Origin: Gemmataceae bacterium
GTDB lineage: Bacteria > Planctomycetota > Planctomycetia > Gemmatales > Gemmataceae
Assembly: GCA_009692005.1 (NCBI GenBank)
Contig: SHZZ01000015.1
Location: 1-63,191, forward strand
Length of the DNA stretch: 63,191 bases
Direction of reading: 5' to 3'
A program made the translations under genes and the position numbers. Below are positions 1 through 63,191 of the stretch, one piece after another (position 1 is the stretch's first letter; each line of letters begins with the position of its first letter). The notes below the pieces were generated by a model. It was not told the DNA's origin and searched no databases. It saw only the letters and a program-made list of their open reading frames with translations.

Positions 1-46
1 CGGCCCGGCAACTTATCTTGGTCGTTCGGCGAAGGAGGGTGTGTTT

Positions 47-316
47 ATGACTATGCAGTGGCTTGTCTGGGCGCTGGCCGCGCTACTCCTCGGCTTCGTG
101 GTGGCCTGGGCCGCCCTCGTGCTGGCCGCGGCGCGCGCTGCTTGGCGGCGCGATCACGACCTTGGAGGCTTGCGCGGCTGGTATCCCGGCTCAGTGCTTC
201 GGCTCCGCGGGGCTGCTGCGGTCACCGTCGGCGGCTTGGTCGCGCTCCTCGCCGGCACCTACGCCGCCGTGATTTCACTCGGGCTCCTCAAGCTGGTGCT
301 GGAGTTGTGGTCGTAG
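47..316 (+). CDS. small two-helix membrane protein, unknown function
   Basis: The product is about 89 residues with two strongly hydrophobic stretches, residues 3-27 and roughly 55-85, separated by a basic and glycine-rich loop. This suggests a small inner-membrane protein with two helices. The ATG at 47 is preferred over the GTG at 41 because an AAGGAGG ribosome site lies about eight bases before it. The coding sequence is visibly richer in G and C than its neighbours, with long runs of GCC, GCG and CGC codons. The end of the gene is only a few bases from a copy of the terminal repeat also found around 27.8 kb. I recognise no family. The base composition and the adjoining repeat could mean the gene arrived recently, but this is inference. 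Confidence 0.6.
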   Translation: MTMQWLVWALAALLLGFVVAWAALVLAAARAAWRRDHDLGGLRGWYPGSVLRLRGAAAVTVGGLVALLAGTYAAVISLGLLKLVLELWS

Positions 317-321
317 AATAG

Positions 322-346
322 ATAAATGGTGTCTAGTTCATTTTTC
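322..346 (+). repeat. copy of the RAYT-associated terminal repeat
   Basis: The sequence starting ATAAATGGTGTC, with one inserted T, and continuing AGTTCATTTTTCCG matches the left end of the element at 27762-27995. Only this one end is present here. It sits directly after the small membrane protein gene and before the convergent oxidoreductase gene, as expected for a scattered REP-like sequence or a worn-down element end. Confidence 0.6.
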
Positions 347-392
347 CGTGTCTTCCACATTTAGAAATGTCCCCATCGCCAAAAGGGAACGC

Positions 393-1385
393 TCACGCCT
401 GGCTCAGGCGAATCTCTTTTCCCTCGCGGGCCGATTGCAGCAAGGCATCCAGCACCCGCAAAGTTTTCACCCCTTCCATCGGCCCGGGTTCAGGAAATTT
501 ATCCTCAAGAATGCATTGGCTGAAATGGTCGTGCATGAGAGCGATCTGGTCATGGCCGGGCAGGAAGTGGATTTCCGTGCCTCCCTCGCGGTGGATCTGG
601 TAGGAAGCGTTGGGCTCGGGCAGCCACATGCGGGGAATTTCCAAAACGCCCTGTGAACCGGTCAACTGCAAGCCCATGCGCACTGGCATGGTGAAGCCGC
701 AATCGAAGCTGGCCATGCGTCCGTCGGCAAACCACAGCGTGCCGTTCATTTCCACATCGACACCGCGGTGAAAGCGGGCCATGGCCAGCACTTTCACCGG
801 CTCCTGTTCGAAAGCCCAGCGGATGCCATAAACGGGATAGCAACCGACATCAAGCAAGCTGCCGCCGCCCTTTTCTGGATCGAGGCGGATATTGCTGCTT
901 TCGAGGTTGTCCATGTGAAAAGTGAAACTGCCCTGGGCGCGCAGAAGTTCCCCAATCTGGGCCGTTTTCAAAAGGGTTTTCACCCGCGCCGAACGCGGAT
1001 GGTGCGGCCACATAAAGCCATCCATCAGCTTGACACCACGGAGAAGGCAATGGCGAACGATCTCGCTGGCCTGCTTGGCCGTGGGCGCCAGCGGTTTCTC
1101 GCACAGCACATGCTTGCCATGGTCGGCGGCTTTCATGGTCCACTCGGCGTGCAAGTGATTGGGCAGCGGGTTGTAAATGGCATCAATGGCGGGGTCCTTG
1201 AGCATCTCTTCATAGGAACCATAGGCGGAAGGGATGCCGGCTTCCTTGGCTGCGGCCTTGGCCCTGTGCAAAGACCGGCTGGCGATGCCCGCCAACACGG
1301 TATGCTTCATGTTTGAAAAGGAAGGGAAAACGCGCTGGTTGATTTTCGCCACGCCCAGAATTCCCAGCCGCACTTTTTTTGTCAT
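393..1385 (-). CDS. Gfo/Idh/MocA family NAD(P)-dependent oxidoreductase
   Basis: A 330-residue protein with the family layout: an N-terminal Rossmann fold (start MTKKVRLGILGVAKIN) and the conserved CEKP motif near residue 97, whose lysine acts in catalysis. A C-terminal alpha/beta domain contains GGGSLLDVGCYP. That last block is typical of the branch with NADP-dependent xylose dehydrogenases and dihydrodiol dehydrogenase. It probably oxidises or reduces a sugar or a related polyol in the cytoplasm; the substrate cannot be read from sequence. The open frame continues upstream to 1499, but the ATG at 1385 has a GGGGA ribosome site at proper spacing and starts exactly at the conserved beta strand, so it is chosen. 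The gene is divergent from the NRDE gene. Confidence 0.88.
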   Translation of the reverse strand: MTKKVRLGILGVAKINQRVFPSFSNMKHTVLAGIASRSLHRAKAAAKEAGIPSAYGSYEEMLKDPAIDAIYNPLPNHLHAEWTMKAADHGKHVLCEKPLAPTAKQASEIVRHCLLRGVKLMDGFMWPHHPRSARVKTLLKTAQIGELLRAQGSFTFHMDNLESSNIRLDPEKGGGSLLDVGCYPVYGIRWAFEQEPVKVLAMARFHRGVDVEMNGTLWFADGRMASFDCGFTMPVRMGLQLTGSQGVLEIPRMWLPEPNASYQIHREGGTEIHFLPGHDQIALMHDHFSQCILEDKFPEPGPMEGVKTLRVLDALLQSAREGKEIRLSQA

Positions 1386-1482
1386 GAGCATTCCCCAAAT
1401 TATTCGCTTGCCCTGAAAGCAAAATATCCCACACTCCCCTTTGTAGCAGTCAGGATAAAAAGAGCCCTGAGAAAAGTTCCAC

Positions 1483-2217
1483 ATGTGCCTGCTGGCCATT
1501 TATTACCGGGTCGCGGATGACGCCCCTTTAGTCCTGGGCGCCAACCGAGAGGAGGAATATTCCCGTGGGGGAACTCTTCCCGCTCGGATTGCGGGCAACC
1601 CTGGGATCGTTTGCCCAAAGGACCCCCGAAAAGGGGGAACCTGGATCGGCATCAATTCCCATGGGTTGGTGGTGGCGGTGACCAACCGCAGGTTGGCCAA
1701 AGTTCCCCAGGGCGCTCGCAGCCGTGGCCTGCTGGCCCTCGACCTGTTGCATTGCAAAAATGCCAGCGAGGCGTCGTCGTTGGCCGTCAAGGAACTGTCC
1801 AGCCACAATTATGCGGGTGGCAATTTCTTCCTGGCAGATGCTGGGCAAGCCCTGGTGGTCATGCATTCAAACTGGTTGAAAGTGCGCCCTTTACCTCCGG
1901 GCCTGCACCTGGTAACCAACGGGGAAATCAACGACGAAGCCGACCCGCGGATTGTCGAAGCCGCCAGGGGTCTGGAATGGTCTCAAGGCCATGCCGCGAA
2001 AACATGCCTGGCCCAGTTGAAGGCAACTTGCGCCATGCATCACCCCGGCCCAGGCTCCATTTGCCTGAATGGAAAAGAAAAAGGCACGGTCAGTTCCACT
2101 TTAATTCTGCTGGCCAGGGAAAAGGAAAATAATCAGTTGTGGCACGCGCAAGGCTCGCCAGGAGAGTTTCCCCATCAGGATTATTCGTCCTTACTAACCT
2201 CGCTGGAGGGAACATAA
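1483..2217 (+). CDS. NRDE family protein (TANGO2-like)
   Basis: A 244-residue protein starting MCLLAIYYR with the hallmark ANREEEYSRGG motif at residues 20-30. This corresponds to the NRDE signature of the transport-and-Golgi-organisation-2 family, here with NREE. A cysteine at position 2 is conserved in the family and fits an N-terminal-nucleophile-like fold. Conserved blocks follow: KDPRKGGTWIG near residue 49 and LVTNGE near residue 142. Bacterial members have no settled function; eukaryotic TANGO2 is linked to haem or lipid handling. The next small gene overlaps its 3' end in another frame, so the two may be translationally coupled. Confidence 0.85.
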   Translation: MCLLAIYYRVADDAPLVLGANREEEYSRGGTLPARIAGNPGIVCPKDPRKGGTWIGINSHGLVVAVTNRRLAKVPQGARSRGLLALDLLHCKNASEASSLAVKELSSHNYAGGNFFLADAGQALVVMHSNWLKVRPLPPGLHLVTNGEINDEADPRIVEAARGLEWSQGHAAKTCLAQLKATCAMHHPGPGSICLNGKEKGTVSSTLILLAREKENNQLWHAQGSPGEFPHQDYSSLLTSLEGT

Positions 2218-2597
2218 GCGCTCCTCACCGAATCCGCTTACGCGGCCCGTGGATTTTGCAAGCTGGCAAGGAGTTCCCTTTCCACGCGCCCTGCCCCCTT
2301 GGCGCGCTGGCGGCATTAGCGGAATCGGAAAAGTTCACTTGTGTTCGCAGGCATGGTCGGCCTTGGCCGCTGGCTGCCGGTGAGGAAGTTTTCCTGGTTG
2401 TGGATGGGGAGTTGCTGCCGAGGGAAATCGCCTTGAATGGCCAGTCGCTGGCATTCCAAACGGAAAGGACGAAGGTCCGAGTTTTGGTTACCCAGTTGTT
2501 GGAAGAACGCAACAAGCTGGAGTTGGTTTTTGCCATCCCTGTGACGGAGGATGGGGCATTTCCCGATGTGGCGCTGGAAATCCAGGGCCAGGCTTAA
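2139..2597 (+). CDS. conserved hypothetical, beta-sandwich-like protein
   Basis: Up to 152 residues. From about residue 29 the product reads HRIRLRGPW and later VVDGELLPREIALNGQSL and FVFAIPV-like beta strands. This resembles planctomycete hypothetical proteins with a sugar-binding, jelly-roll-like fold related to the N-terminal domain of family 2 glycosidases. The start is uncertain. A GTG at 2139 would overlap the NRDE gene by 79 bases, while conserved sequence begins only after the NRDE stop at 2217, where a GGAGGGA lies but no standard start codon follows in frame. Translational coupling with the NRDE gene is likely. The fold is inferred by eye and no enzyme motif is visible. Confidence 0.55.
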   Translation: MARARLARRVSPSGLFVLTNLAGGNISAPHRIRLRGPWILQAGKEFPFHAPCPLGALAALAESEKFTCVRRHGRPWPLAAGEEVFLVVDGELLPREIALNGQSLAFQTERTKVRVLVTQLLEERNKLELVFAIPVTEDGAFPDVALEIQGQA

Positions 2598-2670
2598 ATA
2601 CCAAAGGGCCAAGAAGAAGGCCGGAGTGGATTCCGCCCTAGGCCAAGGGGCCAAGCACTCTCTGGGTGCA

Positions 2671-2760
2671 AGCGTGAGCCGTGATTTGTTCTTCGCTGGG
2701 ATCGCCGCGCTCCAGCGCGGCCAATCAATCTGCCAGGCTGGAGCCTGGCGTTCCCAGGGA
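2671..2760 (+). repeat. intergenic palindromic repeat, copy 1
   Basis: This block carries two palindromes, CCGCGCTCCAGCGCGG and CCAGGCTGGAGCCTGG, joined by CCAATCAATCTG and bounded by GCTGGGATCG and GTTCCCAGGG. Related copies lie at 36673-36740 on the same strand and at 62686-62774 on the opposite strand. It occupies the 347-base gap between two genes, where no open frame is convincing. It looks like a REP/BIME-type dispersed element. Confidence 0.75.
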
Positions 2761-2944
2761 GGAGGAAAAGACGGTTCCAGCATGGCGATCAAGGACCAAC
2801 CCATAAACCCTTAACTGTGTGTCGCCAATTGCAAAGCAGTTAAGTTCGGTTCCCGCACCGGAGGCAATGCTGGCAGGACATGAACTTTCGAGTAAAATTA
2901 CCTTATCCACATTCACAGGCGCCGAAGGAATCAGGTCAGAGAAA

Positions 2945-3388
2945 ATGGAAATCGAAAAACTGTCGCTGCGCATCGATGAAGATCCCTTGAACCAGTTAGT
3001 CGCCGGGCGGCTTGCCGCCATCCCCAATTTAAAAGAGTTGGCCATACGGTTTGAACCGGGAGTGGCCTGGCTGAAGGGCAAGTATTTCGCCTTGCTTTAC
3101 CCGGTTGGGTTTCAAGTGGCGTTCACCCCGCGATTGCTCAACCAGAAAATCGAGTTGTCCATGGACAACTTGTCGATTTCTGGCATGCCAGCCTCGCTAT
3201 TCAAAAACATGCTGGTGGAATTTCTTCAGGACCAATTGGGCGGCATCCACGGTGTTACCGTCTCGGATCGAGGCATCACCATCGACCCAGGAGCGCTATT
3301 GGAAAAGGAAGGGATCCCGCTGAAGGGGGAGATCCGCTCGCTGGCCATCGAGAAAGGATTCGCGCGGCTGGAAGCGGGGCCTGCATAA
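2945..3388 (+). CDS. hypothetical protein, LmeA/DUF2993-like features
   Basis: A product of 147 residues from the ATG at 2945 (MEIEKLSLRIDEDP). The open frame continues upstream to 2819, but that part runs through non-coding-looking sequence. The protein is made of alternating beta strands (LKELAIRF, KIELSMDNLSISG, VTVSDRGITID) with one amphipathic helix around residues 85-100. This pattern resembles lipid-binding DUF2993/LmeA-type proteins, but similarity is only in pattern. There is no signal peptide and no catalytic motif. The gene ends just before a strong hairpin that separates it from the convergent LysM-like gene. Confidence 0.55.
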   Translation: MEIEKLSLRIDEDPLNQLVAGRLAAIPNLKELAIRFEPGVAWLKGKYFALLYPVGFQVAFTPRLLNQKIELSMDNLSISGMPASLFKNMLVEFLQDQLGGIHGVTVSDRGITIDPGALLEKEGIPLKGEIRSLAIEKGFARLEAGPA

Positions 3389-3389
3389 A

Positions 3390-3420
3390 GAAATCAGCCG
3401 GGGGTCACCCGGCTGATTTC
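3390..3420. terminator. hairpin terminator between convergent genes
   Basis: A perfect 13-base-pair stem (GAAATCAGCCGGG at 3390-3402 pairing with 3408-3420) closes a five-base loop. It begins two bases after the stop of the plus-strand gene and lies 14 bases before the end of the minus-strand LysM-like gene. It has no long T run, so it may act as a bidirectional barrier rather than a classical intrinsic terminator. Confidence 0.65.
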
Positions 3421-3434
3421 CAGTGGCAAACCAC

Positions 3435-4901
3435 TTATTTCCCAGGAAACACGGGGTTGCCCCCTGCCGGGGATACGCTGGAAACTGGCGACAGCTTCGG
3501 CATGAAGGCGCCATACCTGCGTGAAAGCTCCAAGGCCGGGGGAAAATAAAGTTCCTGACCGGGAATAAGCACGCCGGTTTTCGGCGCGTCAACCCGGTTG
3601 CGCGGATGGTTCTCGTTCCACAACTGCAACGCCTTGGCATAATCCGCGGTGAGGTATACCTTCTGGCTCACCGAAGCGTAGGAATCGCCTGGCTGACAGA
3701 AATAAACCTGCTCGCTCCAGGTTTCCACCTTGGGCGGGGTTAACGCCGATGGGGCGGAAGCAAAATTATTTCCATTAGTAGCGGCTGGGGCGGTCACGGT
3801 GGAAGGAAGAGTCAAAACAGCCCCCGGATTGGTAGTCATGGGCAAAGGGCTGGTTGAAGCAAGGGGCGCCGCGGAAGGAATTTGATTTGGCCCCAAAGGG
3901 ACGGAAGAGGCCACAGGCGGGGGCGTGATAAACCCGCCGTTGCCTGGCGCTGCCGACGGGGCAATGTAACCCCCGTTGCCTAAAGGAACCCCACCTCGCG
4001 GGCTGGCCGGGATGAATTCAGATCTGGAAGGCGGGCCCTCGAGGGCATCGAACGGAGTAAATCCATTTGAGCGGCCAACGACGGCCCCAGCAGGTGAAGT
4101 CGAGGTCAAAGGCGAAGTGGTTAACCCCGAAGCAGGTGCTGGGGGCGGTGGCGGAGTAATCACCGCGGTGGTTGGCATGGGGCTGAATGGGGCGCCAGGG
4201 TTGCTACCCGCCCCCGGCAAAGGGGAAACCAGAGAAGGGGGAAGGGTGTTGCCCGGTGTAACGCCAGGTGGAGCCGGTGGGGGCAAAACCGTTTCCACAT
4301 TTCCTGGTGTCATTGGAATAGGTGGAACCCCGACGGGGGGCACAATAGGAATGGGAGGAATCCCTGAAGAGGGAGGCGGGGGGGTGGTCAAGCCGCCAAT
4401 TGGAGGAACCGCGGTCGTTGGCGCAGCAGGCGCGAGTGGAATAGTTACTCCGGGCCCGGGAACATTGGTGGGTGGCGGGGGATCCACGGGAGGCAAGGGA
4501 GAATTGCCTTTATCGCTGGCTCCGCCAGGAAGAGGAGGAATACCCCCTTTATTATCTGTCGTTCCCGGAAAGGCCGGGATGGCGCTCTTGTCAGCGGCCG
4601 CGCCGGGCAAAGGCGGGATGCCGCTGGGGTCTTTGTTTTCTACCGGGGCGGGAGGCGGAGGGTTCTTTTCATCCGCGGTCGTGAGCTTGATCTCAACTGT
4701 CCCTGGCACGGGAACCAGGTTGATATTCCCTTGCTGGATCGGTGTGACCTCGGGGCTTTTGCCTTTTTCCGTGGCTTGAGCGACAGCGTTTTCTGTATTT
4801 CCGTTGGTTGGATTCAACACAAATTTCTTCACCAGAACAGCGGCCATTAGCCCCACGAACGAAGCGGCCACCACCATTCCAGCCTTGGTTTCCCGGGTCA
4901 T
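3435..4901 (-). CDS. membrane-anchored proline-rich protein with C-terminal LysM-like domain
   Basis: 488 residues from the ATG at 4901, which has an AGGAGGGG ribosome site. Residues 9-27 form a hydrophobic anchor (MVVAASFVGLMAAVLV). A very long proline, glycine and serine-rich spacer follows (roughly 45-390) with many PPLPG, PPPP and IPPIP-like runs. The last 100 residues contain QPGDSYASVSQKVY and LWNENHPRN, ending in LIPGQELYFPP, the pattern of a LysM peptidoglycan-binding module. It probably sits in the inner membrane with the spacer reaching into the periplasm and the LysM-like end touching the wall. It is the last gene of the mraZ-rsmH remnant, suggesting a cell-wall or division role, though it is no known division protein. 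Confidence 0.75.
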   Translation of the reverse strand: MTRETKAGMVVAASFVGLMAAVLVKKFVLNPTNGNTENAVAQATEKGKSPEVTPIQQGNINLVPVPGTVEIKLTTADEKNPPPPAPVENKDPSGIPPLPGAAADKSAIPAFPGTTDNKGGIPPLPGGASDKGNSPLPPVDPPPPTNVPGPGVTIPLAPAAPTTAVPPIGGLTTPPPPSSGIPPIPIVPPVGVPPIPMTPGNVETVLPPPAPPGVTPGNTLPPSLVSPLPGAGSNPGAPFSPMPTTAVITPPPPPAPASGLTTSPLTSTSPAGAVVGRSNGFTPFDALEGPPSRSEFIPASPRGGVPLGNGGYIAPSAAPGNGGFITPPPVASSVPLGPNQIPSAAPLASTSPLPMTTNPGAVLTLPSTVTAPAATNGNNFASAPSALTPPKVETWSEQVYFCQPGDSYASVSQKVYLTADYAKALQLWNENHPRNRVDAPKTGVLIPGQELYFPPALELSRRYGAFMPKLSPVSSVSPAGGNPVFPGK

Positions 4902-5085
4902 ACGCGACCCCTCCTTGAGTAAAACAGCCGGCCCTTCTGAGAAGTACCCGGCTTGGACCATGAATTATGCCTTGCAAAACTCTTCCCGGGAGACCACCTC
5001 CCAGGACTAAATTGAACTCTCGCAACAAAACCTATCGTCAAGATTCCTTCCTTCAGCGCCTGTGGAACCAGTTTCGAAAACCGAC

Positions 5086-6294
5086 TTAGGGTTTTTCCTG
5101 CCCACCTGGGCTTGCAGGGCTGACCGGTTTCATCAAGTAATTCCGCCAGGTTTTCAAATCCCACAGTTCCAAATGATCTTCTACTCCCACCAGCGCCACC
5201 TGGGTTTCCAGGGAAGCAAAAGCGCCAAGACGGTCGGGGATCCGCAATTTCCCTTGCTGAAGAGGGACCTTTTCGATCTGCCCAAAAAATAACCTGCGGA
5301 AAGCCAGCACTTCTTGGTCGGTGGCGGACGATTTCTCCAGGCGATCATTCAGACGAATAAGGAACTCCGGGGTAGTGATCCACAAGCAAGTGTCGGACCC
5401 GGGCGAGACCAGGACCTTTTCCACTTCACCCAGTTGCGCCAGGACTTCCTTGGGAACCACCAGGTTTCGCTCGGCATCAATCAGGCAGGGAAAAGTCCCG
5501 GTGAGGGGAAGCAAAGGACTTGGGGCGGCGGATTGCTTGCCTGACAGTGGTGAAGAACCGTTGTCTTTCGTTTCTTTATTTGAATTGGGAGCCGTTTGGT
5601 TTTTGGCTGGCGTTACAGTGCCGGTTTCTTTTCCCTCGGGAAGAAGGAGAAGTTTCCCCGGCTGCTTGGATTTTTCCTTGGCCGCAGGCTCTTGCGGCTT
5701 TTCCAAACTCCCCTTGTAGTCGATGCGCAAGATTGGGCCAGTGGAAAAGTTAATGCCGATGCCGATGGTGAGAGTGTTTTTCTTCTCGTCCTCTTTGGCA
5801 GGCGATTTCTTTTTCTCCCCAGAACCCGAAAGAAGATCAATGAGTTTCAAGACCAGGTCGATGTTCAATCCAGGCGCTGGGGATTCTTTTTTCCCCGCGC
5901 CAGGCGGTGGGTTCGGTCCAAGGGGGGGATTGTCCAAGTCGATCACAGCGGGAACAGGAGCCACCTTGCCATCCAAGGGAGGCTCGGAGGTTTGTGGCAA
6001 AGGCGGCGTCACAGAAGGTATTTGAAACCCGGTCAGGGTCAACTCCCCTTCTTGAGCAAAGCCCGGGGGTTCCTTGGCATCGGTAATCAGGATGGCAACA
6101 TCCCTGGGATTTTCCGGCGCAGAAATGGCGGTGACCAAATGGGGATTGTCCTCCAGTTGAGCCAGGCCCATGGGGGTGAAAACCGCCTGGGGTTTTTGCC
6201 CCGACTTCCGAAATGTCCCCTGGTGCCTGACCATCATCGTGGTCAGGCAGAAGAGGAGAAAAGCCGCAAAAACCATCCAACGGGACTTCTTCAT
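5086..6294 (-). CDS. membrane-anchored protein with C-terminal MraZ-like (AbrB-fold) domain
   Basis: 402 residues. Residues 6-22 (WMVFAAFLLFCLTTMMV) form one N-terminal membrane helix, followed by a long proline and lysine-rich linker. Residues about 265-387 align almost without gaps to the MraZ protein encoded at 7485-7922: TGTF against TGTH, CLW, TDQEVLAFRRLFF against TDAEARVFRRLYF, IPDRL, GVEDHLELWD against GVRDHLEIWD. Hand alignment gives about 56 identical residues in 123. The DNA-contacting DxKGR loops are degenerate (DAERN in repeat one, a shortened LQQGK in repeat two), so DNA binding is doubtful. It occupies the position where ftsL normally follows rsmH. Its role is unknown; a division-linked scaffold or sequestering partner of MraZ is inference. 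Confidence 0.85.
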   Translation of the reverse strand: MKKSRWMVFAAFLLFCLTTMMVRHQGTFRKSGQKPQAVFTPMGLAQLEDNPHLVTAISAPENPRDVAILITDAKEPPGFAQEGELTLTGFQIPSVTPPLPQTSEPPLDGKVAPVPAVIDLDNPPLGPNPPPGAGKKESPAPGLNIDLVLKLIDLLSGSGEKKKSPAKEDEKKNTLTIGIGINFSTGPILRIDYKGSLEKPQEPAAKEKSKQPGKLLLLPEGKETGTVTPAKNQTAPNSNKETKDNGSSPLSGKQSAAPSPLLPLTGTFPCLIDAERNLVVPKEVLAQLGEVEKVLVSPGSDTCLWITTPEFLIRLNDRLEKSSATDQEVLAFRRLFFGQIEKVPLQQGKLRIPDRLGAFASLETQVALVGVEDHLELWDLKTWRNYLMKPVSPASPGGQEKP

Positions 6295-6353
6295 CGTCCA
6301 CCCTCCTTGGCAGAATGTCCGGGGCGCGATCCTTCAAGGGGCGGTTCCCGGGG

Positions 6354-7229
6354 CTACAATTTTCTGGCCGCACGCAGTTTGGCGCTTCGCGACCGCGGGT
6401 TGCTATCCTGTTCTTCCGCGGACGCCATTACCGGTTTCTTGGTCAACACCTGCCATTGCTCAATATCTTTGAAAGCCAGCTTGACCTGTCGGTCTTCCAG
6501 GGAATGGAAGCTAATCAGTACGGCGCGCCCGCCCGGCTTGAGGCACGAAGGCAGGCCATGCAACAAATCGTCGAGAGCTTCAAGTTCGCCATTGACCGCG
6601 ATGCGCAGCGCCTGAAAGGTCCGCGTGGCGGGGTCAATTTTTCCGGAACGGGGGACGCAACTTCGCACCAGTTCCGCCAAATCGTTTGTCGTCCGCAGCG
6701 GCGTCTCTTTCCTTCGGGTCACAATTGTTTTGGCAATTCTGCGGCTCAACTTTTCCTCGCCATAACGGTAAAGGATGTCAGCTAATGTCCGTTCATCCAG
6801 CCGAGATAACAAATCGGCAGCGGTCGGTCCCCGGCTCTGGTCCAGGCGCATGTCCAAAGGGCCCTCGCGGGAAAAACTAAGTCCCCTTCCAGCATCTTCC
6901 ATCTGGTCGGAGCAAAAACCGAAGTCCGCCAGCACGCCATCCACCCTTTCCATTTCCAGATCCTGCAAGACCTGCTTGAGGTTCTCGAAAGAACCGTTGA
7001 CCAAAACAACGGGCAACTCACCAAGAGTTGGCCGGACGCTTTCCACCATGCGCGGGTCGCAATCCAGTGCAATCACCTTCCCGCCCGGGGCAACTCTTTC
7101 GGCCAGCAACCGAGTGTGCCCGCCGGCGCCCAAGGTGGCATCGACAATCACCTGCCCCGGCGCGGGGTCGAGATAGCGCAGGACCTCCTCAGGGAGGACG
7201 CTGACATGGCGGGAAATACCACCGTTCAT
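6354..7229 (-). CDS. rsmH: 16S rRNA (cytosine(1402)-N(4))-methyltransferase RsmH
   Basis: 291 residues. RsmH (MraW) uses S-adenosylmethionine to methylate N4 of C1402 in the decoding centre of 16S rRNA. Family blocks are clear: HVSVLPEEVLRYL at the start, the SAM-binding DATLGAGGHT near residue 30, ALDCDPRMV, DGVLADFGFCSDQ, GPLDMRLDQ, TFQALRIAVNGEL and ISFHSLEDRQVK near the end. The usual DLGxSS motif reads DFGFCS here. The ATG at 7229 follows a GCGGAG site; an upstream GTG at 7238 is possible. The gene lies between mraZ and the membrane MraZ-like gene on the same strand. A hairpin terminator separates it from mraZ, so it may have its own promoter. Confidence 0.96.
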   Translation of the reverse strand: MNGGISRHVSVLPEEVLRYLDPAPGQVIVDATLGAGGHTRLLAERVAPGGKVIALDCDPRMVESVRPTLGELPVVLVNGSFENLKQVLQDLEMERVDGVLADFGFCSDQMEDAGRGLSFSREGPLDMRLDQSRGPTAADLLSRLDERTLADILYRYGEEKLSRRIAKTIVTRRKETPLRTTNDLAELVRSCVPRSGKIDPATRTFQALRIAVNGELEALDDLLHGLPSCLKPGGRAVLISFHSLEDRQVKLAFKDIEQWQVLTKKPVMASAEEQDSNPRSRSAKLRAARKL

Positions 7230-7313
7230 GGTTGACACTCCGCGCCAGCCAGCCCGCCACGGCGGCCGTGGCCAAAAGCCTTGGAACGGGGGGGGATGCT
7301 AACCGGGGTTGAG

Positions 7314-7357
7314 GAAAAAAAATAGCCCTCCTGCGCGCTGGGTAGTGCCAGGAGGGC
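7314..7357 (-). terminator. intrinsic terminator or attenuator between mraZ and rsmH
   Basis: Read on the minus strand, GCCCTCCTG (7357-7349) pairs perfectly with CAGGAGGGC (7333-7325) and is followed by TATTTTTTTTCC. This is a textbook intrinsic terminator placed downstream of mraZ and upstream of rsmH. It would stop or reduce readthrough between two genes that are usually cotranscribed. Confidence 0.8.
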
Positions 7358-7418
7358 TTTGGAAGGGGAAGAGGGATAATCAAAAAGGTTGGGGCAAGCT
7401 GGGAGGATCGCCCCGAAC

Positions 7419-7446
7419 CGCCTCCTTACTGCTCGTAGAGGAGGCG
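7419..7446 (-). other. leader hairpin downstream of mraZ
   Basis: CGCCTCCT at 7419-7426 pairs with AGGAGGCG at 7439-7446 around a 12-base loop. It lies between the end of mraZ and the terminator at 7314-7357. It has no following T run, so it may be an RNA stability or folding element rather than a terminator. Confidence 0.4.
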
Positions 7447-7484
7447 CCTCTTCCCGGTGATTTCAGGCGGCCTGTTTAAATCTC

Positions 7485-7922
7485 CTAATTTCCCGGGAAG
7501 GCTCTTTCAGCAACCGAGTCAAACCGCGGCCCATGGTTTGCCAGGTATTCTTGCCAACGCCTTTGGTCCCAGATTTCCAGGTGGTCACGCACCCCAAGAA
7601 GAACCACTTCCTTTTCCAGCAAAGCGAACTGATACAGCCGGTCGGGAATCAGGATTCTCCCCATGCCATCCAAATCGACACTTTCCGTCTGAGCGAAGTA
7701 AAGGCGTCTGAAGACCCTGGCCTCGGCATCCGTTGCCGGACTTGCATCCAAACGAGCGGCCAGGGTCTCCAAACCCTGCTGGGTGTAAACCCACAGGCAT
7801 TGATCTGGCGCCGGCGTGACAAAGACCAGCTTGGGGTTGCGCATGGCCTGGCGGACTTTCCGCGGCAAAGCCAGACGCTTCTTCTCATCCAAGGTCCGGT
7901 CGTGTGTTCCCGTCAGCAGCAT
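7485..7922 (-). CDS. mraZ: transcriptional regulator MraZ
   Basis: 145 residues from the ATG at 7922 (MLLTGTHDRTLDEKKRL). MraZ is a double AbrB-fold protein that forms a ring and binds repeats upstream of the division and cell-wall cluster, often repressing its own operon. Both repeats are visible: LDEKKRLALP in the first and LDGMGRILIPDRL in the second, followed by LGVRDHLEIWD. The second DxxGR is intact; the first reads DEKKR, lacking the usual glycine. The tail of about 15 residues after the second repeat is not conserved. Four phased MraZ-box-like repeats lie in its own leader at 7972-8006, consistent with autoregulation. A second MraZ-like domain is encoded two genes downstream. Confidence 0.93.
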   Translation of the reverse strand: MLLTGTHDRTLDEKKRLALPRKVRQAMRNPKLVFVTPAPDQCLWVYTQQGLETLAARLDASPATDAEARVFRRLYFAQTESVDLDGMGRILIPDRLYQFALLEKEVVLLGVRDHLEIWDQRRWQEYLANHGPRFDSVAERAFPGN

Positions 7923-7971
7923 TGGCAAGAAACCGTATTCAGTGTCCGAAAAAATTGCTTCCTTGCCAATT

Positions 7972-8006
7972 TCCCATTAAGCACCACTTCGTCCCATATG
8001 CCACCA
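7972..8006 (-). promoter_or_regulatory. MraZ operator: four boxes with exact 10-base spacing
   Basis: On the minus strand the boxes TGGTG (8006-8002), TGGGA (7996-7992), TGGTG (7986-7982) and TGGGA (7976-7972) each begin exactly ten bases apart. MraZ is known to bind TGGGN repeats separated by five bases, which is this geometry. The boxes directly follow a predicted promoter and lie about 50 bases before the mraZ start, a position suited to repression. Two of the four have T instead of the third G. Confidence 0.75.
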
Positions 8007-8033
8007 CTATACCCCTTTCTTCCCACCTGGCAA
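8006..8033 (-). promoter_or_regulatory. sigma70-like promoter of mraZ
   Basis: On the minus strand TTGCCA (8033-8028) stands 16 bases before TATAGT (8011-8006). Each hexamer matches five of six consensus positions. The predicted transcription start falls near 7999, inside the MraZ box array. Confidence 0.55.
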
Positions 8034-8276
8034 GAACCTTTTTCCTCTCCAGCCATTTTTTTCCCCAGGCAATATTTGTGGCCCTTGCCAACTCTTCCCA
8101 TTGACGCTCCCAAATGGGTTGCATGTCGGGATCAGAAAGCAGTTCGCCATCCCAAGGATGTGGATTCCTTCCTGCCAAAAGTGGGATCGGCCAACACTTC
8201 CCGGGTTACCCTGGGTAACACCCAATTGGTGCGAGTGGTTGTGGCAAGTGATGGAGACCCGTTCACGGGAAAAAGG

Positions 8277-9119
8277 CTAGCCCTTGCGCGGCAGGTAATA
8301 AACGGGAATGCCCTGATTTATATTTGGCTTTGGCGAGAGGGAATAATTCGCAGCCCATTTGCTGGCGGGGTGCCCGCGCATCGAATTGGGGTCCTGGGTT
8401 GCCTTTTCCACTTCTTTGACGAACTTGGACATCATTACCGCGGCCAGGACCATGATCAGGATCCAATTCAAGGCCCAGTTGATAAAAACCAGGATGCGAG
8501 TTTCCCAGGGATCAAGACGGAAAAAGACCATGACTCCGAATAACCAGGCAAAGAAGGAGATCATCCCGCCGAAAGTAATCAGCAACACCAGGTTGACAAA
8601 GAGACAAAGGAAAAAGGCTTTGACCAGCGCCACATGGAATTCCCCGATATCCAGTTCTCCGAATACCAGGCTGCTGAGTAACACGGCGGCGAAAAAGATC
8701 ACCATGCTGATAGGCAGCATGATCATCAATTGCGTGGCGTAAAAACGGACCAGACCACTCGATTCTGGATTCATTAATATTCGGGCCAAAACGGCCACGA
8801 CCACGACAATCCCCACTCCGCCGTACAGCCACCAAGCCCAGGCATATTCATTTACAGGTTCTGGTTCGGACGAGTTGCTTCTGACCCTTTTCTTTTTTCT
8901 TTTTTTGCTTTTGGGCGGCTCTTCCATACCGGATTCCATCTCCTCTTCCGGCAAAGTTTCCTTGCTGGCGCTCGATCCAAGAGCCGCCTCAGGGGGTTGT
9001 TCCGGACTGGGAATCTGCAAGGGTTTTTTGCAAAAAGGGCACTGGATTTGCTTCCCAATCAGGTTATCCGCCAGCCTCAACTTGGCCGCGCAAGACGGGC
9101 AATCAATAATCAGAGCCAT
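8277..9119 (-). CDS. zinc-ribbon multi-pass membrane protein
   Basis: 280 residues from the ATG at 9119 (MALIIDCPSC). The first 40 residues are a zinc ribbon with CPSC and CPFC knuckles, of the MJ0042/YgiT-like type common at the start of planctomycete membrane proteins. An acidic then lysine-rich linker (KSKKRKKKR) follows, and then about five hydrophobic segments (for example YGGVGIVVVVAVLARIL, LMIMLPISMVIFFAAVLL, FFLCLFVNLVLLITFGGM). The C-terminal tail is polar. No transporter or enzyme family is recognised. The gene stands alone between the mraZ promoter region and the sugar isomerase operon. Confidence 0.7.
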   Translation of the reverse strand: MALIIDCPSCAAKLRLADNLIGKQIQCPFCKKPLQIPSPEQPPEAALGSSASKETLPEEEMESGMEEPPKSKKRKKKRVRSNSSEPEPVNEYAWAWWLYGGVGIVVVVAVLARILMNPESSGLVRFYATQLMIMLPISMVIFFAAVLLSSLVFGELDIGEFHVALVKAFFLCLFVNLVLLITFGGMISFFAWLFGVMVFFRLDPWETRILVFINWALNWILIMVLAAVMMSKFVKEVEKATQDPNSMRGHPASKWAANYSLSPKPNINQGIPVYYLPRKG

Positions 9120-9266
9120 GGACACACCCAGGCAAAGCAAAATTCAAAAGACTAAACAAAATTATTATCCTTTATAAAGGGAATGGGGATCAAGATAATT
9201 CGTTACGGTTCACCATGGCCACCCGCCGCCAGCGCACCGGGCTCGGGTGTTTTCTTGTAATTGCTT

Positions 9267-10160
9267 TCACCCCAGCCATTGTCCGACCAGTTTTTTCATC
9301 GTTGCCAGCGGCGCCGTGGGTTCCAGCGGCCCTTCATATTCCAGGGAAATCCAGCCAGGGAACTTGTTCTGCTTCAAAACCTTGTAACAGCGTTCAACAT
9401 CGAAGTCCTTCGGCTTCCCTTGGGCATCAAACCCGTGAAACTTGGCGCTGCACATCCTGCGAGCGTTGCGAAACATGATCTCCAGCCCGGGCCAGCGGTT
9501 CTTGTCTTCCTTGAACAGGCCGAAGTCGGGGCAGGAGCTGATATTCTCCCCCACTGCCTTGATGATTTTCTCCACCAGGACAGGGTCGGCGGAAATGCCA
9601 AAATGGTTTTCAATGATAATCTCCACCCCTTGCTCTTTCCCTAGTTTGGCCAGCCGGCGGTACTGCTCAATGGTGATGTCAAGATTCCAGTCCGGTTTCT
9701 CGGGGGCGCCGGTGTTGACGCGCAGGGAAGGAATGGCCAACTTATTGGCCACGCGGATCAGCTCCACGAAGCGCTGGAAATCCATTTCGCGTTGTCCCGC
9801 GTCGGCGCGGGCCAGGTTGACGCCACGCATATTGTCGCTCAGGTGGATGAATTTCCATCCCTCAACGGCAGCCTTCTTCTTCAATTCTTCCAGGTAAGGC
9901 AATTCCAGGCTGGCCAGGTGAGCGCTGGACAGTTCAAAGTTTCTGATATCAAGATTCTTTGCGGCATGTCCAATGACTTTTTCAAGGGACCAATCCTCAA
10001 GTTTAAATTCAGGCTTGCCATAGCGCGTGTTGGGAAAGTAATTATGAAATGACCAAGTGGAGACGGCGAGTTTAGGCAGGAAGTTCTGCGCCCAGGCGGG
10101 CAAAGCGGCAGCAACCACGGTCGAAGCAATGAATTCCCTGCGGGTGAAGTGCGCGATCAT
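9267..10160 (-). CDS. sugar phosphate isomerase/epimerase-like TIM-barrel protein, Tat-exported
   Basis: 297 residues. The N-terminus carries a twin-arginine signal ([20 protein letters not shown]), so export folded to the periplasm is likely. The rest fits the xylose-isomerase-like TIM barrel (AP endonuclease 2 family): [32 protein letters not shown] around residue 185, and the C-terminal [13 protein letters not shown] and WISLEYEG with conserved metal-ligand-type glutamate and histidine. Family members isomerise or epimerise sugars, inositols or keto-acids. The start overlaps the stop of the old-yellow-enzyme gene by four bases, so the two are translationally coupled. It is the last gene of a four-gene operon. 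Confidence 0.82.
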
Positions 10161-11599
10161 TTTTCTTCCTTTCCCTGCTTGATGATTTGTAACAGCCTGG
10201 CTTCTTCCCTGCCTTTATAAAACGGGTCGAGAGGAAAACAACCGGAAATCAGGCCATTGCGCGGCCCGGTGGTGCAATCGCTGAAAGTTCTGCAGATGCG
10301 TTTTCTTTCGAGAGGCTTGCCCGCCAGGGTGTCGGCGGGGAGTTCAGGATAACTAAGAACCATGCGTCCCAAACCGATGGAATCAACCATGCCCTGTTGC
10401 ACAGCGGCCTGCGCCACCAAGGGGAGCCATTCCTGCAAATAGGAGTAGCCGGCGCCAACATAGATCAGTTCCGGCGCCTGTTTTTTTAAAGCAGCGGTGA
10501 AGGCGATTTGCCTGGCGACTCCGGCCAGGGGATCTTCCGGGGGCTGATACCCATCGGAAGGTGGGAAGAGCGCCGGGCGTTGAATATGGGGATTGTAATA
10601 GGGGCTGCCGCACGAAACGCAGACGAGGCGGATCCCCAGGTCGCTTAGAAGGTGTAGAAAAGCAACGGGCTCCTCCAGGGAGGACCCGGTGCCGCTGCCA
10701 TCGCCGCCAAAGGCGAAGGGATAAATTCCATCCTTCCACTCCATGGCCACGCCGCGGCCATCGGGTCCGGGAAGAAAAGGGATCCAATCGAAAGCGCTGA
10801 GGCGCACGCCGATTTGCATTTTGGGAACAGTGGCGCGAATGCCAGCGACGATCTGGCGCAGGAAACGAGTGCGGTTTTCAAACGAGCCGCCGAATTTTCC
10901 GTTACGGGAATGGGCGCTGAGAAACTCGTGCCCCAGGTAGCCGTGGCAGTGTTTAATATCGACAAAATCAAAGCCGGCCCGGCTGGCCAGTTGAGCGGCG
11001 CGAAGAAAATCTTCGATCAAGGTCTCAATTTCGTCATCAGTGAAAATCGCCGAGTCGCCCTCCACCGGGTACCTGCGCTCCAGCGCCGGGTGGCGGTAGA
11101 GAATCCGCGGCTCCAGGCGCTTCTTATCGTTGGGCCGGGCAAACCTGCCGGAGTGGGTCAGTTGCAACCCGATCAGGAGGTCATCGGTCCGGCCAAAACT
11201 TGCCGCGTGATATTTCACCAGCTCTTCCCGGAGTGAAGCGAAGTCGGCCAGGAATTTCTCTTGGATCACCAGTTGATTCGGATTGGCCCGTCCATCGGGG
11301 CGGACAGCAACGGCTTCGCCTCCCCAGATTAGTTTGGCTCCTGACTGGCCGAAGCGCTGCCAGCGGCGGCGGACCAAGTCATTTGGCCTGCCCTCGGGGC
11401 TTGCGTCCCAACCCTCCATGGGCAAGATGGCGAAACGGTTGCCTACTTGCCTTCCATGCACCTCAAAGGGTTGCCCCAGGGGTGCGCCAGGCCCGGTGAT
11501 CAAGGCATCATCCAGGGGAATCTCGGCGTTCACCGATTGCAGGTAGGAACAAAACTCTTCCCGAGTTTTTAAGCTGGAAACCCTGCGGTAGGCGCTCAC
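10157..11599 (-). CDS. NADH:flavin oxidoreductase, old yellow enzyme family
   Basis: 480 residues. An FMN-binding TIM barrel of the old-yellow-enzyme/2,4-dienoyl-CoA-reductase type. Visible family blocks are [14 protein letters not shown] near residue 52, [15 protein letters not shown] near 142, [17 protein letters not shown] near 215 and [11 protein letters not shown]. The HCHGYL segment holds the substrate-binding pair. The barrel is preceded by about 50 extra residues. The C-terminus has CRTFSDC and a later CFPLD, reminiscent of the iron-sulfur cysteines of dienoyl-CoA reductases but with altered spacing. There is no C-terminal FAD/NAD domain. It overlaps both neighbours by four bases. It probably reduces an activated double bond in an unknown catabolic pathway. 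Confidence 0.85.
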
Positions 11600-12561
11600 T
11601 GGGGTTTCTCCAACAGGAGTTTTAACCGGTGGGAAATGTCTTCAAATATGGGCTTGTCGGAATCGGGGCGCGCCGGGCTTTGCGGATGTGTGCGATCAGA
11701 TGAGATCAACCCTTGTAGATGTAGAAACTGGGCCGCGCTGTGTTTATAAGCGGGTATTGGCGGGCGGAAGGCCAGAAAACCCAGGTATTGCAGCAGGTCA
11801 TTGAGTTCAAAAAACCGCTGATCGCCTCTTTCCCAATACTTGTCGCGCAGGGCAAACGCCTCCGGCGCGAAGGTGCTCAGCCCCAACAGGTAATCACTGC
11901 CATACATGACCATGTCGATGGCCAGGTCATTGCCCGTTAGCACGAGGAAATCGGGGCGCACCCGGTCGCGCAGCAGAATCCGTTGCCATTCCTGCGCACG
12001 ATCGAGAGAGGAATGCTTGGCGCCCAGGCATTGGGGGATTGCCAGCAACCCTTCATATTGTGGCAAGGAATAAATCGCGCCGAACGGAGCGAACTGTATT
12101 CCCAGTTCAAAGGCAAAAAATCGTGGCGCGTGACGGGCAATTTGGCTGTAACCATCCACCAGTTTCAAGCCTGGCAGTTGCGTGAGCCCGAAGGATTGAA
12201 AGATCACGGGCAGGCCGTTGAATTCATGAATCAGATCGCAAGCGCGGCGGTAGCCATCGAGGTTAAAGGGTTCGCCTGGATTGCTGGAAACGAAAGCGCC
12301 GGCGCAAAAGTCACCTTGGCCCAGGGTTTGTCGGGCCAGCCGCAAGGCCTGGCGGCGCTGGGCATCGTCCAGCAAGTTGCCAAAACCGGTGTCCATGTTG
12401 ATGGCGGGAACTAGGCCGGCGACCTGGGTCCGCCTCACATGCTGGCAAAACCCTTCCCAATCGATTTCTCCGCCTGGAAGGAATGGGAGAAGGATGGCGG
12501 AATAGCCCTGGATTTTCCTCTTGGGCCGCAATAGTTGCAGCGGATCCAGTTTATTTGGCAT
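11596..12561 (-). CDS. dihydrodipicolinate synthase (DapA) family lyase
   Basis: 321 residues with the DapA-type TIM barrel: [20 protein letters not shown] at the start, then [15 protein letters not shown] and [10 protein letters not shown] near residue 183. The lysine of that last motif is in the position of the Schiff-base lysine. The YNxP loop normally holding the catalytic tyrosine is replaced by FAFELG. This argues against true dihydrodipicolinate synthase and for a related aldolase or dehydratase on a keto-acid. It lies 12 bases after the first gene of the operon and overlaps the flavin oxidoreductase gene by four bases. The substrate is unknown. Confidence 0.8.
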
Positions 12562-12573
12562 GGTAAACCGCCC

Positions 12574-13146
12574 TTACTCGTACCCCACCGCGGCGCGGTA
12601 ACAATAATCGAAGAGCAACTCCCACTCGCGGAGCTGAATTTTCTGGCACAGGCCGACGGCGGGAATTTTCCCCTCCAGGGCCTGCTCGCACAGTTGAATG
12701 AAGGCGCAGGGTTCCCAGCGGGAATTCTTGAGAAAAGCTGCCCACTCGGGAGGATCGTCGCCGGCGATTTCACGCGCGGCCTCGGCCAGTTCGTCAAAAA
12801 TGGGAAAATTGCCCACGCGACGAAACCAGTAGGCGCTGTTGGAAAAATCGGGTTCGCGGCGATGCATCAATCCATGCCAGTACCTCCCCGCAGTGGAGGT
12901 GATTTCTTGGCTGATGGCGTGAGCTTCTTCGAGGAAGTCGTGGTAAAGCCAAATGCCAGCGCGGCAAGCATCCGCCATGCGCGGGTCGCGAACCGGTTTG
13001 CCGAGGAAGTCCTGGGCATCGGCCAGAGCTGCGAGCAAACCGCGGGTAGAGGGATTGGGCCGCCCTTGGTCCAACGGCGCCAGCCTTCTGGGACGCAACA
13101 ACTCCTCTATTCTTTCGCCATAACGGCCCGGATCAAATCCCGACAT
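12574..13146 (-). CDS. conserved hypothetical protein, first gene of DapA/OYE operon
   Basis: 190 residues starting MSGFDPGRYGERIEELL; the ATG at 13146 has a strong GGAGG site eight bases upstream. The protein is rich in W, H and aromatic residues (GIWLYHDFLEEAHAIS, AGRYWHGLMHRREPDF, NSAYWFRRVGNFPIF) and appears all-helical. This resembles a conserved planctomycete hypothetical family with no assigned function. The HGLMHRREPDFSNS segment is the most motif-like part. It heads the operon and could be a small partner or enzyme in the same pathway, but that is inference from position only. Confidence 0.7.
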   Translation of the reverse strand: MSGFDPGRYGERIEELLRPRRLAPLDQGRPNPSTRGLLAALADAQDFLGKPVRDPRMADACRAGIWLYHDFLEEAHAISQEITSTAGRYWHGLMHRREPDFSNSAYWFRRVGNFPIFDELAEAAREIAGDDPPEWAAFLKNSRWEPCAFIQLCEQALEGKIPAVGLCQKIQLREWELLFDYCYRAAVGYE

Positions 13147-13228
13147 CAATCCTTCCTCCGACTTTTTATCCCGACACTTTTGTTCTATTTGGAATTCCCA
13201 GGGAAAGGGAGGGTGAATCGGCGCGGGG

Positions 13229-13702
13229 TTATTTTTTCAAAAACATTTCCCGCCACGACTCCACCCGCTTGCGGTTGACTCCGAAATCGCTGAACCCCGC
13301 CCGGGAGGCCGAGCGCACCTCGATAACACTCTTTTCTCGGTCGAGGAGGAATTCCACATCGTCAATAAAGCGGAAAAGGAAACTGACGCATTCCGCGCGC
13401 AGGTAGGCGGGACGGCGGTCCACGATGCGGGTCCTGGGTAGCGAGGAAAGCAAGTGATCCAGTTTTTCCAATGCCCTTTCTGGATCTCCTTCAAAGGAAA
13501 ATGGGGCGATGGCATAAACTGGCCGGGTATCTAGAGAACAAACGCAGTTGGACTTGCGGGGGCAGGGAAGGAGGCTTTTGCCTGCCTGCGGCCAATCACC
13601 GCCCTGGCGAGTTAAGAAACTCATCACCATCAAGGCCAAGGCTAACAAGGCAAAAATGCCCAGGATTCCCATTCCGGAAACGACGATTAGGGAAGAGTTC
13701 AT
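13229..13702 (-). CDS. DUF1499 family membrane-anchored protein
   Basis: 157 residues. Residues 4-28 (LIVVSGMGILGIFALLALALMVM) form an N-terminal helix. The DUF1499 domain follows, with LPCPRKSNCVCS, PERALEKL, RAECVSFLFRFIDDVEFLLD and VIEVRSASRAGFSDFGVNRKRVE. The last block is the most conserved signature of the family. DUF1499 proteins have no established function. The start at 13702 (MNSSLIVV) is preferred over upstream codons because the helix begins there. It is separated from the DapA/OYE operon by about 80 bases. Confidence 0.85.
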   Translation of the reverse strand: MNSSLIVVSGMGILGIFALLALALMVMSFLTRQGGDWPQAGKSLLPCPRKSNCVCSLDTRPVYAIAPFSFEGDPERALEKLDHLLSSLPRTRIVDRRPAYLRAECVSFLFRFIDDVEFLLDREKSVIEVRSASRAGFSDFGVNRKRVESWREMFLKK

Positions 13703-13884
13703 GGCGACAAGATTCCCCGGTATAATTGGAGAAAAGGTTCTATACACAACTTACCGGATTTCTCAACCAGGCCAGAGAATTGTGGTTTTCACCGGCCGCA
13801 ATTGCCCTGCGGCGGACCAGATCTGCAGCGCCTCCGTGGCCAGGTCGGCGGTCTCCGGCAAGCCGCTTTGGCGAAACCATGGCG

Positions 13885-14110
13885 GGTCGCCAAAGGAATG
13901 GTTTTAAGCGGCAAGGGCGCGGAATGAGATAGCACAGGCCGCGGGCCGCAGCCCTGGGTAATGCCCAGCCCAAAACCCCGTCCTGTAAGGGCGGGACGCT
14001 GGTCCATGGAAAAAACCGGTCACATGATTGTGGCAATGAATTTCGCCCTTTCAGGGCTTTTGCTTTTTGGGGGAGCCGTGTTCCCAGGGCGTTGACTGGG
14101 CTATCAAATT
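13885..14110. repeat. cluster of intergenic palindromes
   Basis: The gap between the DUF1499 gene and the kinase fragment holds several short palindromes: GCCCTTTCAGGGC, CCCAG with CTGGG around GGGCGTTGA, and GCAGCCCTGGGTAATGCCCAGC. The phrases 'ccctttcagggc' and 'cccagggcgttg...ctgggctatcaaatt' resemble palindromic intergenic repeats I associate with planctomycete genomes. A long minus-strand open frame crosses the area but looks accidental. Confidence 0.5.
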
Positions 14111-14309
14111 CCGCAGCGATGCGGCGGTGCAGGGCTCCCGGGGAGGTAAAAAAGCCGCGCCCGCGCCACTCTCGTACGACCCCAACCAGGGCACCGTCTC
14201 CCCGGACAAAGGCAAACTTACCTTTAATGCCCATGGCCATTACCCAAATCCTATTTCCCTGGACAACCAAGGAGAGACAAAAGAAAAGCCATGGACCGGC
14301 AGGCAAACG

Positions 14310-14399
14310 GAATTTGAATTGGAGCAGGTCCAGCCCAACACGGAAGGGAAAAAGTTTCCCAAGATACCCGGTTACGACATCCTTGGGGAGTTGGGCCGG
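14310..14399 (+). pseudogene. fragment of a serine/threonine protein kinase N-terminus
   Basis: In one plus-strand frame the DNA reads FPKIPGYDILGELGR, the characteristic opening of planctomycete Hanks-type kinases, which normally continues GGMGVVYKA. Here similarity stops exactly after ELGR at 14399. The following sequence belongs to a different gene in another frame. No catalytic loop or DFG motif is present nearby. This is best read as a remnant left by a deletion or recombination joint. Confidence 0.6.
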
Positions 14400-14472
14400 C
14401 GCGCAGGTAGTCACTCAAGTAGGGAAAGTCGTTACCCCGGTAGTGACCACCGGCGGCCAGAACCGGGACGGA

Positions 14473-15531
14473 ATGGCTATCGCCGAGGTGCCCAAGACCG
14501 GCATGACCATGGTGCTGGGTTTCGGCGGTTCCTCGGGAAACCAAGGCGGCTCTGGGGGTTCCAGCAGGGATGGCGGGTCCGGACCTAAACCAATCCCCGA
14601 TTCCCTTTCCTCTTCCACCGGCACGGGCGCCTCTTCCTCCGCATTGGCAGCCAGCTTTAGCTCTTCCTTGCTCAACGCCATCGGCCAAGGAGAATTTTCA
14701 ACCGCTTCCACATCCGCCACGGGAATGCTCCAGGATTTCTTGGCCAACTTGATCGTTGGCGCAGACACTGCCACGGTTGGAATAGATACCCTGGCCCTGG
14801 GGATGGAACTGCAAAAACTCAACGGCAACGATGAAGCCGCCATGGCGCTAGAACCGGGCACGGCGCCTAGCGACCTGGGCGCCCAAAATGCCAGGACCAT
14901 GGCCAACACTGCCAGAATGGTTACTTCCACTTTCTTCCAGGCCAATACTTTTCTGGCCGCATCCGTGCAAACAACCCTGTCGGCCCAGGAGCATCTCCGG
15001 CTAGAAATGGCCAGCCTGATCGACCAGGTCATGCCCGTGGTTGTTCCCAGTGAATTCGAAATCAGCATCGATACTCTGTTGGAAAAGACCGCCAATTCTC
15101 TGAGTGAAGAGGCGAAGCAAGCGTTGGAAAAAACCGGCGCGATTCTCAAGAAGTTTGTCCTTTCTAAGCTGGAAGCCCTGCAAGAGAAAAATCCGCAGGC
15201 GAATCAACCCCAGGATCAGGCGCCTGAGGAAGGGAAAGACTCTTCGCCCCAAGATCTCGATGGGATTTTCGAAGGCGATATTTCTTTCCATCCGGAATTG
15301 CCAGGGCCAATCGACTGCATGCTGGACAGCTTTGCGGGTCTGTCCTCAGCAACTCAGGCGCCCAGACCGGAAGCCGACGAAGCGCCAATCGCCGTCACTC
15401 AGGAAAAAGAGGAATTCCTGCAAGCCGCTGCTGCAGCCACGGGCCTCCTTCTGGCGCCTTCACTCCTGGCCCCAATTCACTCAGGAAAAGACAGCCCGCG
15501 GAATAATCCCAAGAGGAAAAAGAAAAACTAA
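14473..15531 (+). CDS. hypothetical serine/alanine-rich protein, start uncertain
   Basis: 352 residues from the ATG at 14473 (MAIAEVPKTG). The frame is open further upstream, but the sequence before about 14400 belongs to the kinase fragment and repeat region. The N-terminal part is glycine and serine-rich (GFGGSSGNQGGSGGSS). The middle is helical with conserved-looking stretches (MLQDFLANLIVGADTATVGIDT near residue 80). The C-terminus is acidic, then has an alanine/leucine hydrophobic stretch (AAAAATGLLLAPSLLAP) and ends in a basic KRKKK tail. That pattern suggests a C-terminal membrane anchor, but no family is recognised. The missing natural start and the junction at 14400 suggest the gene may be 5'-truncated. 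Confidence 0.5.
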   Translation: MAIAEVPKTGMTMVLGFGGSSGNQGGSGGSSRDGGSGPKPIPDSLSSSTGTGASSSALAASFSSSLLNAIGQGEFSTASTSATGMLQDFLANLIVGADTATVGIDTLALGMELQKLNGNDEAAMALEPGTAPSDLGAQNARTMANTARMVTSTFFQANTFLAASVQTTLSAQEHLRLEMASLIDQVMPVVVPSEFEISIDTLLEKTANSLSEEAKQALEKTGAILKKFVLSKLEALQEKNPQANQPQDQAPEEGKDSSPQDLDGIFEGDISFHPELPGPIDCMLDSFAGLSSATQAPRPEADEAPIAVTQEKEEFLQAAAAATGLLLAPSLLAPIHSGKDSPRNNPKRKKKN

Positions 15532-15602
15532 TCCCTTTCCCCTGTCTCCTCTTTACCCCCGTGATAGGATATCTACCTTGCCTGCAAGGACCGGGGGTTT
15601 TT

Positions 15603-16784
15603 ATGTCTTCCTTTTTGATCTTCCTGGCGCTTTTACCCCCTTTTCAACCAGCCCCTGCCACAGAGGTCCCCCCCACGATTCTTGTGGGCGGCGCACTGAT
15701 AGAACATGAGCAAGTGGATGGATATTGGGAAACGGAAATCACCCGGCGACTCCCTGGCCAGCCGCTTCGTTTCCGCAATTTGGGCTGGAGCGGCGACACC
15801 GTGTTCGGCCACTCCCGCGCCGTGTTCGGCTCCACCAATGATGGCTACCGCAAGCTCGTCGAGCAAATTCAGAAACTGAATCCGGGTAAGACCCTTTTCG
15901 CCTACGGGATGAACGAATCGTTCGATGGCCCGCTTGGGCTTGAACCTTTTTCCAAAGGCTATGAAAAGCTGCTGCAGGACGCGCGCTTGAGTGGGAGCAG
16001 TGTTTTATTCCTGACGCCTAACCGGCAGGAAACTCTTCCCCCGCCGCTCCCCGATGCCAGCGCCCGCAATCTGCAATTGGCCCCGTATTGCCAGGCCATC
16101 CGGCAAATTGCCGCCAAAAATAATTCCCACCTCATCGATCTCTTTGAAATCACTGCGGGTTTGACAAGTTCAGCGTCTGCCCCAGCGCGACTGACAAGCA
16201 ACGGGATCCATTTCAGCAACGCCGGCTATTACCTGACCTCGGCAGCCATCGCTGAGAGTTTTAACAAAGAAACACCTTGGAAACTTACCCTCGACTACCC
16301 CACGGGAAAATCGCAATCCCAGGGCAACACGGTTGCCTGGAATAAAGCATCCCCCGGGGCTTGGAAAGTGACGGACACCATGCTGCCGCGGTCCCGCCCG
16401 CCAGTGGGTTGCCCCGCGACCCCGTGGCAGCGAAGCGTGCAAATTGCTGGACTGCTCCCGGGAACTTTTTCCTTGTCGATTGACGGCGTGGAGGTTGCCC
16501 GGGGCATCCACTCCGCCTGGGCCAAAGGGATCCCCCTTGCCAAAAGCCCCGATTACGATCAGGTGGACCTTTTGCGAAAGTCCATCCGGGAAAAAAATCA
16601 GCAGTTCTTCCACCGTTGGAGACCGCAGAACGAAACTTATTTGTTTGGTTTCCGCAAACACGAGCAGGGGCAAAACGCCAAGGAAATCCCACAGTTTGAT
16701 CCCCTGGTGGCATCGCTGGAAAAGGAAATTCAAAAGTTAAGCAAGACGGTGGACCGGGTCTACAAAATTTCGGAGGTTCGCTGA
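15603..16784 (+). CDS. secreted SGNH/GDSL-type hydrolase
   Basis: 393 residues from the ATG at 15603 with a GGGGG-rich site. Residues 1-19 form a signal peptide (SSFLIFLALLPPF). The SGNH layout is recognisable. Planctomycete members of this subgroup have a divergent first block (RFRNLGWSGDTVFG near residue 60), then YGMNESFDG near 105 for the asparagine block, and DLFEITAG and SNGIHFSNAGY near 200 for the catalytic Asp/His block. Enzymes of this type remove acyl groups from carbohydrates. Its stop codon overlaps the start of the following PVC haem-binding gene (TGATG), so both are coupled. This pairing is typical of planctomycete gene clusters for sulfated or acetylated glycans, but the substrate is not known. 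Confidence 0.8.
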   Translation: MSSFLIFLALLPPFQPAPATEVPPTILVGGALIEHEQVDGYWETEITRRLPGQPLRFRNLGWSGDTVFGHSRAVFGSTNDGYRKLVEQIQKLNPGKTLFAYGMNESFDGPLGLEPFSKGYEKLLQDARLSGSSVLFLTPNRQETLPPPLPDASARNLQLAPYCQAIRQIAAKNNSHLIDLFEITAGLTSSASAPARLTSNGIHFSNAGYYLTSAAIAESFNKETPWKLTLDYPTGKSQSQGNTVAWNKASPGAWKVTDTMLPRSRPPVGCPATPWQRSVQIAGLLPGTFSLSIDGVEVARGIHSAWAKGIPLAKSPDYDQVDLLRKSIREKNQQFFHRWRPQNETYLFGFRKHEQGQNAKEIPQFDPLVASLEKEIQKLSKTVDRVYKISEVR

Positions 16785-19700
16785 TGAAGCTGTTTCAAAA
16801 AGTTTACTTTGGGATTTTCTTGCTCGGCTTTTTAGCCCTTGCACCAAGCCAGGCGCTGGCCCAGAAGAACGCCTCGGGTAAAGTCGATCTCGACCCCGAG
16901 AGCGAAAGGAAGTCCTTTCAGGTGGCGGAAGGGTTCGAGGTGAATCTTTTCGCCGCAGACCCTCAGCTCGCCAAGCCCATCCAAATTTGTTTCGACACAG
17001 ACGGCCGGTTGTGGGCCGCCTGCAGTTCCACTTATCCTCAAGTGCTTCCGGGCCAGCCCAAAGAAGACAAGATTCTGGTCATGGAGGACACTGATGGCGA
17101 TGGCAAGGCCGATAAAACCACTGTTTTCGCCGATGGCCTGCTCATTCCCACCGGCCTGGCGCCGGGCGATGGCGGCGTCTATGTCGTCGATAGCACCGAC
17201 CTGGTCCACTTCAGCGACACCGATGGCGATGGCAAGGCCGATCGCAAGCGCATCATCCTTTCCGGGTTCGGCACCGAAGACACGCATCACATGGTTCACT
17301 CGCTGCGCTGGGGCATGGATGGCCTGCTCTACTTTAATCAAGCGATTTACATCCATAGCCATTTGGAAACTCCTTACGGACCGAAGCGGCTGGGCGGCGG
17401 CGGCGTATGGCAGTTCCGACCGCAATCTCTTGAACTCGACATTGTCATGCGCGGGCTGGTCAATTCCTGGGGGCATCATTTCGATGCCTGGGGGCAATCG
17501 TTTACCACCGACGGCGCGGGCGGAGAGGGTATTAACTATGTCATCCCGCGCGGCTACTATGCCACCGCGGTTGGCGCTAAAAGAATCGTCCAGGGCCTCA
17601 ACCCCGGCAGCCCCAAGCACTGCGGCCTGGAAATTCTATCCGGCAGGCACCTGCCGGATTCCTGGCAGCAGAGCATGATCACCAACGACTTCCGCGGACA
17701 CCGCGTTTGTCGCTTCACTCTCGAACCCGATGGCGCGGGGTATGTCTCACGCCAGCAGACGGAACTGATCAAAACCAACCACCCAGCTTTTCGACCCATT
17801 GATGTCCGCCAGGGACCCGATGGCGCCATTTACCTCGCTGACTGGTTCAACCCCATCATTCAACATGGTGAAGTTGATTTCCGCGACCCACGCCGGGACA
17901 AAACCCACGGGCGCATCTGGCGGGTCACTGCCAAAGGGAGGCCGCTGGTTCCGCGCCCGGCGCTGAAGAAAGATACCCCGATTGAATTGTTGAACCATCT
18001 CAAGGACCCGGAAATGTGGACCCGGCACATGGCCAGGCGCGAATTCGTGGAACGGGGCCCAAGCGCCATTCCCGCCTTGAACCCCTGGGCCCAAGCTTTG
18101 GATTCAAGCAACGAACCCTTGCTCCTTGAAGCCTTGTGGACTTTCCAGGCAGTCGATCAGATCAATGAAAAACTCTTGCAATCCCTGCTGCGGGCTCGGG
18201 ACCCGCGCATTCGCGCCGCCGCCGTCCGCGTGACTGCCATGTGGAGAAAAAAAATCCCCGCCGCCAAGGAGGCAATTGAACCACTGGTAACCGACCCGAA
18301 TCCGCAGGTGCGGCTGGAGGCCGTCCGGGCTTTGGGCCTATTTCCTTCTCCCAATTCCGCCCAGGCCGCCTTGAAAGTCCTCGACCTGCCCATGGATCGC
18401 TTCCTCGATTACAGCCTCTGGCAGACCTTGCAAGAGTTGGAAGCGGTTTGGCTCCCCGCTTTCTCCCGAGGGGAACTTTCTTTTGGAAGAACCGAGCGCC
18501 TGATTTACGCTCTGCGTTCCTCCGGTGGAGGCGAGGTCGCCAAACGATTGGGAGAATTGGTCCGCGAAGAGAAGATCCCCGATGAAACTTTGGACGGAGC
18601 CATGGCCCATCTGGCCGAAGTAGGCGGACCGGGTGAACTCGCTCTGCTTCTGTCGAAAGCCGTGGCCAACCCCGACCCCAGGCGCGCCGCCATATGGCTA
18701 GATCGCCTGGTCTATTCCATGCAGCAGCGGGGAGTCAAACCGGCGGTGAATCCCCAAATTGTCCTGGGAATTCTGTCGAAGGAGAACAGTCCGCTCACCC
18801 CGGCTGGAGCAAAGCTTGCCGGGCTGCTCAAGCTGGAAGCGGCCCGCGGGATTCTGGAGAAACTTACTCAGACCTCAATTTCTCTGGAAACCCGCCTCGG
18901 CGCCTTGCAAGGCCTTGAAGGGCTTGGAGGCAAGCCTTCGGTTGATTTTCTTGCCCGCATGGCGGTGGAAAAAAGTCAGCCGGTGGAGTTTCGTAAAGGG
19001 GCGTTGAAGCATTTGGCCGGGGTCGACCTGAACTTGGCAGCAAACCTGACCAAATCCGCTTTTCTAAACCAGCCACAAAACAGCGCTGACACGGAAGAGA
19101 TTTTTGGCTATTTCCTCGGCAGAAAAGACGGAATCAACCCCCTGGTCGCATCATTAAGTCAGGGAAAAATCACAGCCGACGCTGCAAAAATCGGCATCCG
19201 CCAGGCCAAGGTTTCCGGCCGGGAAACCCCGACGCTTATCCAGGCGCTGGAAAAAGCCGGCGGCCTCGGCAAAGCACCTGCCCCACTGACTCAACCTGAA
19301 TACGAGGCCCTGGTCAAGGAGGTCACGCTTCGGGGCGACCCTGCGCGCGGCCAGGCCGTCTTTCGAAGAAAGGATCTCAATTGTCTTAAGTGCCATGCCC
19401 TGTCCGGAGCGGGCGGACTGGTTGGCCCCGACCTCACCAGCCTCGGCGCCAGCGCCCAGGTGGATTACCTTGTCGACTCGCTCATCAACCCCAACAAGGC
19501 CATCAAAGAAAATTACCACTCGCTGGTGGTGACCACGGTCGATGGCAAAATTTTCACCGGGGTAAAGGTCAGGCAAAATGATAAAGAACTCGTCCTGCGC
19601 GACGCCGAGGATCGTGAGGTTGCCATTCCGGCCAAGAAAATCGAGGAGCAAAAGAACGGGAAATCGTTGATGCCGGAAGGCTTGATCGATTCTCTCACGC

Positions 19701-20239
19701 GGGGGGAACTTCTCGATCTGGCGCGCTTCTTATCCGAGCTGGGCAAACCAGGGCCGTACGGGCCAGGGAAAGCATCCATCGTGAGAAGGTTTGAAGCCCT
19801 CGAGCCCACCCCGCAAGCCTACACGGTTTTATCACGCATGGGGAATGACGCCATCGCCAACCCCGCCGAGCCGCTCTTGTGGTCGGCCGTTTATGCCACC
19901 GCCCAGGGTGATTTACTCCCGCAAGAACTTCCCCAGTTCACGCAAAACCGCGCCTTGGAGGGCAATCGCCTTTTCATATCCTTTGTGCGATTCGCCTTTG
20001 AGACTGGCGCCAAGGGAAAAGCCGGGTTGAAAATTCATTCTCCCCAGGGGGTCACCTTCTGGGTCGATGGCAAACCTTCCCCCATGGACAAGGAAGGTTT
20101 TGCTGTATTGGAACTTGAGCCGGGGAAGCATCTGGTCGTTTTGAGGATAGATCGTGGCGGCGCCAGCAAGGAATTGCGCCTGGAACTGGATGATATCGCA
20201 TCACTGCCCGCAAAGACTCGAATCACGCAAGGGAAATAG
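16784..20239 (+). CDS. PVC-type haem-binding CxxCH protein (membrane-bound dehydrogenase-like)
   Basis: 1151 residues. A signal peptide (residues 1-26, ending ALAQ) is followed by a beta-propeller dehydrogenase-like domain beginning FQVAEGFEVNLFAADPQLAKP. It contains two DTDGDGKAD calcium-binding-like loops and the HHMVHSLRWGMDGLLYF block. The middle, about 430-830, is made of HEAT-like helical repeats. A cytochrome c domain with one CLKCH motif lies near residue 867, followed by GGLVGPDLTSLG and the MPEGL block that supplies an axial methionine. This is the architecture of the planctomycete 'putative membrane-bound dehydrogenase' family, probably a periplasmic haem protein in electron transfer. 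It is coupled to the SGNH hydrolase. A second, distinct member lies at 43552-46506. Confidence 0.92.
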   Translation: MKLFQKVYFGIFLLGFLALAPSQALAQKNASGKVDLDPESERKSFQVAEGFEVNLFAADPQLAKPIQICFDTDGRLWAACSSTYPQVLPGQPKEDKILVMEDTDGDGKADKTTVFADGLLIPTGLAPGDGGVYVVDSTDLVHFSDTDGDGKADRKRIILSGFGTEDTHHMVHSLRWGMDGLLYFNQAIYIHSHLETPYGPKRLGGGGVWQFRPQSLELDIVMRGLVNSWGHHFDAWGQSFTTDGAGGEGINYVIPRGYYATAVGAKRIVQGLNPGSPKHCGLEILSGRHLPDSWQQSMITNDFRGHRVCRFTLEPDGAGYVSRQQTELIKTNHPAFRPIDVRQGPDGAIYLADWFNPIIQHGEVDFRDPRRDKTHGRIWRVTAKGRPLVPRPALKKDTPIELLNHLKDPEMWTRHMARREFVERGPSAIPALNPWAQALDSSNEPLLLEALWTFQAVDQINEKLLQSLLRARDPRIRAAAVRVTAMWRKKIPAAKEAIEPLVTDPNPQVRLEAVRALGLFPSPNSAQAALKVLDLPMDRFLDYSLWQTLQELEAVWLPAFSRGELSFGRTERLIYALRSSGGGEVAKRLGELVREEKIPDETLDGAMAHLAEVGGPGELALLLSKAVANPDPRRAAIWLDRLVYSMQQRGVKPAVNPQIVLGILSKENSPLTPAGAKLAGLLKLEAARGILEKLTQTSISLETRLGALQGLEGLGGKPSVDFLARMAVEKSQPVEFRKGALKHLAGVDLNLAANLTKSAFLNQPQNSADTEEIFGYFLGRKDGINPLVASLSQGKITADAAKIGIRQAKVSGRETPTLIQALEKAGGLGKAPAPLTQPEYEALVKEVTLRGDPARGQAVFRRKDLNCLKCHALSGAGGLVGPDLTSLGASAQVDYLVDSLINPNKAIKENYHSLVVTTVDGKIFTGVKVRQNDKELVLRDAEDREVAIPAKKIEEQKNGKSLMPEGLIDSLTRGELLDLARFLSELGKPGPYGPGKASIVRRFEALEPTPQAYTVLSRMGNDAIANPAEPLLWSAVYATAQGDLLPQELPQFTQNRALEGNRLFISFVRFAFETGAKGKAGLKIHSPQGVTFWVDGKPSPMDKEGFAVLELEPGKHLVVLRIDRGGASKELRLELDDIASLPAKTRITQGK

Positions 20240-20240
20240 G

Positions 20241-20654
20241 TCAGCGGGAGACGCTTTCCCAATCGGTGGGAGGAGAAGGCAGGAGCGGATGATGGCTGGC
20301 AGCCTGGCGAACCAGGTTTTCAGGAAACACTTTGCCCGCTTTTTCCACAATGATTTGGAAACGCCGCAGTGACTCGGTGTAAACTTCTTGGCTCATGCCA
20401 CCTGATTCCGACTTCTTCCGGAGTTTCTCAATCTCCACCCATAGAGAAGCAAACACTCTCAAGGTCAGACGGTGAAAAAGCCGGGGAACTGAACAAGCTC
20501 CGGCGCGCCAGAAAGAGTCGGCATAAGCGCCAGGATTAGCAACCTCAAGCAGGTGGAATTTGTTATCGACGAAAAGAGACGGAATCACCGCGTTGCAATG
20601 CTCAACGCTTCCAGGGGCGGAGTCCTCTTCGTGCGGGCAGGTCTCGGCGACCAT
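20241..20654 (-). CDS. hypothetical protein
   Basis: 137 residues from the ATG at 20654, which has an AGGAAGGGGG site. The frame continues upstream to 20798 but that part is unlikely to be coding. The protein has two cysteines near the start (ETCPHEEDS, EHCNAV), a LEVANPGAYADSF stretch and a charged helical C-terminus (VEIEKLRKKSES, LRRFQIIVEKAGKVFPEN). I recognise no family. It could be a small cytoplasmic protein. It converges with the PVC gene, leaving one base between the stop codons. Confidence 0.5.
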   Translation of the reverse strand: MVAETCPHEEDSAPGSVEHCNAVIPSLFVDNKFHLLEVANPGAYADSFWRAGACSVPRLFHRLTLRVFASLWVEIEKLRKKSESGGMSQEVYTESLRRFQIIVEKAGKVFPENLVRQAASHHPLLPSPPTDWESVSR

Positions 20655-20776
20655 GGCATCCCCCTTCCTGTGGAAATGACCGTGCTCTCCTTGCACAACC
20701 CTGGCAATCCCTTGTTTAATTGTAGGCTTGAGAAAAGAGGGGCGTGCGGGGAAAAGCATTAAAAAGGGGAAAAGAG

Positions 20777-20834
20777 TAAAAAAAGCAGGCGCTGGCAATG
20801 AGACTAAGCATCACGCTCTAACCGGCGCCTGCTT
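20777..20834 (-). terminator. intrinsic terminator after the PQQ-propeller gene
   Basis: On the minus strand AAGCAGGCGC (20834-20825) pairs with GCGCCTGCTT (20792-20783) around a long 32-base loop. The stem is followed by a run of seven T. It lies about 12 bases after the stop of the gene at 20847-22118. Confidence 0.7.
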
Positions 20835-20846
20835 CGGCCTTTTCCC

Positions 20847-22118
20847 TTATTTCTCCCCGATGGCGTACAGGGTTTCAAATCCGCGTAGATAGATGCGCCC
20901 ATTGGAAATGGCCGGCGAAGCCGTCAGTTGAACAGGCAATTTGTTCTTCGACAAAACCTCGAACTTGGGCCCCGCCTTGACCACGGTCACCGTGCCGTCA
21001 CGCGCCGACAGAAAAATTTTCCCATCCGCATATACGGGCGAAGCCCGGTGCCTTTGATCATGCGTCCGCTGCTGGTACAGTTCCTTCCCCGTCGCCGCTT
21101 CCAAACAGATCAGGATGCCGTTCTCCCGGCAGAGATAGACCAGGCCATCGTGAACTAATGGCGAGGGGACATCCGGGGTGTTTGCCGGCCGCCGCCATTG
21201 CTCGAAACTGTTGCCCATGGTGACCATGCCCCTGGCATCGGGTTTCAATCCCACCACCGGGCCGTTCTTGGCTGAGGGAATGACAATCAATCCGGGGACA
21301 GCCACGGGGGAAGCGACAAACCTCAGTGTCGTGTTGTATTTTTCCTTGGGGTTCAAGCCGCCCAGGCGCCAGATTTCTTCCCCGTTATTTAAAGAATGCC
21401 CGGTGGCGTAATCGTTGCCATGAACAATGAGGATGGCGTTTTTCCCGTCTGACCAAAGTGTTGGGGAGGCGTAGGAATGCTCGCACTCGTCTCGACCGTC
21501 GCTTTTGCGGTCGATTTTCCAAACCTCTTTGCCGGTTTCTTTTTCCAAACAAGCCACCTTGGCCCCGCCGGAATGGATCAAGGCCAGATAAAGGCGGTCC
21601 TCATGCAAAACCGGGGTGGAATGCATGCCGAATTGAATTTTGAATTTTCCATAGCGCTCCTGCAGATCGACGGCCCAGATTTCCTTTCCCTGAAAATCGA
21701 AACAGGCCAGTTTGCCCGCGCCGGTAAAGGCCCAGACTTTTTTGCCATCGGTGGAGCAGGAGGCCGAGGCGCCGTTCCCTTCGTCCGAGCGAACTTTGCT
21801 CCCCCCCGCGCCCATCTTCTTGCGCCAGAGTTCCTTCCCTTGCGTGCTGACGCAAAGTAAAATCTGGTCTTCCCCCGCCACACTGGTGAGGAACATGCGG
21901 TCCTCCCAGATCACCGGGGTGGAACCGCCCATGCCGGGCATCGGCAGCGACCACAAGACATGGGTTTTTTCATCCCAGGAAAAAGGCAAGTTTTTCTCTT
22001 GGGAAATGCCATCCAGACGCGGTCCGCGCCAGGCCGGCCAGTTTTCCCCGCGGGCGGCCGACAGGGCCAGAGTGAAAAAAACCATCAAGGCAACAACAGA
22101 AAATCCCCGACGCTGCAT
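20847..22118 (-). CDS. secreted PQQ-like beta-propeller (BamB-type) repeat protein
   Basis: 423 residues from the ATG at 22118 (MQRRGFSVVALMVFF), with a GGAGAACC site and a clear signal peptide ending about residue 24. The mature part begins ENWPAWRGPRLDGISQEKNLPFSW, the standard opening of planctomycete PQQ-binding-like propeller proteins. Repeated blades follow: GMGGSTPVIWEDRMFL, TGAGKLACFDFQGKEIW, HEDRLYLALIHS, PLVHDGLVYLCRENG, ASPVYADGKIFLSARDG, ending SNGRIYLRGFETLYAIG. These proteins act as periplasmic or outer-membrane scaffolds; enzymatic PQQ use is not shown. It is followed by a strong terminator and lies about 95 bases after the TIGR03067 gene. Confidence 0.85.
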   Translation of the reverse strand: MQRRGFSVVALMVFFTLALSAARGENWPAWRGPRLDGISQEKNLPFSWDEKTHVLWSLPMPGMGGSTPVIWEDRMFLTSVAGEDQILLCVSTQGKELWRKKMGAGGSKVRSDEGNGASASCSTDGKKVWAFTGAGKLACFDFQGKEIWAVDLQERYGKFKIQFGMHSTPVLHEDRLYLALIHSGGAKVACLEKETGKEVWKIDRKSDGRDECEHSYASPTLWSDGKNAILIVHGNDYATGHSLNNGEEIWRLGGLNPKEKYNTTLRFVASPVAVPGLIVIPSAKNGPVVGLKPDARGMVTMGNSFEQWRRPANTPDVPSPLVHDGLVYLCRENGILICLEAATGKELYQQRTHDQRHRASPVYADGKIFLSARDGTVTVVKAGPKFEVLSKNKLPVQLTASPAISNGRIYLRGFETLYAIGEK

Positions 22119-22212
22119 GGCAGGTTCTCCGTTTAGTTCAATCCCCGTATTAATCAGGAAGGCCCGGTCCAATGGACCAGGCCCCTTTTGGCGGGTAAAT
22201 CCTTCACTGGGT

Positions 22213-23055
22213 TTAGGGAAACAATTTCCAATCCCGGTGAATGCGGCCCTTCTGGTCAATCAGGGCCAGCTCCGTGGAAGTATACCAGGATACCCGGTAC
22301 GAGAAAACCTGATTACGCAAATGGTCGTCCGTGCTGGTGGTGATGTAGGCAATAATCACGCCATTGTTCAATTTCCAGGATCCGCTGCAGCGCTCTTCCC
22401 CTTTAAAAAGCTTGGGGAAGAATTTTTTGTAAGTCCAGGTGGAGCTGAATGACCCGTCGGCTTTCATGGTAAAAGTCTCCACGCGCTCGTCGTCTTGGTG
22501 GCCCCAGGTGCCCGCCAGCGCCTGGCGGATTTTCTCATCGGAGGAAGCTTCCGCAGGCGCCAGTCGCGGTGCAACAACCGCGGGTGCGGCCACCGGAGCC
22601 GTTTGCAATGGCTTGCCAGGATTCAACTTCCTCAGGTTCAGAAGGGTGTATTGGTTCCCAGGCGTGGAGGCAAATAGCGACGGCCTTTCCATCGACTCAT
22701 GGGAGCAGAGGCAAAGTAACAGCGTGTCGCTATCCAGCAGGAAAATTCCCTTGGAGCCAAATTTCTCGGATGAAGTCAGGTCAATAGCGCGTGGGTTCTG
22801 GTCGTTGTAGAGGACAAAGGCCAGCGCGCGCTTGCGCCCGGGCACCGGCGAGTCATAGCGCATGACATTGCCTTCGATTTGGATTTGCCCCCCGCGGATA
22901 ATGCCTTCGCGAACATTTTTCAAAGGAATGACTACGCCGGCATCGATCATGGTGGTTATTTCCCAGGCTCCGTTGATGACGGGGATTTCTTGCCGGGCGA
23001 AGCCGGGGAGAACCGCAACCATGGCCAGAGCTATTAAACCCAAAGAACGCAACAT
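22213..23055 (-). CDS. TIGR03067-type secreted lipocalin-like protein
   Basis: 280 residues. The signal peptide is residues 1-20 (LGLIALAMVAVLPGFA). The N-terminal part shows the planctomycete TIGR03067 pattern: NGAWEITTMIDAG, RGGQIQIEGNVMRYD, PRAIDLTSSEKFGSKGIFLLDSDTLLLCL and RPSLFAS. An alanine and proline-rich linker follows. The C-terminal domain (ALAGTWGHQDDERVETFTMKADGSFSS, SGSWKLNNGVIIAYIT) has the lipocalin-like pattern of small beta-barrel proteins. Function is unknown; the family is thought to be extracytoplasmic. The open frame and signal peptide agree on the start at 23055. Confidence 0.8.
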   Translation of the reverse strand: MLRSLGLIALAMVAVLPGFARQEIPVINGAWEITTMIDAGVVIPLKNVREGIIRGGQIQIEGNVMRYDSPVPGRKRALAFVLYNDQNPRAIDLTSSEKFGSKGIFLLDSDTLLLCLCSHESMERPSLFASTPGNQYTLLNLRKLNPGKPLQTAPVAAPAVVAPRLAPAEASSDEKIRQALAGTWGHQDDERVETFTMKADGSFSSTWTYKKFFPKLFKGEERCSGSWKLNNGVIIAYITTSTDDHLRNQVFSYRVSWYTSTELALIDQKGRIHRDWKLFP

Positions 23056-23387
23056 TTTAATTCTCCTGGTGAACCGACGGTAAGACGGGATTGTCGCCGG
23101 AATGGGAAAAAAAGGTCAAGAGGAGTGAACCGCATGAGGAGTGCTTAACTCAGTGGAAAGCAAGGCGCCTCCTCGCCTTGCCAGGCAACCAATCATAAAA
23201 TCTGGGTCATTGAAGGTCTTACAAAAATTAATTCAGCCATTTCAGTTGCCTGCATCCTGTTGTTAACCAATCCGTTCGCGGCAGGTATTTTTCCAAATAA
23301 ATACCAGGTGGTTGAATTAGACTTCAACCAAATTGTCTACCACGGAGACTTGACATTGTTTAATCGCCTTGGCCCCCCCGGTTTTTT
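23056..23387. other. intergenic region between divergent genes
   Basis: About 330 bases separate the TIGR03067 gene from the beta-helix gene. It holds an AT-rich central stretch and a TTGACA at 23350, but no paired -10 element is convincing. The last 35 bases before 23388 include runs of seven C and six T. If one base were added or removed there, the beta-helix frame would extend upstream to TTGACATTG, giving a more usual N-terminus. Confidence 0.4.
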
Positions 23388-25385
23388 GTGCCGTCCTTTG
23401 AACGGATGGAAAACCGCTCAGTTCCGGCCACCTTCACCGTAAGCAATACCGACAACTTGGGGCTCGGATCCCTTAGAGACGCCATTACCAGCGCCAATGA
23501 AAGTCCCGGTGCGGATTCCATTGTCTTCACTGCCACGGGAACAGGCATCCTGGGTTCTCCCCTGCCCAACATCACCGACCCGGTGGATATCAATGCCCTG
23601 AGCGCTAACACCGTCCCCACCTTTGGCATTAACGCAAACGGGTTTGCCGGGCTGGTCTTGGAAACCGGCGGCACAGACTCATCCATCAAGGGCCTTTCCG
23701 TTGGTGGCGCCGCCGGCGCAGGCATCACTTTGAATGGCGCCAATATTACCGTGGCCAATAATTACATCGGCCTGGCCCTGGATGGCTCGACTTCTTTGCC
23801 CAACACCGGGGATGGGGTTAAGATCACTTCCAATTCCGGGGGAAATTTGATTGGCAATGCCGATCCTTTGTCCAGCATCGACTATTTCAAATCGGATGGT
23901 GTCAGCGCGCCATCAGCGCCCTTTTGGCAAGGAGTGCGCGCATCGGACACCGCGGGCAACTTCCTCATTGCTGGCACATCGGGTTCCAATGGGGTTCTTT
24001 ACGATGGCCCTATCAACGGCGTGGGGGGGACCTCGTTTTTAGTGAATCTTCCCGGGGCAAACACCACCAGCGTCTATGGGCCCGACAACCTGGCCAATGG
24101 GAAAATCCGCCTGGTGGGATCCTACCGAGCCAACAATTTGATCAATGGTTTTCTCTTCGAGGGAACCACCAGCGACTTTGCCAACGCCGCAAATTACACC
24201 ACGATGAACTATCCCGGCGCAACTTACACTTTTGTCCACAGCACCATGGGTGGCTTCGCGGTGGGCAACGGCGACGGCCCCGAAGGCAACGCTCCCTTGG
24301 GCACTGGACATGCCTTCCTTTACGAAATAGCCAATAACGCCATTTCCGACATTGTTTTTCCCGGCTCTCTATCCACCACGGTTTATGGCATTTGGGACAA
24401 CGGCGGAAAAAGCTACACCATTGCAGGCGGTTACAGCAACACAGGCAACCCCAATGCCGCGCTTAGCCATGGTTACATTGCCGATTACAACTCCCTGACC
24501 AATACCTATTCCAACTGGACAAGTTACGACTACCCTAACGGGGAGTTTGGGCAAAACTTCATCACTCATTTTGAAGGCATCAGCAGCGTGGAAAACGGAG
24601 TTTACACTCTTAGCGCCAATTCTTTGCAAACAGGCGACGGCAATTTGCAACAAGGGTCATGGGTATCGGTCAGACGAAACGCCAATAACACCTTTGGCGA
24701 CGGCGCTTGGCTCGATTTGAACTTCAATGGTGTTCCCAGCAATTTACTTACCAGTTCCAATTCGGTCATGGGCAACGCTGTCGTGGGGATAGTGATCGAT
24801 GGGGCCAACTCTTTCGGCTACCAGGCCAATTTGAACTTCAGCTTTCAACTTTCCAATGTCATTTCGAGCAATGGCGGCAACGGCATCAGCGTGGATGGGG
24901 CGATCTTTAACCAGATCTCCATGAACTTCATCGGCAGCGATTTCTCGGGGAAGCTGGACCGCGGGAATTTTCTCAATGGCATTCTTTTGACCAATGAGGC
25001 TATTGGAAACATCATTGGCGGGCAGGCCACCGCCGGGAATGATCCAACGGGAAATGTTTTCGCACGGCCTCCCATGGGAAACCTTATTTCGGGCAACGGC
25101 CAGAACGGCGTGCTGATCGAAGCTGGCGCCAATGACAACTTATTAAGCGGGAATTACATCGGCACCAATGTCACGGCCTCTTTTCCATTGCCAACAACGG
25201 CGATGGCATCGCTCTGGTCAATGCCAGTGATAACCAGATCATTGGCTGCACTTTGCAGCAGAATCCTTTCGTTTTTTACAATGTCATTAGCGGCAACGGA
25301 GGCAATGGCATTCGCGTTTCCGACTCGGATAATGTCACAATCCATGCCAATTTTCTCGGCGTGGGGGCTGATAACACCACACTAG
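23388..25385 (+). CDS. beta-helix surface protein, 5' part of a frameshifted gene
   Basis: The N-terminus reads MENRSVPATFTVSNTDNLGLGSLRDAI, the standard opening of large planctomycete surface or secreted proteins. Then come repeats of the parallel beta-helix type, with short ISGNGGNGI and NNYIGLALDG units and many NxxG turns. A central block (about residues 160-470) repeats a YDYPNG-type pattern (FLFEGTTSDF, HAFLYEIANNAISD) resembling an extracellular-repeat domain. The reading frame is lost near 25179-25186, where the beta-helix repeats continue in the frame of 25253-26182. The last 68 residues of this open frame are therefore spurious. The start is uncertain (GTG 23388 or ATG 23406). Confidence 0.65.
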   Translation: MPSFERMENRSVPATFTVSNTDNLGLGSLRDAITSANESPGADSIVFTATGTGILGSPLPNITDPVDINALSANTVPTFGINANGFAGLVLETGGTDSSIKGLSVGGAAGAGITLNGANITVANNYIGLALDGSTSLPNTGDGVKITSNSGGNLIGNADPLSSIDYFKSDGVSAPSAPFWQGVRASDTAGNFLIAGTSGSNGVLYDGPINGVGGTSFLVNLPGANTTSVYGPDNLANGKIRLVGSYRANNLINGFLFEGTTSDFANAANYTTMNYPGATYTFVHSTMGGFAVGNGDGPEGNAPLGTGHAFLYEIANNAISDIVFPGSLSTTVYGIWDNGGKSYTIAGGYSNTGNPNAALSHGYIADYNSLTNTYSNWTSYDYPNGEFGQNFITHFEGISSVENGVYTLSANSLQTGDGNLQQGSWVSVRRNANNTFGDGAWLDLNFNGVPSNLLTSSNSVMGNAVVGIVIDGANSFGYQANLNFSFQLSNVISSNGGNGISVDGAIFNQISMNFIGSDFSGKLDRGNFLNGILLTNEAIGNIIGGQATAGNDPTGNVFARPPMGNLISGNGQNGVLIEAGANDNLLSGNYIGTNVTASFPLPTTAMASLWSMPVITRSLAALCSRILSFFTMSLAATEAMAFAFPTRIMSQSMPIFSAWGLITPH

Positions 25386-26182
25386 TCCCCAATAATCTCA
25401 ATGGCATCCTTGTCGAGGGAACCTCGGGTTTTACGAAAGTCGGCGGAGTTATTCCACTGGGAAATGTGGCGGCGGGAAACAAATTGAACGGCATCGAAGT
25501 TAAGGACTTCGCCTACGGCTTTGTTTCCTTCAACACTTTCGACGGGCTGTTTGCCTTTGGCGCCGCCGCACCCAATGGGCTGGACGGTATTCTCATCACT
25601 TCTACAGGTGGTGACAACCTGCTCAGAACCAATGTCTGCTCTGGCAACACAGGCAATGGCATTCACATTGGCGGCAATGCCACCGGGGTTACTGTTGATC
25701 CCAACATTGCGGGAATGAACACTTCCGGTTTCACCCCTCTGCCCAATGGGGCCAACGGCATACTCATTGATGGCGATGCCCATGGGAATATCATCGGCGG
25801 CGAGTTGCAATCGGTTATTCCGCGCAACACTTTCTCGGGCAATTTGGGCGCTGGGATTCGTTTTTCCGGCACGGCCCATGCCAACATCGTTTACAACACT
25901 AATGTTGGCTTGAGTTCCAACGGCGAAAACGCCTTTGGCAACGGCCTGGCGGGGATCCTTCTCGATTCCGGCACATTTGGCAATATCATCGGAGGCGTGG
26001 AAGTAGGGTCCAGTCCCACTACCAATGGCACCCGGGCCAACATCCTTACTGGCGCCGGGCCGGGCGGCGCGCCCCAAGTCAATGTTCTCAACGGCCTCAG
26101 CCTGGCCTTGATCGATGCCTTCTTCTCCTTTGATGATGACTTTGAAGGAGGGGTATTTGCAGGTGGGAATCTGGTGGAATAA
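25253..26182 (+). CDS. beta-helix surface protein, 3' part of the frameshifted gene
   Basis: This frame continues the beta-helix repeats of the previous entry: upstream of 25253 it already reads IANNGDGIALVNASDNQIIG from 25187. It contains units such as VISGNGGNGIRVSDSDN, NLNGILVEGTS, ANGILIDGDAHGNIIGG and GLAGILLDSGTFGNIIGG. The C-terminus ends FDDDFEGGVFAGGNLVE, with no sorting signal visible. A single missing base near 25179-25186 would join it with the 5' part into one protein of about 930 residues. It is a true frameshift mutation or a sequencing error; the codon pattern is equally clean on both sides. Confidence 0.65.
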   Translation: MQQNPFVFYNVISGNGGNGIRVSDSDNVTIHANFLGVGADNTTLVPNNLNGILVEGTSGFTKVGGVIPLGNVAAGNKLNGIEVKDFAYGFVSFNTFDGLFAFGAAAPNGLDGILITSTGGDNLLRTNVCSGNTGNGIHIGGNATGVTVDPNIAGMNTSGFTPLPNGANGILIDGDAHGNIIGGELQSVIPRNTFSGNLGAGIRFSGTAHANIVYNTNVGLSSNGENAFGNGLAGILLDSGTFGNIIGGVEVGSSPTTNGTRANILTGAGPGGAPQVNVLNGLSLALIDAFFSFDDDFEGGVFAGGNLVE

Positions 26183-26192
26183 TTCGACTTTA

Positions 26193-26210
26193 AGGGGGCT
26201 CACGCCCCCT
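26193..26210. terminator. GC hairpin after the beta-helix gene
   Basis: AGGGGGC (26193-26199) and GCCCCCT (26204-26210) form a seven-pair stem with loop TCAC, eleven bases after the stop codon. No T run follows. It resembles common planctomycete intergenic hairpins and could slow or stop transcription. Confidence 0.45.
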
Positions 26211-26318
26211 ACACTACTGCAGAAAAGGGTCATTTCTACCCGTGGATGAGTGGATGACGCTGCTCGCCAAGTTTGCTTGGATTTGCCACCAGGGCATGGT
26301 AGACTGCACCGACCTGCC

Positions 26319-27752
26319 ATGAAAAACATTAGCCATCCCCATGCGCATTCGTTTTCCTTCCTCAATCCGCTGGAAAGAGAAGGACTGGTGGTTTCCTCGC
26401 GCAGGAATTTCCTCAAAGCAGGGGTGGCGGGCATTGGCGGGTTGACCCTTCCCGGTCTTTTGAAAGCCAAAGAAGCCGGCCAGGCGACCGGGAACAAAGC
26501 CATCATTCTCTTGTGGATGACAGGCGGCCCCAGCCAGATCGACACCTGGGATCCCAAACCCGGTCGGCCATTGCAAAACCGCGGGCCCTTCCAAACCATC
26601 GCCACCAAGCTTCCGGGCGTGCGCATCTGCGAACATTTGCCCAAGCAAGCCTCCATGCTCGACCGCATCACCCTCATTCGCTCGATAGATCCCAAGGGCA
26701 GTAACCACGAACCAAACACGGTGTTTCAAACGGGCAACCGGTTGGCCGAGCCAAGAGTCAATCCCCTGGCCCGCCATTACCCGGCCATCGGCTCGATCCT
26801 GGCCAAGCATCATGGGGCCAACCATCCGGCCATGCCGCCCTATGTAACTTTTGCCCGCTCACGCTCTCACATCGCCTACTCAGGTTACCTGGGAAAACAA
26901 TACGACCCGTTCCCGGGCGAGAAAGCCGCCCGACTTCCCATTTATTCCCTCATCGGCGAGGACAGCGGGAACTACAGCGCCGGCGAGTTGTTCCGCTTGC
27001 ACAAAGACATTAACCTGGACCGCGTGCAAGAGCGCTCCACCCTGTTGCAACAAATGGATTCCCTGAGGAAAGATCTCGATATCACGGGGAATTTTGACGC
27101 CATGGACCGCTTCAACAAGCAAGCGGTGGAGATCCTCGCCGGCAGCCGGGCCCGTAACGCTTTCGATTGGGAAAGAGAGCCGCAATCAGTGCGCGACCGC
27201 TACGGTTCGCATCTCTGGTGCAGGCAAGCCTTGCTCGCCAGGCGGCTGGTGGAGGCGGGTGTCAGCTTTGTCACCATCGATCTCAGCTACCACACGGCCA
27301 GCGGCACCTGGGACAATCACGGCGACAACATCCCGCCCTACGGCGGCATCAGCAAGGGGTTGAAACCTCTGTTGCCACTTTTTGACCACCTGTTCACCAC
27401 TCTAATTGAGGACTTGGAACAGCGCGGAATGATTGACGATGTGCTGGTGGTGGCCATGGGGGAATTTGGCCGCACGCCGCAGATGGGAACGCAGGGAAGC
27501 ACCGATGGGCGCAACCACTGGACGGAAATCATGTCGATGGCGCTGGCCGGGGGCGGCCTGACACACGGACAGGTGATTGGGGCATCGGAGGCGGATGGCG
27601 GCACGATCAAGGAACGGCCCATCCTGCCGGGCGATCTGGCGGCTACTTTTTATCGGCACATGGGCATCCCCCTGGACACCACTTACGCCGATCCATCCGG
27701 CCGGCCGCATTTCGTCGTGGACCACGGCGGTCCTATCCGCGAGTTGTTTTAA
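26319..27752 (+). CDS. DUF1501 domain protein, Tat-exported
   Basis: 477 residues from the ATG at 26319. A twin-arginine signal (SSRRNFLKAGVAGIGGL) lies near residues 26-42. The DUF1501 domain follows with LLWMTGGPSQIDTWDPKPG, GVRICEHLPKQA, LIRSIDPKGSNHEPN, GSHLWCRQALLARRLVEAGVSFVTI, WDNHGDN and MGEFGRTPQMG. This family is related to alkaline phosphatase/sulfatase folds and is abundant in planctomycetes, usually next to DUF1553/1549 cytochrome-type genes. No such partner is adjacent here. The product should be periplasmic. The exact reaction of DUF1501 proteins is not established. Confidence 0.9.
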   Translation: MKNISHPHAHSFSFLNPLEREGLVVSSRRNFLKAGVAGIGGLTLPGLLKAKEAGQATGNKAIILLWMTGGPSQIDTWDPKPGRPLQNRGPFQTIATKLPGVRICEHLPKQASMLDRITLIRSIDPKGSNHEPNTVFQTGNRLAEPRVNPLARHYPAIGSILAKHHGANHPAMPPYVTFARSRSHIAYSGYLGKQYDPFPGEKAARLPIYSLIGEDSGNYSAGELFRLHKDINLDRVQERSTLLQQMDSLRKDLDITGNFDAMDRFNKQAVEILAGSRARNAFDWEREPQSVRDRYGSHLWCRQALLARRLVEAGVSFVTIDLSYHTASGTWDNHGDNIPPYGGISKGLKPLLPLFDHLFTTLIEDLEQRGMIDDVLVVAMGEFGRTPQMGTQGSTDGRNHWTEIMSMALAGGGLTHGQVIGASEADGGTIKERPILPGDLAATFYRHMGIPLDTTYADPSGRPHFVVDHGGPIRELF

Positions 27753-27761
27753 TCCGGTGTA

Positions 27762-27995
27762 ATAAATGGTGTCAGTTCATTTTTCCGTTTCCAATTCCCT
27801 CATCCCCGGTTAGGCCGACCGCTGAAGGCTTGATCAACCACGCCAACAATCGCGACTCCGTTTTTTCCCGGCCGGCCCTTGGTTCGCCCTCTTGGACCGA
27901 ACGCCTGGCGCGGCAACTGCACATCGCCTTCGGCCCACAGCCGCGTGGTCGGCCGCGGAAGGCGGAGCAGTTATAAATGAACTGACACCATTTAT
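27762..27995 (+). mobile_element. RAYT-type element remnant with 21-base inverted repeats
   Basis: Perfect inverted repeats of 21 bases (27762-27782 and 27975-27995; outer end ATAAATGGTGTCAG) bound 234 bases. The interior codes for the C-terminal end of a REP-associated tyrosine transposase, and its stop codon overlaps the right repeat. The catalytic part of the transposase is missing, so the element is dead by itself but could be moved by an intact relative. A single end of the same type lies at 322-346. Confidence 0.7.
27830..27976 (+). pseudogene. C-terminal remnant of REP-associated tyrosine transposase
   Basis: The frame ending at the TAA at 27974-27976 reads SPSWTERLARQLHIAFG and then PRGRPRKAEQL. 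The WxxRxARxLG...RPRGRPRK pattern is the usual C-terminal tail of RAYT (IS200-like, Y1) transposases in planctomycetes. The N-terminal HUH domain with its catalytic tyrosine is absent; upstream sequence reaches the left inverted repeat after only about 50 bases. It is therefore an internally deleted element. Confidence 0.65.
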
Positions 27996-28081
27996 CGAAG
28001 GGCCTGTTCCCACATTTTCCTTGAAGTGCCGGGCCGGTTCTCCAAAATGAACCCTGGCAAAGCAAACTTGGGAAAGGCGCC

Positions 28082-29278
28082 ATGGCGGAAAACAACGGCA
28101 AGAAGAAAGAAAAAAAATGGGCCCCGCGCATGTGGCAGGGGTGCATCCTACCCGCTTGGCTGCGCCTTGCAGTCAAAAACAAATTCCTCGTTCACCCTTC
28201 CAAGTGGTACATCGCCTTCAACATCACCGCTATCAGCGCTTTGAACCTGGCCTTACGCTATTTGCAACAGGGGATTTACGGCAGCATCCCTTCCAACACG
28301 CCAATCACCCAACCGCCAGTGTTCATCCTCGGGCACTGGCGCACCGGCACCACGCTTCTTCATGAACTGCTCATCCTCGACCCGAGGCACAATTTTCCCA
28401 ACACTTATCAGTGCCTCGACCCCAGCCACTTCTTGTTAACGGAAGGGTTTTTCAAAAAGTATTGCAATTTCTTGCTACCGACGAAGCGGCCGATGGACAA
28501 CATGGAAGCTGGCTGGGACAAGCCGCAGGAAGACGAGTTTGCCTTGTGCATGATGGGCCTTCCCTCCCCTTACCTGGGGGTGGCCTTTCCGAACAACCCG
28601 GCGCCGATGCCGCAGGCCTTTGAAATCAACCGGTTGGAAAAAAGGGAACAACAACGATGGAAGGAAGGGTTTCAGGAGTTTTTGGCGGAAATCACTTTCC
28701 GCGATCGGCGCCGCCTGATCCTGAAATCCCCCACCCACACTTGCAGAATTCCCACATTGCTGGAATTGTTCCCTGATGCGCGCTTTATTCACATTGTCCG
28801 CGACCCGTACACTCTCTTTCCCTCAACGGTAAACCTGTGGAAATCCCTGGGGGAAAACCACGGCCTGCAGACCCCCTCGCACCAGCAGTTGCCCGAGAAG
28901 GTTTTCAATGAATTCAACATTCTTTACAAAGCCATTGACCGCGACAAGCAACTCATCCGGGCTGACAGGTTTTTTGAAGTCCGCTACGAGGACCTGGTGA
29001 AGGAACCGATGGAAATCACCCGGCAGATTTACAGCCACTTGGGGCTGGGGGATTTTGAACCCACACGCGGGCCAGTGCAACGCTACCTCGATTCCCGCAA
29101 GGATTATCAAACCAACAAATACAAGCCCTTGGAACCTGCCCTGCTGGAAGAGATCAATCGCCGTTGGGGATGGGCCATCGACCGTTATGGCTATCCCCGG
29201 CGGAATCCCGAGGCCATGGTTCCTCAACCCCCCGCACCCAGTTCCCCTTTTCCCTTGCTTGAAGGAGTCCGCACATGA
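28082..29278 (+). CDS. sulfotransferase family protein
   Basis: 398 residues. Cytoplasmic or membrane-associated sulfotransferases move the sulfuryl group from PAPS to a hydroxyl or amine. The 5'-phosphosulfate loop is VFILGHWRTGTTLLHELL near residues 80-97 and the 3'-phosphate block is RFIHIVRDPYTLFPSTVNLW near 235-254. Supporting blocks are RLILKSPTHTCRIP and FFEVRYEDLVKEP, and the Pfam Sulfotransfer_3 layout fits. Residues 42-60 are mildly hydrophobic and could attach the protein to the membrane. A proline-rich tail follows the domain. The stop overlaps the start of tpx by four bases, so the two are coupled, an odd pairing with no obvious pathway link. Confidence 0.88.
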   Translation: MAENNGKKKEKKWAPRMWQGCILPAWLRLAVKNKFLVHPSKWYIAFNITAISALNLALRYLQQGIYGSIPSNTPITQPPVFILGHWRTGTTLLHELLILDPRHNFPNTYQCLDPSHFLLTEGFFKKYCNFLLPTKRPMDNMEAGWDKPQEDEFALCMMGLPSPYLGVAFPNNPAPMPQAFEINRLEKREQQRWKEGFQEFLAEITFRDRRRLILKSPTHTCRIPTLLELFPDARFIHIVRDPYTLFPSTVNLWKSLGENHGLQTPSHQQLPEKVFNEFNILYKAIDRDKQLIRADRFFEVRYEDLVKEPMEITRQIYSHLGLGDFEPTRGPVQRYLDSRKDYQTNKYKPLEPALLEEINRRWGWAIDRYGYPRRNPEAMVPQPPAPSSPFPLLEGVRT

Positions 29279-29784
29279 GTCATTCCGTTACTTTTAAAGG
29301 CGAAGCCAAGAACCTCCTGGGAAACCAGGTCAAGCCGGGCGACACGGCGCCGGATTTCCAATGCCTGGTGGGGCTCGATGTGGTCAATCTCGCCTCCACG
29401 CCTGCAAAACCACGCCTCTTCAGCGTCGTCCCTTCGCTCGACACCGGCGTCTGCAGCATGCAGACCAAGAAGTTCGATCAGGAACTGGCGCAAATGAAAG
29501 ACAAGGTCGCCGCCTATACCGTTAGCCTCGACCTTCCGTTCGCGCAGAAGCGATATTGCTCGGCAGAAAACATCGGCCACCTGTCGACCCTTTCCGATTG
29601 CCATAACCATTCCTTCGGGAAGAACTATGGAGTGCTTTTGGAAGGGCTGCCATTGCCCTTATTGACCCGCGCCGTTTTCGTGGTGGATGGCAAAGGGGCC
29701 GTGGTTCATGCTGAATATGTAGGCGAAGTCACCAACCACCCGGATTATGAGCTGGCGCTGACCGCGTTGAAGAAGTTGCTATAA
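29275..29784 (+). CDS. tpx: thiol peroxidase Tpx
   Basis: 169 residues. Tpx is an atypical two-cysteine peroxiredoxin that reduces hydrogen peroxide and alkyl hydroperoxides with electrons from thioredoxin. The peroxidatic cysteine is C60 in VPSLDTGVCSMQT, and the resolving cysteine is C95 in QKRYCSAEN. Both are at the family's usual positions. The start MSHSVTFKGEAKNLLGNQVKPGD is standard and there is no signal peptide. It overlaps the sulfotransferase gene by four bases. A second peroxiredoxin, probably with selenocysteine, is encoded about 3 kb away. Confidence 0.95.
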   Translation: MSHSVTFKGEAKNLLGNQVKPGDTAPDFQCLVGLDVVNLASTPAKPRLFSVVPSLDTGVCSMQTKKFDQELAQMKDKVAAYTVSLDLPFAQKRYCSAENIGHLSTLSDCHNHSFGKNYGVLLEGLPLPLLTRAVFVVDGKGAVVHAEYVGEVTNHPDYELALTALKKLL

Positions 29785-30094
29785 GTTGTTTTTGTATATA
29801 AGGTTAAGTAAAAAACCCTGAGGATTTAAGGGTTGGGGAAGAGGTTTCCCACAACTCAGGTTTTCACCTGGCAAGTGGGGAGGATTATTCCTTTCCTGCT
29901 AATTATTCCGGATTCCTTTTGTAAAAATTACTATTCCGCCGTCGTTCTCCTATTGCGGCGGCTTATTTCTCAATTAACTTGAATGAATGCCGGTTTATTA
30001 GGCGGAAATACCAAGGCCTTTGCGGTTTTTCCCCACCCGGGACAATCACGGCGCGACCCCTTTCATGGCGCCCGGTTTTTACGGAGATTGGTTC
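29785..30094. other. intergenic region, likely promoter of YYEP gene
   Basis: This 310-base gap has no convincing gene. It is AT-rich in places (29800-29850 and 29900-29990), in contrast to the flanking genes, and holds short palindromic stretches such as GCCGTCGTTCTCCTATTGCGGCGGC (with GCCG and CGGC arms). A promoter for the YYEP gene is expected here, but I do not see a strong -35/-10 pair. Confidence 0.35.
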
Positions 30095-31099
30095 ATGTGT
30101 AATTTTCAAGGGTTTTGCGCCGTTGCTCTTACAATGGCTCTGGCTGCCAACCCGACTCTGGCCGCAGGAAAAGCTGTCCCTCCTTGCAACCAACCCAAGG
30201 TCGCGACTTCCTATTATCAACCTGCTGCCGCTCCTAGCCCCACCCAACCAAACTGCAACACTCGCTATGTGCAAAAGTTTTACTACGAACCAGTGACCAC
30301 ATACGAACAAACCTCGTTTTATGAACCGGTCACTTCCTATCGGTCCAGCTATTATTACGAGCCGATTACCACTTACCACACCAGCTACTACTACGACCCC
30401 AGTTCGTGCGGTTACCAGGCCTTTAGCTCGCCAGCAACTTCCTACCAGTTGAAATCGCAGAATTTTCCTGTGACCAGCTACTCGTTAAAGACCGCGGTGA
30501 ATCCGGTGACCAGCTACAAATATTCTTACTACTACGAACCACAGACCACTTGCTGCACGACGACCGTGGGCAGCCCGATTCTGGCCGGCCCCGCCCCGTG
30601 CGCCACCCCGGGCACGACAGGCACCCCAGGCACGGCCCCGGGTGTCAGCGAAAAAGCCACACCAACCCCGGCCCCAGCGGCGGCAGCCCCAGGCGTGGGG
30701 GAAGCACGGGATTCAGCAGCCAATGGCAAAGGAACCGGCCTGGGCGCCCCTGCCATTCCCAACTGGACCAACCCGGGATTCAACACCCCGGTGGCGCCAG
30801 CCAAGGCTCCCGTGGTCAAGCTTGAGAAAATCGTTTCGATTTCAGCCAATAATCTGCAAGGGCAGATTGTCCAAGCAAGCCAGATCCCCAACCCAGGCGC
30901 GCAATTGATCCTGGTTCATGAATCCATTCCAGGGAAAAAAGTGAAGGTTTCCACCGATGCCAATGGCCGATTCACCACGCATTTGGAGGAAGGGAACTGG
31001 CTGGTCTACCTGGTAGACGGCGAAGGCCGGGCTCTGTACCAAAAACAAATCAATATCAAGCCTGCGCAGGTGGAAACCATTCGCCTGGTAAGCCGTTAA
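30095..31099 (+). CDS. secreted tyrosine-rich YYEP repeat protein
   Basis: 334 residues from the ATG at 30095, with a GGAGA site and a signal peptide to about residue 24 (TMALAANPTLAAG). Residues about 55-165 hold imperfect repeats with YYEPVTTY, FYEPVTSYRSSYYYEP, YYYDP, NFPVTSYSLK and a final YYYEPQTTCC. An alanine/proline-rich linker follows. The last 90 residues (ISANNLQGQIVQAS, KKVKVSTDANGRFTTHL, GNWLVYLVDGEG) resemble a carboxypeptidase-regulatory-like beta-sandwich. Tyrosine-rich YYEP repeats occur in planctomycete surface proteins of unknown role; crosslinking or cell-envelope decoration is speculation. A T-rich terminator follows directly. Confidence 0.75.
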   Translation: MCNFQGFCAVALTMALAANPTLAAGKAVPPCNQPKVATSYYQPAAAPSPTQPNCNTRYVQKFYYEPVTTYEQTSFYEPVTSYRSSYYYEPITTYHTSYYYDPSSCGYQAFSSPATSYQLKSQNFPVTSYSLKTAVNPVTSYKYSYYYEPQTTCCTTTVGSPILAGPAPCATPGTTGTPGTAPGVSEKATPTPAPAAAAPGVGEARDSAANGKGTGLGAPAIPNWTNPGFNTPVAPAKAPVVKLEKIVSISANNLQGQIVQASQIPNPGAQLILVHESIPGKKVKVSTDANGRFTTHLEEGNWLVYLVDGEGRALYQKQINIKPAQVETIRLVSR

Positions 31100-31116
31100 A
31101 GTCTTGCCAAACTTCA

Positions 31117-31148
31117 CAAAGCTCCCGGCTCGCCTGGGGCTTTTTTTT
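31117..31148 (+). terminator. intrinsic terminator after the YYEP gene
   Basis: AAAGCTCC and GGGGCTTT form a stem around CGGCTCGCCT, followed directly by eight T. It lies 17 bases after the stop codon. Confidence 0.75.
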
Positions 31149-31390
31149 ACAAGTTAAATTAGGCCCCCTTTGACGGTTGGCCCTATTCTTCGGTTTCCTT
31201 AAACCCTTTCGGCATTTCTTTTAAAGCCTTTCCTATCAATCACACCGCTTTTAACTGACGATAGGAAGTTCCGGATAAGCACATGGATGTGCATTCCGGG
31301 CAGGTTAACTCCCCTTAACCAAACAAGCCTGGGTCCAAGGGCAGGCGTCGAATGCCGGCAATTTTCCTTCAAGACAGTGAGGTCTTTCCT

Positions 31391-32722
31391 ATGATTTGGT
31401 CATCCTTGTTTATGGGTGGATTGCTGGCAACCAGCCAGACCCCCGTGCTAGAAAAAGTACCCGTGGCGCCGACCAGTGTTTCCGTGGTGCAAGCCCCGGC
31501 TAAGCCAGCAGATAAACCCGCCGACGCTCCCAAGGCCGAAGCCAAGGAAGAAGAAGAAGCTCCCAAGTTCCTTCTCATGCGCATTGCGGAAGGCACTCAT
31601 TTCGGCGGGTTCCTCGATGACCATGGCATTGTCGTCAAGGGCCGCATGGATGGCAGCTTCACCGCCTCCACTGCCAAATCCAGCAACTTGCCCATGGCCA
31701 TGAACTACCTGCCCAACCAGTTCCAGCTTGAGCAGAACACCCTGATCATCGATAAAGCGGTTGATACTAAAGCCGCGGAATCGACTTGGGGCTTCCGCCT
31801 GGAATCGATCCTCGGCGGCACCGACTACCGCTTCTCCCTGTCCAACAACCTGGCCTTCAACCAGTTGAAACAGAATGACGGCGGGCCGAACACCTATGGC
31901 GTCGATCCCATCCAGTTCTATGTTGAGCACTACAACCCCAACTTCATGAACGGCTTGGACACCAAAGTCGGCCGTTTCTACACCATCCTCAACAGTGAAA
32001 GCCTCGACCCGACCCAGAACAAACTGGTTAGCCGATCCTTGACTTTCATGAACAACCCCTTCACCCATACCGGCGTGTTAACCGGCACCAACCTCAATGA
32101 CAAATGGGTGTTCTATAACGGTGTCACTGGCGGCGCGGATGTCTTCTTTGGCCCCGCGGCCCAGGCGGCTTACCTCGGCGGGTTGCAAGGAACTCTCAAT
32201 GATGGCAAGACCGTGGTTAACTTTAACACCCAGTTGACCAATCCCAACTTCAACCAGTACCTGGGAACTGTCAACAACTACGATGTGTTGGAAGCTCGGT
32301 TGGCCCACAAGATTAACGACAAGTGGGACTTCCTTTCTTGCAACATGTTCTCGTGGATTGATAACTGGGACACTAATTCCAGCTACCCCATCTTCGAGAA
32401 AGATGGCGTCACCACCCGCACCTTCCAGGGCTATGCCAACTGGTTCGGGTTCTGCAACTACCTGACCTACACCTTTAGCGAAAAGGCCTACACCACCAGC
32501 CGCGTGGAATTCTTTGTGGATTCCCAGGGCGTGCGGACCGGCTACACCGGTTTGTACACCACGCTGACCCAGGGCCTGACCTACAAGATGTGCGAGGACC
32601 AGGTTTGGGTTCGTCCGGAATTCCGTTATGACTACGCCCAAGGACGGGCGTATCAGGACGGGAGCGGCAACCCCACCCATGGCTTGTTCACCTTCGCCCT
32701 CGACTTCGTGGTTCAGTACTAA
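31391..32722 (+). CDS. outer-membrane beta-barrel porin-like protein
   Basis: 443 residues from the ATG at 31391. The N-terminal 20 residues are a short hydrophobic signal (MIWSSLFMGGLLATS). A linker rich in alanine, lysine and glutamate follows (APKAEAKEEEEAPK). From about residue 70 the protein is a series of amphipathic beta strands with aromatic girdle residues (GFLDDHGIVVKGRMDGSFTA, STWGFRLESILGG, YDVLEARLAHKINDKWDF, ARVEFFV-like) and ends in FDFVVQY with a C-terminal aromatic, the outer-membrane insertion signal. It matches the planctomycete 'outer membrane beta-barrel' porin family. It probably forms a passive channel. A strong terminator follows. Confidence 0.8.
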   Translation: MIWSSLFMGGLLATSQTPVLEKVPVAPTSVSVVQAPAKPADKPADAPKAEAKEEEEAPKFLLMRIAEGTHFGGFLDDHGIVVKGRMDGSFTASTAKSSNLPMAMNYLPNQFQLEQNTLIIDKAVDTKAAESTWGFRLESILGGTDYRFSLSNNLAFNQLKQNDGGPNTYGVDPIQFYVEHYNPNFMNGLDTKVGRFYTILNSESLDPTQNKLVSRSLTFMNNPFTHTGVLTGTNLNDKWVFYNGVTGGADVFFGPAAQAAYLGGLQGTLNDGKTVVNFNTQLTNPNFNQYLGTVNNYDVLEARLAHKINDKWDFLSCNMFSWIDNWDTNSSYPIFEKDGVTTRTFQGYANWFGFCNYLTYTFSEKAYTTSRVEFFVDSQGVRTGYTGLYTTLTQGLTYKMCEDQVWVRPEFRYDYAQGRAYQDGSGNPTHGLFTFALDFVVQY

Positions 32723-32744
32723 ACCGCGATTCTTGGAAAAGCAA

Positions 32745-32779
32745 CGAGGCGCCGGTCAACCCGGCGCCTCGGCGTTTTT
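32745..32779 (+). terminator. intrinsic terminator after the porin-like gene
   Basis: GAGGCGCCGG (32746-32755) pairs with CCGGCGCCTC (32761-32770) around TCAAC, followed by GGCG and five T. Confidence 0.8.
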
Positions 32780-32822
32780 AAGGGACAAATGCCAAAGGAC
32801 TTCTACACGCCCTAACTTGTGC

Positions 32823-32862
32823 AAATAAGAAACGGCGGGCATCTGCCCGCCGTTTCTTATTT
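32823..32862. terminator. bidirectional terminator with 19-base-pair perfect stem
   Basis: The two arms, 32823-32841 and 32844-32862, are perfectly complementary over 19 bases. The tip is the two bases TC. The stem foot is AAATAAGAAA / TTTCTTATTT, so both strands give an A-stem-T pattern. It separates the porin-like gene from the convergent peroxiredoxin gene. Confidence 0.85.
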
Positions 32863-32873
32863 CATCCTGGCTT

Positions 32874-33404
32874 TTATTTCAGATTCTTTTCAATAAACGC
32901 CAGCACTTCCTGCGGGTGGGCATCGATTTTCACCGCGGTGTAGATCTTCCTCACCGTCCCGGTTTTGTCGATCACATAGGAATAGCGCGAGGCCATTCCC
33001 GATTTCCCCAACGCGCCGAAGGAAGCCGTCACCTTTTTATCCGGATCGGCCAGGAGAGGGATCTCCAGCTTTTCCTTGGCCACAAACTTCTGCTGGTCTT
33101 CGTACTTGTCGGTGCTAATTCCAAAAACAACGGTATCCAGTGCGGCGAATTTTTCAGCAAGACCGCTGAAACCGCACGATTCCTTGGTTCAGCCACCCGT
33201 CATGGCTTTGGGATAAAAGAACAGCACCACATTCTTCTTGCCCTTGTAGTCCGCGAGATCAACCTTGATTTCCTTGCCCTTGCTGGCGGCCGTGAGGGAA
33301 ACCGCCGGCGCTGGCTTGCCTTCTTCGGCTTTATCCGCGCCCATCGCTGGTCCTCCCAACATGCTTATTCCGCCCAGCAAGAGGCCCATCATTAACCGTC
33401 TCAT
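32874..33404 (-). CDS. selenocysteine-containing peroxiredoxin (BCP/PrxQ-like), exported
   Basis: 176 residues including selenocysteine at position 72, encoded by an in-frame TGA (33191-33189). The N-terminus is a signal peptide (MRRLMMGLLLGGISML, cut near GADKAE). The peroxiredoxin domain follows: GKPAPAVSLTAASKG, NVVLFFYPKAMTGG, then UTKESCGFSGL. BCP-type peroxiredoxins have GCTKEAC here, so the TGA is exactly the peroxidatic cysteine codon, and C77 is the resolving residue at +5. The frame then continues without stops through FGISTDKYEDQQKFV, IPLLADPDKKVTASFG, YSYVIDKTGTVRKIY and VLAFIEKNLK. A SECIS-like hairpin lies 24 bases downstream of the TGA. The ATG at 33404 has a GGAGG site. It should reduce peroxides outside the cytoplasm. 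Selenocysteine machinery genes are not in the window. Confidence 0.88.
33152..33171 (-). promoter_or_regulatory. SECIS-like hairpin of the selenoprotein gene
   Basis: On the coding strand TTTCAGC and GCTGAAA form a perfect seven-pair stem around loop GGTCTT. The loop starts 24 bases after the TGA. Bacterial SECIS elements need a hairpin 16-37 bases past the UGA with a G in the first loop positions. The E. coli fdhF loop contains the same GGUCU. Confidence 0.8.
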
Positions 33405-33486
33405 ATTCAGGTCCTCCTACTGTTGACTTTCAACACCAAAAAGGATTGTGGGGTTTGAACCAGTGGAAAGCAAGTGGCAAAATATT

Positions 33487-34140
33487 TCAAGGAAGAAAAC
33501 TCGCGGGCAGGCCAATGCCAACCACGCGGACCTCGCCCAGGAAGGGCCCCGCGGCCGGATTTTGAAAACCGATCTTCCCAGTCACCATGGTGGCCGTGAT
33601 GGCTGCGCGGACCGTGGGATTAAACGGCTGACCACTGTCGCCATCCAAACCCGAAGGAATGTCCACGGCAAGGATCGGCAGCCCCGAGGCGTTCATTTTT
33701 TCCACCACGCGGTTGATGGGCGAACGCAACGCCCCGCTTTGCCCCGAGCCCACCAGGGCGTCCACGAGCCAGGCTGCCCCCGTGAAATAGGATTCCAGCG
33801 TGTCGATTTTCGCATCGTCCATCACGGTGACAGGTATGGTGGCATGTGAAACGGCGGCAAATTGAACTGCGGCATCGCCGGCCAGGTTCCCGGGTTTGCA
33901 AAAAAGCAGCACTTCCACCTTAATCCCCGCGCCATCCAGGTGGCGGGCAATGACAAAGCCATCGCCGCCGTTATTCCCACCGCCGCAACAGATGACGACC
34001 TTGCCTGGGATCTTCTTTTCCAGCAGGATTTCCGCCACGCCGCGGCCAGCATTTTCCATCAGGATCAGCCCGGGAATGTGCCCCTGGCTTTTCGCCAGCC
34101 AGTCGATTTGACGAGATTCCTTCACACTGAGATACCGCAT
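33487..34140 (-). CDS. nnrE: NAD(P)H-hydrate epimerase
   Basis: 217 residues. NnrE converts the R epimer of damaged NAD(P)H hydrate to the S epimer so the dehydratase can repair it. The YjeF-N fold is clear: SVKESRQIDWLAKS at the start, LILMENAGRGVAEIL, the nucleotide loop CGGGNNGGDGFVIARHL near residue 52, WLVDALVGSG with the catalytic aspartate near 125, and AVDIPSGLDGDSG. The usual companion dehydratase domain (YjeF-C) is not fused and not adjacent. It follows kdgK by 11 bases and is the last gene of the eda-kdgK operon, an unusual place for a repair enzyme. Confidence 0.9.
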   Translation of the reverse strand: MRYLSVKESRQIDWLAKSQGHIPGLILMENAGRGVAEILLEKKIPGKVVICCGGGNNGGDGFVIARHLDGAGIKVEVLLFCKPGNLAGDAAVQFAAVSHATIPVTVMDDAKIDTLESYFTGAAWLVDALVGSGQSGALRSPINRVVEKMNASGLPILAVDIPSGLDGDSGQPFNPTVRAAITATMVTGKIGFQNPAAGPFLGEVRVVGIGLPASFLP

Positions 34141-34151
34141 GGCCCGGCCCC

Positions 34152-35138
34152 CTACCTGCTGATGCGCAACCCGCCGCCCTTTAATAAACTTTCCACTTCC
34201 TCCGGCCGCACCCAGGCAAAATCTCCTGGAATGGAATGCTTAATGGCGCTGGTGGCCACGCCCCAATCGAGGCCTTTTTGAATATCCCCATTCAACGAGC
34301 CGTGGATGAACCCAGCGACAAAGGAATCGCCGGCCCCCAGGCGGTCGACGATTTCCACTTCGAACTCACGGGTCTTATAAACCTGGCCCTGGTGAAAAGC
34401 CATGGCGGTCCAGGTGTTTTTCCACACCAGCGGATTTTCCCTCAGGGTAATGGCCACGACATCGAGGCGGAACTTCTCCGCCACCTTCGCCGCCACTTCT
34501 TCGTAATCCTTTCCCGTTATGCCAAAGACCTTCTCCACATCCTCCTCAGTAGTGACCAGGACATCGCAGAATTGCATCAGGTCGGCCAGGCACTTTCCCG
34601 CCTCGGCCGTGGACCAGAGTTTGTTGCGGTAGTTGAGGTCCATGCTGACGCGCACCTTGGCGTTTTTGGCGGCCTGCATGGCTTCCCTTGTGGTGGCAGC
34701 CGCGCTGGCGCTTAACGCCGGGGTGATCCCCGTCACATGGAACCACCTCGTGCCTTGAAAAACTTTTTCCCAGGGAATCATGCCGGGTTGAATGGCGGCG
34801 ATGGCGGACCCTTTGCGGTCGTAAAGCACGCTGCTGGCCCGCGGCGCCGCGCCGAACTCCAGAAAGTACAATCCCAGGCGATCGTCCTTGGAATAAATCA
34901 CGCCGCTGGTATCGACCCCCGCTTCTCGGCCATGATTGGCGACCAGCCGGCCGAGGGGGTTGTCGGGCAACCGGGAAATCCAGGCGGTAGACCTGCCCAA
35001 ACGGGCGGTGGCCACAGCGGTGTTTAACTCCGCGCCACCCACTTGCAAATCCAGGCTGCGCGCCTGTTCCAGTCTGCGAAATCCTGGGGGAGAAAGGCGG
35101 ATCATCGCCTCGCCAAAAGTCACCAGATCATGCGCCAT
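34152..35138 (-). CDS. kdgK: PfkB-family sugar kinase, probably 2-keto-3-deoxygluconate kinase
   Basis: 328 residues. KDG kinase phosphorylates 2-keto-3-deoxygluconate to KDPG, which the neighbouring aldolase splits into pyruvate and glyceraldehyde 3-phosphate. PfkB signatures are visible: FGEAMIRLSPPG at the start, VGGAELNTAVATARLG, MDLNYRNKLW and the C-terminal DRLGAGDSFVAGFIHG with the catalytic aspartate. The GGAELNTA and DLNYR blocks are typical of KDG and related keto-sugar kinases. It follows eda by three bases, so the two belong to one operon for hexuronate or aldonate breakdown. No dehydratase for making KDG lies nearby. Start at 35138 is unambiguous. Confidence 0.88.
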   Translation of the reverse strand: MAHDLVTFGEAMIRLSPPGFRRLEQARSLDLQVGGAELNTAVATARLGRSTAWISRLPDNPLGRLVANHGREAGVDTSGVIYSKDDRLGLYFLEFGAAPRASSVLYDRKGSAIAAIQPGMIPWEKVFQGTRWFHVTGITPALSASAAATTREAMQAAKNAKVRVSMDLNYRNKLWSTAEAGKCLADLMQFCDVLVTTEEDVEKVFGITGKDYEEVAAKVAEKFRLDVVAITLRENPLVWKNTWTAMAFHQGQVYKTREFEVEIVDRLGAGDSFVAGFIHGSLNGDIQKGLDWGVATSAIKHSIPGDFAWVRPEEVESLLKGGGLRISR

Positions 35139-35141
35139 GGG

Positions 35142-35804
35142 TTACTTGCCCCCTGATTTCTTGTTGCGGTAAGAGGAAACAATTGCGGCATACTGTGCCG
35201 CCAGGTCGCGAATTCGAGAGAAGTTTTTTTCCTTAACGGCCTGCGGTTCGACCAGTTGGGAGCCCACGCCCAGGCAGCAGGCGCCGGCCTCGAGGAATTT
35301 TTCCGCCGTCGCCAGGTCCACGCCCCCGGTTGGCATCAGCTTGACTTGTGGCAAAGGTCCGCGCACCGCCTTGAAAAACGCCGGGCCCAAAACCTCCGCG
35401 GGGAATACCTTGCAGACATCGGCGCCAGCTTCCCACGCCGCAAGTATCTCGGTCGGGGAAAACACCCCGGGCATTACCGCCTTGTCGTAGCGCTGGCACA
35501 GCCGGATCAGCTCCAGGTTCAAAACCGGGGACACCAGGTACTCCGCCCCGGCAAGGATTGCCGCGCGACCCGTCTCCGTGTCCAAAATCGTCCCCGCGCC
35601 AAGGATCACTTTATCCCCTAGCGCCGCCCGCACCGCGCGGATCACCTCCAGGGCATTGGGCACCGTCATGGTGATTTCTAGCGTATTCACTCCGCCCTCG
35701 GCAAGGGCTCTGGCTACTTCCACCAACTGCCCACTGTCGGGCGAGCGGACGATGGCCACGATTCCCGATTTCAGAATTTCTTTCAGGCAAGCATCACGGC
35801 TCAA
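35142..35804 (-). CDS. eda: KDPG/KHG aldolase
   Basis: 220 residues. This class I aldolase cleaves 2-keto-3-deoxy-6-phosphogluconate (and 4-hydroxy-2-oxoglutarate). The TIM barrel shows GIVAIVRSPD, ALAEGGVNTLEITMTVP with the catalytic glutamate E43, VILGAGTILD, AEYLVSPVLN, MPGVFSPTE, the Schiff-base lysine K132 in ADVCKVFPAEVLG, and LMPTGGVDL near the phosphate site. It is the first gene of an operon with kdgK and nnrE. The start MSRDACLKEIL fits family length. Confidence 0.94.
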   Translation of the reverse strand: MSRDACLKEILKSGIVAIVRSPDSGQLVEVARALAEGGVNTLEITMTVPNALEVIRAVRAALGDKVILGAGTILDTETGRAAILAGAEYLVSPVLNLELIRLCQRYDKAVMPGVFSPTEILAAWEAGADVCKVFPAEVLGPAFFKAVRGPLPQVKLMPTGGVDLATAEKFLEAGACCLGVGSQLVEPQAVKEKNFSRIRDLAAQYAAIVSSYRNKKSGGK

Positions 35805-35877
35805 GGGGCCCTTCCTTTCGGTAATAGGGGTTGCCTGGTTATTTTGAGCTTTTCAGGTGGAAGGGCAACCCGCCCGG

Positions 35878-36420
35878 TTAACGCTTTTCAATCAACGACT
35901 GGGTTTTGACAACGGTGAACTCAGCGGGAAAGGTGTGGAAGGCGGCAGTAATGACGCACCCAGGTCGGCCGTCCGCGGTGACAAAACCGACCGGAGAAAG
36001 GGAAAAGCGGTTGTGGGCCTGGAACTGGTGGATCAGCCCCTTGCGCTGGCCATCGTGAAGAATTTCCTCATGGACGCGGAGGAAATCGGCTGGCTCCAAG
36101 GTTTCCACATGGAAGCACATTTCGTAGTGGTAACCGCCGCCGAGGTCCACCTTGCCTGAATGCCCCTGTCTTAAACGGTAATCCAGCAGCTTCCCCTGGC
36201 CGGGAAAACCACACTCCGGCGCGGCGGCCACTTCACTCACCAGCAGCCCGCCTCTTTCCCAGGTGATCCAATGACCCGTGCTGGTGATGCGCACCGTTAA
36301 ACGGTAATCATTCCCCTGCACCACTCGGCTGGCGAGGATTTGAAAGAGTTCCGGATGTAACCGCCTCCCGTAAACCTGGAAGACCAGGGCCTGGACAGGG
36401 GGACGAAGTTCCAATTGCAT
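35878..36420 (-). CDS. DUF2617 family protein
   Basis: 180 residues from the ATG at 36420 (MQLELRPPVQALVFQVYGR). DUF2617 blocks are visible: ALVFQVYGRRLHPELFQ, YRLTVRITSTGHWITWERGGLLVSEV, LLDYRLRQGHSG, YEMCFHVETLEP and the C-terminal ITAAFHTFPAEFTVVKTQSL. The last block is the family hallmark. The open frame extends upstream to 36900 but passes through the intergenic repeat and is not coding. Function of DUF2617 is unknown; it is mostly restricted to planctomycetes and actinobacteria. There is no signal peptide. Confidence 0.85.
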   Translation of the reverse strand: MQLELRPPVQALVFQVYGRRLHPELFQILASRVVQGNDYRLTVRITSTGHWITWERGGLLVSEVAAAPECGFPGQGKLLDYRLRQGHSGKVDLGGGYHYEMCFHVETLEPADFLRVHEEILHDGQRKGLIHQFQAHNRFSLSPVGFVTADGRPGCVITAAFHTFPAEFTVVKTQSLIEKR

Positions 36421-36914
36421 ACTTGCTCCAACCTGCGCGTGAAACATTACTTTAAACAATGCTGGAATGCGGCTCAATGCGGACTTGTCGATCCAACTTT
36501 TTCCAGGATTTTGCGCCTTGACAGGCGAGCAGGTAACTGTTCCAGCCGAGTCGAATGATGAGCTAAAGGAATTGACTGTTCCTTCCACCCGCGCTAATTT
36601 CGACAAGCTCAGGTCCAGGGTGGGCGGCTTGAAATAATGGCCCTGATGGTGCAACTCACTCTTGGGTTTTCTTTCCTGGGAACGCCGCGCTCCAGCGCGG
36701 TTTGTTTTTCTGCCAGGCTGGTGCCTGGCGTTCCCGGGGGGAAACCGGCCCAGGACCACGGAGAGGTTCAGGCAGCCAGATGGTTGTAATTGGGTACAAA
36801 TTGAGTGAAAATTATTAAAACCATTCGCAAGCAGAAAATAGGCGCTATAGTTATTATTTGCAAGTGTGCGAAAAATCGGTGATTTAGACAAAATTTGCAA
36901 CGAAGAGGTGTTCG
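36421..36914. other. intergenic region carrying a palindromic repeat
   Basis: About 490 bases between the divergent DUF2617 gene and the tail-collar gene. Besides the repeat at 36673-36740 it holds AT-rich sequence from 36780 to 36910 that probably contains the promoter of the tail-collar gene. No gene is supported. Confidence 0.4.
36673..36740 (+). repeat. intergenic palindromic repeat, copy 2
   Basis: GCCGCGCTCCAGCGCGG followed by TTTGTTTTTCTG and CCAGGCTGGTGCCTGGCGTTCCC. The two palindromes and their order match copy 1 at 2671-2760; the spacer differs. The flanking TCCTGGGAAC and GTTCCCGGGG are themselves inverted, so the whole unit can fold back. Confidence 0.75.
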
Positions 36915-39689
36915 GTGGCCTTTCCCGTTTTCAGTTTCTCCAAAAACTTATTCAAAAACCTGGCCAAGGCCCCATCAACCCTAAAAAAGAGCGAACCCCG
37001 CAGGGTGCGCCCTTGCTTGATGCAGTTGGAAGACCGCCTGGTACTGGATACTGGCCTCGCGGGAAATAACTTCCCCTTGGACAATACCCAACCCTACCTG
37101 GCATTGAATTACCTGGTGGCTTTGGGCGGATTTTTCCTCTCCCGCGACAACCCTTACCCTGCAACCGCAGATATCGGTTCCTCCGTGTTTGGCGAAGTCA
37201 CCCTGTTCGCCGGAAACTTTGCCCCGAGTGGTTATGCCCTGGCCCAAGGCCAAATCTTGCCAATAAGCCAAAACTTTGCTCTTTTTTCGGTCTTGGGAAC
37301 CAATTTTGGTGGTAATGGAGTATTTTCCTTTGGACTTCCAGACTTGCGGGGCCAGGCTGCGGTTGGCGCGGGGGCCGGGGTTGGTTTGACCCCGGCTTTC
37401 CTGGGTGAATCGAATGGTTCTGCCACCGTGCCCTTGTTGATCAACAGCCTTCCTGCGCATGATCACCAGCTTTTGAATCCCAACACCAATCCTGCCACAG
37501 TAACGGGAACAACCGGTTCGACGGGTGCTTCCACGCCGATCAACAATTTGGTGCCTACTTTGGCCTTAAATTATCAGGTGGTGATGGATTCCACCTTCCA
37601 ATATCTGGGTGAGGTTGCCCTCTTTGCCGGAAATTTTGCTGCATTCATGGCTCAGGGTCAGCTCCTGCCAATAAGTGAAAACTCGAGATTATTTGCAAAG
37701 GTTGGCACCACCTTTGGCGGGGATGGTGTCACTACCTTTGCCCTCCCCGATATGCAGGGCCGGGTGGCAGTCGGTTCAGGTTCCGGCCTGGGCTTATCCA
37801 CCTATACCCTGGGCCAGAAAGGTGGCACGGAAACCGTTACTCTAAATACCAACAATTTGGCCAGCCACGCCCATCTCCAGTTGGACACCAATACGCCAAC
37901 TTCTAGCGCCGGTGGATCCCAGCCCTTTAACAACCTTCAGCCCTTTAACACTCTGACCTATGCAATTAACACGAATGGGTTCTTCCCGGCCCGAGATGGC
38001 TTTGAACCAGGGGGGGCCGAGCCATTCATTGGGCAGATCAAAATGTTTGCCAGTAACAGCCTGCCAAGTGGCTGGCTGCCTTGCGATGGGAGAGTGCTGC
38101 AGATCAACCAGAATGTAGCATTGTTTTCCCTACTTGGAACCATTTATGGTGGAGATGGCCGCACCAATTTTGGCCTGCCTGATTTGCGCGGCCGGGTTCC
38201 CGTGGGTGCGGGGTTTAGCCCCAGCCAAAATACCACCTACTTTCTGGGCCAGGTTGGTGGCACAGAAGCAAACACCATGACCGTGAACACGATGGCCACC
38301 CACGCTCATACCACACCCCCCATCGTTTCGATCACCGCCCCTTCCAACACCGCTTACGAGGGTGTAAGCAGCGCCCTTGTAAACCGGAAAATGGGACGAT
38401 CGACTGGGGCCAACTCGGGAAATCAATTGATCTACACCATCACTCGGGACAATCTCTTGGGTGCTGGCTCGGTTCGACTGGATCTTGACGGCACTGCCTC
38501 CCCTGCGGACTATTCTCTTGCTGTAAGTTCTGGAGCGACCTTTACCGCAGTGGATGACGATACCATTGAAGCCACCTTCCCCGCCAATGCGTTGAGTGTC
38601 ACCCTGACAGCCACCGCGCTTCAGGACCGGAGTTCGGAAAGCAAGGAATCGCTGAGTGTCACCCTGGTGGCCGGTCAGGATTTCCTCCTGCATTTTTCCC
38701 AGAAGTCTTCCACGGGATTTATTCTGGATGCCGCGCCATTAGTCACCAGCGGTGGCAGTGGCGCGGGGGACATACCCGGCACAACGGTGAACCTTTACAG
38801 CAAAATGAATGGTTCCGTGGTTGGCACAGCAACCCCCTTCCCCAATTTTCAGGGCGAAGTCCGGGTGGCCCGCAGTGACACCAATGGCGACGGAATTCCC
38901 GAGATCATCGTTTCTCCCGGTTCGGGCGGGGGCCCTGTCATCCAGGAGATGGACATGGAGACCGGGGCGGTCCTTTCCAGTTTCCTGGCTTACGATTCCA
39001 GCTTTACGGGCGGAGTATTTGTTGCCCTTCAGGACATGAACCAGGATGGGAACCCGGACTTCATCACAAGCGCTGGCCCTGGCGGCGGGCCGCATATCAA
39101 GGTGTTTGATGGGGTCACCAGGGCGGAGATTGCCTCGTTTTTTGCCTTTGACCCGGCCTTCCGGGGAGGTGCATCCGTTGCGGCCTACGATGTGGACGGA
39201 GATGGGAGCGTGAAAATTGTGGTTGGCGCCGGCCCCGGGGGCGGCCCTCATGTGCGCGTCTTCAGCGGCATAGGACACACCCTGGTGAAGGAGTTTTACG
39301 CCTATGACCCCTCCTTTACGGGCGGGGTATTTGTCGCCATCGGCGATGTCGGCTTGAATGGCAGGGTGGATATTATCACCGGGGCCGGGGCGGGCGGCGG
39401 GGCCCATGTCAAAGTCTGGGACTTTCAAACCCTGTCTTTAGAGCGTAGTTTCAATGCCTTTAGCGAAGCGATTTTCCAAAACGGAATGCTGGTCGATTTA
39501 ATACAGTTCAACGGCGGAGTACGGGTGGGAATCGCCGATTTCAATGGCGATGGAATCAACGATGTTATTCTCGGCGCCGGTCCTGGCGGGGGCCCTCATG
39601 TAATGGTGTTCTCCGGCGACGATTTTGAACTGCTGGGCAGCTTCTTTACAAGCGACCCTGGCTACCGGGGCGGCGTTTTTGTCAGCTAA
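36915..39689 (+). CDS. surface protein with three phage tail-collar domains and FG-GAP repeats
   Basis: 924 residues. The N-terminus (SEPRRVRPCLMQLEDRLVLDTG) is the planctomycete LEDR-type opening. Three tandem tail-collar domains follow at about residues 50-190, 210-320 and 335-475. Each has a 'FGEVTLFAGNFAPSGYALAQGQILPISQN', 'LFSVLGTNFGGNGV' and 'LPDLRGQAAVGAG' pattern and ends in a histidine-rich turn (PAHDHQ, ASHAHL, ATHAHT). A short beta-sandwich resembling a Calx-beta domain follows at about 480-590. The C-terminus, about 610-920, contains five or more FG-GAP/integrin-like repeats with GAGPGGGPHVRVF and DGDGxx-type calcium loops. Phage collar domains of this microcystin-dependent type occur in bacterial surface proteins. 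The GTG at 36915 is the start, with an AGAGG site. Function is probably adhesion; this is inference. Confidence 0.82.
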   Translation: MAFPVFSFSKNLFKNLAKAPSTLKKSEPRRVRPCLMQLEDRLVLDTGLAGNNFPLDNTQPYLALNYLVALGGFFLSRDNPYPATADIGSSVFGEVTLFAGNFAPSGYALAQGQILPISQNFALFSVLGTNFGGNGVFSFGLPDLRGQAAVGAGAGVGLTPAFLGESNGSATVPLLINSLPAHDHQLLNPNTNPATVTGTTGSTGASTPINNLVPTLALNYQVVMDSTFQYLGEVALFAGNFAAFMAQGQLLPISENSRLFAKVGTTFGGDGVTTFALPDMQGRVAVGSGSGLGLSTYTLGQKGGTETVTLNTNNLASHAHLQLDTNTPTSSAGGSQPFNNLQPFNTLTYAINTNGFFPARDGFEPGGAEPFIGQIKMFASNSLPSGWLPCDGRVLQINQNVALFSLLGTIYGGDGRTNFGLPDLRGRVPVGAGFSPSQNTTYFLGQVGGTEANTMTVNTMATHAHTTPPIVSITAPSNTAYEGVSSALVNRKMGRSTGANSGNQLIYTITRDNLLGAGSVRLDLDGTASPADYSLAVSSGATFTAVDDDTIEATFPANALSVTLTATALQDRSSESKESLSVTLVAGQDFLLHFSQKSSTGFILDAAPLVTSGGSGAGDIPGTTVNLYSKMNGSVVGTATPFPNFQGEVRVARSDTNGDGIPEIIVSPGSGGGPVIQEMDMETGAVLSSFLAYDSSFTGGVFVALQDMNQDGNPDFITSAGPGGGPHIKVFDGVTRAEIASFFAFDPAFRGGASVAAYDVDGDGSVKIVVGAGPGGGPHVRVFSGIGHTLVKEFYAYDPSFTGGVFVAIGDVGLNGRVDIITGAGAGGGAHVKVWDFQTLSLERSFNAFSEAIFQNGMLVDLIQFNGGVRVGIADFNGDGINDVILGAGPGGGPHVMVFSGDDFELLGSFFTSDPGYRGGVFVS

Positions 39690-40028
39690 TGGGTGTGGGA
39701 AGAATACCAGGCCCCCGACCTTGATGCCGCACAACCAACGATCCGTATCAAGCTGGCCACGGGCTGCCCGCACCAGACCACGACCTCGTCGGGGGCAAAT
39801 TGAGATTCAACCCTTCGCCACACCAAAGCAGGAAGCGGATTCAGAAAGTGATTACCCATGCAACGAGCAATTGTATCGCCTGGATCAGCGGCGCGAGCAA
39901 GGATGCCAAGGCAAGCGGCACAGCGAGGGTCCTTTTCCAACTAGGTCAAATCGCGGCCAGCAAGGAACAATCGTTTCCTGGGGGGTGGCCGTCGGCAGCC
40001 CGGGAACGGTTCTACCCGGCACATCCAA
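39690..40028. other. intergenic region without recognisable features
   Basis: This 340-base gap separates the tail-collar gene from the convergent response regulator gene. Open frames here are short and show no family resemblance. I see no clear terminator or repeat. Confidence 0.4.
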
Positions 40029-41267
40029 CTATCTGGCTGGAACCAGAGGGAAATTAGTGTCTGAATCGGAGAAAATTCTTCCTGAATCGGAGCCGGGACC
40101 CTCTCCAGGAATCTTGATCCTTTTTCGCAAAACCAGAACGGATTGATCGTCCTGGTTTTCATTGGGAAAGGAAAATTCCTTGACCGCGCGGAGAAGGGAG
40201 TCGGCCAGTTTCTTTGTGCCGATGAATTTCCGCGACTGCAGCAAGGTCGAAACCCCGTTTTCCCCAAATAGTTCGTTGCGCTTGTTTTTCGACTCCAATA
40301 TCCCATCTGTAAAAGCCACCAGAAAATCCCCTTCTGCCAAAGTGACAGACTGCGTGAGAAAATGCTCTTCGGGAAAAAGCCCAACCAGGGCTCCCTTATT
40401 CAAACCGGCCAGGGGCGCAAGGGCCCCATTCCCGCGAAGAATCATCGGATGGGGATGCCCGGCGTTCACATAATCCAGCCGCTTGCTCTTCAAATCCAGC
40501 ACTCCGTAAAAGAGCGTGACAAACAATCCCGAGCGGTTGATCTCGCACAGGTTTTGGTTAACGCTGGAAACCAAGGCGCCGGGGTCGTAAACCACTTTTA
40601 CCAGCGAGCGAAGAAAGGCCTGGCAGAAGGCCATGAAAATAGCGGCGGGCATGCCCTTGCCGGAGACATCGCCGATCACCACCCCCACTTTATATTTGCT
40701 AATGGTGTAGTAATCGAAGAAATCGCCGGAGACAACGCGAGCCGGGTTGATCCGCGCGTACAGCTCGTATTCACCATGGTTGGAAAAAGCCTTGGGAAGA
40801 ATGGCATCCTGGATCTCGGCGGCGATGGCCAGCTCCCGGTTCATGAGCATGGTTCGCTGGCCATTTTCCAGCGCCATCTCCACCAGCCGCACCTGCTCGA
40901 GGGCCTTGCTCAGGGTCGCTTTCAAATCGTTAATCAAGATAGGCTTGCAGAGAAAATCAAAGGCGCCCTGGTTCATGGCCAGGCGGATTTTCCCCATGTC
41001 CTGGTAGCCAGAAATAACAATCTTCTGCAACTCGGGACGTGTTTCCCTCAGCTTGGAAAGGAAAGTGATGCCATCCATGCCGGGCATGTTCAAATCAGTG
41101 AGAACGATTTTCACATCGGGATGGCTGGAAAGGAAATCCAGACCCGCCTGGGCGGAAAGACGGAACTCAAATTGAAATTCACCCGCCTCCACTTCTTGTT
41201 CAAATTGGCAGCGAATGATTTCTGCAAAAGCAGGATCGTCGTCAAGGACTAATATCAAGGCAGGCAT
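40029..41267 (-). CDS. response regulator with C-terminal PP2C-type phosphatase (RsbU/SpoIIE-like)
   Basis: 412 residues from the ATG at 41267 with a GAGGAAC site. The receiver domain (residues 1-120) has LVLDDDPAFAEI at the acidic pocket, the phospho-acceptor aspartate in IVLTDLNMPGMDG near residue 54 and FDFLCKP with the conserved lysine near 106. A coiled helical linker (about 120-165) leads into the PP2C SpoIIE-type domain with AAEIQDAILP, RVVSGDFFDYY, VGVVIGDVSGKGMPAAIFMA and FLVAFTDGILESKNKRNE. Such proteins dephosphorylate anti-anti-sigma factors in partner-switching stress pathways. No partner is adjacent. The last 30 residues are a poorly conserved tail. Confidence 0.92.
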   Translation of the reverse strand: MPALILVLDDDPAFAEIIRCQFEQEVEAGEFQFEFRLSAQAGLDFLSSHPDVKIVLTDLNMPGMDGITFLSKLRETRPELQKIVISGYQDMGKIRLAMNQGAFDFLCKPILINDLKATLSKALEQVRLVEMALENGQRTMLMNRELAIAAEIQDAILPKAFSNHGEYELYARINPARVVSGDFFDYYTISKYKVGVVIGDVSGKGMPAAIFMAFCQAFLRSLVKVVYDPGALVSSVNQNLCEINRSGLFVTLFYGVLDLKSKRLDYVNAGHPHPMILRGNGALAPLAGLNKGALVGLFPEEHFLTQSVTLAEGDFLVAFTDGILESKNKRNELFGENGVSTLLQSRKFIGTKKLADSLLRAVKEFSFPNENQDDQSVLVLRKRIKIPGEGPGSDSGRIFSDSDTNFPLVPAR

Positions 41268-41563
41268 TTGGGCGTTCCTCTTTTTGGGAAATAATAGAAA
41301 TAGCATGGCCCAAGAGGGAAACTAAATCAAGGATTAAAGGTTAAAGGGGAGAAAAAAATCTTTTAAACATTAAAGAAGCAATTTCCTTCCAGGCCTGAGG
41401 GTTCCATAACTCCTTTTGTTTCATGGCTTTGGAATGCCTTGTTGGTTAATTGCCTGAGGTTCAATTATTGGCGTTTTCCCTTTGCATCTTTCGACCCCCT
41501 TCCGGGTTAACCGTGCCGCCAGCTGAAAAATCACCGCCCTTTCCCCGGCTTATTCCCCCACCC

Positions 41564-42712
41564 TCATTCGAAAGCCGACTTCAGGTCATTCCTTAAGTCC
41601 TCGAAGTCCTCGATGCCGATCGACAGCCGCAACAGAAAATCATCTATCCCTCTGGCCAGGCGCTGCTCGGCGGGGATGCTGGCATGCGTCATGGTCGCCG
41701 GGTGGCAGACAAGCGATTCCACCCCGCCCAGGCTTTCCGCCAAGGTAAAGACTTCAATTCGTTGGAAAAACTTTCCCAGCGCCGCCTGACCGCCCTTCAA
41801 GCGGATGCTGATCATTCCGCCGAAGCCCGACATCTGCGCCTTGGCCAGGGCATGGCCCGGGTGACTAATCAGCCCGGGATAATAAACCCGCTCCACTTCC
41901 TTTCGCGTCTGCAACCATTCGGCCAGGTTCATGGCGTTTTGGCAATGGCGTTCCATGCGAACCGCCAAAGTCTTGATTCCGCGCAGGACCAAGAAGCAAT
42001 CAAACGGCCCTGGCACGCCACCTGCGGCATTTTGATTAAAACGAATCGGCTTTAACTTTTCTGACGAGCCGATCACCGCCCCGCCTACCACATCCGAATG
42101 CCCCCCCAGGTATTTCGTGGTGGAGTGAACTACCAAATCGGCGCCCAATTCCAACGGCCGTTGCAGGCAGGGCGATGCAAAAGTGTTATCGACAACCAGC
42201 ATGGCCCCATTTCCCTTGGCCACCTCGGCCAGCTTGCGAATGTCGAGGATTTGCAGCAGCGGGTTGGTTGGCGTTTCGATCCAAATCAATCGCGTGGCCG
42301 GGGTCATGGCCTTGGCGAATTCCTCCGGAGTGGGGATGTCCAGGAACCGAGGGACCAGTCCCCAGGGTTTGAAAACCTTATCGAGGATGCGAAAAGTCCC
42401 GCCGTAGAGATCGGCAGGCGCCAGGACCTCGTCGCCTGGTTTCAAAGAGGAAAGGACCGCGGCCGTGGCCGCCAGCCCGGAAGCAAACGCCAGCCCCTGC
42501 TCTCCCCCCTCAAGCGATGCCAGGCAATGCTCAAGGGCGGCGCGGGTGGGGTTGCCACTGCGCGAATATTCATATCCTTTGTGCTTGCCCGGCGATTCCT
42601 GAGCAAAGGTGGAAGAGGCAAAAATGGGGGTCATGATGGCGCCGGTGGAGCTATCGGGTTCTTGCCCGGCGTGAATGGCTCGGGTGGAGAAACCGCCTGA
42701 AATGTGCTTCAT
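41564..42712 (-). CDS. trans-sulfuration PLP enzyme (cystathionine gamma-synthase/lyase type)
   Basis: 382 residues of the Cys/Met metabolism PLP family. Landmarks are GFSTRAIHAGQEPD at the start, YSRSGNPTRAALE, ASGLAATAAVLS, the PLP-lysine motif VVHSTTKYLGGHSDVVGG near residue 198 and a C-terminal GGVESLVCHPATMTHASIP. The last block and SIGIEDFEDL are typical for MetB, MetC and cystathionine gamma-lyase alike, so the direction of the reaction cannot be decided. A cystathionine beta-synthase gene at 57151 suggests a reverse trans-sulfuration route, making gamma-lyase attractive, but this is inference. It lies 21 bases after the DUF3050 gene on the same strand and may be cotranscribed with it. 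Confidence 0.9.
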   Translation of the reverse strand: MKHISGGFSTRAIHAGQEPDSSTGAIMTPIFASSTFAQESPGKHKGYEYSRSGNPTRAALEHCLASLEGGEQGLAFASGLAATAAVLSSLKPGDEVLAPADLYGGTFRILDKVFKPWGLVPRFLDIPTPEEFAKAMTPATRLIWIETPTNPLLQILDIRKLAEVAKGNGAMLVVDNTFASPCLQRPLELGADLVVHSTTKYLGGHSDVVGGAVIGSSEKLKPIRFNQNAAGGVPGPFDCFLVLRGIKTLAVRMERHCQNAMNLAEWLQTRKEVERVYYPGLISHPGHALAKAQMSGFGGMISIRLKGGQAALGKFFQRIEVFTLAESLGGVESLVCHPATMTHASIPAEQRLARGIDDFLLRLSIGIEDFEDLRNDLKSAFE

Positions 42713-42733
42713 GCCGCCCTTTTTCTGAAAGTG

Positions 42734-43492
42734 TTAATCCATCTTACCGGCAATCTCGTCCCACAGCGCCAGGCGGGATTTTAAACAGCGGATGGCAGCG
42801 CCAAGGGCCTGGCTTTTTTTTCTGGCATCATTCTGGCACAGGCTGGCCAACAGGCGCAGAGCCTGCGGACCATGGCATTCGCCATCGACTGCCACATGCC
42901 GGTTCAAATAATACAGCAGAAGCGAGATATCCACTCCATACTCTTCCTGAGTATGTTCGAGAATTTTCATGAACATACCAGGGATGAGATCTTCGCGACC
43001 GATGGTAAAGGCTGCGGCGACTTCATGCACGCCCCCCTCCAGAGCGGTTTCCAAAGTCTGTTCGACAAAGGCCTTCACGCCCTGGGGAGCCCGGGAATTC
43101 TCCAGCGCCGTTTTCCAGAGCGAGCCTTGTTGCAGTTCGCGGAGGAAGTCAAGAAAAGCGCCAGCATCCGCGCCACACTTCGACATCGCTTGAAGATAAA
43201 TTTCCAAATGACTGGCGTAACCGCCCTGGCCGTCCTCGTCGCTTTCCTCCCCCATCACGATTTCGTTAATCAACCGCCTGGCCAGGGGGTCCGCCGTGGG
43301 GATCCAGGGCAGGGTGACACAAGTCAGCCGCGTTTGCAGCGATTTTAACAACGATTGAAAATCCCAAACGCACCAGACATGGTGTTCCATGAAAACCCGG
43401 ATCGCCTGCGGGTTGGTCAACCTGCGGTACAGCAAATGATCGATCAATTGCCCCCGCAGGTTTCTTAATTGCGAATCTTCAAGCCAGTCCAT
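42734..43492 (-). CDS. DUF3050 family protein (haem-oxygenase-like fold)
   Basis: 252 residues. The conserved block FMEHHVWCVWDFQSLLKSLQ near residues 34-53 followed by RLTCVTLPWIPT is the hallmark of DUF3050. Further conserved acidic and histidine residues appear in NEIVMGEESDE, GREDLIPGMF and LYYLNRHVAVDGECHG. The family has a helical haem-oxygenase-like fold and is considered a likely metal-dependent oxidoreductase; no reaction is established. There is no signal peptide. It precedes the trans-sulfuration enzyme gene by 21 bases. Confidence 0.8.
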   Translation of the reverse strand: MDWLEDSQLRNLRGQLIDHLLYRRLTNPQAIRVFMEHHVWCVWDFQSLLKSLQTRLTCVTLPWIPTADPLARRLINEIVMGEESDEDGQGGYASHLEIYLQAMSKCGADAGAFLDFLRELQQGSLWKTALENSRAPQGVKAFVEQTLETALEGGVHEVAAAFTIGREDLIPGMFMKILEHTQEEYGVDISLLLYYLNRHVAVDGECHGPQALRLLASLCQNDARKKSQALGAAIRCLKSRLALWDEIAGKMD

Positions 43493-43551
43493 GGAATCAC
43501 CTCAGGCAACGGAGAGGCCCGCCCACCGTTCACTCATGATTAATGAACTTC

Positions 43552-46506
43552 TCAACGAGGTTTCAAGGGCTGGGGCGGCCCTTGCGACCGGACATAGGCA
43601 AACAAGTCGGCAATGTCCTGGTCGGTCAGGATATCGAGAATGCCATCGGGCATGATCGACTTGGGTGAACTGGAAATCGATTCCACCTTGGATTTGGCCA
43701 GGGTGATCTTTTGGTTTTTGGCATCCACCAGGGTGAGGGAATTTTGGTTTTCCTCGACCAGCAGTCCGGTGAGAAGTCGTCCATCCTTGGTTTCCACCAC
43801 CTGCGAAACATATTCAGGCCGGACATGGGCGCTGGGATCGACCACCTGAGTCACCAGGGGAATAAGCGCTTGCCGGTCGGCCGTAGTCAAGTCCGGCCCC
43901 AGTTTGGTCCCCTCGCCAAAAAGGGTATGACAGGAGGCGCAGTGCTTTTGAAAATGAACTTTGCCCATGGCGATGTCAGCCTTGTGACGGTTGATCACCA
44001 GGTTTACATAACTGATCCGGGCGAGTTTTTCCCCCGGGCTGGGGGGCGAGACCTTGCCCCAGTTTTTCGTGATCAGTGTTTGAATCTCCTCGGCCGGGTA
44101 GGAGGCCATTTGCCTGACCAGATCGATCGGGATCTTTTCCTTGGGGAATTTCTTTCCCACCTCTTTGAGCAGGAAGTGAGCGAAGGCGGGTTTCGCCGAC
44201 AGGAAGGAAATGACCTTGGTCTCGATGCCCTGGGCATAGGGGCCAGCGGGAGAAAGAATCGCCTGTGCCGCCTTGGGATCGTTGGAGCTTAGCAAACCCT
44301 CCAACAGAGCTGCCTGAACCGCGCCTGAATTCTTCCCCTTGGAAAAGGCTGTGGATAAAAGCGTGTGATCCTCGGGGCTAGCTTGTTCCGCAATAAGGCG
44401 AATGGCAAAGACCCGGGCCTCGTCCGGGGATTTTTCTCCTTGGGCCAGCTCCAGCATTTTCTTTCTCGTATCGGCATCGCCCAGTCGAATGGCCAGGCGC
44501 AGAAGAAGCCGGTCGTTGGGATTTTCCTTTAGGGCTTTTTTCAGGAAAGTCTCCAGGGGGATTGGGACGGCAGCGAGGCGGCGGCCTTCCAGCGCTTTGT
44601 CGATCCCCTCAAGAACCAAATTTCGTTCAGTGCTCCCGGGGGAAAACTGCAGCAGTTTGGCGCAGGCCTCCCAATCGGTTTGGCTGCCTTCGGAAGCCCA
44701 GCGGCGGGAAATCCGCGCCAGCAGGGTGTTGCGCACCATGGCCAACTTCCAAAACTCGGGTTCGGAAAACCATTCCATGATCCGGCCCCGCGACACCAGG
44801 GCGCGATCCTCAATCGCCCACCACAGCAGCAAGGAAATGTGCGGGTCTAGAGCGAACTGGTCCTTTTTCAAGAGTTCATGAATCACAGGCAATGGGTTTT
44901 CTTGCTTCACCCGGCGAACCGAGCTGGCAATCTGCGACACAACCCGCGCATTGGTTTCCAGGGCGGCCAATTGCAGCAGCCGGTTCGTGATGGGGGATTC
45001 ACCCAGGTCTAGCAACAAGCGAACACTCCACTCCCGAATCACCGGGTCCGAGTGGTCAAAAAGGGAAACCAAAAAGGCGGGATCGGTCTGCCCCATCCCC
45101 GCCAGGGCCCAAAGCGATTCCCAGGCCTTCCTCCCCTGCCCCTTGCTTGCCTCCTCCATCAATAGAGGAACCACCGCTAGGTCTTTCCTCTCCGCCAGCA
45201 GCCTGCGGGCTTCGCGGGAAAACCAGGCGTTCTCGTGATCGAGCAAAAGCAGCAAATCGCGAGAGGATTTTTGCTTCAGATCGAAGGGAGGGATTTCCTT
45301 AAAGCCCTTGGGCACGACTTTATAGATGCGGCCGTTGGTACGGTCCCAATTATCGACGGGGTCGAGGTGAGCGGCGCGTTTATCGTGCCAATCGACGACA
45401 TGTACGGCGCCTTCTGGTCCTTGAAAGCAATCGACCGGGCGGAACCAGGGGTCATTGGCAATGAGGAAGTCGCCGCCAAACTTACCCGCAAAGGAAGACC
45501 CCTGCGCTTCCATGTCGTGGAAATAAACGGTGTTGGACAGGAGGTTGCCTGCGATGTATCGATTGCGAAAGGCGGGCGGGTAAAGGCCAGCCTGGTAGAC
45601 GATGCCGCCGTTGGTGACATGCCCGCCTTTGAAATCCTTGAAGGGCATATGTTCGAAGTAGCCATAGGTGTGGGGGTTGTGCAAGGGGCCGTGCTTGGCA
45701 AACCCTTTGACATAATAGGCGCCCTGCACCTGGTGCAGCATGGCGAAGTTGCCATAGTTGGTGCCGGCGATGATCTGGCCGGTGCGGTCGAAATCGAGCC
45801 CCCAGGTATTGCCTCCTCCTTCCGAAAAAAGTTCGAACACTTTGGTCTTTGGATGAAAGCGCCAGATGCCTTGTTGAAACTCAAGGCCGCGAATGCGAGC
45901 CGTCACCGTGCTGCCCTGGGCGCCATACAACCAGCCGTCCGGGCCCCATTGCAGGGAATTGGCATAAGCGTGGGAGTCTTCCATGCCGAACCCGGACAGC
46001 AAAACTTCCGGGTCGGAATCGGGAACATCGTCGCCGTTTTTGTCAGGGTAAAAAAGGAGGTAAGGCGGCTGAGCGACGAACAGACCGCCATGGCCCCAGA
46101 CCATTCCCGAAGCCAGGTTCAGCCCCGAGACAAATTCTTTCGACTTGCGAAAACGCCCTTTCTCATCCGGATCAAAGTGAATAGTGACCAGGTCTTTTCC
46201 TTTTGGGCCTTTGGGCGGGGGCTCGGGAAACTTGTCCCAAATCGTGCGCAGGAACTGGTCCTGCTTGACCGCCTTCAACCCCGCCGGGTTCGGGTACTGC
46301 AAATACTGCAACACCCACATCCTCCCCTTTTCATCGAAGAAGATGCTGAGCGGCTGGCGCACCTCGGGCTCGGCAGCCACCAGGCGAACTTCCATCCCCT
46401 CGGGGACTTTCATCCGGGCCATTGCTTGCTGGGGTGTCAACCCTTGAGCAGACAGGGCCAAAGGAAAAATCGATGCCAAGAAAGTTGTGAGGAGAAAGTT
46501 GCGCAT
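43552..46506 (-). CDS. PVC-type haem-binding CxxCH protein, second copy
   Basis: 984 residues from the ATG at 46506 (MRNFLLTTFLASIFPLALSAQ), a signal peptide. The propeller domain starts with MKVPEGMEVRLVAAEPEVRQPLSI and includes NPAGLKAVKQDQFL, FVSGLNLASGMVWGHGGLFV, SHAYANSLQWGPDGWLYG and a VHVVDWHDKRAAH block. HEAT-type helical repeats fill about 430-780. The cytochrome c domain holds CASCHTLFGEGTKLGPDLT near residue 855 and SIMPDGILDILT near the end, giving axial histidine and methionine. This subfamily is longer in the propeller than the 16784-20239 protein and the sequences differ widely. It is presumably a periplasmic electron-transfer protein. The nearest coding neighbour, an aldo/keto reductase gene on the same strand, lies 61 bases upstream. 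Confidence 0.92.
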   Translation of the reverse strand: MRNFLLTTFLASIFPLALSAQGLTPQQAMARMKVPEGMEVRLVAAEPEVRQPLSIFFDEKGRMWVLQYLQYPNPAGLKAVKQDQFLRTIWDKFPEPPPKGPKGKDLVTIHFDPDEKGRFRKSKEFVSGLNLASGMVWGHGGLFVAQPPYLLFYPDKNGDDVPDSDPEVLLSGFGMEDSHAYANSLQWGPDGWLYGAQGSTVTARIRGLEFQQGIWRFHPKTKVFELFSEGGGNTWGLDFDRTGQIIAGTNYGNFAMLHQVQGAYYVKGFAKHGPLHNPHTYGYFEHMPFKDFKGGHVTNGGIVYQAGLYPPAFRNRYIAGNLLSNTVYFHDMEAQGSSFAGKFGGDFLIANDPWFRPVDCFQGPEGAVHVVDWHDKRAAHLDPVDNWDRTNGRIYKVVPKGFKEIPPFDLKQKSSRDLLLLLDHENAWFSREARRLLAERKDLAVVPLLMEEASKGQGRKAWESLWALAGMGQTDPAFLVSLFDHSDPVIREWSVRLLLDLGESPITNRLLQLAALETNARVVSQIASSVRRVKQENPLPVIHELLKKDQFALDPHISLLLWWAIEDRALVSRGRIMEWFSEPEFWKLAMVRNTLLARISRRWASEGSQTDWEACAKLLQFSPGSTERNLVLEGIDKALEGRRLAAVPIPLETFLKKALKENPNDRLLLRLAIRLGDADTRKKMLELAQGEKSPDEARVFAIRLIAEQASPEDHTLLSTAFSKGKNSGAVQAALLEGLLSSNDPKAAQAILSPAGPYAQGIETKVISFLSAKPAFAHFLLKEVGKKFPKEKIPIDLVRQMASYPAEEIQTLITKNWGKVSPPSPGEKLARISYVNLVINRHKADIAMGKVHFQKHCASCHTLFGEGTKLGPDLTTADRQALIPLVTQVVDPSAHVRPEYVSQVVETKDGRLLTGLLVEENQNSLTLVDAKNQKITLAKSKVESISSSPKSIMPDGILDILTDQDIADLFAYVRSQGPPQPLKPR

Positions 46507-46567
46507 GCAGAACCCTGGTTGGGAACACTCGTGAAGAACTTCACCATAACCCAAAAGGCGCGTGAGT

Positions 46568-47509
46568 TCAACTTTCGGCCGGCCAAAGTCCGCTGGGCCA
46601 GCAAACACCCTGGACCGGGGCGAGAATTTTCCTGACTTCTTCCAACAGGACCGGGTCCGGCGGCCCTTCCAAAGCCTTCAGGTTTTCTTGCAACTCACTG
46701 CGCTTCGACATGCCAACAAATGTGGTGGCCACCTGTTCCTGCTGCAACACCCATTTTAACGCCAGGGTGGATAGGCTCTGGCCCTGGCTGGCGCAATGAG
46801 CATTCGCCTTGCGGGCAGCCTCTTTGACGGCCTCCGGCGCGGGATGCCATTCGGGTGGCGAAGGCGTCAACAACCCCATGGCCAACGGGCTGGCGTTCAT
46901 GATCCCGGCGCCGCGCTTTTGCGCCAACGGCGCCAGCCGTGTCAGCATCGTCTGGTCCAGCAAGGTGGCATGGCAATAGCTGATGCAAACATCAAGCTGG
47001 CACGATTCCAGGGCCCGCTGGAGGCAGCCCAGGGGGTAGCCGGTCATGCCGATGAACCTGCACTTGCCTTGCTGTTTCAGTTTTAACAGCGCCTCAAAGG
47101 TTTCCGTAAAGACCATGTCGAGGTTGGCTTCAAACTCGATGTCATGGGCCTGGAAGATATCGACATAACTGGTTTGCAGCCTGCGCAGAGAATCTTCCAT
47201 GCTTTGAATGATGTGGAAGGCGCGGAAATTGAAATCGCTCTTGGTGATTCGACCACACTTGGTGGCGAGGAAGACTTTTTCCCGCCAGCCGCCTTGCAGA
47301 ACCCTTCCGAGAACTTCTTCCCCCAGTTTAATTCCGTAGTAGGGGCTGGTGTCGATCAGGTTGAACCCGAGATCGATGGCCTGATGAACCGTGGCGGCGC
47401 ACTCGCTTTCAGTAAAGGGTCCATAAACGCCGCCCAGAGGGGCGGCGCCAAACCCCAGCGCCGACACCTTTAATCCAGTGTTGCCTAGCATCCGGTAGCG
47501 CATTCCCAT
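46568..47509 (-). CDS. aldo/keto reductase
   Basis: 313 residues from the ATG at 47509 (MGMRYRMLGNTGLKVSALG), which has an AGGA site. Aldo/keto reductases are NAD(P)H-dependent TIM-barrel enzymes reducing carbonyls of sugars and other compounds. Visible landmarks are GFNLIDTSPYYG with the catalytic aspartate and tyrosine near residues 50-60, KVFLATKCGR with the catalytic lysine, IFQAHDIEF in place of the usual histidine block, FIGMTGYPL and LALKWVLQQEQVATTFVGMS. It resembles the L-galactose dehydrogenase-like branch. The histidine motif LLQxHR is altered to FQAHD. The open frame upstream of 47509 is unlikely to be translated. Substrate is unknown. Confidence 0.88.
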   Translation of the reverse strand: MGMRYRMLGNTGLKVSALGFGAAPLGGVYGPFTESECAATVHQAIDLGFNLIDTSPYYGIKLGEEVLGRVLQGGWREKVFLATKCGRITKSDFNFRAFHIIQSMEDSLRRLQTSYVDIFQAHDIEFEANLDMVFTETFEALLKLKQQGKCRFIGMTGYPLGCLQRALESCQLDVCISYCHATLLDQTMLTRLAPLAQKRGAGIMNASPLAMGLLTPSPPEWHPAPEAVKEAARKANAHCASQGQSLSTLALKWVLQQEQVATTFVGMSKRSELQENLKALEGPPDPVLLEEVRKILAPVQGVCWPSGLWPAES

Positions 47510-47658
47510 GCCTGAATCCTTTTTGGAACCTGGCCAATCCTTCTGAAGAGGATTGCTCCCCTTGCTCTGGGTCATTAGAATCGAAAAGAGAGTGAAAGGC
47601 CAGAGTCTTGCCGGGCAGAATGGCCAGGCAGGTCCCCGGCCATGAAAGAGCAAAATTT

Positions 47659-48339
47659 GTGATCCTTATTATCTTGTTTATGCCCGTTGCCGTCTACCTC
47701 ATTTGGGTGGGCAGCATCAGTCGGCGAGAAGCCCCCTACCTGGTGCCGGGCGCCTGGGACAGTGTGGCCCTGCTGTTCGCCGGGTCGGGGTTGGGGTTGG
47801 TCGGCGGGCCGGTTCTTCTCACTTCCTTACACGACACCTGGCGGCGTTACTGGATGACGGGCGAAGGCCCGCTGCCCTACGCCTCGCTCGAGGGATCGCG
47901 GTGGTTCTGGATCGGCATCTGGGGATTGTACCTGGTGGGCATGGCAGGTTTTGCCGCCGCGCTGATTTACCGCCGACGGGCCTGGACTTGCATTTACAAC
48001 ATTGAATCCGCCACGCTCAAAGCCATCATCGACCAGGTTTTGCAACAGTCAGGCAAGCCTTACCGCCAACTGGGAAATCTTTTTCTCATTCAGATTGGGA
48101 ACCCCGCCGTTGAGGAAAGCATGGAGGTCGAGACCTTTGCCTTTCTGCGGCACGGCGCCCTGCATTGGAGAAAACCGGAATCGCTGCTCCGCAGAGAAAT
48201 CGAGGCTGGTGTTTTCGAGCGAGTGGAGGAAACCCGCACTCTCGATCATTGGGGGGGCATCCTCTTGATCCTGTGCGGGTCGGTATTTCTTTTCCTGGCC
48301 GTTCTTGGCCAGTTGGCCATGGCTTTTTACCTTCGGTAA
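47659..48339 (+). CDS. multi-pass membrane protein, unknown
   Basis: 226 residues from a GTG at 47659 (VILIILFMPVAVYLIWVG). Hydrophobic segments lie at residues 1-18, about 35-57 (SVALLFAGSGLGLVGGPVLL), about 84-108 (WIGIWGLYLVGMAGFAAALIY) and 203-223 (GGILLILCGSVFLFLAVLG). A soluble loop of about 95 residues separates the last two (SATLKAIIDQVLQQSGKPYRQ, EESMEVETFAFLRHG). This suggests a four-helix membrane protein with one cytoplasmic domain. I recognise no family. The open frame extends upstream to 47608, but that part is not hydrophobic and overlaps the divergent promoter area. Confidence 0.6.
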   Translation: MILIILFMPVAVYLIWVGSISRREAPYLVPGAWDSVALLFAGSGLGLVGGPVLLTSLHDTWRRYWMTGEGPLPYASLEGSRWFWIGIWGLYLVGMAGFAAALIYRRRAWTCIYNIESATLKAIIDQVLQQSGKPYRQLGNLFLIQIGNPAVEESMEVETFAFLRHGALHWRKPESLLRREIEAGVFERVEETRTLDHWGGILLILCGSVFLFLAVLGQLAMAFYLR

Positions 48340-48472
48340 TGGCCTAAAGCCCGGTCAATATTGACAGAGTCAGGGTGTTGAAGCAGCCTGCTGGCCAGTT
48401 TTGGCAAGCGGTTGGTTTTGCTGTCTGTTTGCTTTTAAATTCGAAACGAGTAAAGGCCCGGCGCTGGGATTC

Positions 48473-49444
48473 TTATTCCGCCGCGGGTTTGAGAATACTG
48501 ACAGCGTGAAAGATGGGGGTGGTTACGCCGCGCCAGACGCCGGAAGAAACCATGGGGCCAGGGACCGGCTTCTTTTCCGGCAAGGGAGGAAGTGTTGGTC
48601 CGCCTGGCGGCAATGGGGGCGGTAAATCGCCGGGAGGAGACGGGGGAGGCAAGTCGATCGGCTTCGCTGGAGAAGGGGCCGGAGCGGGCTTTGGGTCTTT
48701 TTCCAGGGCCGGGACCGGCAACGGGGTCGGAGATGGCAGCGGGGTCGGAGATGGCAGCGGAATCGGAGATGGCAGCGGAATCGGAGCAGGTGTGATCGTG
48801 GTTTCCACCGCGGGTGCCCGGCGCATCAGCGGCACCGGCACGCGGATGGTTACATCTCGTTCGGCCTCGAACAAACGGCCATCATTCAATTTGAACTGAG
48901 CCACCACGCGAAGCTGGTTTGACCCGGGCCAGATCTTCCAAGGCAACACCAGAGAGTAGCCAGACGTGAGCAAGCCATTGCGCCAGGACCGGGCTAAATC
49001 GTCCGGTAGTATTTGCCAGGTGGAGAGCGGGTTTTTCGTCCCTTCCGCAGTAATTTCAAAGGCCGTGATGACCACGGAACCGGGAATTTTCACCACATGC
49101 CCATCGGCGTCCTTGGGTTCCAGAAGCACCTGGAGAGAATCGTCGCCGGGCTGGCCATCGCTGTCGATGCCCCCGGTCTGTCGCCCGAGGGCCAGCGATT
49201 TCAGCGGGTGGATGGGGTGGTAGGGATCGAAAACGCTGCCCGGGGGAACTTCACCACGAAGCGAACGCACTTCCATTTGCAGGGCCTGGTTGATGGCCTT
49301 GGCACGGTGGATTTCCTCGCGAAGGTAGTAAATATCGCTGTCGCGGCTGCGGAGTTCGGTTTCCAGGGGACGGGCCGACTGGCAGCCGGCCAGGGCAGGC
49401 AAGGCAAGAGCAAAGAGCAGGAAAAGTCGGCCGTCCCTGACCAT
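48473..49444 (-). CDS. lipoprotein with proline-rich C-terminus
   Basis: 323 residues. A lipoprotein signal (FLLFALALPALAGC) places the lipid-modified cysteine at residue 21. A coiled-coil-like segment follows (DSDIYYLREEIHRAKAINQAL), then a domain of beta strands (VVKIPGSVVITAFEITAEG, SGYSLVLPWKIWPGSNQLRVVAQFKLNDGRLFEAERDVTI) and finally a proline-rich region (about 215-300) with LPSPTPLPSP repeats coded by tandem 12- to 18-base units. It resembles planctomycete lipoproteins of unknown role. The start has no alternatives nearby. It precedes clpP on the same strand in transcription order but with a gap. Confidence 0.75.
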   Translation of the reverse strand: MVRDGRLFLLFALALPALAGCQSARPLETELRSRDSDIYYLREEIHRAKAINQALQMEVRSLRGEVPPGSVFDPYHPIHPLKSLALGRQTGGIDSDGQPGDDSLQVLLEPKDADGHVVKIPGSVVITAFEITAEGTKNPLSTWQILPDDLARSWRNGLLTSGYSLVLPWKIWPGSNQLRVVAQFKLNDGRLFEAERDVTIRVPVPLMRRAPAVETTITPAPIPLPSPIPLPSPTPLPSPTPLPVPALEKDPKPAPAPSPAKPIDLPPPSPPGDLPPPLPPGGPTLPPLPEKKPVPGPMVSSGVWRGVTTPIFHAVSILKPAAE

Positions 49445-49488
49445 AAAAACGCCTCAAGGAACTTTCATTCCCGGAGCCGTTACAGGGT

Positions 49489-50100
49489 TCAACCTCCCTG
49501 CCTGGAACTGGGGCTCTGGGACATCCTTTCCAGGATAATATCAATGAGGCCGTATTCCTTGGCCTCCGCAGCGGTCATGTAATTGTCGCGATCGGTGTCG
49601 CGCTCAATTTTCTCCATGGGCTGCCCAGTCAGTTGATGAAGCAATTCGTTCATCTTCTTCTTGGTGCGCAGGAGGTGCTTGGTGCGGATTTCAATATCCG
49701 TCGCCGGCCCCCTAGCGCCGCCCAACACTTGGTGAATCATCACCTCAGCATGAGGAAGCGCGTGCCGCTTTCCCTTGGTGCCAGCCGCCAGCAATGTCGC
49801 GCCCATGCTGGCCGCCATGCCCACGCAGTAAGTCGCCACATCGCACGACACATACCGCATGGTGTCAAAAATCCCCATGCCCGCGGTGACCGAACCGCCG
49901 GGGGAATTGATATACAGGTGGATGTCCGCCTTGGGATCGTCAAACTGCAGGAAGAGCAACTGGGCTACAATCAGGCTCGCACTGTCGTCATCAATCTCCC
50001 CTTGCAGGAAGATAATGCGATCTTTGAGAAGCCTGCTGTAGATGTCGAAAACCTGCGGGTCGCGTCCACTGCGTTCCACCACAAAAGGTACCAGGGGCAT
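49489..50100 (-). CDS. clpP: ATP-dependent Clp protease proteolytic subunit ClpP1
   Basis: 203 residues from the ATG at 50100 with an AGAGGAA site. The catalytic triad is complete at canonical positions: S98 in [12 protein letters not shown]123 in AEVMIHQ and D172 in DTDRDNYM. The oxyanion and handle segments ([18 protein letters not shown]) are intact. ClpP tetradecamers degrade unfolded proteins fed by ClpX, ClpA or ClpC. It is the third gene of a tig-clpP2-clpP1 run, about 100 bases after clpP2. No clpX follows within the window. Confidence 0.95.
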
Positions 50101-50200
50101 GTCAAGTTTCCTCTGGACATCCCGGCGCCTAAACAATTATCGGCAACCGGGTTGGGTTAAAATGAGCCAAATTGGCAAGGAAGGCGGTCCGTCCGCCAGG

Positions 50201-50836
50201 CTATTTCTTCGCCTCCCCCGGACGGACCAAAACCTCATCCACCAGACCAAAAGCCTTGGCTTCTTCGGCGGTAAAGTAGTGATTCCGTTCGGTTTCCGCC
50301 TCGATAACTTCCAAGGGCTTGCCCGTGTGCCGGGCCAGGATCTCGTTCAACCGACGCTTTTCCTTCAAGATCTCGTTCATTTCGATCTCGACATCCGAAG
50401 CCTGCCCGCCAATTCCAGAAATCCACGGTTGATGGACCATAACCTTGCCATGGGGAAGGATGTAGCGTTTGCCCTTGGTGCCGGCGCAAAGGAGAATGGC
50501 GGCGCCGCTGGCCGCGATTCCCATGCCAAAGGTGGCCACCGGGCATTCCAGGAATTGCATGGTGTCGTAAATCGCCAAAGTGGAGGTCACCGACCCCCCC
50601 GGGGAATTGATGTAGAAGGAAATCTCCTGCTGACGGTTTTCATTCTGCAGGTAGAGCATCTGCTGAATGACCATGTTGGCGGTCACATCAGTGATGATGG
50701 GTTCGTAGACATTGCTGCCAGAGCAACCGAAGAAGATGATGCGGTTGTCGAGAAGGATGTCGCCCGTGCCATAGTTTCGCTGGCGGGTGTAATCCCGGAA
50801 TCGTTGGGCCATGGGGCCCAGGCCAAAATTATGCAT
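50201..50836 (-). CDS. ClpP paralogue (ClpP2) with Asn in place of catalytic Asp
   Basis: 211 residues from the ATG at 50836 with a CAGGAG site. The handle and oxyanion strands are conserved ([19 protein letters not shown]). Serine S110 in GIAASGAAILL and histidine H135 in GKVMVHQ are present. The third triad position reads ETERNHYF, giving N185 where D is expected. The same change is known in Listeria ClpP1-type subunits, which work mainly in mixed rings. A hetero-oligomer with the 49489-50100 subunit is therefore likely. It lies 28 bases after tig, suggesting cotranscription. Confidence 0.9.
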   Translation of the reverse strand: MHNFGLGPMAQRFRDYTRQRNYGTGDILLDNRIIFFGCSGSNVYEPIITDVTANMVIQQMLYLQNENRQQEISFYINSPGGSVTSTLAIYDTMQFLECPVATFGMGIAASGAAILLCAGTKGKRYILPHGKVMVHQPWISGIGGQASDVEIEMNEILKEKRRLNEILARHTGKPLEVIEAETERNHYFTAEEAKAFGLVDEVLVRPGEAKK

Positions 50837-50864
50837 GGGAGACTCCTGCTTTGGATGGATTGGA

Positions 50865-52373
50865 TTATTTGGCCGGGGCTTGGCTGCCTTCCTGCGCGGC
50901 TGGGGCGGCATCGACTTCGGCTGTTTCCGTGCGCAAGTCTTCCGCGCCTCCCAACGGTTTTTCATCGTACTCGGCGGATTCGAGAATCAAATCAAGCGCC
51001 TTGCGTTCAATCACTTCCACCGCCAAGGCTTCCAGCAGATCATCTTTTTCCAGGCGAGCGCGAACCTTGCGGGGCGATTCGTCGTTCATGCCAGCAATGC
51101 GGTCAATTTCTCTTTCCAAATCGCTGTCGTTGACTTCCAACTTTTCCACTTCGGCAATTTTCTGCAAGACAAAATGTTCCTTCAATGCCAAAGCGGTGCT
51201 TTCCAATATATCTTGCTGCATTAACCGCACCCGGGCGTTGATCTCGTTATCGGACAAGCCATTGGACTGCATATCCATCACCTTGCGCGAGAGAATGCGC
51301 TTGGCCTGACGGCGCAGCAAATCCTGGGGTAAATCCCAGGTGGTGCTGGCGGCAACCTGTTCGAGCACCTGCTTTCTCACCGCCTGCTTTTGCTGGTACT
51401 CCAGCCTTCGTTTCAGAATCACTTCACCCATTTCCTTCAACTGCTCGGCGTTTTTGCATTTATAAGCGGCAAAAATGTAACCCAAATCTTCCGGTATCTT
51501 GAACGACTTCACTTCCTGGATGGTAACCTTCGCCTGCACTGTTTTTCCCGACAGGGCTTCATTGGCCACCATGGAGGAAAGCTTGATATCGATCTGGCGG
51601 ACTTCGCCAGCTTTGGCGCCCTGGATCTGTTCCAGGAAATTTTCCGCCACGCCATCGCGGAAGGCCAACTGCTTGCTCACGCGCACTTCTAGGCCCTTGA
51701 ACTCACCCACTTTTGTCTCGCCGTCTTGAATGAGCGCCTCAAGTTTGACCTGATCGCCCTCGGCCACCACGGGCGGATTTTTCTCCACCTTTTCGGCAAA
51801 GATTTCCAGCATGCTCTTGTATTGGCCGTCGATTTCCTCGGGAGTAAAGGTGTGGACATAACGGGTCAGTTTCAGCCCCTTGTACAAGGGCAAGTCAAAC
51901 TGCGGGCGCACTTCCACATCGAACTCGTACACCAACGGGCCATCCTTGGGAATTACCACGGCCTGGGGGTCGAGTTCCGGCGGGCTTAGCGGGGCGATGT
52001 CGTGATCCTCGGCAAGTTGTTCCAGGCTGGCCATCAGCACTTCCGTCTTCACCTGGTCGCCAACTTCCTTTTGAAATCGCCTCTCGACCACCTTGCGCGG
52101 AGCCTTCCCGGGGCGGAAACCACGCACCGCGGTATCGCCCATCATCGTTTTGAAATGGTCGTTCATGCGGTCGTCGATGTCTTCGCGGCTGACCGAAACC
52201 TTAATATGCTTCTTGCACGGCCCGATATCCTTGATCTCGACCTCTTGGCGAAGTTTTTTCACTTCGGCTTCCTTGCCAGGTTCATGGGCGCATTGGCCAT
52301 GATCATGGTCGCACTTGGAATGATCTGCCTTGGGGATTTCCTCAACCACTGGAGAAACATTTGTCTCTGACAT
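50865..52373 (-). CDS. tig: trigger factor, ribosome-associated chaperone
   Basis: 502 residues from the ATG at 52373. Trigger factor binds the ribosome near the exit tunnel and helps fold nascent chains. The ribosome-binding N domain (about residues 30-160) ends with the GFRPGKAP loop at about 92-99, the contact with ribosomal protein L23. The PPIase domain follows (GDQVKLEALIQDG, FKGLEVRV), then a long helical C-terminal domain (RRQAKRILSRKVMDMQSNGL). The first 25 residues are unusual: DHSKCDHDHGQCAHEP, a histidine/cysteine-rich stretch that may bind metal. The acidic and alanine-rich tail is not conserved. It heads the tig-clpP2-clpP1 cluster. Confidence 0.94.
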   Translation of the reverse strand: MSETNVSPVVEEIPKADHSKCDHDHGQCAHEPGKEAEVKKLRQEVEIKDIGPCKKHIKVSVSREDIDDRMNDHFKTMMGDTAVRGFRPGKAPRKVVERRFQKEVGDQVKTEVLMASLEQLAEDHDIAPLSPPELDPQAVVIPKDGPLVYEFDVEVRPQFDLPLYKGLKLTRYVHTFTPEEIDGQYKSMLEIFAEKVEKNPPVVAEGDQVKLEALIQDGETKVGEFKGLEVRVSKQLAFRDGVAENFLEQIQGAKAGEVRQIDIKLSSMVANEALSGKTVQAKVTIQEVKSFKIPEDLGYIFAAYKCKNAEQLKEMGEVILKRRLEYQQKQAVRKQVLEQVAASTTWDLPQDLLRRQAKRILSRKVMDMQSNGLSDNEINARVRLMQQDILESTALALKEHFVLQKIAEVEKLEVNDSDLEREIDRIAGMNDESPRKVRARLEKDDLLEALAVEVIERKALDLILESAEYDEKPLGGAEDLRTETAEVDAAPAAQEGSQAPAK

Positions 52374-52538
52374 AATCTTTTTCCCGTAAAAACTGTGGCC
52401 TATTTGATTGACTGGCCCGACCCTGGCGTTCAACGCACCTTCAGGGTCAAAAGGCAAAGTCATTTTTCGCCAATAACACAAGCCGAAAGAACGGGAAAAA
52501 AGGGCTGCGCCCTATTTCCTGACCCCCTCGGCCTACAG

Positions 52539-52610
<72 letters not shown>

Positions 52611-52674
52611 ATGCGGCCCACGCCACGGCAGCAGTCCTTTTTTATATGCCGACCGCACTCTGTTTCAACCCATT

Positions 52675-54492
52675 TTACACCTGGCCAAGAAGCGGTCCAA
52701 TGATGGGTTTGACCACTTTTTCGTAGAATTCTTTGACCGAAGGGGAGGAAATCAACCCTTCCACACCAACCCGGTCCCCTTCAAGGGTCACCGCCATGCC
52801 ACAGAAAGTGACCTTGGCGCCTTGCAGGTTAGGCAACATATTGGGAGGAATGGGCAGAGCGTTGCCCATTTCCTTGACCGCGTCCACCACCAGCCGAACA
52901 AAGGCCAAGGGGTCGGCCAGAATGATAAAGGCCGCCTCCTTGGGCAGATCTTTGCGCGCGCTTTGGAAATTGGCGTTGCCGCCAATCGCCTGAGCGGGCT
53001 TGGCCCAATTGTCCAGGATTTTGCTCGCCTCGGCCCAATCCTTGCCATAAACCGCGATAATCTTTTTCTCCCCCTCGCCTATCCACACATTCATTTTTTC
53101 GCCCATGAGTTTTTTCATCATGGCGGTCTGCAATTGCCCCACTTCCATGGGAATCCCCGGTTGATTCACCTGGGCCAACATCTTTTCAATATCCCATTCC
53201 AACTGCACTTGGTCGAAGCTAACCCCCTGGTGCTTTTCCGCTGCGGCCTTGACCATCGGCGCCTTTTTCAAGGCCACGCCCTGGAACTGTTTCATCTTTC
53301 CCATCCCCGAGAAAACCTTCACATAGGCTGCCCGGGTCAACTTGGGGTCGTCGCTTTCCACCACCTGGATTCCCTCTGGGGGCAACGACATGGCATCGTA
53401 GCGGACGCCGACCTGGCTATTCAGGAATGCCTCAACGACCTTGGCAATTTCCTTTCCTTCCTCATCTGCCGTGGTCCCGAAGGAAAGGGCAATAACCTTT
53501 TTCAACAGGGGGATATCGGTTTGCATGGCGGAATAAAAACCGTGGCCGGATGGAAGGCTTCCCAAGCCGGCAAACCCGCTCGCCTTGCTCCCTTGAAGAA
53601 GCCCGCTAGTTACCGACCCCGCGCGCAACTCCAACTGTGCGTGTCCCACGATCCCGCTTGGCCGAAACTCCATCCCCGCGATAAATCCCTTGCTGTCCTG
53701 CAGAGCTTGAAAAGCGCCGGCCACTACGCCCCGGATCATAACCATGGAGCTTTGCTGCTCCTTGGGTAAAAGGAATTCCATCGCCTGAACCGCCTGATCG
53801 ATATCCTTCTTCCCTTGTTCGATCATGTTGGCGTAATCTTTGTTGAGCGTGTCGAGGTTGAGAAATAATCCCAGGTCGGAGGCATGCAGACGGGCCAATT
53901 GCCCCTTGCTGATTTTCCCCGAGATACCCAGCGGCTTTTTGGCCAACCGCGAGGCGATTTCTTTACTTGGCGTGAAGAGCACCTGCTCCTTGCGGCTGAC
54001 CATGTAGATATGTTCGTTGGCGCCGGGTGAAAACATTTCCACCCCGGGCTCGACCGCTTTTAGCGTTTTCCTTTCCTCTTCTTTCAACACTTCGTCGCGA
54101 AACCGTTCATAGCTGGCTACCCGCACCGCCACCATGATCTTGTCCTTGTCGGGATTGAACCCGCCCGCGTTCGGTTGGGGAAATTCCAGATAGGCCATGT
54201 AATGGGGGCCATCCTTGGCAATGCAACCAAGCTTTCTTCCTTCCAAAAGGGTGCCCAGTTCCCCTTCCATCTGTTTGGAAGCCATGGGGGCCAAATCGGG
54301 GAGGGCGTTTTTCAGAAATTCGTTGAACCGGCTGGTTGCGCCTTCAACGCCTTTTAACTGGATGACCAGAGCGGCATTGGCGGGAATGGCATCAAGGAAG
54401 GGGTAATCGCCCGTCTCGGGCAGGGGCGCCGCCGGTAAAAAGGCAAGGCCCAAAAGGGCAACGACAGTGCATGCCGACAGGATTTTCTTCAT
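52675..54492 (-). CDS. large secreted hypothetical protein
   Basis: 605 residues from the ATG at 54492 (MKKILSACTVVALLGLAFLP), a signal peptide cut near APLPETG. The mature protein mixes helices and strands with recurring segments such as YPFLDAIPANAALVIQLKG, HYMAYLEFPQPN, MVAVRVASYERFRDEVLKEEE and FIILADPLAFVRLVVDAVKEMG. Similar large secreted proteins of the DUF3352-type pattern occur in planctomycetes, but I cannot assign the family securely. It has no transmembrane segment after the signal and no metal motif. It is followed by the tRNA-Gly. Confidence 0.6.
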   Translation of the reverse strand: MKKILSACTVVALLGLAFLPAAPLPETGDYPFLDAIPANAALVIQLKGVEGATSRFNEFLKNALPDLAPMASKQMEGELGTLLEGRKLGCIAKDGPHYMAYLEFPQPNAGGFNPDKDKIMVAVRVASYERFRDEVLKEEERKTLKAVEPGVEMFSPGANEHIYMVSRKEQVLFTPSKEIASRLAKKPLGISGKISKGQLARLHASDLGLFLNLDTLNKDYANMIEQGKKDIDQAVQAMEFLLPKEQQSSMVMIRGVVAGAFQALQDSKGFIAGMEFRPSGIVGHAQLELRAGSVTSGLLQGSKASGFAGLGSLPSGHGFYSAMQTDIPLLKKVIALSFGTTADEEGKEIAKVVEAFLNSQVGVRYDAMSLPPEGIQVVESDDPKLTRAAYVKVFSGMGKMKQFQGVALKKAPMVKAAAEKHQGVSFDQVQLEWDIEKMLAQVNQPGIPMEVGQLQTAMMKKLMGEKMNVWIGEGEKKIIAVYGKDWAEASKILDNWAKPAQAIGGNANFQSARKDLPKEAAFIILADPLAFVRLVVDAVKEMGNALPIPPNMLPNLQGAKVTFCGMAVTLEGDRVGVEGLISSPSVKEFYEKVVKPIIGPLLGQV

Positions 54493-54610
54493 GATTCTTT
54501 TTCCTACTTGAAGGTGAATGATCCTGAGAGAAAAGGTAAAAAATATTCTATCCGGAACCAAGGCCCGGGGATAGGAGGAATACCATTTCCTGAAGGCGAA
54601 AGTTGCGGCT

Positions 54611-55969
54611 TCAATCCAACCCCTTCACCATTGCAGCAATTTGCCTGGCGATGATTTCTTCAACTTGGCCGGACCAGCGCAGCGCCGGTCGGCCGTACTC
54701 GAAAAGGTTTGATCCGCCTTCATAACCGCCCTCGGCCCAGACCCGCCTCGAGGGAATGTAGGCAATCATGTCATCGGTGTAACCCAGGACCCAGGTTCCT
54801 TTGCCAAAGGCAGCCTTGAAGCGCAGGGCGTAATCGACCACCGTCTCGGCGCCCATGCCAATCATGCGCGTGTCCTGGCCAAGCTTCCACACATGCAGGG
54901 GGTAAGGATAAGCGGGTTGAAACTTCGCCCCGGTTTCCAATTGGTCCAGCAGGCGCTTGGCCCAACGCTGCTTGATGGCGTTCGGTTCCTTCAACTGACC
55001 TTGAAGATCCGCCTCCGTCATGACCTTTTCATAAGGCAAGGGCACAATTGCAAAGGAGAGTTTCAATCCAGGCTGAATGGATTTGAATGGCCCGGCCATG
55101 GCGCCAAACACCCCTTCCGCCAGCAGGCGGCCATATTTCTCGCACAGTTCGACCTGCCGACGCGGGAGGGGATTCTGATCCCCGCCGCAAGTGTTGACGA
55201 ACATCGCACAGGCCCCGGGATACTTCTTCTCGATGGCAATCTGGGCGTAACCCGGGTAATCACCACACCATTTCGTGAAACTTAAAGTAGTGGGATGGCA
55301 GGCATAACCGAACAGTATTGCCGCGATGGAGCCATCAGGTCGAGTGACCTTTAAAACCGGCACGGTGTGATCGACCGGGCCTTTCAACGGTTCGCCTCGG
55401 GCGAGAATGGCAGGCACTTCGGCTTCCTTATTGTTGCGGCGGTTCACGGCGAAGGCAGCCCTGCCCTCGCTTTGTTCCAGCTTGGCTGGCTTCAAATCCG
55501 CCAGGGCGCCCCCGATGAGTTCCACCATTTTCTCCACCATCAGGCTGGTGTACTCCTCCACCAATTTGACCTGTTCGGCTTCCACGGGGTAATAATCGAC
55601 CAGGTCGTCGCCCAGCCTGGGGCCGCAATGATTGTGCGAAAAGGTGATCATGATCTGCGAGCGCTTCAGGTTGAATTGCTTTTCGGCTTTGGCAAAAACC
55701 CGGTCGCTCATGCTTTTGGGCACGCCTTGAAAATCGCTGGTGATAAGAATGGCCGTGGTTCCATCAGGCGCCTTGAGCGCCAGGGCTTTCATCCACAAGT
55801 CGTGCAGAATGGCCTCGGGGGCGCGCTTGGAGCCATACCCGGCCAACCAGACCTGAGTTTTAGGGGTGATGATCTCCCGTGCCAGTCCCGCCTGCCAGGA
55901 AATATCTGCGGCATGGGCCATGCCAACAAAAACAAACAGCAGAAGGGTAATCCCGACTTTAACTTTCAT
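54611..55969 (-). CDS. neutral/alkaline non-lysosomal ceramidase-like protein, secreted
   Basis: 452 residues from the ATG at 55969 with an AGGAAC site and a signal peptide (VGITLLLFVFVGMAHA). The N-terminal ceramidase-like domain is recognisable: ITPKTQVWLAGYGSKRAPE, ILITSDFQGVPK, MITFSHNHCGPRLG with zinc-ligand-type histidines, ILFGYACHPTTLS and FVNTCGGDQNPLPR. True ceramidases cleave sphingolipid amides, but planctomycete members usually have unknown substrates, so only the hydrolase fold is claimed. A second conserved region, WVLGYTDDMIAYIPSRRVWAEGGYEGG, lies near the end. It follows the diadenylate-cyclase-domain gene on the same strand. Confidence 0.85.
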   Translation of the reverse strand: MKVKVGITLLLFVFVGMAHAADISWQAGLAREIITPKTQVWLAGYGSKRAPEAILHDLWMKALALKAPDGTTAILITSDFQGVPKSMSDRVFAKAEKQFNLKRSQIMITFSHNHCGPRLGDDLVDYYPVEAEQVKLVEEYTSLMVEKMVELIGGALADLKPAKLEQSEGRAAFAVNRRNNKEAEVPAILARGEPLKGPVDHTVPVLKVTRPDGSIAAILFGYACHPTTLSFTKWCGDYPGYAQIAIEKKYPGACAMFVNTCGGDQNPLPRRQVELCEKYGRLLAEGVFGAMAGPFKSIQPGLKLSFAIVPLPYEKVMTEADLQGQLKEPNAIKQRWAKRLLDQLETGAKFQPAYPYPLHVWKLGQDTRMIGMGAETVVDYALRFKAAFGKGTWVLGYTDDMIAYIPSRRVWAEGGYEGGSNLFEYGRPALRWSGQVEEIIARQIAAMVKGLD

Positions 55970-56023
55970 GGTTAGTTCCTCTCGCTGGCGGTCAGGAAAA
56001 AGCGTCAAGGCTTGGGGACCGGT

Positions 56024-56980
56024 TCACGAATGGGCGGCGGAAGGGGATTCGTCGGCAGCTTCCATGCGGATTTTGCCCCAGGTCATGGGGCGAGCCAACG
56101 GCTCGATGTGCAGCATGACTTCGCCATTCTGAAACACGCGCACCGCGCCGGATGATTGGCTGACGGTGACGGCAATGGCCTTGGTGGCCTTGCTGACTGC
56201 CGCCGCCGCCGCATGACGCGTGCCCAAACCCATGCTCAAGGTGAAGCCGGTGTAGGGGGCTTCAATGCGCCTACAGGCCGCCTCCGCCACGCCGTCACGC
56301 CGGATCAGGATCGCGCCTTCCATGCGAGCTATGTCCTTGATCTGTTCCCGCACATTAGGATCGCGGACATCCCGCTCGGCGTCGCTGTATCCGCGAAAAG
56401 GATTGAAATTCATCGGCTGGGACAACGACAACACCTTGCGCGTGTCGCCGACGACAAACATGGTCCCCACGGGGTGGCCTTCGCGCCCTTCGCGGCCGAT
56501 TTCCGTCGCCAGGTCAACCACGGCCCGCAAAGTTTCCAAGGGCACCTGCGTGTCGAGGCGGCGCAAATCCTTGGCGCTCAGCCTTTCCAGGTGCTCCCCC
56601 AGGTGAATCAGGCTGAGGGTGTCGATAATGTCGGCGCCCTCCTCGCCCACCTGGATGCCGTTGTACAACGCCACCACCTCGGCCCCTTGCGTGAGCTTTT
56701 CCGCCCGAATCGCCTCCAGTAGCGCCAGGCTCATGCGCTCCTGAATTGGGGTCGGGCCGGACTCGATCTCTATCAGCGTCAGGTCAGGGTGCGCTTTGAT
56801 GCGGACAAAGTCGTCTTCCTTCCGGGCGGCGACGAGGATGCGCGTGCCCCCGAGAACATTGAGAATGGCATCCCAATCCAAAGGGCCATCGGCCATAATA
56901 AGAACAGCGTCGGCGGGAAGCTGCTTTACCAGCTCCTTCGCCGCCAACAAGAGTTTCAATGTTTCCGCTGCCAATCCCAT
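56024..56980 (-). CDS. DisA_N (diadenylate cyclase) domain protein
   Basis: 318 residues. The C-terminal half is a DisA_N domain, the fold that joins two ATP molecules into cyclic di-AMP. Landmarks are RMEGAILIRRDGVAEAA near residue 220 (DGA-type motif, here EGA), RIEAPYTGFTLSMGLGTRHAAAAAVSK near residue 245 (RHR-type motif, here RHA), and the strand KAIAVTVSQSSGAVRVFQNGE. The N-terminal half (residues 1-150) is a separate alpha/beta domain of the kind fused in archaeal and planctomycete cyclases. The two changed motif positions make activity likely but not certain. There is no membrane helix, so it should be cytoplasmic. It is divergent from the cystathionine beta-synthase gene. Confidence 0.82.
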   Translation of the reverse strand: MGLAAETLKLLLAAKELVKQLPADAVLIMADGPLDWDAILNVLGGTRILVAARKEDDFVRIKAHPDLTLIEIESGPTPIQERMSLALLEAIRAEKLTQGAEVVALYNGIQVGEEGADIIDTLSLIHLGEHLERLSAKDLRRLDTQVPLETLRAVVDLATEIGREGREGHPVGTMFVVGDTRKVLSLSQPMNFNPFRGYSDAERDVRDPNVREQIKDIARMEGAILIRRDGVAEAACRRIEAPYTGFTLSMGLGTRHAAAAAVSKATKAIAVTVSQSSGAVRVFQNGEVMLHIEPLARPMTWGKIRMEAADESPSAAHS

Positions 56981-57150
56981 GGGTAGACATTGTCCCCGGA
57001 ATTAGAATTGCATCCTTGGTAGAATCTTAGGTCAGCGGCAATGGTGGAACAAGCGGAGGATGGCAACTTTTCAGCATTTCACTGGATTTATTTTCCCTGG
57101 CATCATTCCCCAGACGGCCGGCAAGCAAGGTCAACTAGGAAGGTGGCAAC

Positions 57151-58506
57151 ATGATGAATTCCATTCTCGAGGCGGTGGGTCAAACACCGCTGGTGCGCTT
57201 GCAACGGCTGACCGAGGGATTAAAAGCGGCTGTGTATGTCAAGCTGGAGTCGATGAATCCCGGTGGCAGCGTGAAAGACCGGGTGGGCATGGCCATGGTC
57301 TCCGATGCCGAGAGCCGCAGCCTGCTTCGGCCCGGAGGAACCATCATCGAGGCCACGGCGGGGAACACGGGAGTGGGGCTGGCCATGGTCGCCGCCGTCA
57401 GGGGCTACCGCTGCATTTTTGTCCTCCCGGACAAAATGTCTCCCGAGAAGGTCGCCCTGCTCAAGGCTTACGGCGCGGAGGTGGTCATCACCAAGACCAA
57501 TGTCCCGCCCGATTCCCCAGACAGCTACAACGGCGTGGCCGACCGACTGGCCCGCGAGATTCCTGGCGCTTGGCGGCCGAACCAGTTCGGCAACCTGGCC
57601 AACCCGGAGATTCACTACCATTCGACCGGCAAGGAGATCTGGGAACAGACCCAGGGCAAGATTACGGTCTTTGTCGCCGGAGTCGGCACCGGGGGAACCC
57701 TGTCGGGCGTGGGAAAGTACCTTAAGGAAAAGAACCCAGCGGTGCGGATCATCGGCGCGGACCCCGAGGGCAGCGTTCTCTCCGGTGGGACCCCCAAGTC
57801 CTGGAAGGTGGAGGGGATCGGCGAGGATTTCGTGCCCAAGACTTTCAACGGGCAGATGGTGGATGAATGGGTGCGCGTTTCCGATGCGGAATCGTTTCAC
57901 CTGGCCAGGGAACTGGCGCGCAAGGAAGGGATTCTCGCCGGGGGATCCAGCGGCACAATTCTTGCCGCCGCGCTGCGCTATGCCCGCAGACTTGGGCCTG
58001 CCGACTTTGTCGTTTCCCTGGTTTGCGACACCGGCAGGAACTACCTCAGCAAGTATTTCGACGACCAGTGGCTGGAAGAAAACCATCTGCAACTGGAATC
58101 CCGCTCGATTCAGTGCCTGGGCGAGTTATTGAAAGCCCGTGGATCGAGGATTCTCGTCACCATTTCCCCTTCGTCCACTGCGGCCCAAGCCATCCAGTCG
58201 ATGGAAGGCGCGGGCATTTCGCAGTTGCCCGTGATGGACAAGGGCCAGCCCGTGGGGAGCATTCACGAGGTGACCCTGGCGCGGATTTTGCACGACCGCG
58301 GCGAACCAGCCAAGGTCTTGGTGGGGGATGTCATGGCCGGCACCCTGCCTCAGTTGGATACCTCAATCTCATTGGATGAGGTATACCGCTTGCTGCTTTC
58401 GGGCAACTCCGGCGTGCTGGCTTCCGAGGGGGGAAAGATTGTCGATATCGTCACGCGCATCGACCTGATCCACTTCTGGAATCGGGAAAAGAAAGAAGGG
58501 AAGTAG
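57151..58506 (+). CDS. cystathionine beta-synthase
   Basis: 451 residues. The PLP-binding core (about 1-320) shows GQTPLVRL, the lysine motif NPGGSVKDRVGMAM near residue 42, IIEATAGNTGVGLAMVA, VFVAGVGTGGTLSGVGKYL and LAGGSSGTILAAAL. Two CBS domains follow (about 325-450; TISPSSTAAQAIQSMEGAGISQLPVM, VGDVMAGTLPQLDTSISLDEVY). That layout separates it from cysteine synthase and fits cystathionine beta-synthase, which condenses serine and homocysteine, with CBS domains as possible regulatory modules. An AGGAAGG site precedes the double ATG. A partner gamma-type enzyme is encoded at 41564-42712. Confidence 0.9.
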   Translation: MMNSILEAVGQTPLVRLQRLTEGLKAAVYVKLESMNPGGSVKDRVGMAMVSDAESRSLLRPGGTIIEATAGNTGVGLAMVAAVRGYRCIFVLPDKMSPEKVALLKAYGAEVVITKTNVPPDSPDSYNGVADRLAREIPGAWRPNQFGNLANPEIHYHSTGKEIWEQTQGKITVFVAGVGTGGTLSGVGKYLKEKNPAVRIIGADPEGSVLSGGTPKSWKVEGIGEDFVPKTFNGQMVDEWVRVSDAESFHLARELARKEGILAGGSSGTILAAALRYARRLGPADFVVSLVCDTGRNYLSKYFDDQWLEENHLQLESRSIQCLGELLKARGSRILVTISPSSTAAQAIQSMEGAGISQLPVMDKGQPVGSIHEVTLARILHDRGEPAKVLVGDVMAGTLPQLDTSISLDEVYRLLLSGNSGVLASEGGKIVDIVTRIDLIHFWNREKKEGK

Positions 58507-58547
58507 CGAAGTCTGTCGCCCTTGGGAACCCCGACAGTCCTCGACCC

Positions 58548-59288
58548 TTATTCCTTGAAGCGGTAGCCGACCCCGCGCACCGTCTCAATCAAGTCCATGT
58601 CGCCGAGTTTCTTCCTCAAGGTTTTCACATGCACATCAATAGTGCGCTCAAGGACAATGGCGCCCTCGCCAATGGCGTTTTCCATGAGGTCGAGGCGGGA
58701 GAAGGCCCGGCCCGGCTTGGTGACCAGGCATTCCAACAGGCGAAATTCCGTTGGCGTTAGAATCATTTCATTGCCCGAAACAAAAGCCTTGTGCCTGACC
58801 AGATCCAACCGCACAGGCCCATGATGGACCACTTCCGCTGCCGTGTCCGCTGGCAAGTCCGACCGGCGATGCAGAGCCTTGATCCGCTGCAAAAGCACCT
58901 TGAAGCTGAAAGGCTTGGTGACATAGTCATCGGCGCCAAGCGAGAATCCGACCACCTGATCGATCTCCTCGGAGCGGGCGGACAAGATGATGACAGGGAC
59001 GGCCCGGGTTTTTTCCGTGGCCCGCAGTTCGCGCAGGATCTCCTGCCCATTGATCCCCGGCAGCATGATGTCGAGCAAAATAATGTCCGGGATGGTGTGC
59101 AAGGCCAGCAGCAGGCCGTTCTCGCCATTGGCCGCCGAGCTCACCTCGTACCCTTCACGGCGCAAATTGTAGGTCAGGGCGTCGACCAGCGCCGGTTCAT
59201 CCTCGATGATCAACACGCGCACGCCGTTGGGCGGCGCCGATACACGGCCCTTGTCGGTTTTTTTCTCCGGTGTTACTGGCTCAGCCAT
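58548..59288 (-). CDS. phoB: OmpR/PhoB-type response regulator
   Basis: 246 residues. The receiver domain has VLIIEDEPALVDAL, the phospho-acceptor aspartate in IILLDIMLPGING near residue 73 and ADDYVTKPFS. The winged-helix DNA-binding domain follows with ILTPTEFRLLECLVTKPGRAFSR, ERTIDVHVKTLRKKLGD and IETVRGVGYRF. The start adds about 20 unconserved residues. The overlap of one base with phoU and the adjacent pstB identify it as the phosphate-starvation regulator. The sensor kinase PhoR is not in the window. Confidence 0.9.
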   Translation of the reverse strand: MAEPVTPEKKTDKGRVSAPPNGVRVLIIEDEPALVDALTYNLRREGYEVSSAANGENGLLLALHTIPDIILLDIMLPGINGQEILRELRATEKTRAVPVIILSARSEEIDQVVGFSLGADDYVTKPFSFKVLLQRIKALHRRSDLPADTAAEVVHHGPVRLDLVRHKAFVSGNEMILTPTEFRLLECLVTKPGRAFSRLDLMENAIGEGAIVLERTIDVHVKTLRKKLGDMDLIETVRGVGYRFKE

Positions 59289-59959
59289 TATTTCCTCCCA
59301 AAATCTTCCACCCGATGGCGGACGATTTCTCCCTCCACAAGGTAAATCACATCCTCGGCAATGTTCGTGGCATGATCGGCAATGCGCTCGATGTGGCGAA
59401 TGGCGGAAAAGACCGACAACCCATGCTCAATGTTCGCGGGCGAATCGTTCATGACCTTGACCAATTCCTGAATCAACTCGCGATTGTAGCGATCGACTTC
59501 GTCGTCCATGCGCACCACTCGCATGGCCAGCTTGACATCGAGGGAGACGAAACTATCGAGGCTTTGGCGAACCATGGTCGAGGCCAGGTCGGCCATGCGC
59601 TGGACCCCTTCGGGAACGGGGAAGAAGGGAGGGCGGCAAAGAGACATGGCGCGCTCGGCGATTTCCTCGGCCAGATCGCCCATCCGTTCCAGATCGGTGC
59701 AGATCATCAGGACAGAGGTAATGCGCCGCAGGTCAATCGCCACCGGCTGGTGCAACGCCAGAACCTTCAGGCATTCCTCGGTGATATGGTTTTCCTCGGC
59801 GTCGATCAGGGTATCGCCTTGCACCACTTCCCTGGCCAGGACGATGTCGCGCTCCTTGAGGGCGCGGATGGCCTTGGACAAGGACTGTTCCACCAGCCCG
59901 GCAAGACTGAGGATGTCCTTTTGCAATTGATCAAGATCGCGGACCAGATGTTTGGACAT
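59288..59959 (-). CDS. phoU: phosphate signalling protein PhoU
   Basis: 223 residues. PhoU links the Pst transporter to the PhoR/PhoB two-component system and lowers phosphate-regulon activity. The two PhoU repeats show ILSLAGLVEQSLSKAI, ENHITEECLKVLALHQP and RRITSVLMICTDLERMGDLAEEIAERA, then DEVDRYNRELIQEL and SAIRHIERIADHATNIAEDVIYL. The ExxRxGDxA-type metal sites are intact. It lies 16 bases after pstB and overlaps phoB by one base. Confidence 0.94.
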   Translation of the reverse strand: MSKHLVRDLDQLQKDILSLAGLVEQSLSKAIRALKERDIVLAREVVQGDTLIDAEENHITEECLKVLALHQPVAIDLRRITSVLMICTDLERMGDLAEEIAERAMSLCRPPFFPVPEGVQRMADLASTMVRQSLDSFVSLDVKLAMRVVRMDDEVDRYNRELIQELVKVMNDSPANIEHGLSVFSAIRHIERIADHATNIAEDVIYLVEGEIVRHRVEDFGRK

Positions 59960-59974
59960 GGCTGCTCTTGGGGC

Positions 59975-60805
59975 TTACCCGAACCTCCCGGTGATGTAGT
60001 CTTCAGTTTGCTTCATCTGGGGGCGGGTGTAAAGCTGGTCGGTGTTGCCGCTTTCAATCAGGCGACCTTGAAAAAAAAACGAGGTGCGATCGGAAACCCG
60101 CGCCGCCTGCTGCATATTGTGCGTGACTATGACAATCGTGTAATCGCGCTTGAGTTCGCAAATCAGATCCTCAATACGGGTGGTGGAAGCGGGGTCGAGG
60201 GCGCTGGCAGGTTCGTCCAGGAGAAGAACTTCAGGGTCGGTGGCCAAGGCGCGGGCTATGCACAGGCGTTGGGCCTGCCCGCCCGAGAGGTTAAAAGCCG
60301 ACTCGTTCAAACGGTCTTTGACTTCGTTCCAAAGCCCGGCGGAACGCAGGCAGCGTTCGCAAATTTCCTTGAGCGCTGCAGTGTTTTTCAACCCCGCCAC
60401 TCGCGGGCCGTAGATTACATTCTCGAATACCGACTTGGGAAACGGGTTCGACTTCTGAAAGACCATGCCGACCCGCCTGCGCAGGTCTACCAGGTTCACA
60501 TGCTTGCCGTATATTTCCCGCCCATCCAGAAGGACCTCGCCCGTGTTGCGCGTCCCTTCGATCAGGTCGTTCATGCGGTTCAAACAGCGGAGGAAGGTCG
60601 ACTTCCCGCAGCCAGATGGACCAATTAATGCCATGACCGAGCGCTCGGGGATTGGCAAGTTAATGTCGAATAGCGCCTGGGTGTTCCCGTACCAGAAGTT
60701 GAGGTTTTTAATCGAGTACTTTTCAGGCGCGCCGTGGGTACGGGTCAACGCCCTTCCGGAAGTGCTTCGTTCTTCCATGATGGAGGCATAGGAACCCGTT
60801 GGCAT
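59975..60805 (-). CDS. pstB: phosphate ABC transporter ATP-binding protein PstB
   Basis: 276 residues from the ATG at 60805, chosen for a GGGG site; starts at 60823 and 60778 are possible. Walker A is [18 protein letters not shown]. The PstB-specific blocks [19 protein letters not shown] and GPRVAG follow. The signature motif is [15 protein letters not shown] (usual Q replaced by A at the fifth position), and Walker B is [13 protein letters not shown]. The extra 30 residues at the N-terminus are not conserved. It provides the ATPase for high-affinity phosphate uptake. PstS, PstC and PstA genes are absent: upstream is a promoter gap and a divergent esterase gene. Confidence 0.93.
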
Positions 60806-60990
60806 GCGAACCCCAATTAACATTCGCCATGTAGAATCACTGAGGTAATCCTAATGGGGCAATGTGTGGATTGTGTTAAGATTTGGTGATGTTTGTACAG
60901 GGTTTTTACCCTTTTTTCCCTTGCATTGTTTGCCCTAAACCATTCTCCTAATAACACTTCCCGCCTTTTTTCCTCCCGGGGTAACTACCG

Positions 60991-61863
60991 ATGATTCGCT
61001 TTCTGGCTTTGGCTGCTTTCCTTTTACCCATTACCCTGTTGAGCGCTGCTGATGACTATGTCCTCGGCCCCGACTCCCAGCTCCAGCCAGGGGTGCCCAA
61101 GGGTAAAATCGAAAAGTCCGTTTGGAAAAGCGCCGTTTTCCCAGACACCATCCGCGATTGGTGGGTTTACACCCCGGCGCAATATGACCCCAACCAACAG
61201 GCCTGCGTCATGGTCTTTCAGGATGGCGGATCGTATGTCAACGACAAAGGCCAGTTCCGCGTTCCCGTCGCCTTCGACAATCTCATTCACAAAAAAGAGA
61301 TGCCGGTGACCGTGGGAATATTTCTCAACCCCGGGACAGTCCCCTCGGCCAACCCCCAGGAAAAAGCCCGCAGCAACCGCAGCTTTGAATACGACACGCT
61401 GTCTGACCAGTATGCCCGTTTTTTGGAAAAAGAGATTCTTCCTGAAGTGGCCCGGACTCATAACCTGCGCAAGGATGCCGCGGGACGGGGCATTTGCGGC
61501 ATCAGTTCCGGCGGCATTTGCGCTTTCACCGTTGCCTGGGAACGACCCGATTTGTTCCACCGCGTCCTCAGCCATGTTGGCAGCTTCACCAATATTCGCG
61601 GCGGCGATGTTTACCCAGGCATGATCCGCAAAACGGAAAAGAAACCGATCAAAGCCTTCCTCCAGGAAGGAAGCAACGACCTCGACAACTTGCACGGTTC
61701 GTGGCCCTTGGCCAACCGCTCGATGGCCGCGGCTTTGAAGTTCGCCAAATACGATTTTCGCTATGTGGAAGGGGATGGCGGGCATAACGGCAAACAGGGC
61801 GGCGCCATCATGCCCGATTCACTCCGCTGGCTCTGGAACGACACCCCCGCTTCCAAAAAATAA
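60991..61863 (+). CDS. secreted esterase (alpha/beta-hydrolase, esterase D/enterochelin-esterase-like)
   Basis: 290 residues with a signal peptide (FLALAAFLLPITLLSA). The alpha/beta-hydrolase has the nucleophile elbow GICGISSGGICAF near residue 170 (GxSxG, serine in GISSGG). Other blocks are RDWWVYTPAQYDPN and CVMVFQDGG before it, and a C-terminal GDGGHNGKQGG that supplies the histidine. The aspartate is probably in EGSNDLDN near 230. It resembles the putative esterase family related to enterochelin esterases and feruloyl esterases. It is likely exported to the periplasm. The next gene begins 14 bases after its stop and may be cotranscribed. Confidence 0.85.
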   Translation: MIRFLALAAFLLPITLLSAADDYVLGPDSQLQPGVPKGKIEKSVWKSAVFPDTIRDWWVYTPAQYDPNQQACVMVFQDGGSYVNDKGQFRVPVAFDNLIHKKEMPVTVGIFLNPGTVPSANPQEKARSNRSFEYDTLSDQYARFLEKEILPEVARTHNLRKDAAGRGICGISSGGICAFTVAWERPDLFHRVLSHVGSFTNIRGGDVYPGMIRKTEKKPIKAFLQEGSNDLDNLHGSWPLANRSMAAALKFAKYDFRYVEGDGGHNGKQGGAIMPDSLRWLWNDTPASKK

Positions 61864-61877
61864 TCCCGGGAGACAAC

Positions 61878-62558
61878 ATGATTCGCACTTGCCTGGCAGC
61901 AGCCTGCCTTTGGAGTTTTTCAAACCTGGCGGCACAGGATATCTCTTTGAGCCAAATTCTTCCCTCAGCCTCCGAGTGGAAGGCCGTGGAAGGTTTGCCC
62001 AATGGCTTGACGAAAGAACTCTTCCCCCGCGAGATCGAAGTGGAGGGGAAAAAGTTCGTCACTTTCGCTTCAAAAAAGCCCGGGGAGAAGTATTTCGTTA
62101 TTCCTGGGGAACCGGGGATTTTTTTCCACCCCGGGCAAGGCGCCCCGAGAAAAGTGGACAACAGCGAGGACCTTGTCACCGCCCTGGCCCTGACACCTGA
62201 CAAAGGCACCTTGCTGGCCGGCAGCGCCAGGGGCAACGCTATCTGGGCTTACCGCGTCAACAACGATGGCACTTTATCTGGCAAGGATGTCTATGTGGGT
62301 CTAAGGAAGCCCCGGTCCGGAATGCCCGGAGCCGTTCATTCCTTGTTGGTGGACCGTACCGGCAGGATTTTCGCCGCCACTTCACTGGGGATTCAGGTGT
62401 TCGACCCGACCGGCAGGCTGTGCGGCGTGTTGACCCACCCGGCGCCCTTCTACCCCGCCACCTCAATGGCCTTTTCCCCCGAGGGAGACATTCTTTTCGC
62501 CGGCCTGGGCAAACAGGCCTATCAGCGTGAGATTCTCTTACCTAAACCAATGAAGTGA
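61878..62558 (+). CDS. secreted SMP-30/gluconolactonase-like propeller protein, short
   Basis: 226 residues with a signal peptide (CLAAACLWSFSNLAAQ). Beta-propeller segments DLVTALALTPDKGTLLAGSARGNAIWAYRVN, VHSLLVDRTGRIFAATSLGIQVFDPTGRLCGVL and ATSMAFSPEGDILFAGLG match the SMP-30/gluconolactonase pattern. The protein is shorter than the usual six-bladed propeller (about 290-320 residues), so blades may be missing or the gene truncated relative to the family. A calcium-ligand-type histidine/aspartate set cannot be seen fully. It follows the esterase by 14 bases, as often seen in planctomycete gene pairs. Confidence 0.65.
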   Translation: MIRTCLAAACLWSFSNLAAQDISLSQILPSASEWKAVEGLPNGLTKELFPREIEVEGKKFVTFASKKPGEKYFVIPGEPGIFFHPGQGAPRKVDNSEDLVTALALTPDKGTLLAGSARGNAIWAYRVNNDGTLSGKDVYVGLRKPRSGMPGAVHSLLVDRTGRIFAATSLGIQVFDPTGRLCGVLTHPAPFYPATSMAFSPEGDILFAGLGKQAYQREILLPKPMK

Positions 62559-62610
62559 TTTGCTCCCGACTGCGGCCTTCCTGTGGGTGACCGACGGGTT
62601 TTCTTTTTTT

Positions 62611-62700
62611 TGGCCCCCTCACCCAACCCTTTTCCCTCACTGCTTCGCAGCGTGGAGAGGGAGGAAAAAGGCGGACGCGGCTTTTCACTGGGAACGCCAG
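62611..62700. repeat. intergenic CCCTCACCC-type palindromic sequence
   Basis: The gap contains CCCTCACCCAACCC, then CTGCTTCGCAG (a five-base stem with loop) inside CCCTC...GAGGG arms. It resembles dispersed intergenic sequence rather than a gene. It joins directly to the repeat copy at 62686. Confidence 0.4.
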
Positions 62701-62774
62701 GCCCCGGCCTGGCAGATTGATTGGCCACGCTCTCTGCGCGGCGATCCCAGCGAAAAACAAATCCCGCTTGCGCC
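62686..62774 (-). repeat. intergenic palindromic repeat, copy 3 (inverted)
   Basis: Read on the minus strand it gives GATTTGTTTTTCGCTGGGATCG, GCCGCGCAGAGAGCG, the conserved CCAATCAATCTG, and CCAGGCCGGGGCCTGGCGTTCCC. This matches copy 1 at 2671-2760 along almost its whole length, including the GCAAGCG and GATTTGTT flank. The first palindrome is damaged, the second intact. Confidence 0.75.
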
Positions 62775-62872
62775 TCAAATCACGCCACCAACCTCAGTAA
62801 AATTGTCTTTGCACTTCTATATTTTAGACATTAAATTGGTCGCGCCATCATTTCTATTTGGAGACCCATTCC

Positions 62873-63191
62873 ATGCCTGCCCCCGCGCAACCGCCCTCCC
62901 CAGAACGCAACCTCCTCTTCGCTGGCCTCGGCCTGACCCTTGGCCTCCTGACCCGGGAAAAAATCACCCGCTCCTTCAGCGAATGGCTGCTCAATAAAAC
63001 CCAGACCCTGGCCAACATCCTGGTGAAACAGAAAGCGATCACCCAGGAGCAGAAGTCGATTATTGAAAGCGCGGTGGAATTGCAAATCCAGGTGGATGGC
63101 AATGAGGCCCACGCCCTGGCTTCATTAAAAAACGCCGGTGAAATTGAAAACAGTCTGGCGGAAATTCCCGACTCCGATATTCAGCAACCCC
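62873..63191 (+). CDS. N-terminal part of a large protein, likely Hanks-type kinase, cut by window end
   Basis: The frame starts with ATG at 62873 after a TTGGAGAC site and runs off the right edge, giving 106 residues. It reads RNLLFAGLGLTLGLLTREKI, FSEWLLNKTQTLANILVKQ and AITQEQKSIIESAVELQIQ. That is close to the N-terminal helical module found before the kinase domain in many Gemmataceae serine/threonine kinases (pattern 'LxxGLITREQLxxAFxxWxxxKxxxLxxILVxxG'). The catalytic domain, if present, lies beyond the window, so the call rests only on this module. Confidence 0.5.
   Translation, partial: MPAPAQPPSPERNLLFAGLGLTLGLLTREKITRSFSEWLLNKTQTLANILVKQKAITQEQKSIIESAVELQIQVDGNEAHALASLKNAGEIENSLAEIPDSDIQQP

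Follow-up and report, generated by a model that had tools for sequence, protein, structure and literature searches.

A gene in a Gemmataceae bacterium very likely encodes an exported selenocysteine-containing peroxiredoxin, and its lineage has probably interchanged selenium and sulphur many times

The stretch of DNA analysed here (the window) comprises 63,191 nucleotides of a draft assembly from a Gemmataceae bacterium (4.19 Mb in 99 contigs). On its minus strand, a placement absent from the original prediction, lies a gene whose frame contains a TGA at codon 72 (Table 1). The predicted ribosome-binding site is intact, and the hydrophobic leader that had been called a signal peptide is present, as judged by crude hydropathy only. 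Directly 3' of the stop codon is an inverted repeat likely to serve as a transcription terminator. Upstream on the same strand, at 33487-35804, are an NAD(P)H-hydrate epimerase-like ORF, a PfkB-type sugar kinase and a KDPG/KHG aldolase, which, named by eye from sequence, resemble a sugar-acid pathway cluster. A Cys-type thiol peroxidase (Tpx-like) is found 3 kb from the gene, on the plus strand at 29275-29784, so the organism also has sulphur-based peroxidases.

Table 1. Features of the locus and of related genes in the same genome. Positions without a contig label are those of the window.
Feature	Location	Strand	Details and basis
Complete predicted selenoprotein gene (signal peptide plus BCP/PrxQ-type peroxiredoxin)	32874..33404	-	176 aa, residue 72 = Sec; ATG at 33404, TAA at 32876-32874; translation with TGA = U, Pfam, AlphaFold2
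In-frame TGA, predicted to be read as selenocysteine, at the peroxidatic position (PxxxTxxU; PKAMTGGU)	33189..33191	-	Codon 72; aligned codon TGA, TGC or TGT in 129/129 related loci
Cys77 codon, candidate resolving cysteine, 5 residues past Sec	33174..33176	-	U72-T-K-E-S-C77; matching place in BCP homologues
Probable signal peptide, about residues 1-23, MRRLMMGLLLGGISMLGGPAMGA	33336..33404	-	N-terminal hydrophobic core, crude hydropathy only
Probable bacterial SECIS	33140..33191	-	Apical stem 33171-33165/33158-33152, loop GGTCTT 33164-33159, lower stem 33177-33172/33145-33140; fold, synonymous suppression, decay in Cys sisters
Shine-Dalgarno AGGAGG, 8 nt 5' of ATG	33413..33418	-	Sequence
Perfect 18-pair inverted repeat with 4-nt loop, likely terminator	32823..32862	-	AAATAAGAAACGGCGGGC-AGAT-GCCCGCCGTTTCTTATTT
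selD (L024), probable selenoprotein gene	G000 C47:7588-8517		In-frame TGA in SCAGUAGK
Four further probable thioredoxin-fold selenoprotein genes, L011-L014	G000 C34:8660-9019, C32:38164-38592, C78:22709-23017, C98:11769-11906		WUPPC, UPPC, UIPC, UIPC

A TGA flanked by two open stretches is common, with 79 such places in the window, so the argument rests on homology and not on the open frame. The feature that is not due to chance is a single profile match that spans both sides and has the TGA at its catalytic column. When TGA is translated as selenocysteine (Sec, U), the read-through product matches Pfam AhpC-TSA (E 6e-33, residues 29-153) and Redoxin (E 4e-24). The first of these runs across the TGA, bearing out the claim that both halves are peroxiredoxin, and the TGA falls, as had been proposed, at the peroxidatic cysteine (PKAMTGG-U-TKESC). 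An AlphaFold2 model built with 40 sequences has a mean pLDDT of 92 and a peroxiredoxin fold; its best fold matches in the PDB are peroxiredoxins, Prx2 and Bcp structures among them, and the best PDB sequence match is Sulfolobus Bcp1 (PDB 3drn, E 2e-22). P65, T69, residue 72 and R140 are invariant in 40 sequences, and the PxxxTxx(C/U) site, the conserved Arg and the thioredoxin-like fold together mark the protein as a peroxiredoxin.

The codon at the site was compared in 129 aligned loci, 49 from planctomycetes and 80 from species genomes (partly the same genes). The group statistics exclude L061, whose homology is doubtful: its TGA sits in a less similar motif (PVUSRELPAC, with no GGU). Every one of the 129 has TGA, TGC or TGT as the aligned codon and none has another stop, the replacement that the original prediction had named as telling against it. 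Forms with TGA also occur in Actinomycetota, Myxococcota and Verrucomicrobiota. A TGA that is one base from both TGC and TGT, in a draft assembly, invites the explanation that it is a nonsense mutation or a miscalled Cys codon in a pseudogene, but finding TGA at the same codon in numerous independent genomes, from different genera, orders and phyla, already refutes this. The protein sequence past the TGA is moreover still constrained: compared with L028, a Sec gene of the sister genus, there are 18 amino acid changes in the 86 codons beyond codon +17 and 18 in the 59 before the TGA. Synonymous sites downstream of the TGA are conserved as well, and we regard a pseudogene or sequencing error as extremely improbable.

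The machinery that the original prediction required (selA, selB, selC and selD) was located in the same genome: selA (E 2e-140), an adjoining 637-aa ORF that is selB-like by its sequence, a tRNA-Sec with anticodon TCA, and a selD that itself has an in-frame TGA in its active-site motif, so that SelD is probably a selenoprotein too. Sec machinery in planctomycetes, among them Gemmata obscuriglobus, had already been noted in 2016 (PMC4807772). Among the 20 planctomycete-set genomes with the TGA form, the present one included, 18 have a full selA; the exceptions are G017, whose assembly has selB and no selA, and G054, which is 79% complete. Because the homologous residue is Cys, insertion of Cys at the TGA would also give a working enzyme, and the codon might be read as Cys or Trp, or by general readthrough, instead of as Sec. 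We consider this most unlikely, since the full Sec pathway with its TCA anticodon is present, TGA also terminates genes in this genome and in relatives (SelD, for example), and homologues of the TGA type are found alongside selA or selB, bar in one incomplete genome.

The present gene is one of five among the 16 AhpC-TSA matches in its genome that contain one TGA. In the other four, the TGA stands at the catalytic residue that opens a UxxC motif, making them probable further selenoproteins of thioredoxin fold. The peroxiredoxin gene would probably be annotated as two fragments or a pseudogene, leaving the organism's antioxidant set under-read, and all five thioredoxin-fold genes, as well as selD, could be misannotated in the same way.

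The window gene has, after its UGA, a hairpin with a G in a small apical loop, as a SECIS should. Its apical stem of 7 pairs (TTTCAGC/GCTGAAA) and GGTCTT loop are as originally described; the distance of 24 nt given for the hairpin is that to the start of the loop, and the stem itself begins 17 nt from the TGA. Below the apical stem is a second one, GTGCGG/CCGCAC. The GGTCT of the loop resembles, we presume, that of E. coli fdhF. Taken by itself the hairpin is statistically weak (z -1.8 against dinucleotide shuffles, with 9 of 200 shuffles equally stable; z -0.7 against synonymous randomisation), too weak to decide the matter, and comparative tests were therefore used. These do support the SECIS that had been claimed. 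Relative to L028, synonymous differences are found in 2 of the 17 codons after the TGA and in 66 of 109 elsewhere (p 1.6e-4). The region downstream is also the more stably folded in Sec genes: its folding score after synonymous randomisation averages z -1.25 in these and +0.09 in Cys genes (Mann-Whitney p 1.9e-5, an optimistic value given that the sequences are related).

Requiring a perfect 7-pair stem separates the two types poorly and was rejected: such a stem is found in 4 of 20 Sec genes, 0 of 29 Cys genes and 12% of the window gene's synonymous randomisations, for which codon frequencies were drawn from the same genes. A single covariance model was not built because SECIS shapes differ between Sec subclades.

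The frame, the site, the machinery, residue conservation, downstream RNA conservation and the probable SECIS all support the same reading at the level of sequence. We are highly confident that the gene encodes an exported BCP/PrxQ-type peroxiredoxin with Sec at residue 72, predicted to be inserted by SECIS/SelB decoding. UGA recoding in the cell, export, peroxidase activity, the role of Cys77 and the reductant are steps that we infer from established peroxiredoxin chemistry and bacterial Sec insertion. The hairpin directly 3' of the UGA would recruit SelB with Sec-tRNA(Sec), so that ribosomes would insert Sec at residue 72 rather than stop; the protein would then be exported and its signal peptide removed. 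Its selenolate would attack peroxide to give a selenenic acid, which Cys77 would attack in turn, forming a Se-S bond that a thioredoxin-like protein of the cell envelope may reduce. The TGA could also act mainly as a selenium-dependent switch, with a 71-residue fragment released and degraded when selenium is lacking and Cys peroxiredoxins taking over, and Cys-type peroxidases such as the Tpx-like ORF are indeed in the genome. This is an unlikely main role: no regulatory element was found, and such a switch would be an outcome of Sec decoding, not an alternative to it.

Sec-containing COG1225 peroxiredoxins with the TxxU motif form a selenoprotein family known since 2005 (Sargasso Sea selenoproteome, PMC1088965; family list, PMC13188914). 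The window protein shares with them a common fold, the COG-level group (BCP), PxxxTxxU with peroxidatic Sec, and a bacterial SECIS-like hairpin after the UGA. The gene is thus a new member of this family, and the 'new selenoprotein' of the original prediction holds in that sense; it does not found a new selenoprotein family. What it adds is a predicted N-terminal signal peptide, and its planctomycete subfamily is unnamed in the literature that we found. A literature search for an exported Sec peroxiredoxin returned none, which is weak evidence of absence. A crude hydropathy measure finds an N-terminal hydrophobic core in most planctomycete homologues of both types, so export is apparently common to the Sec and Cys forms of the planctomycete subfamily; by the same measure the actinobacterial Sec forms seem to have no leader.

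Among curated families, NCBIfam NF006960 (BCP/PrxQ) gives the best match at 102.7 bits, under its cut-off of 140, and by this score the protein is BCP-like and not a member of the equivalog. Like BCP/PrxQ thiol peroxidases such as Sulfolobus Bcp1, it has a candidate resolving cysteine at +5 (UTKESC), as the original prediction had it; unlike them, it has Sec in place of Cys and is predicted to be exported. In some homologues the second cysteine is at +4 or absent, so resolution may take place differently from one member to another. PrxU of Eubacterium acidaminophilum (Soehling 2001, as cited in PMC13188914) likewise has Sec at the peroxidatic position, but the window protein belongs to a different peroxiredoxin subfamily, scoring 45 bits against NF040737 (peroxi_PrxU, cut-off 270).

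The added interest of the gene is evolutionary: its lineage has gone back and forth repeatedly between selenium and sulphur. When Sec or Cys is mapped as a label onto a 67-row protein tree, 15 changes have to be assumed, and well-supported branches force at least 10 of these. Both forms exist within the sister genus, where three species (L028, L029, L081) carry TGA and a nearly identical SECIS, and two (L077, L078) carry TGT. The TGT pair no longer has the U in the loop (GGACTC or GGGCTC replaces GGTCTT) or the lower stem, and its fold is weaker, at -11.8 instead of -19.1 kcal/mol. Changed codons number 6 of 17 in the decayed SECIS of these Cys sisters, compared with 30 of 144 (p 0.15) or with 13 of 86 downstream (p 0.06), an excess that is suggestive only. 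In a DNA tree made without the site and the SECIS, the TGT pair joins the sister TGA species (99/99), and the AU test rejects the four TGA forms as a clade of their own (p 0.005). Since the window gene branches outside the sister genus and has the same SECIS, the simplest reading for the TGT pair is Sec loss; both TGT genomes keep selA. It is likely that the exported peroxiredoxin lineage of planctomycetes has undergone many Sec/Cys interchanges with the machinery kept, one of them a true reversal from Sec to Cys in the sister genus.

Such reversals have been reported almost exclusively for formate dehydrogenase, SelD and a handful of other families. A 2006 survey had no Sec-to-Cys event for peroxiredoxins; it described SECIS remnants in some Cys homologues, so reversals of this kind are known in other families (PMC1794560). 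A 2026 review calls Sec-to-Cys events rare and documented mainly in FdhA and SelD (PMC13188914). Close Sec/Cys pairs in one genus, with the SECIS conserved in some and decaying in others, offer a natural experiment on what makes bacteria gain or abandon selenium at one given site of one enzyme.

The comparison of relatives also turned up database titles that look wrong. The metagenome-assembled contig of L082 (CAMCLK010000060.1), titled Candidatus Kuenenia stuttgartiensis, has the gene of G022, a genome of the window's family, and the BCP-like proteins encoded on the contigs of L094 and L098, which are titled Bifidobacterium breve, closely resemble those of uncultured freshwater bacteria.
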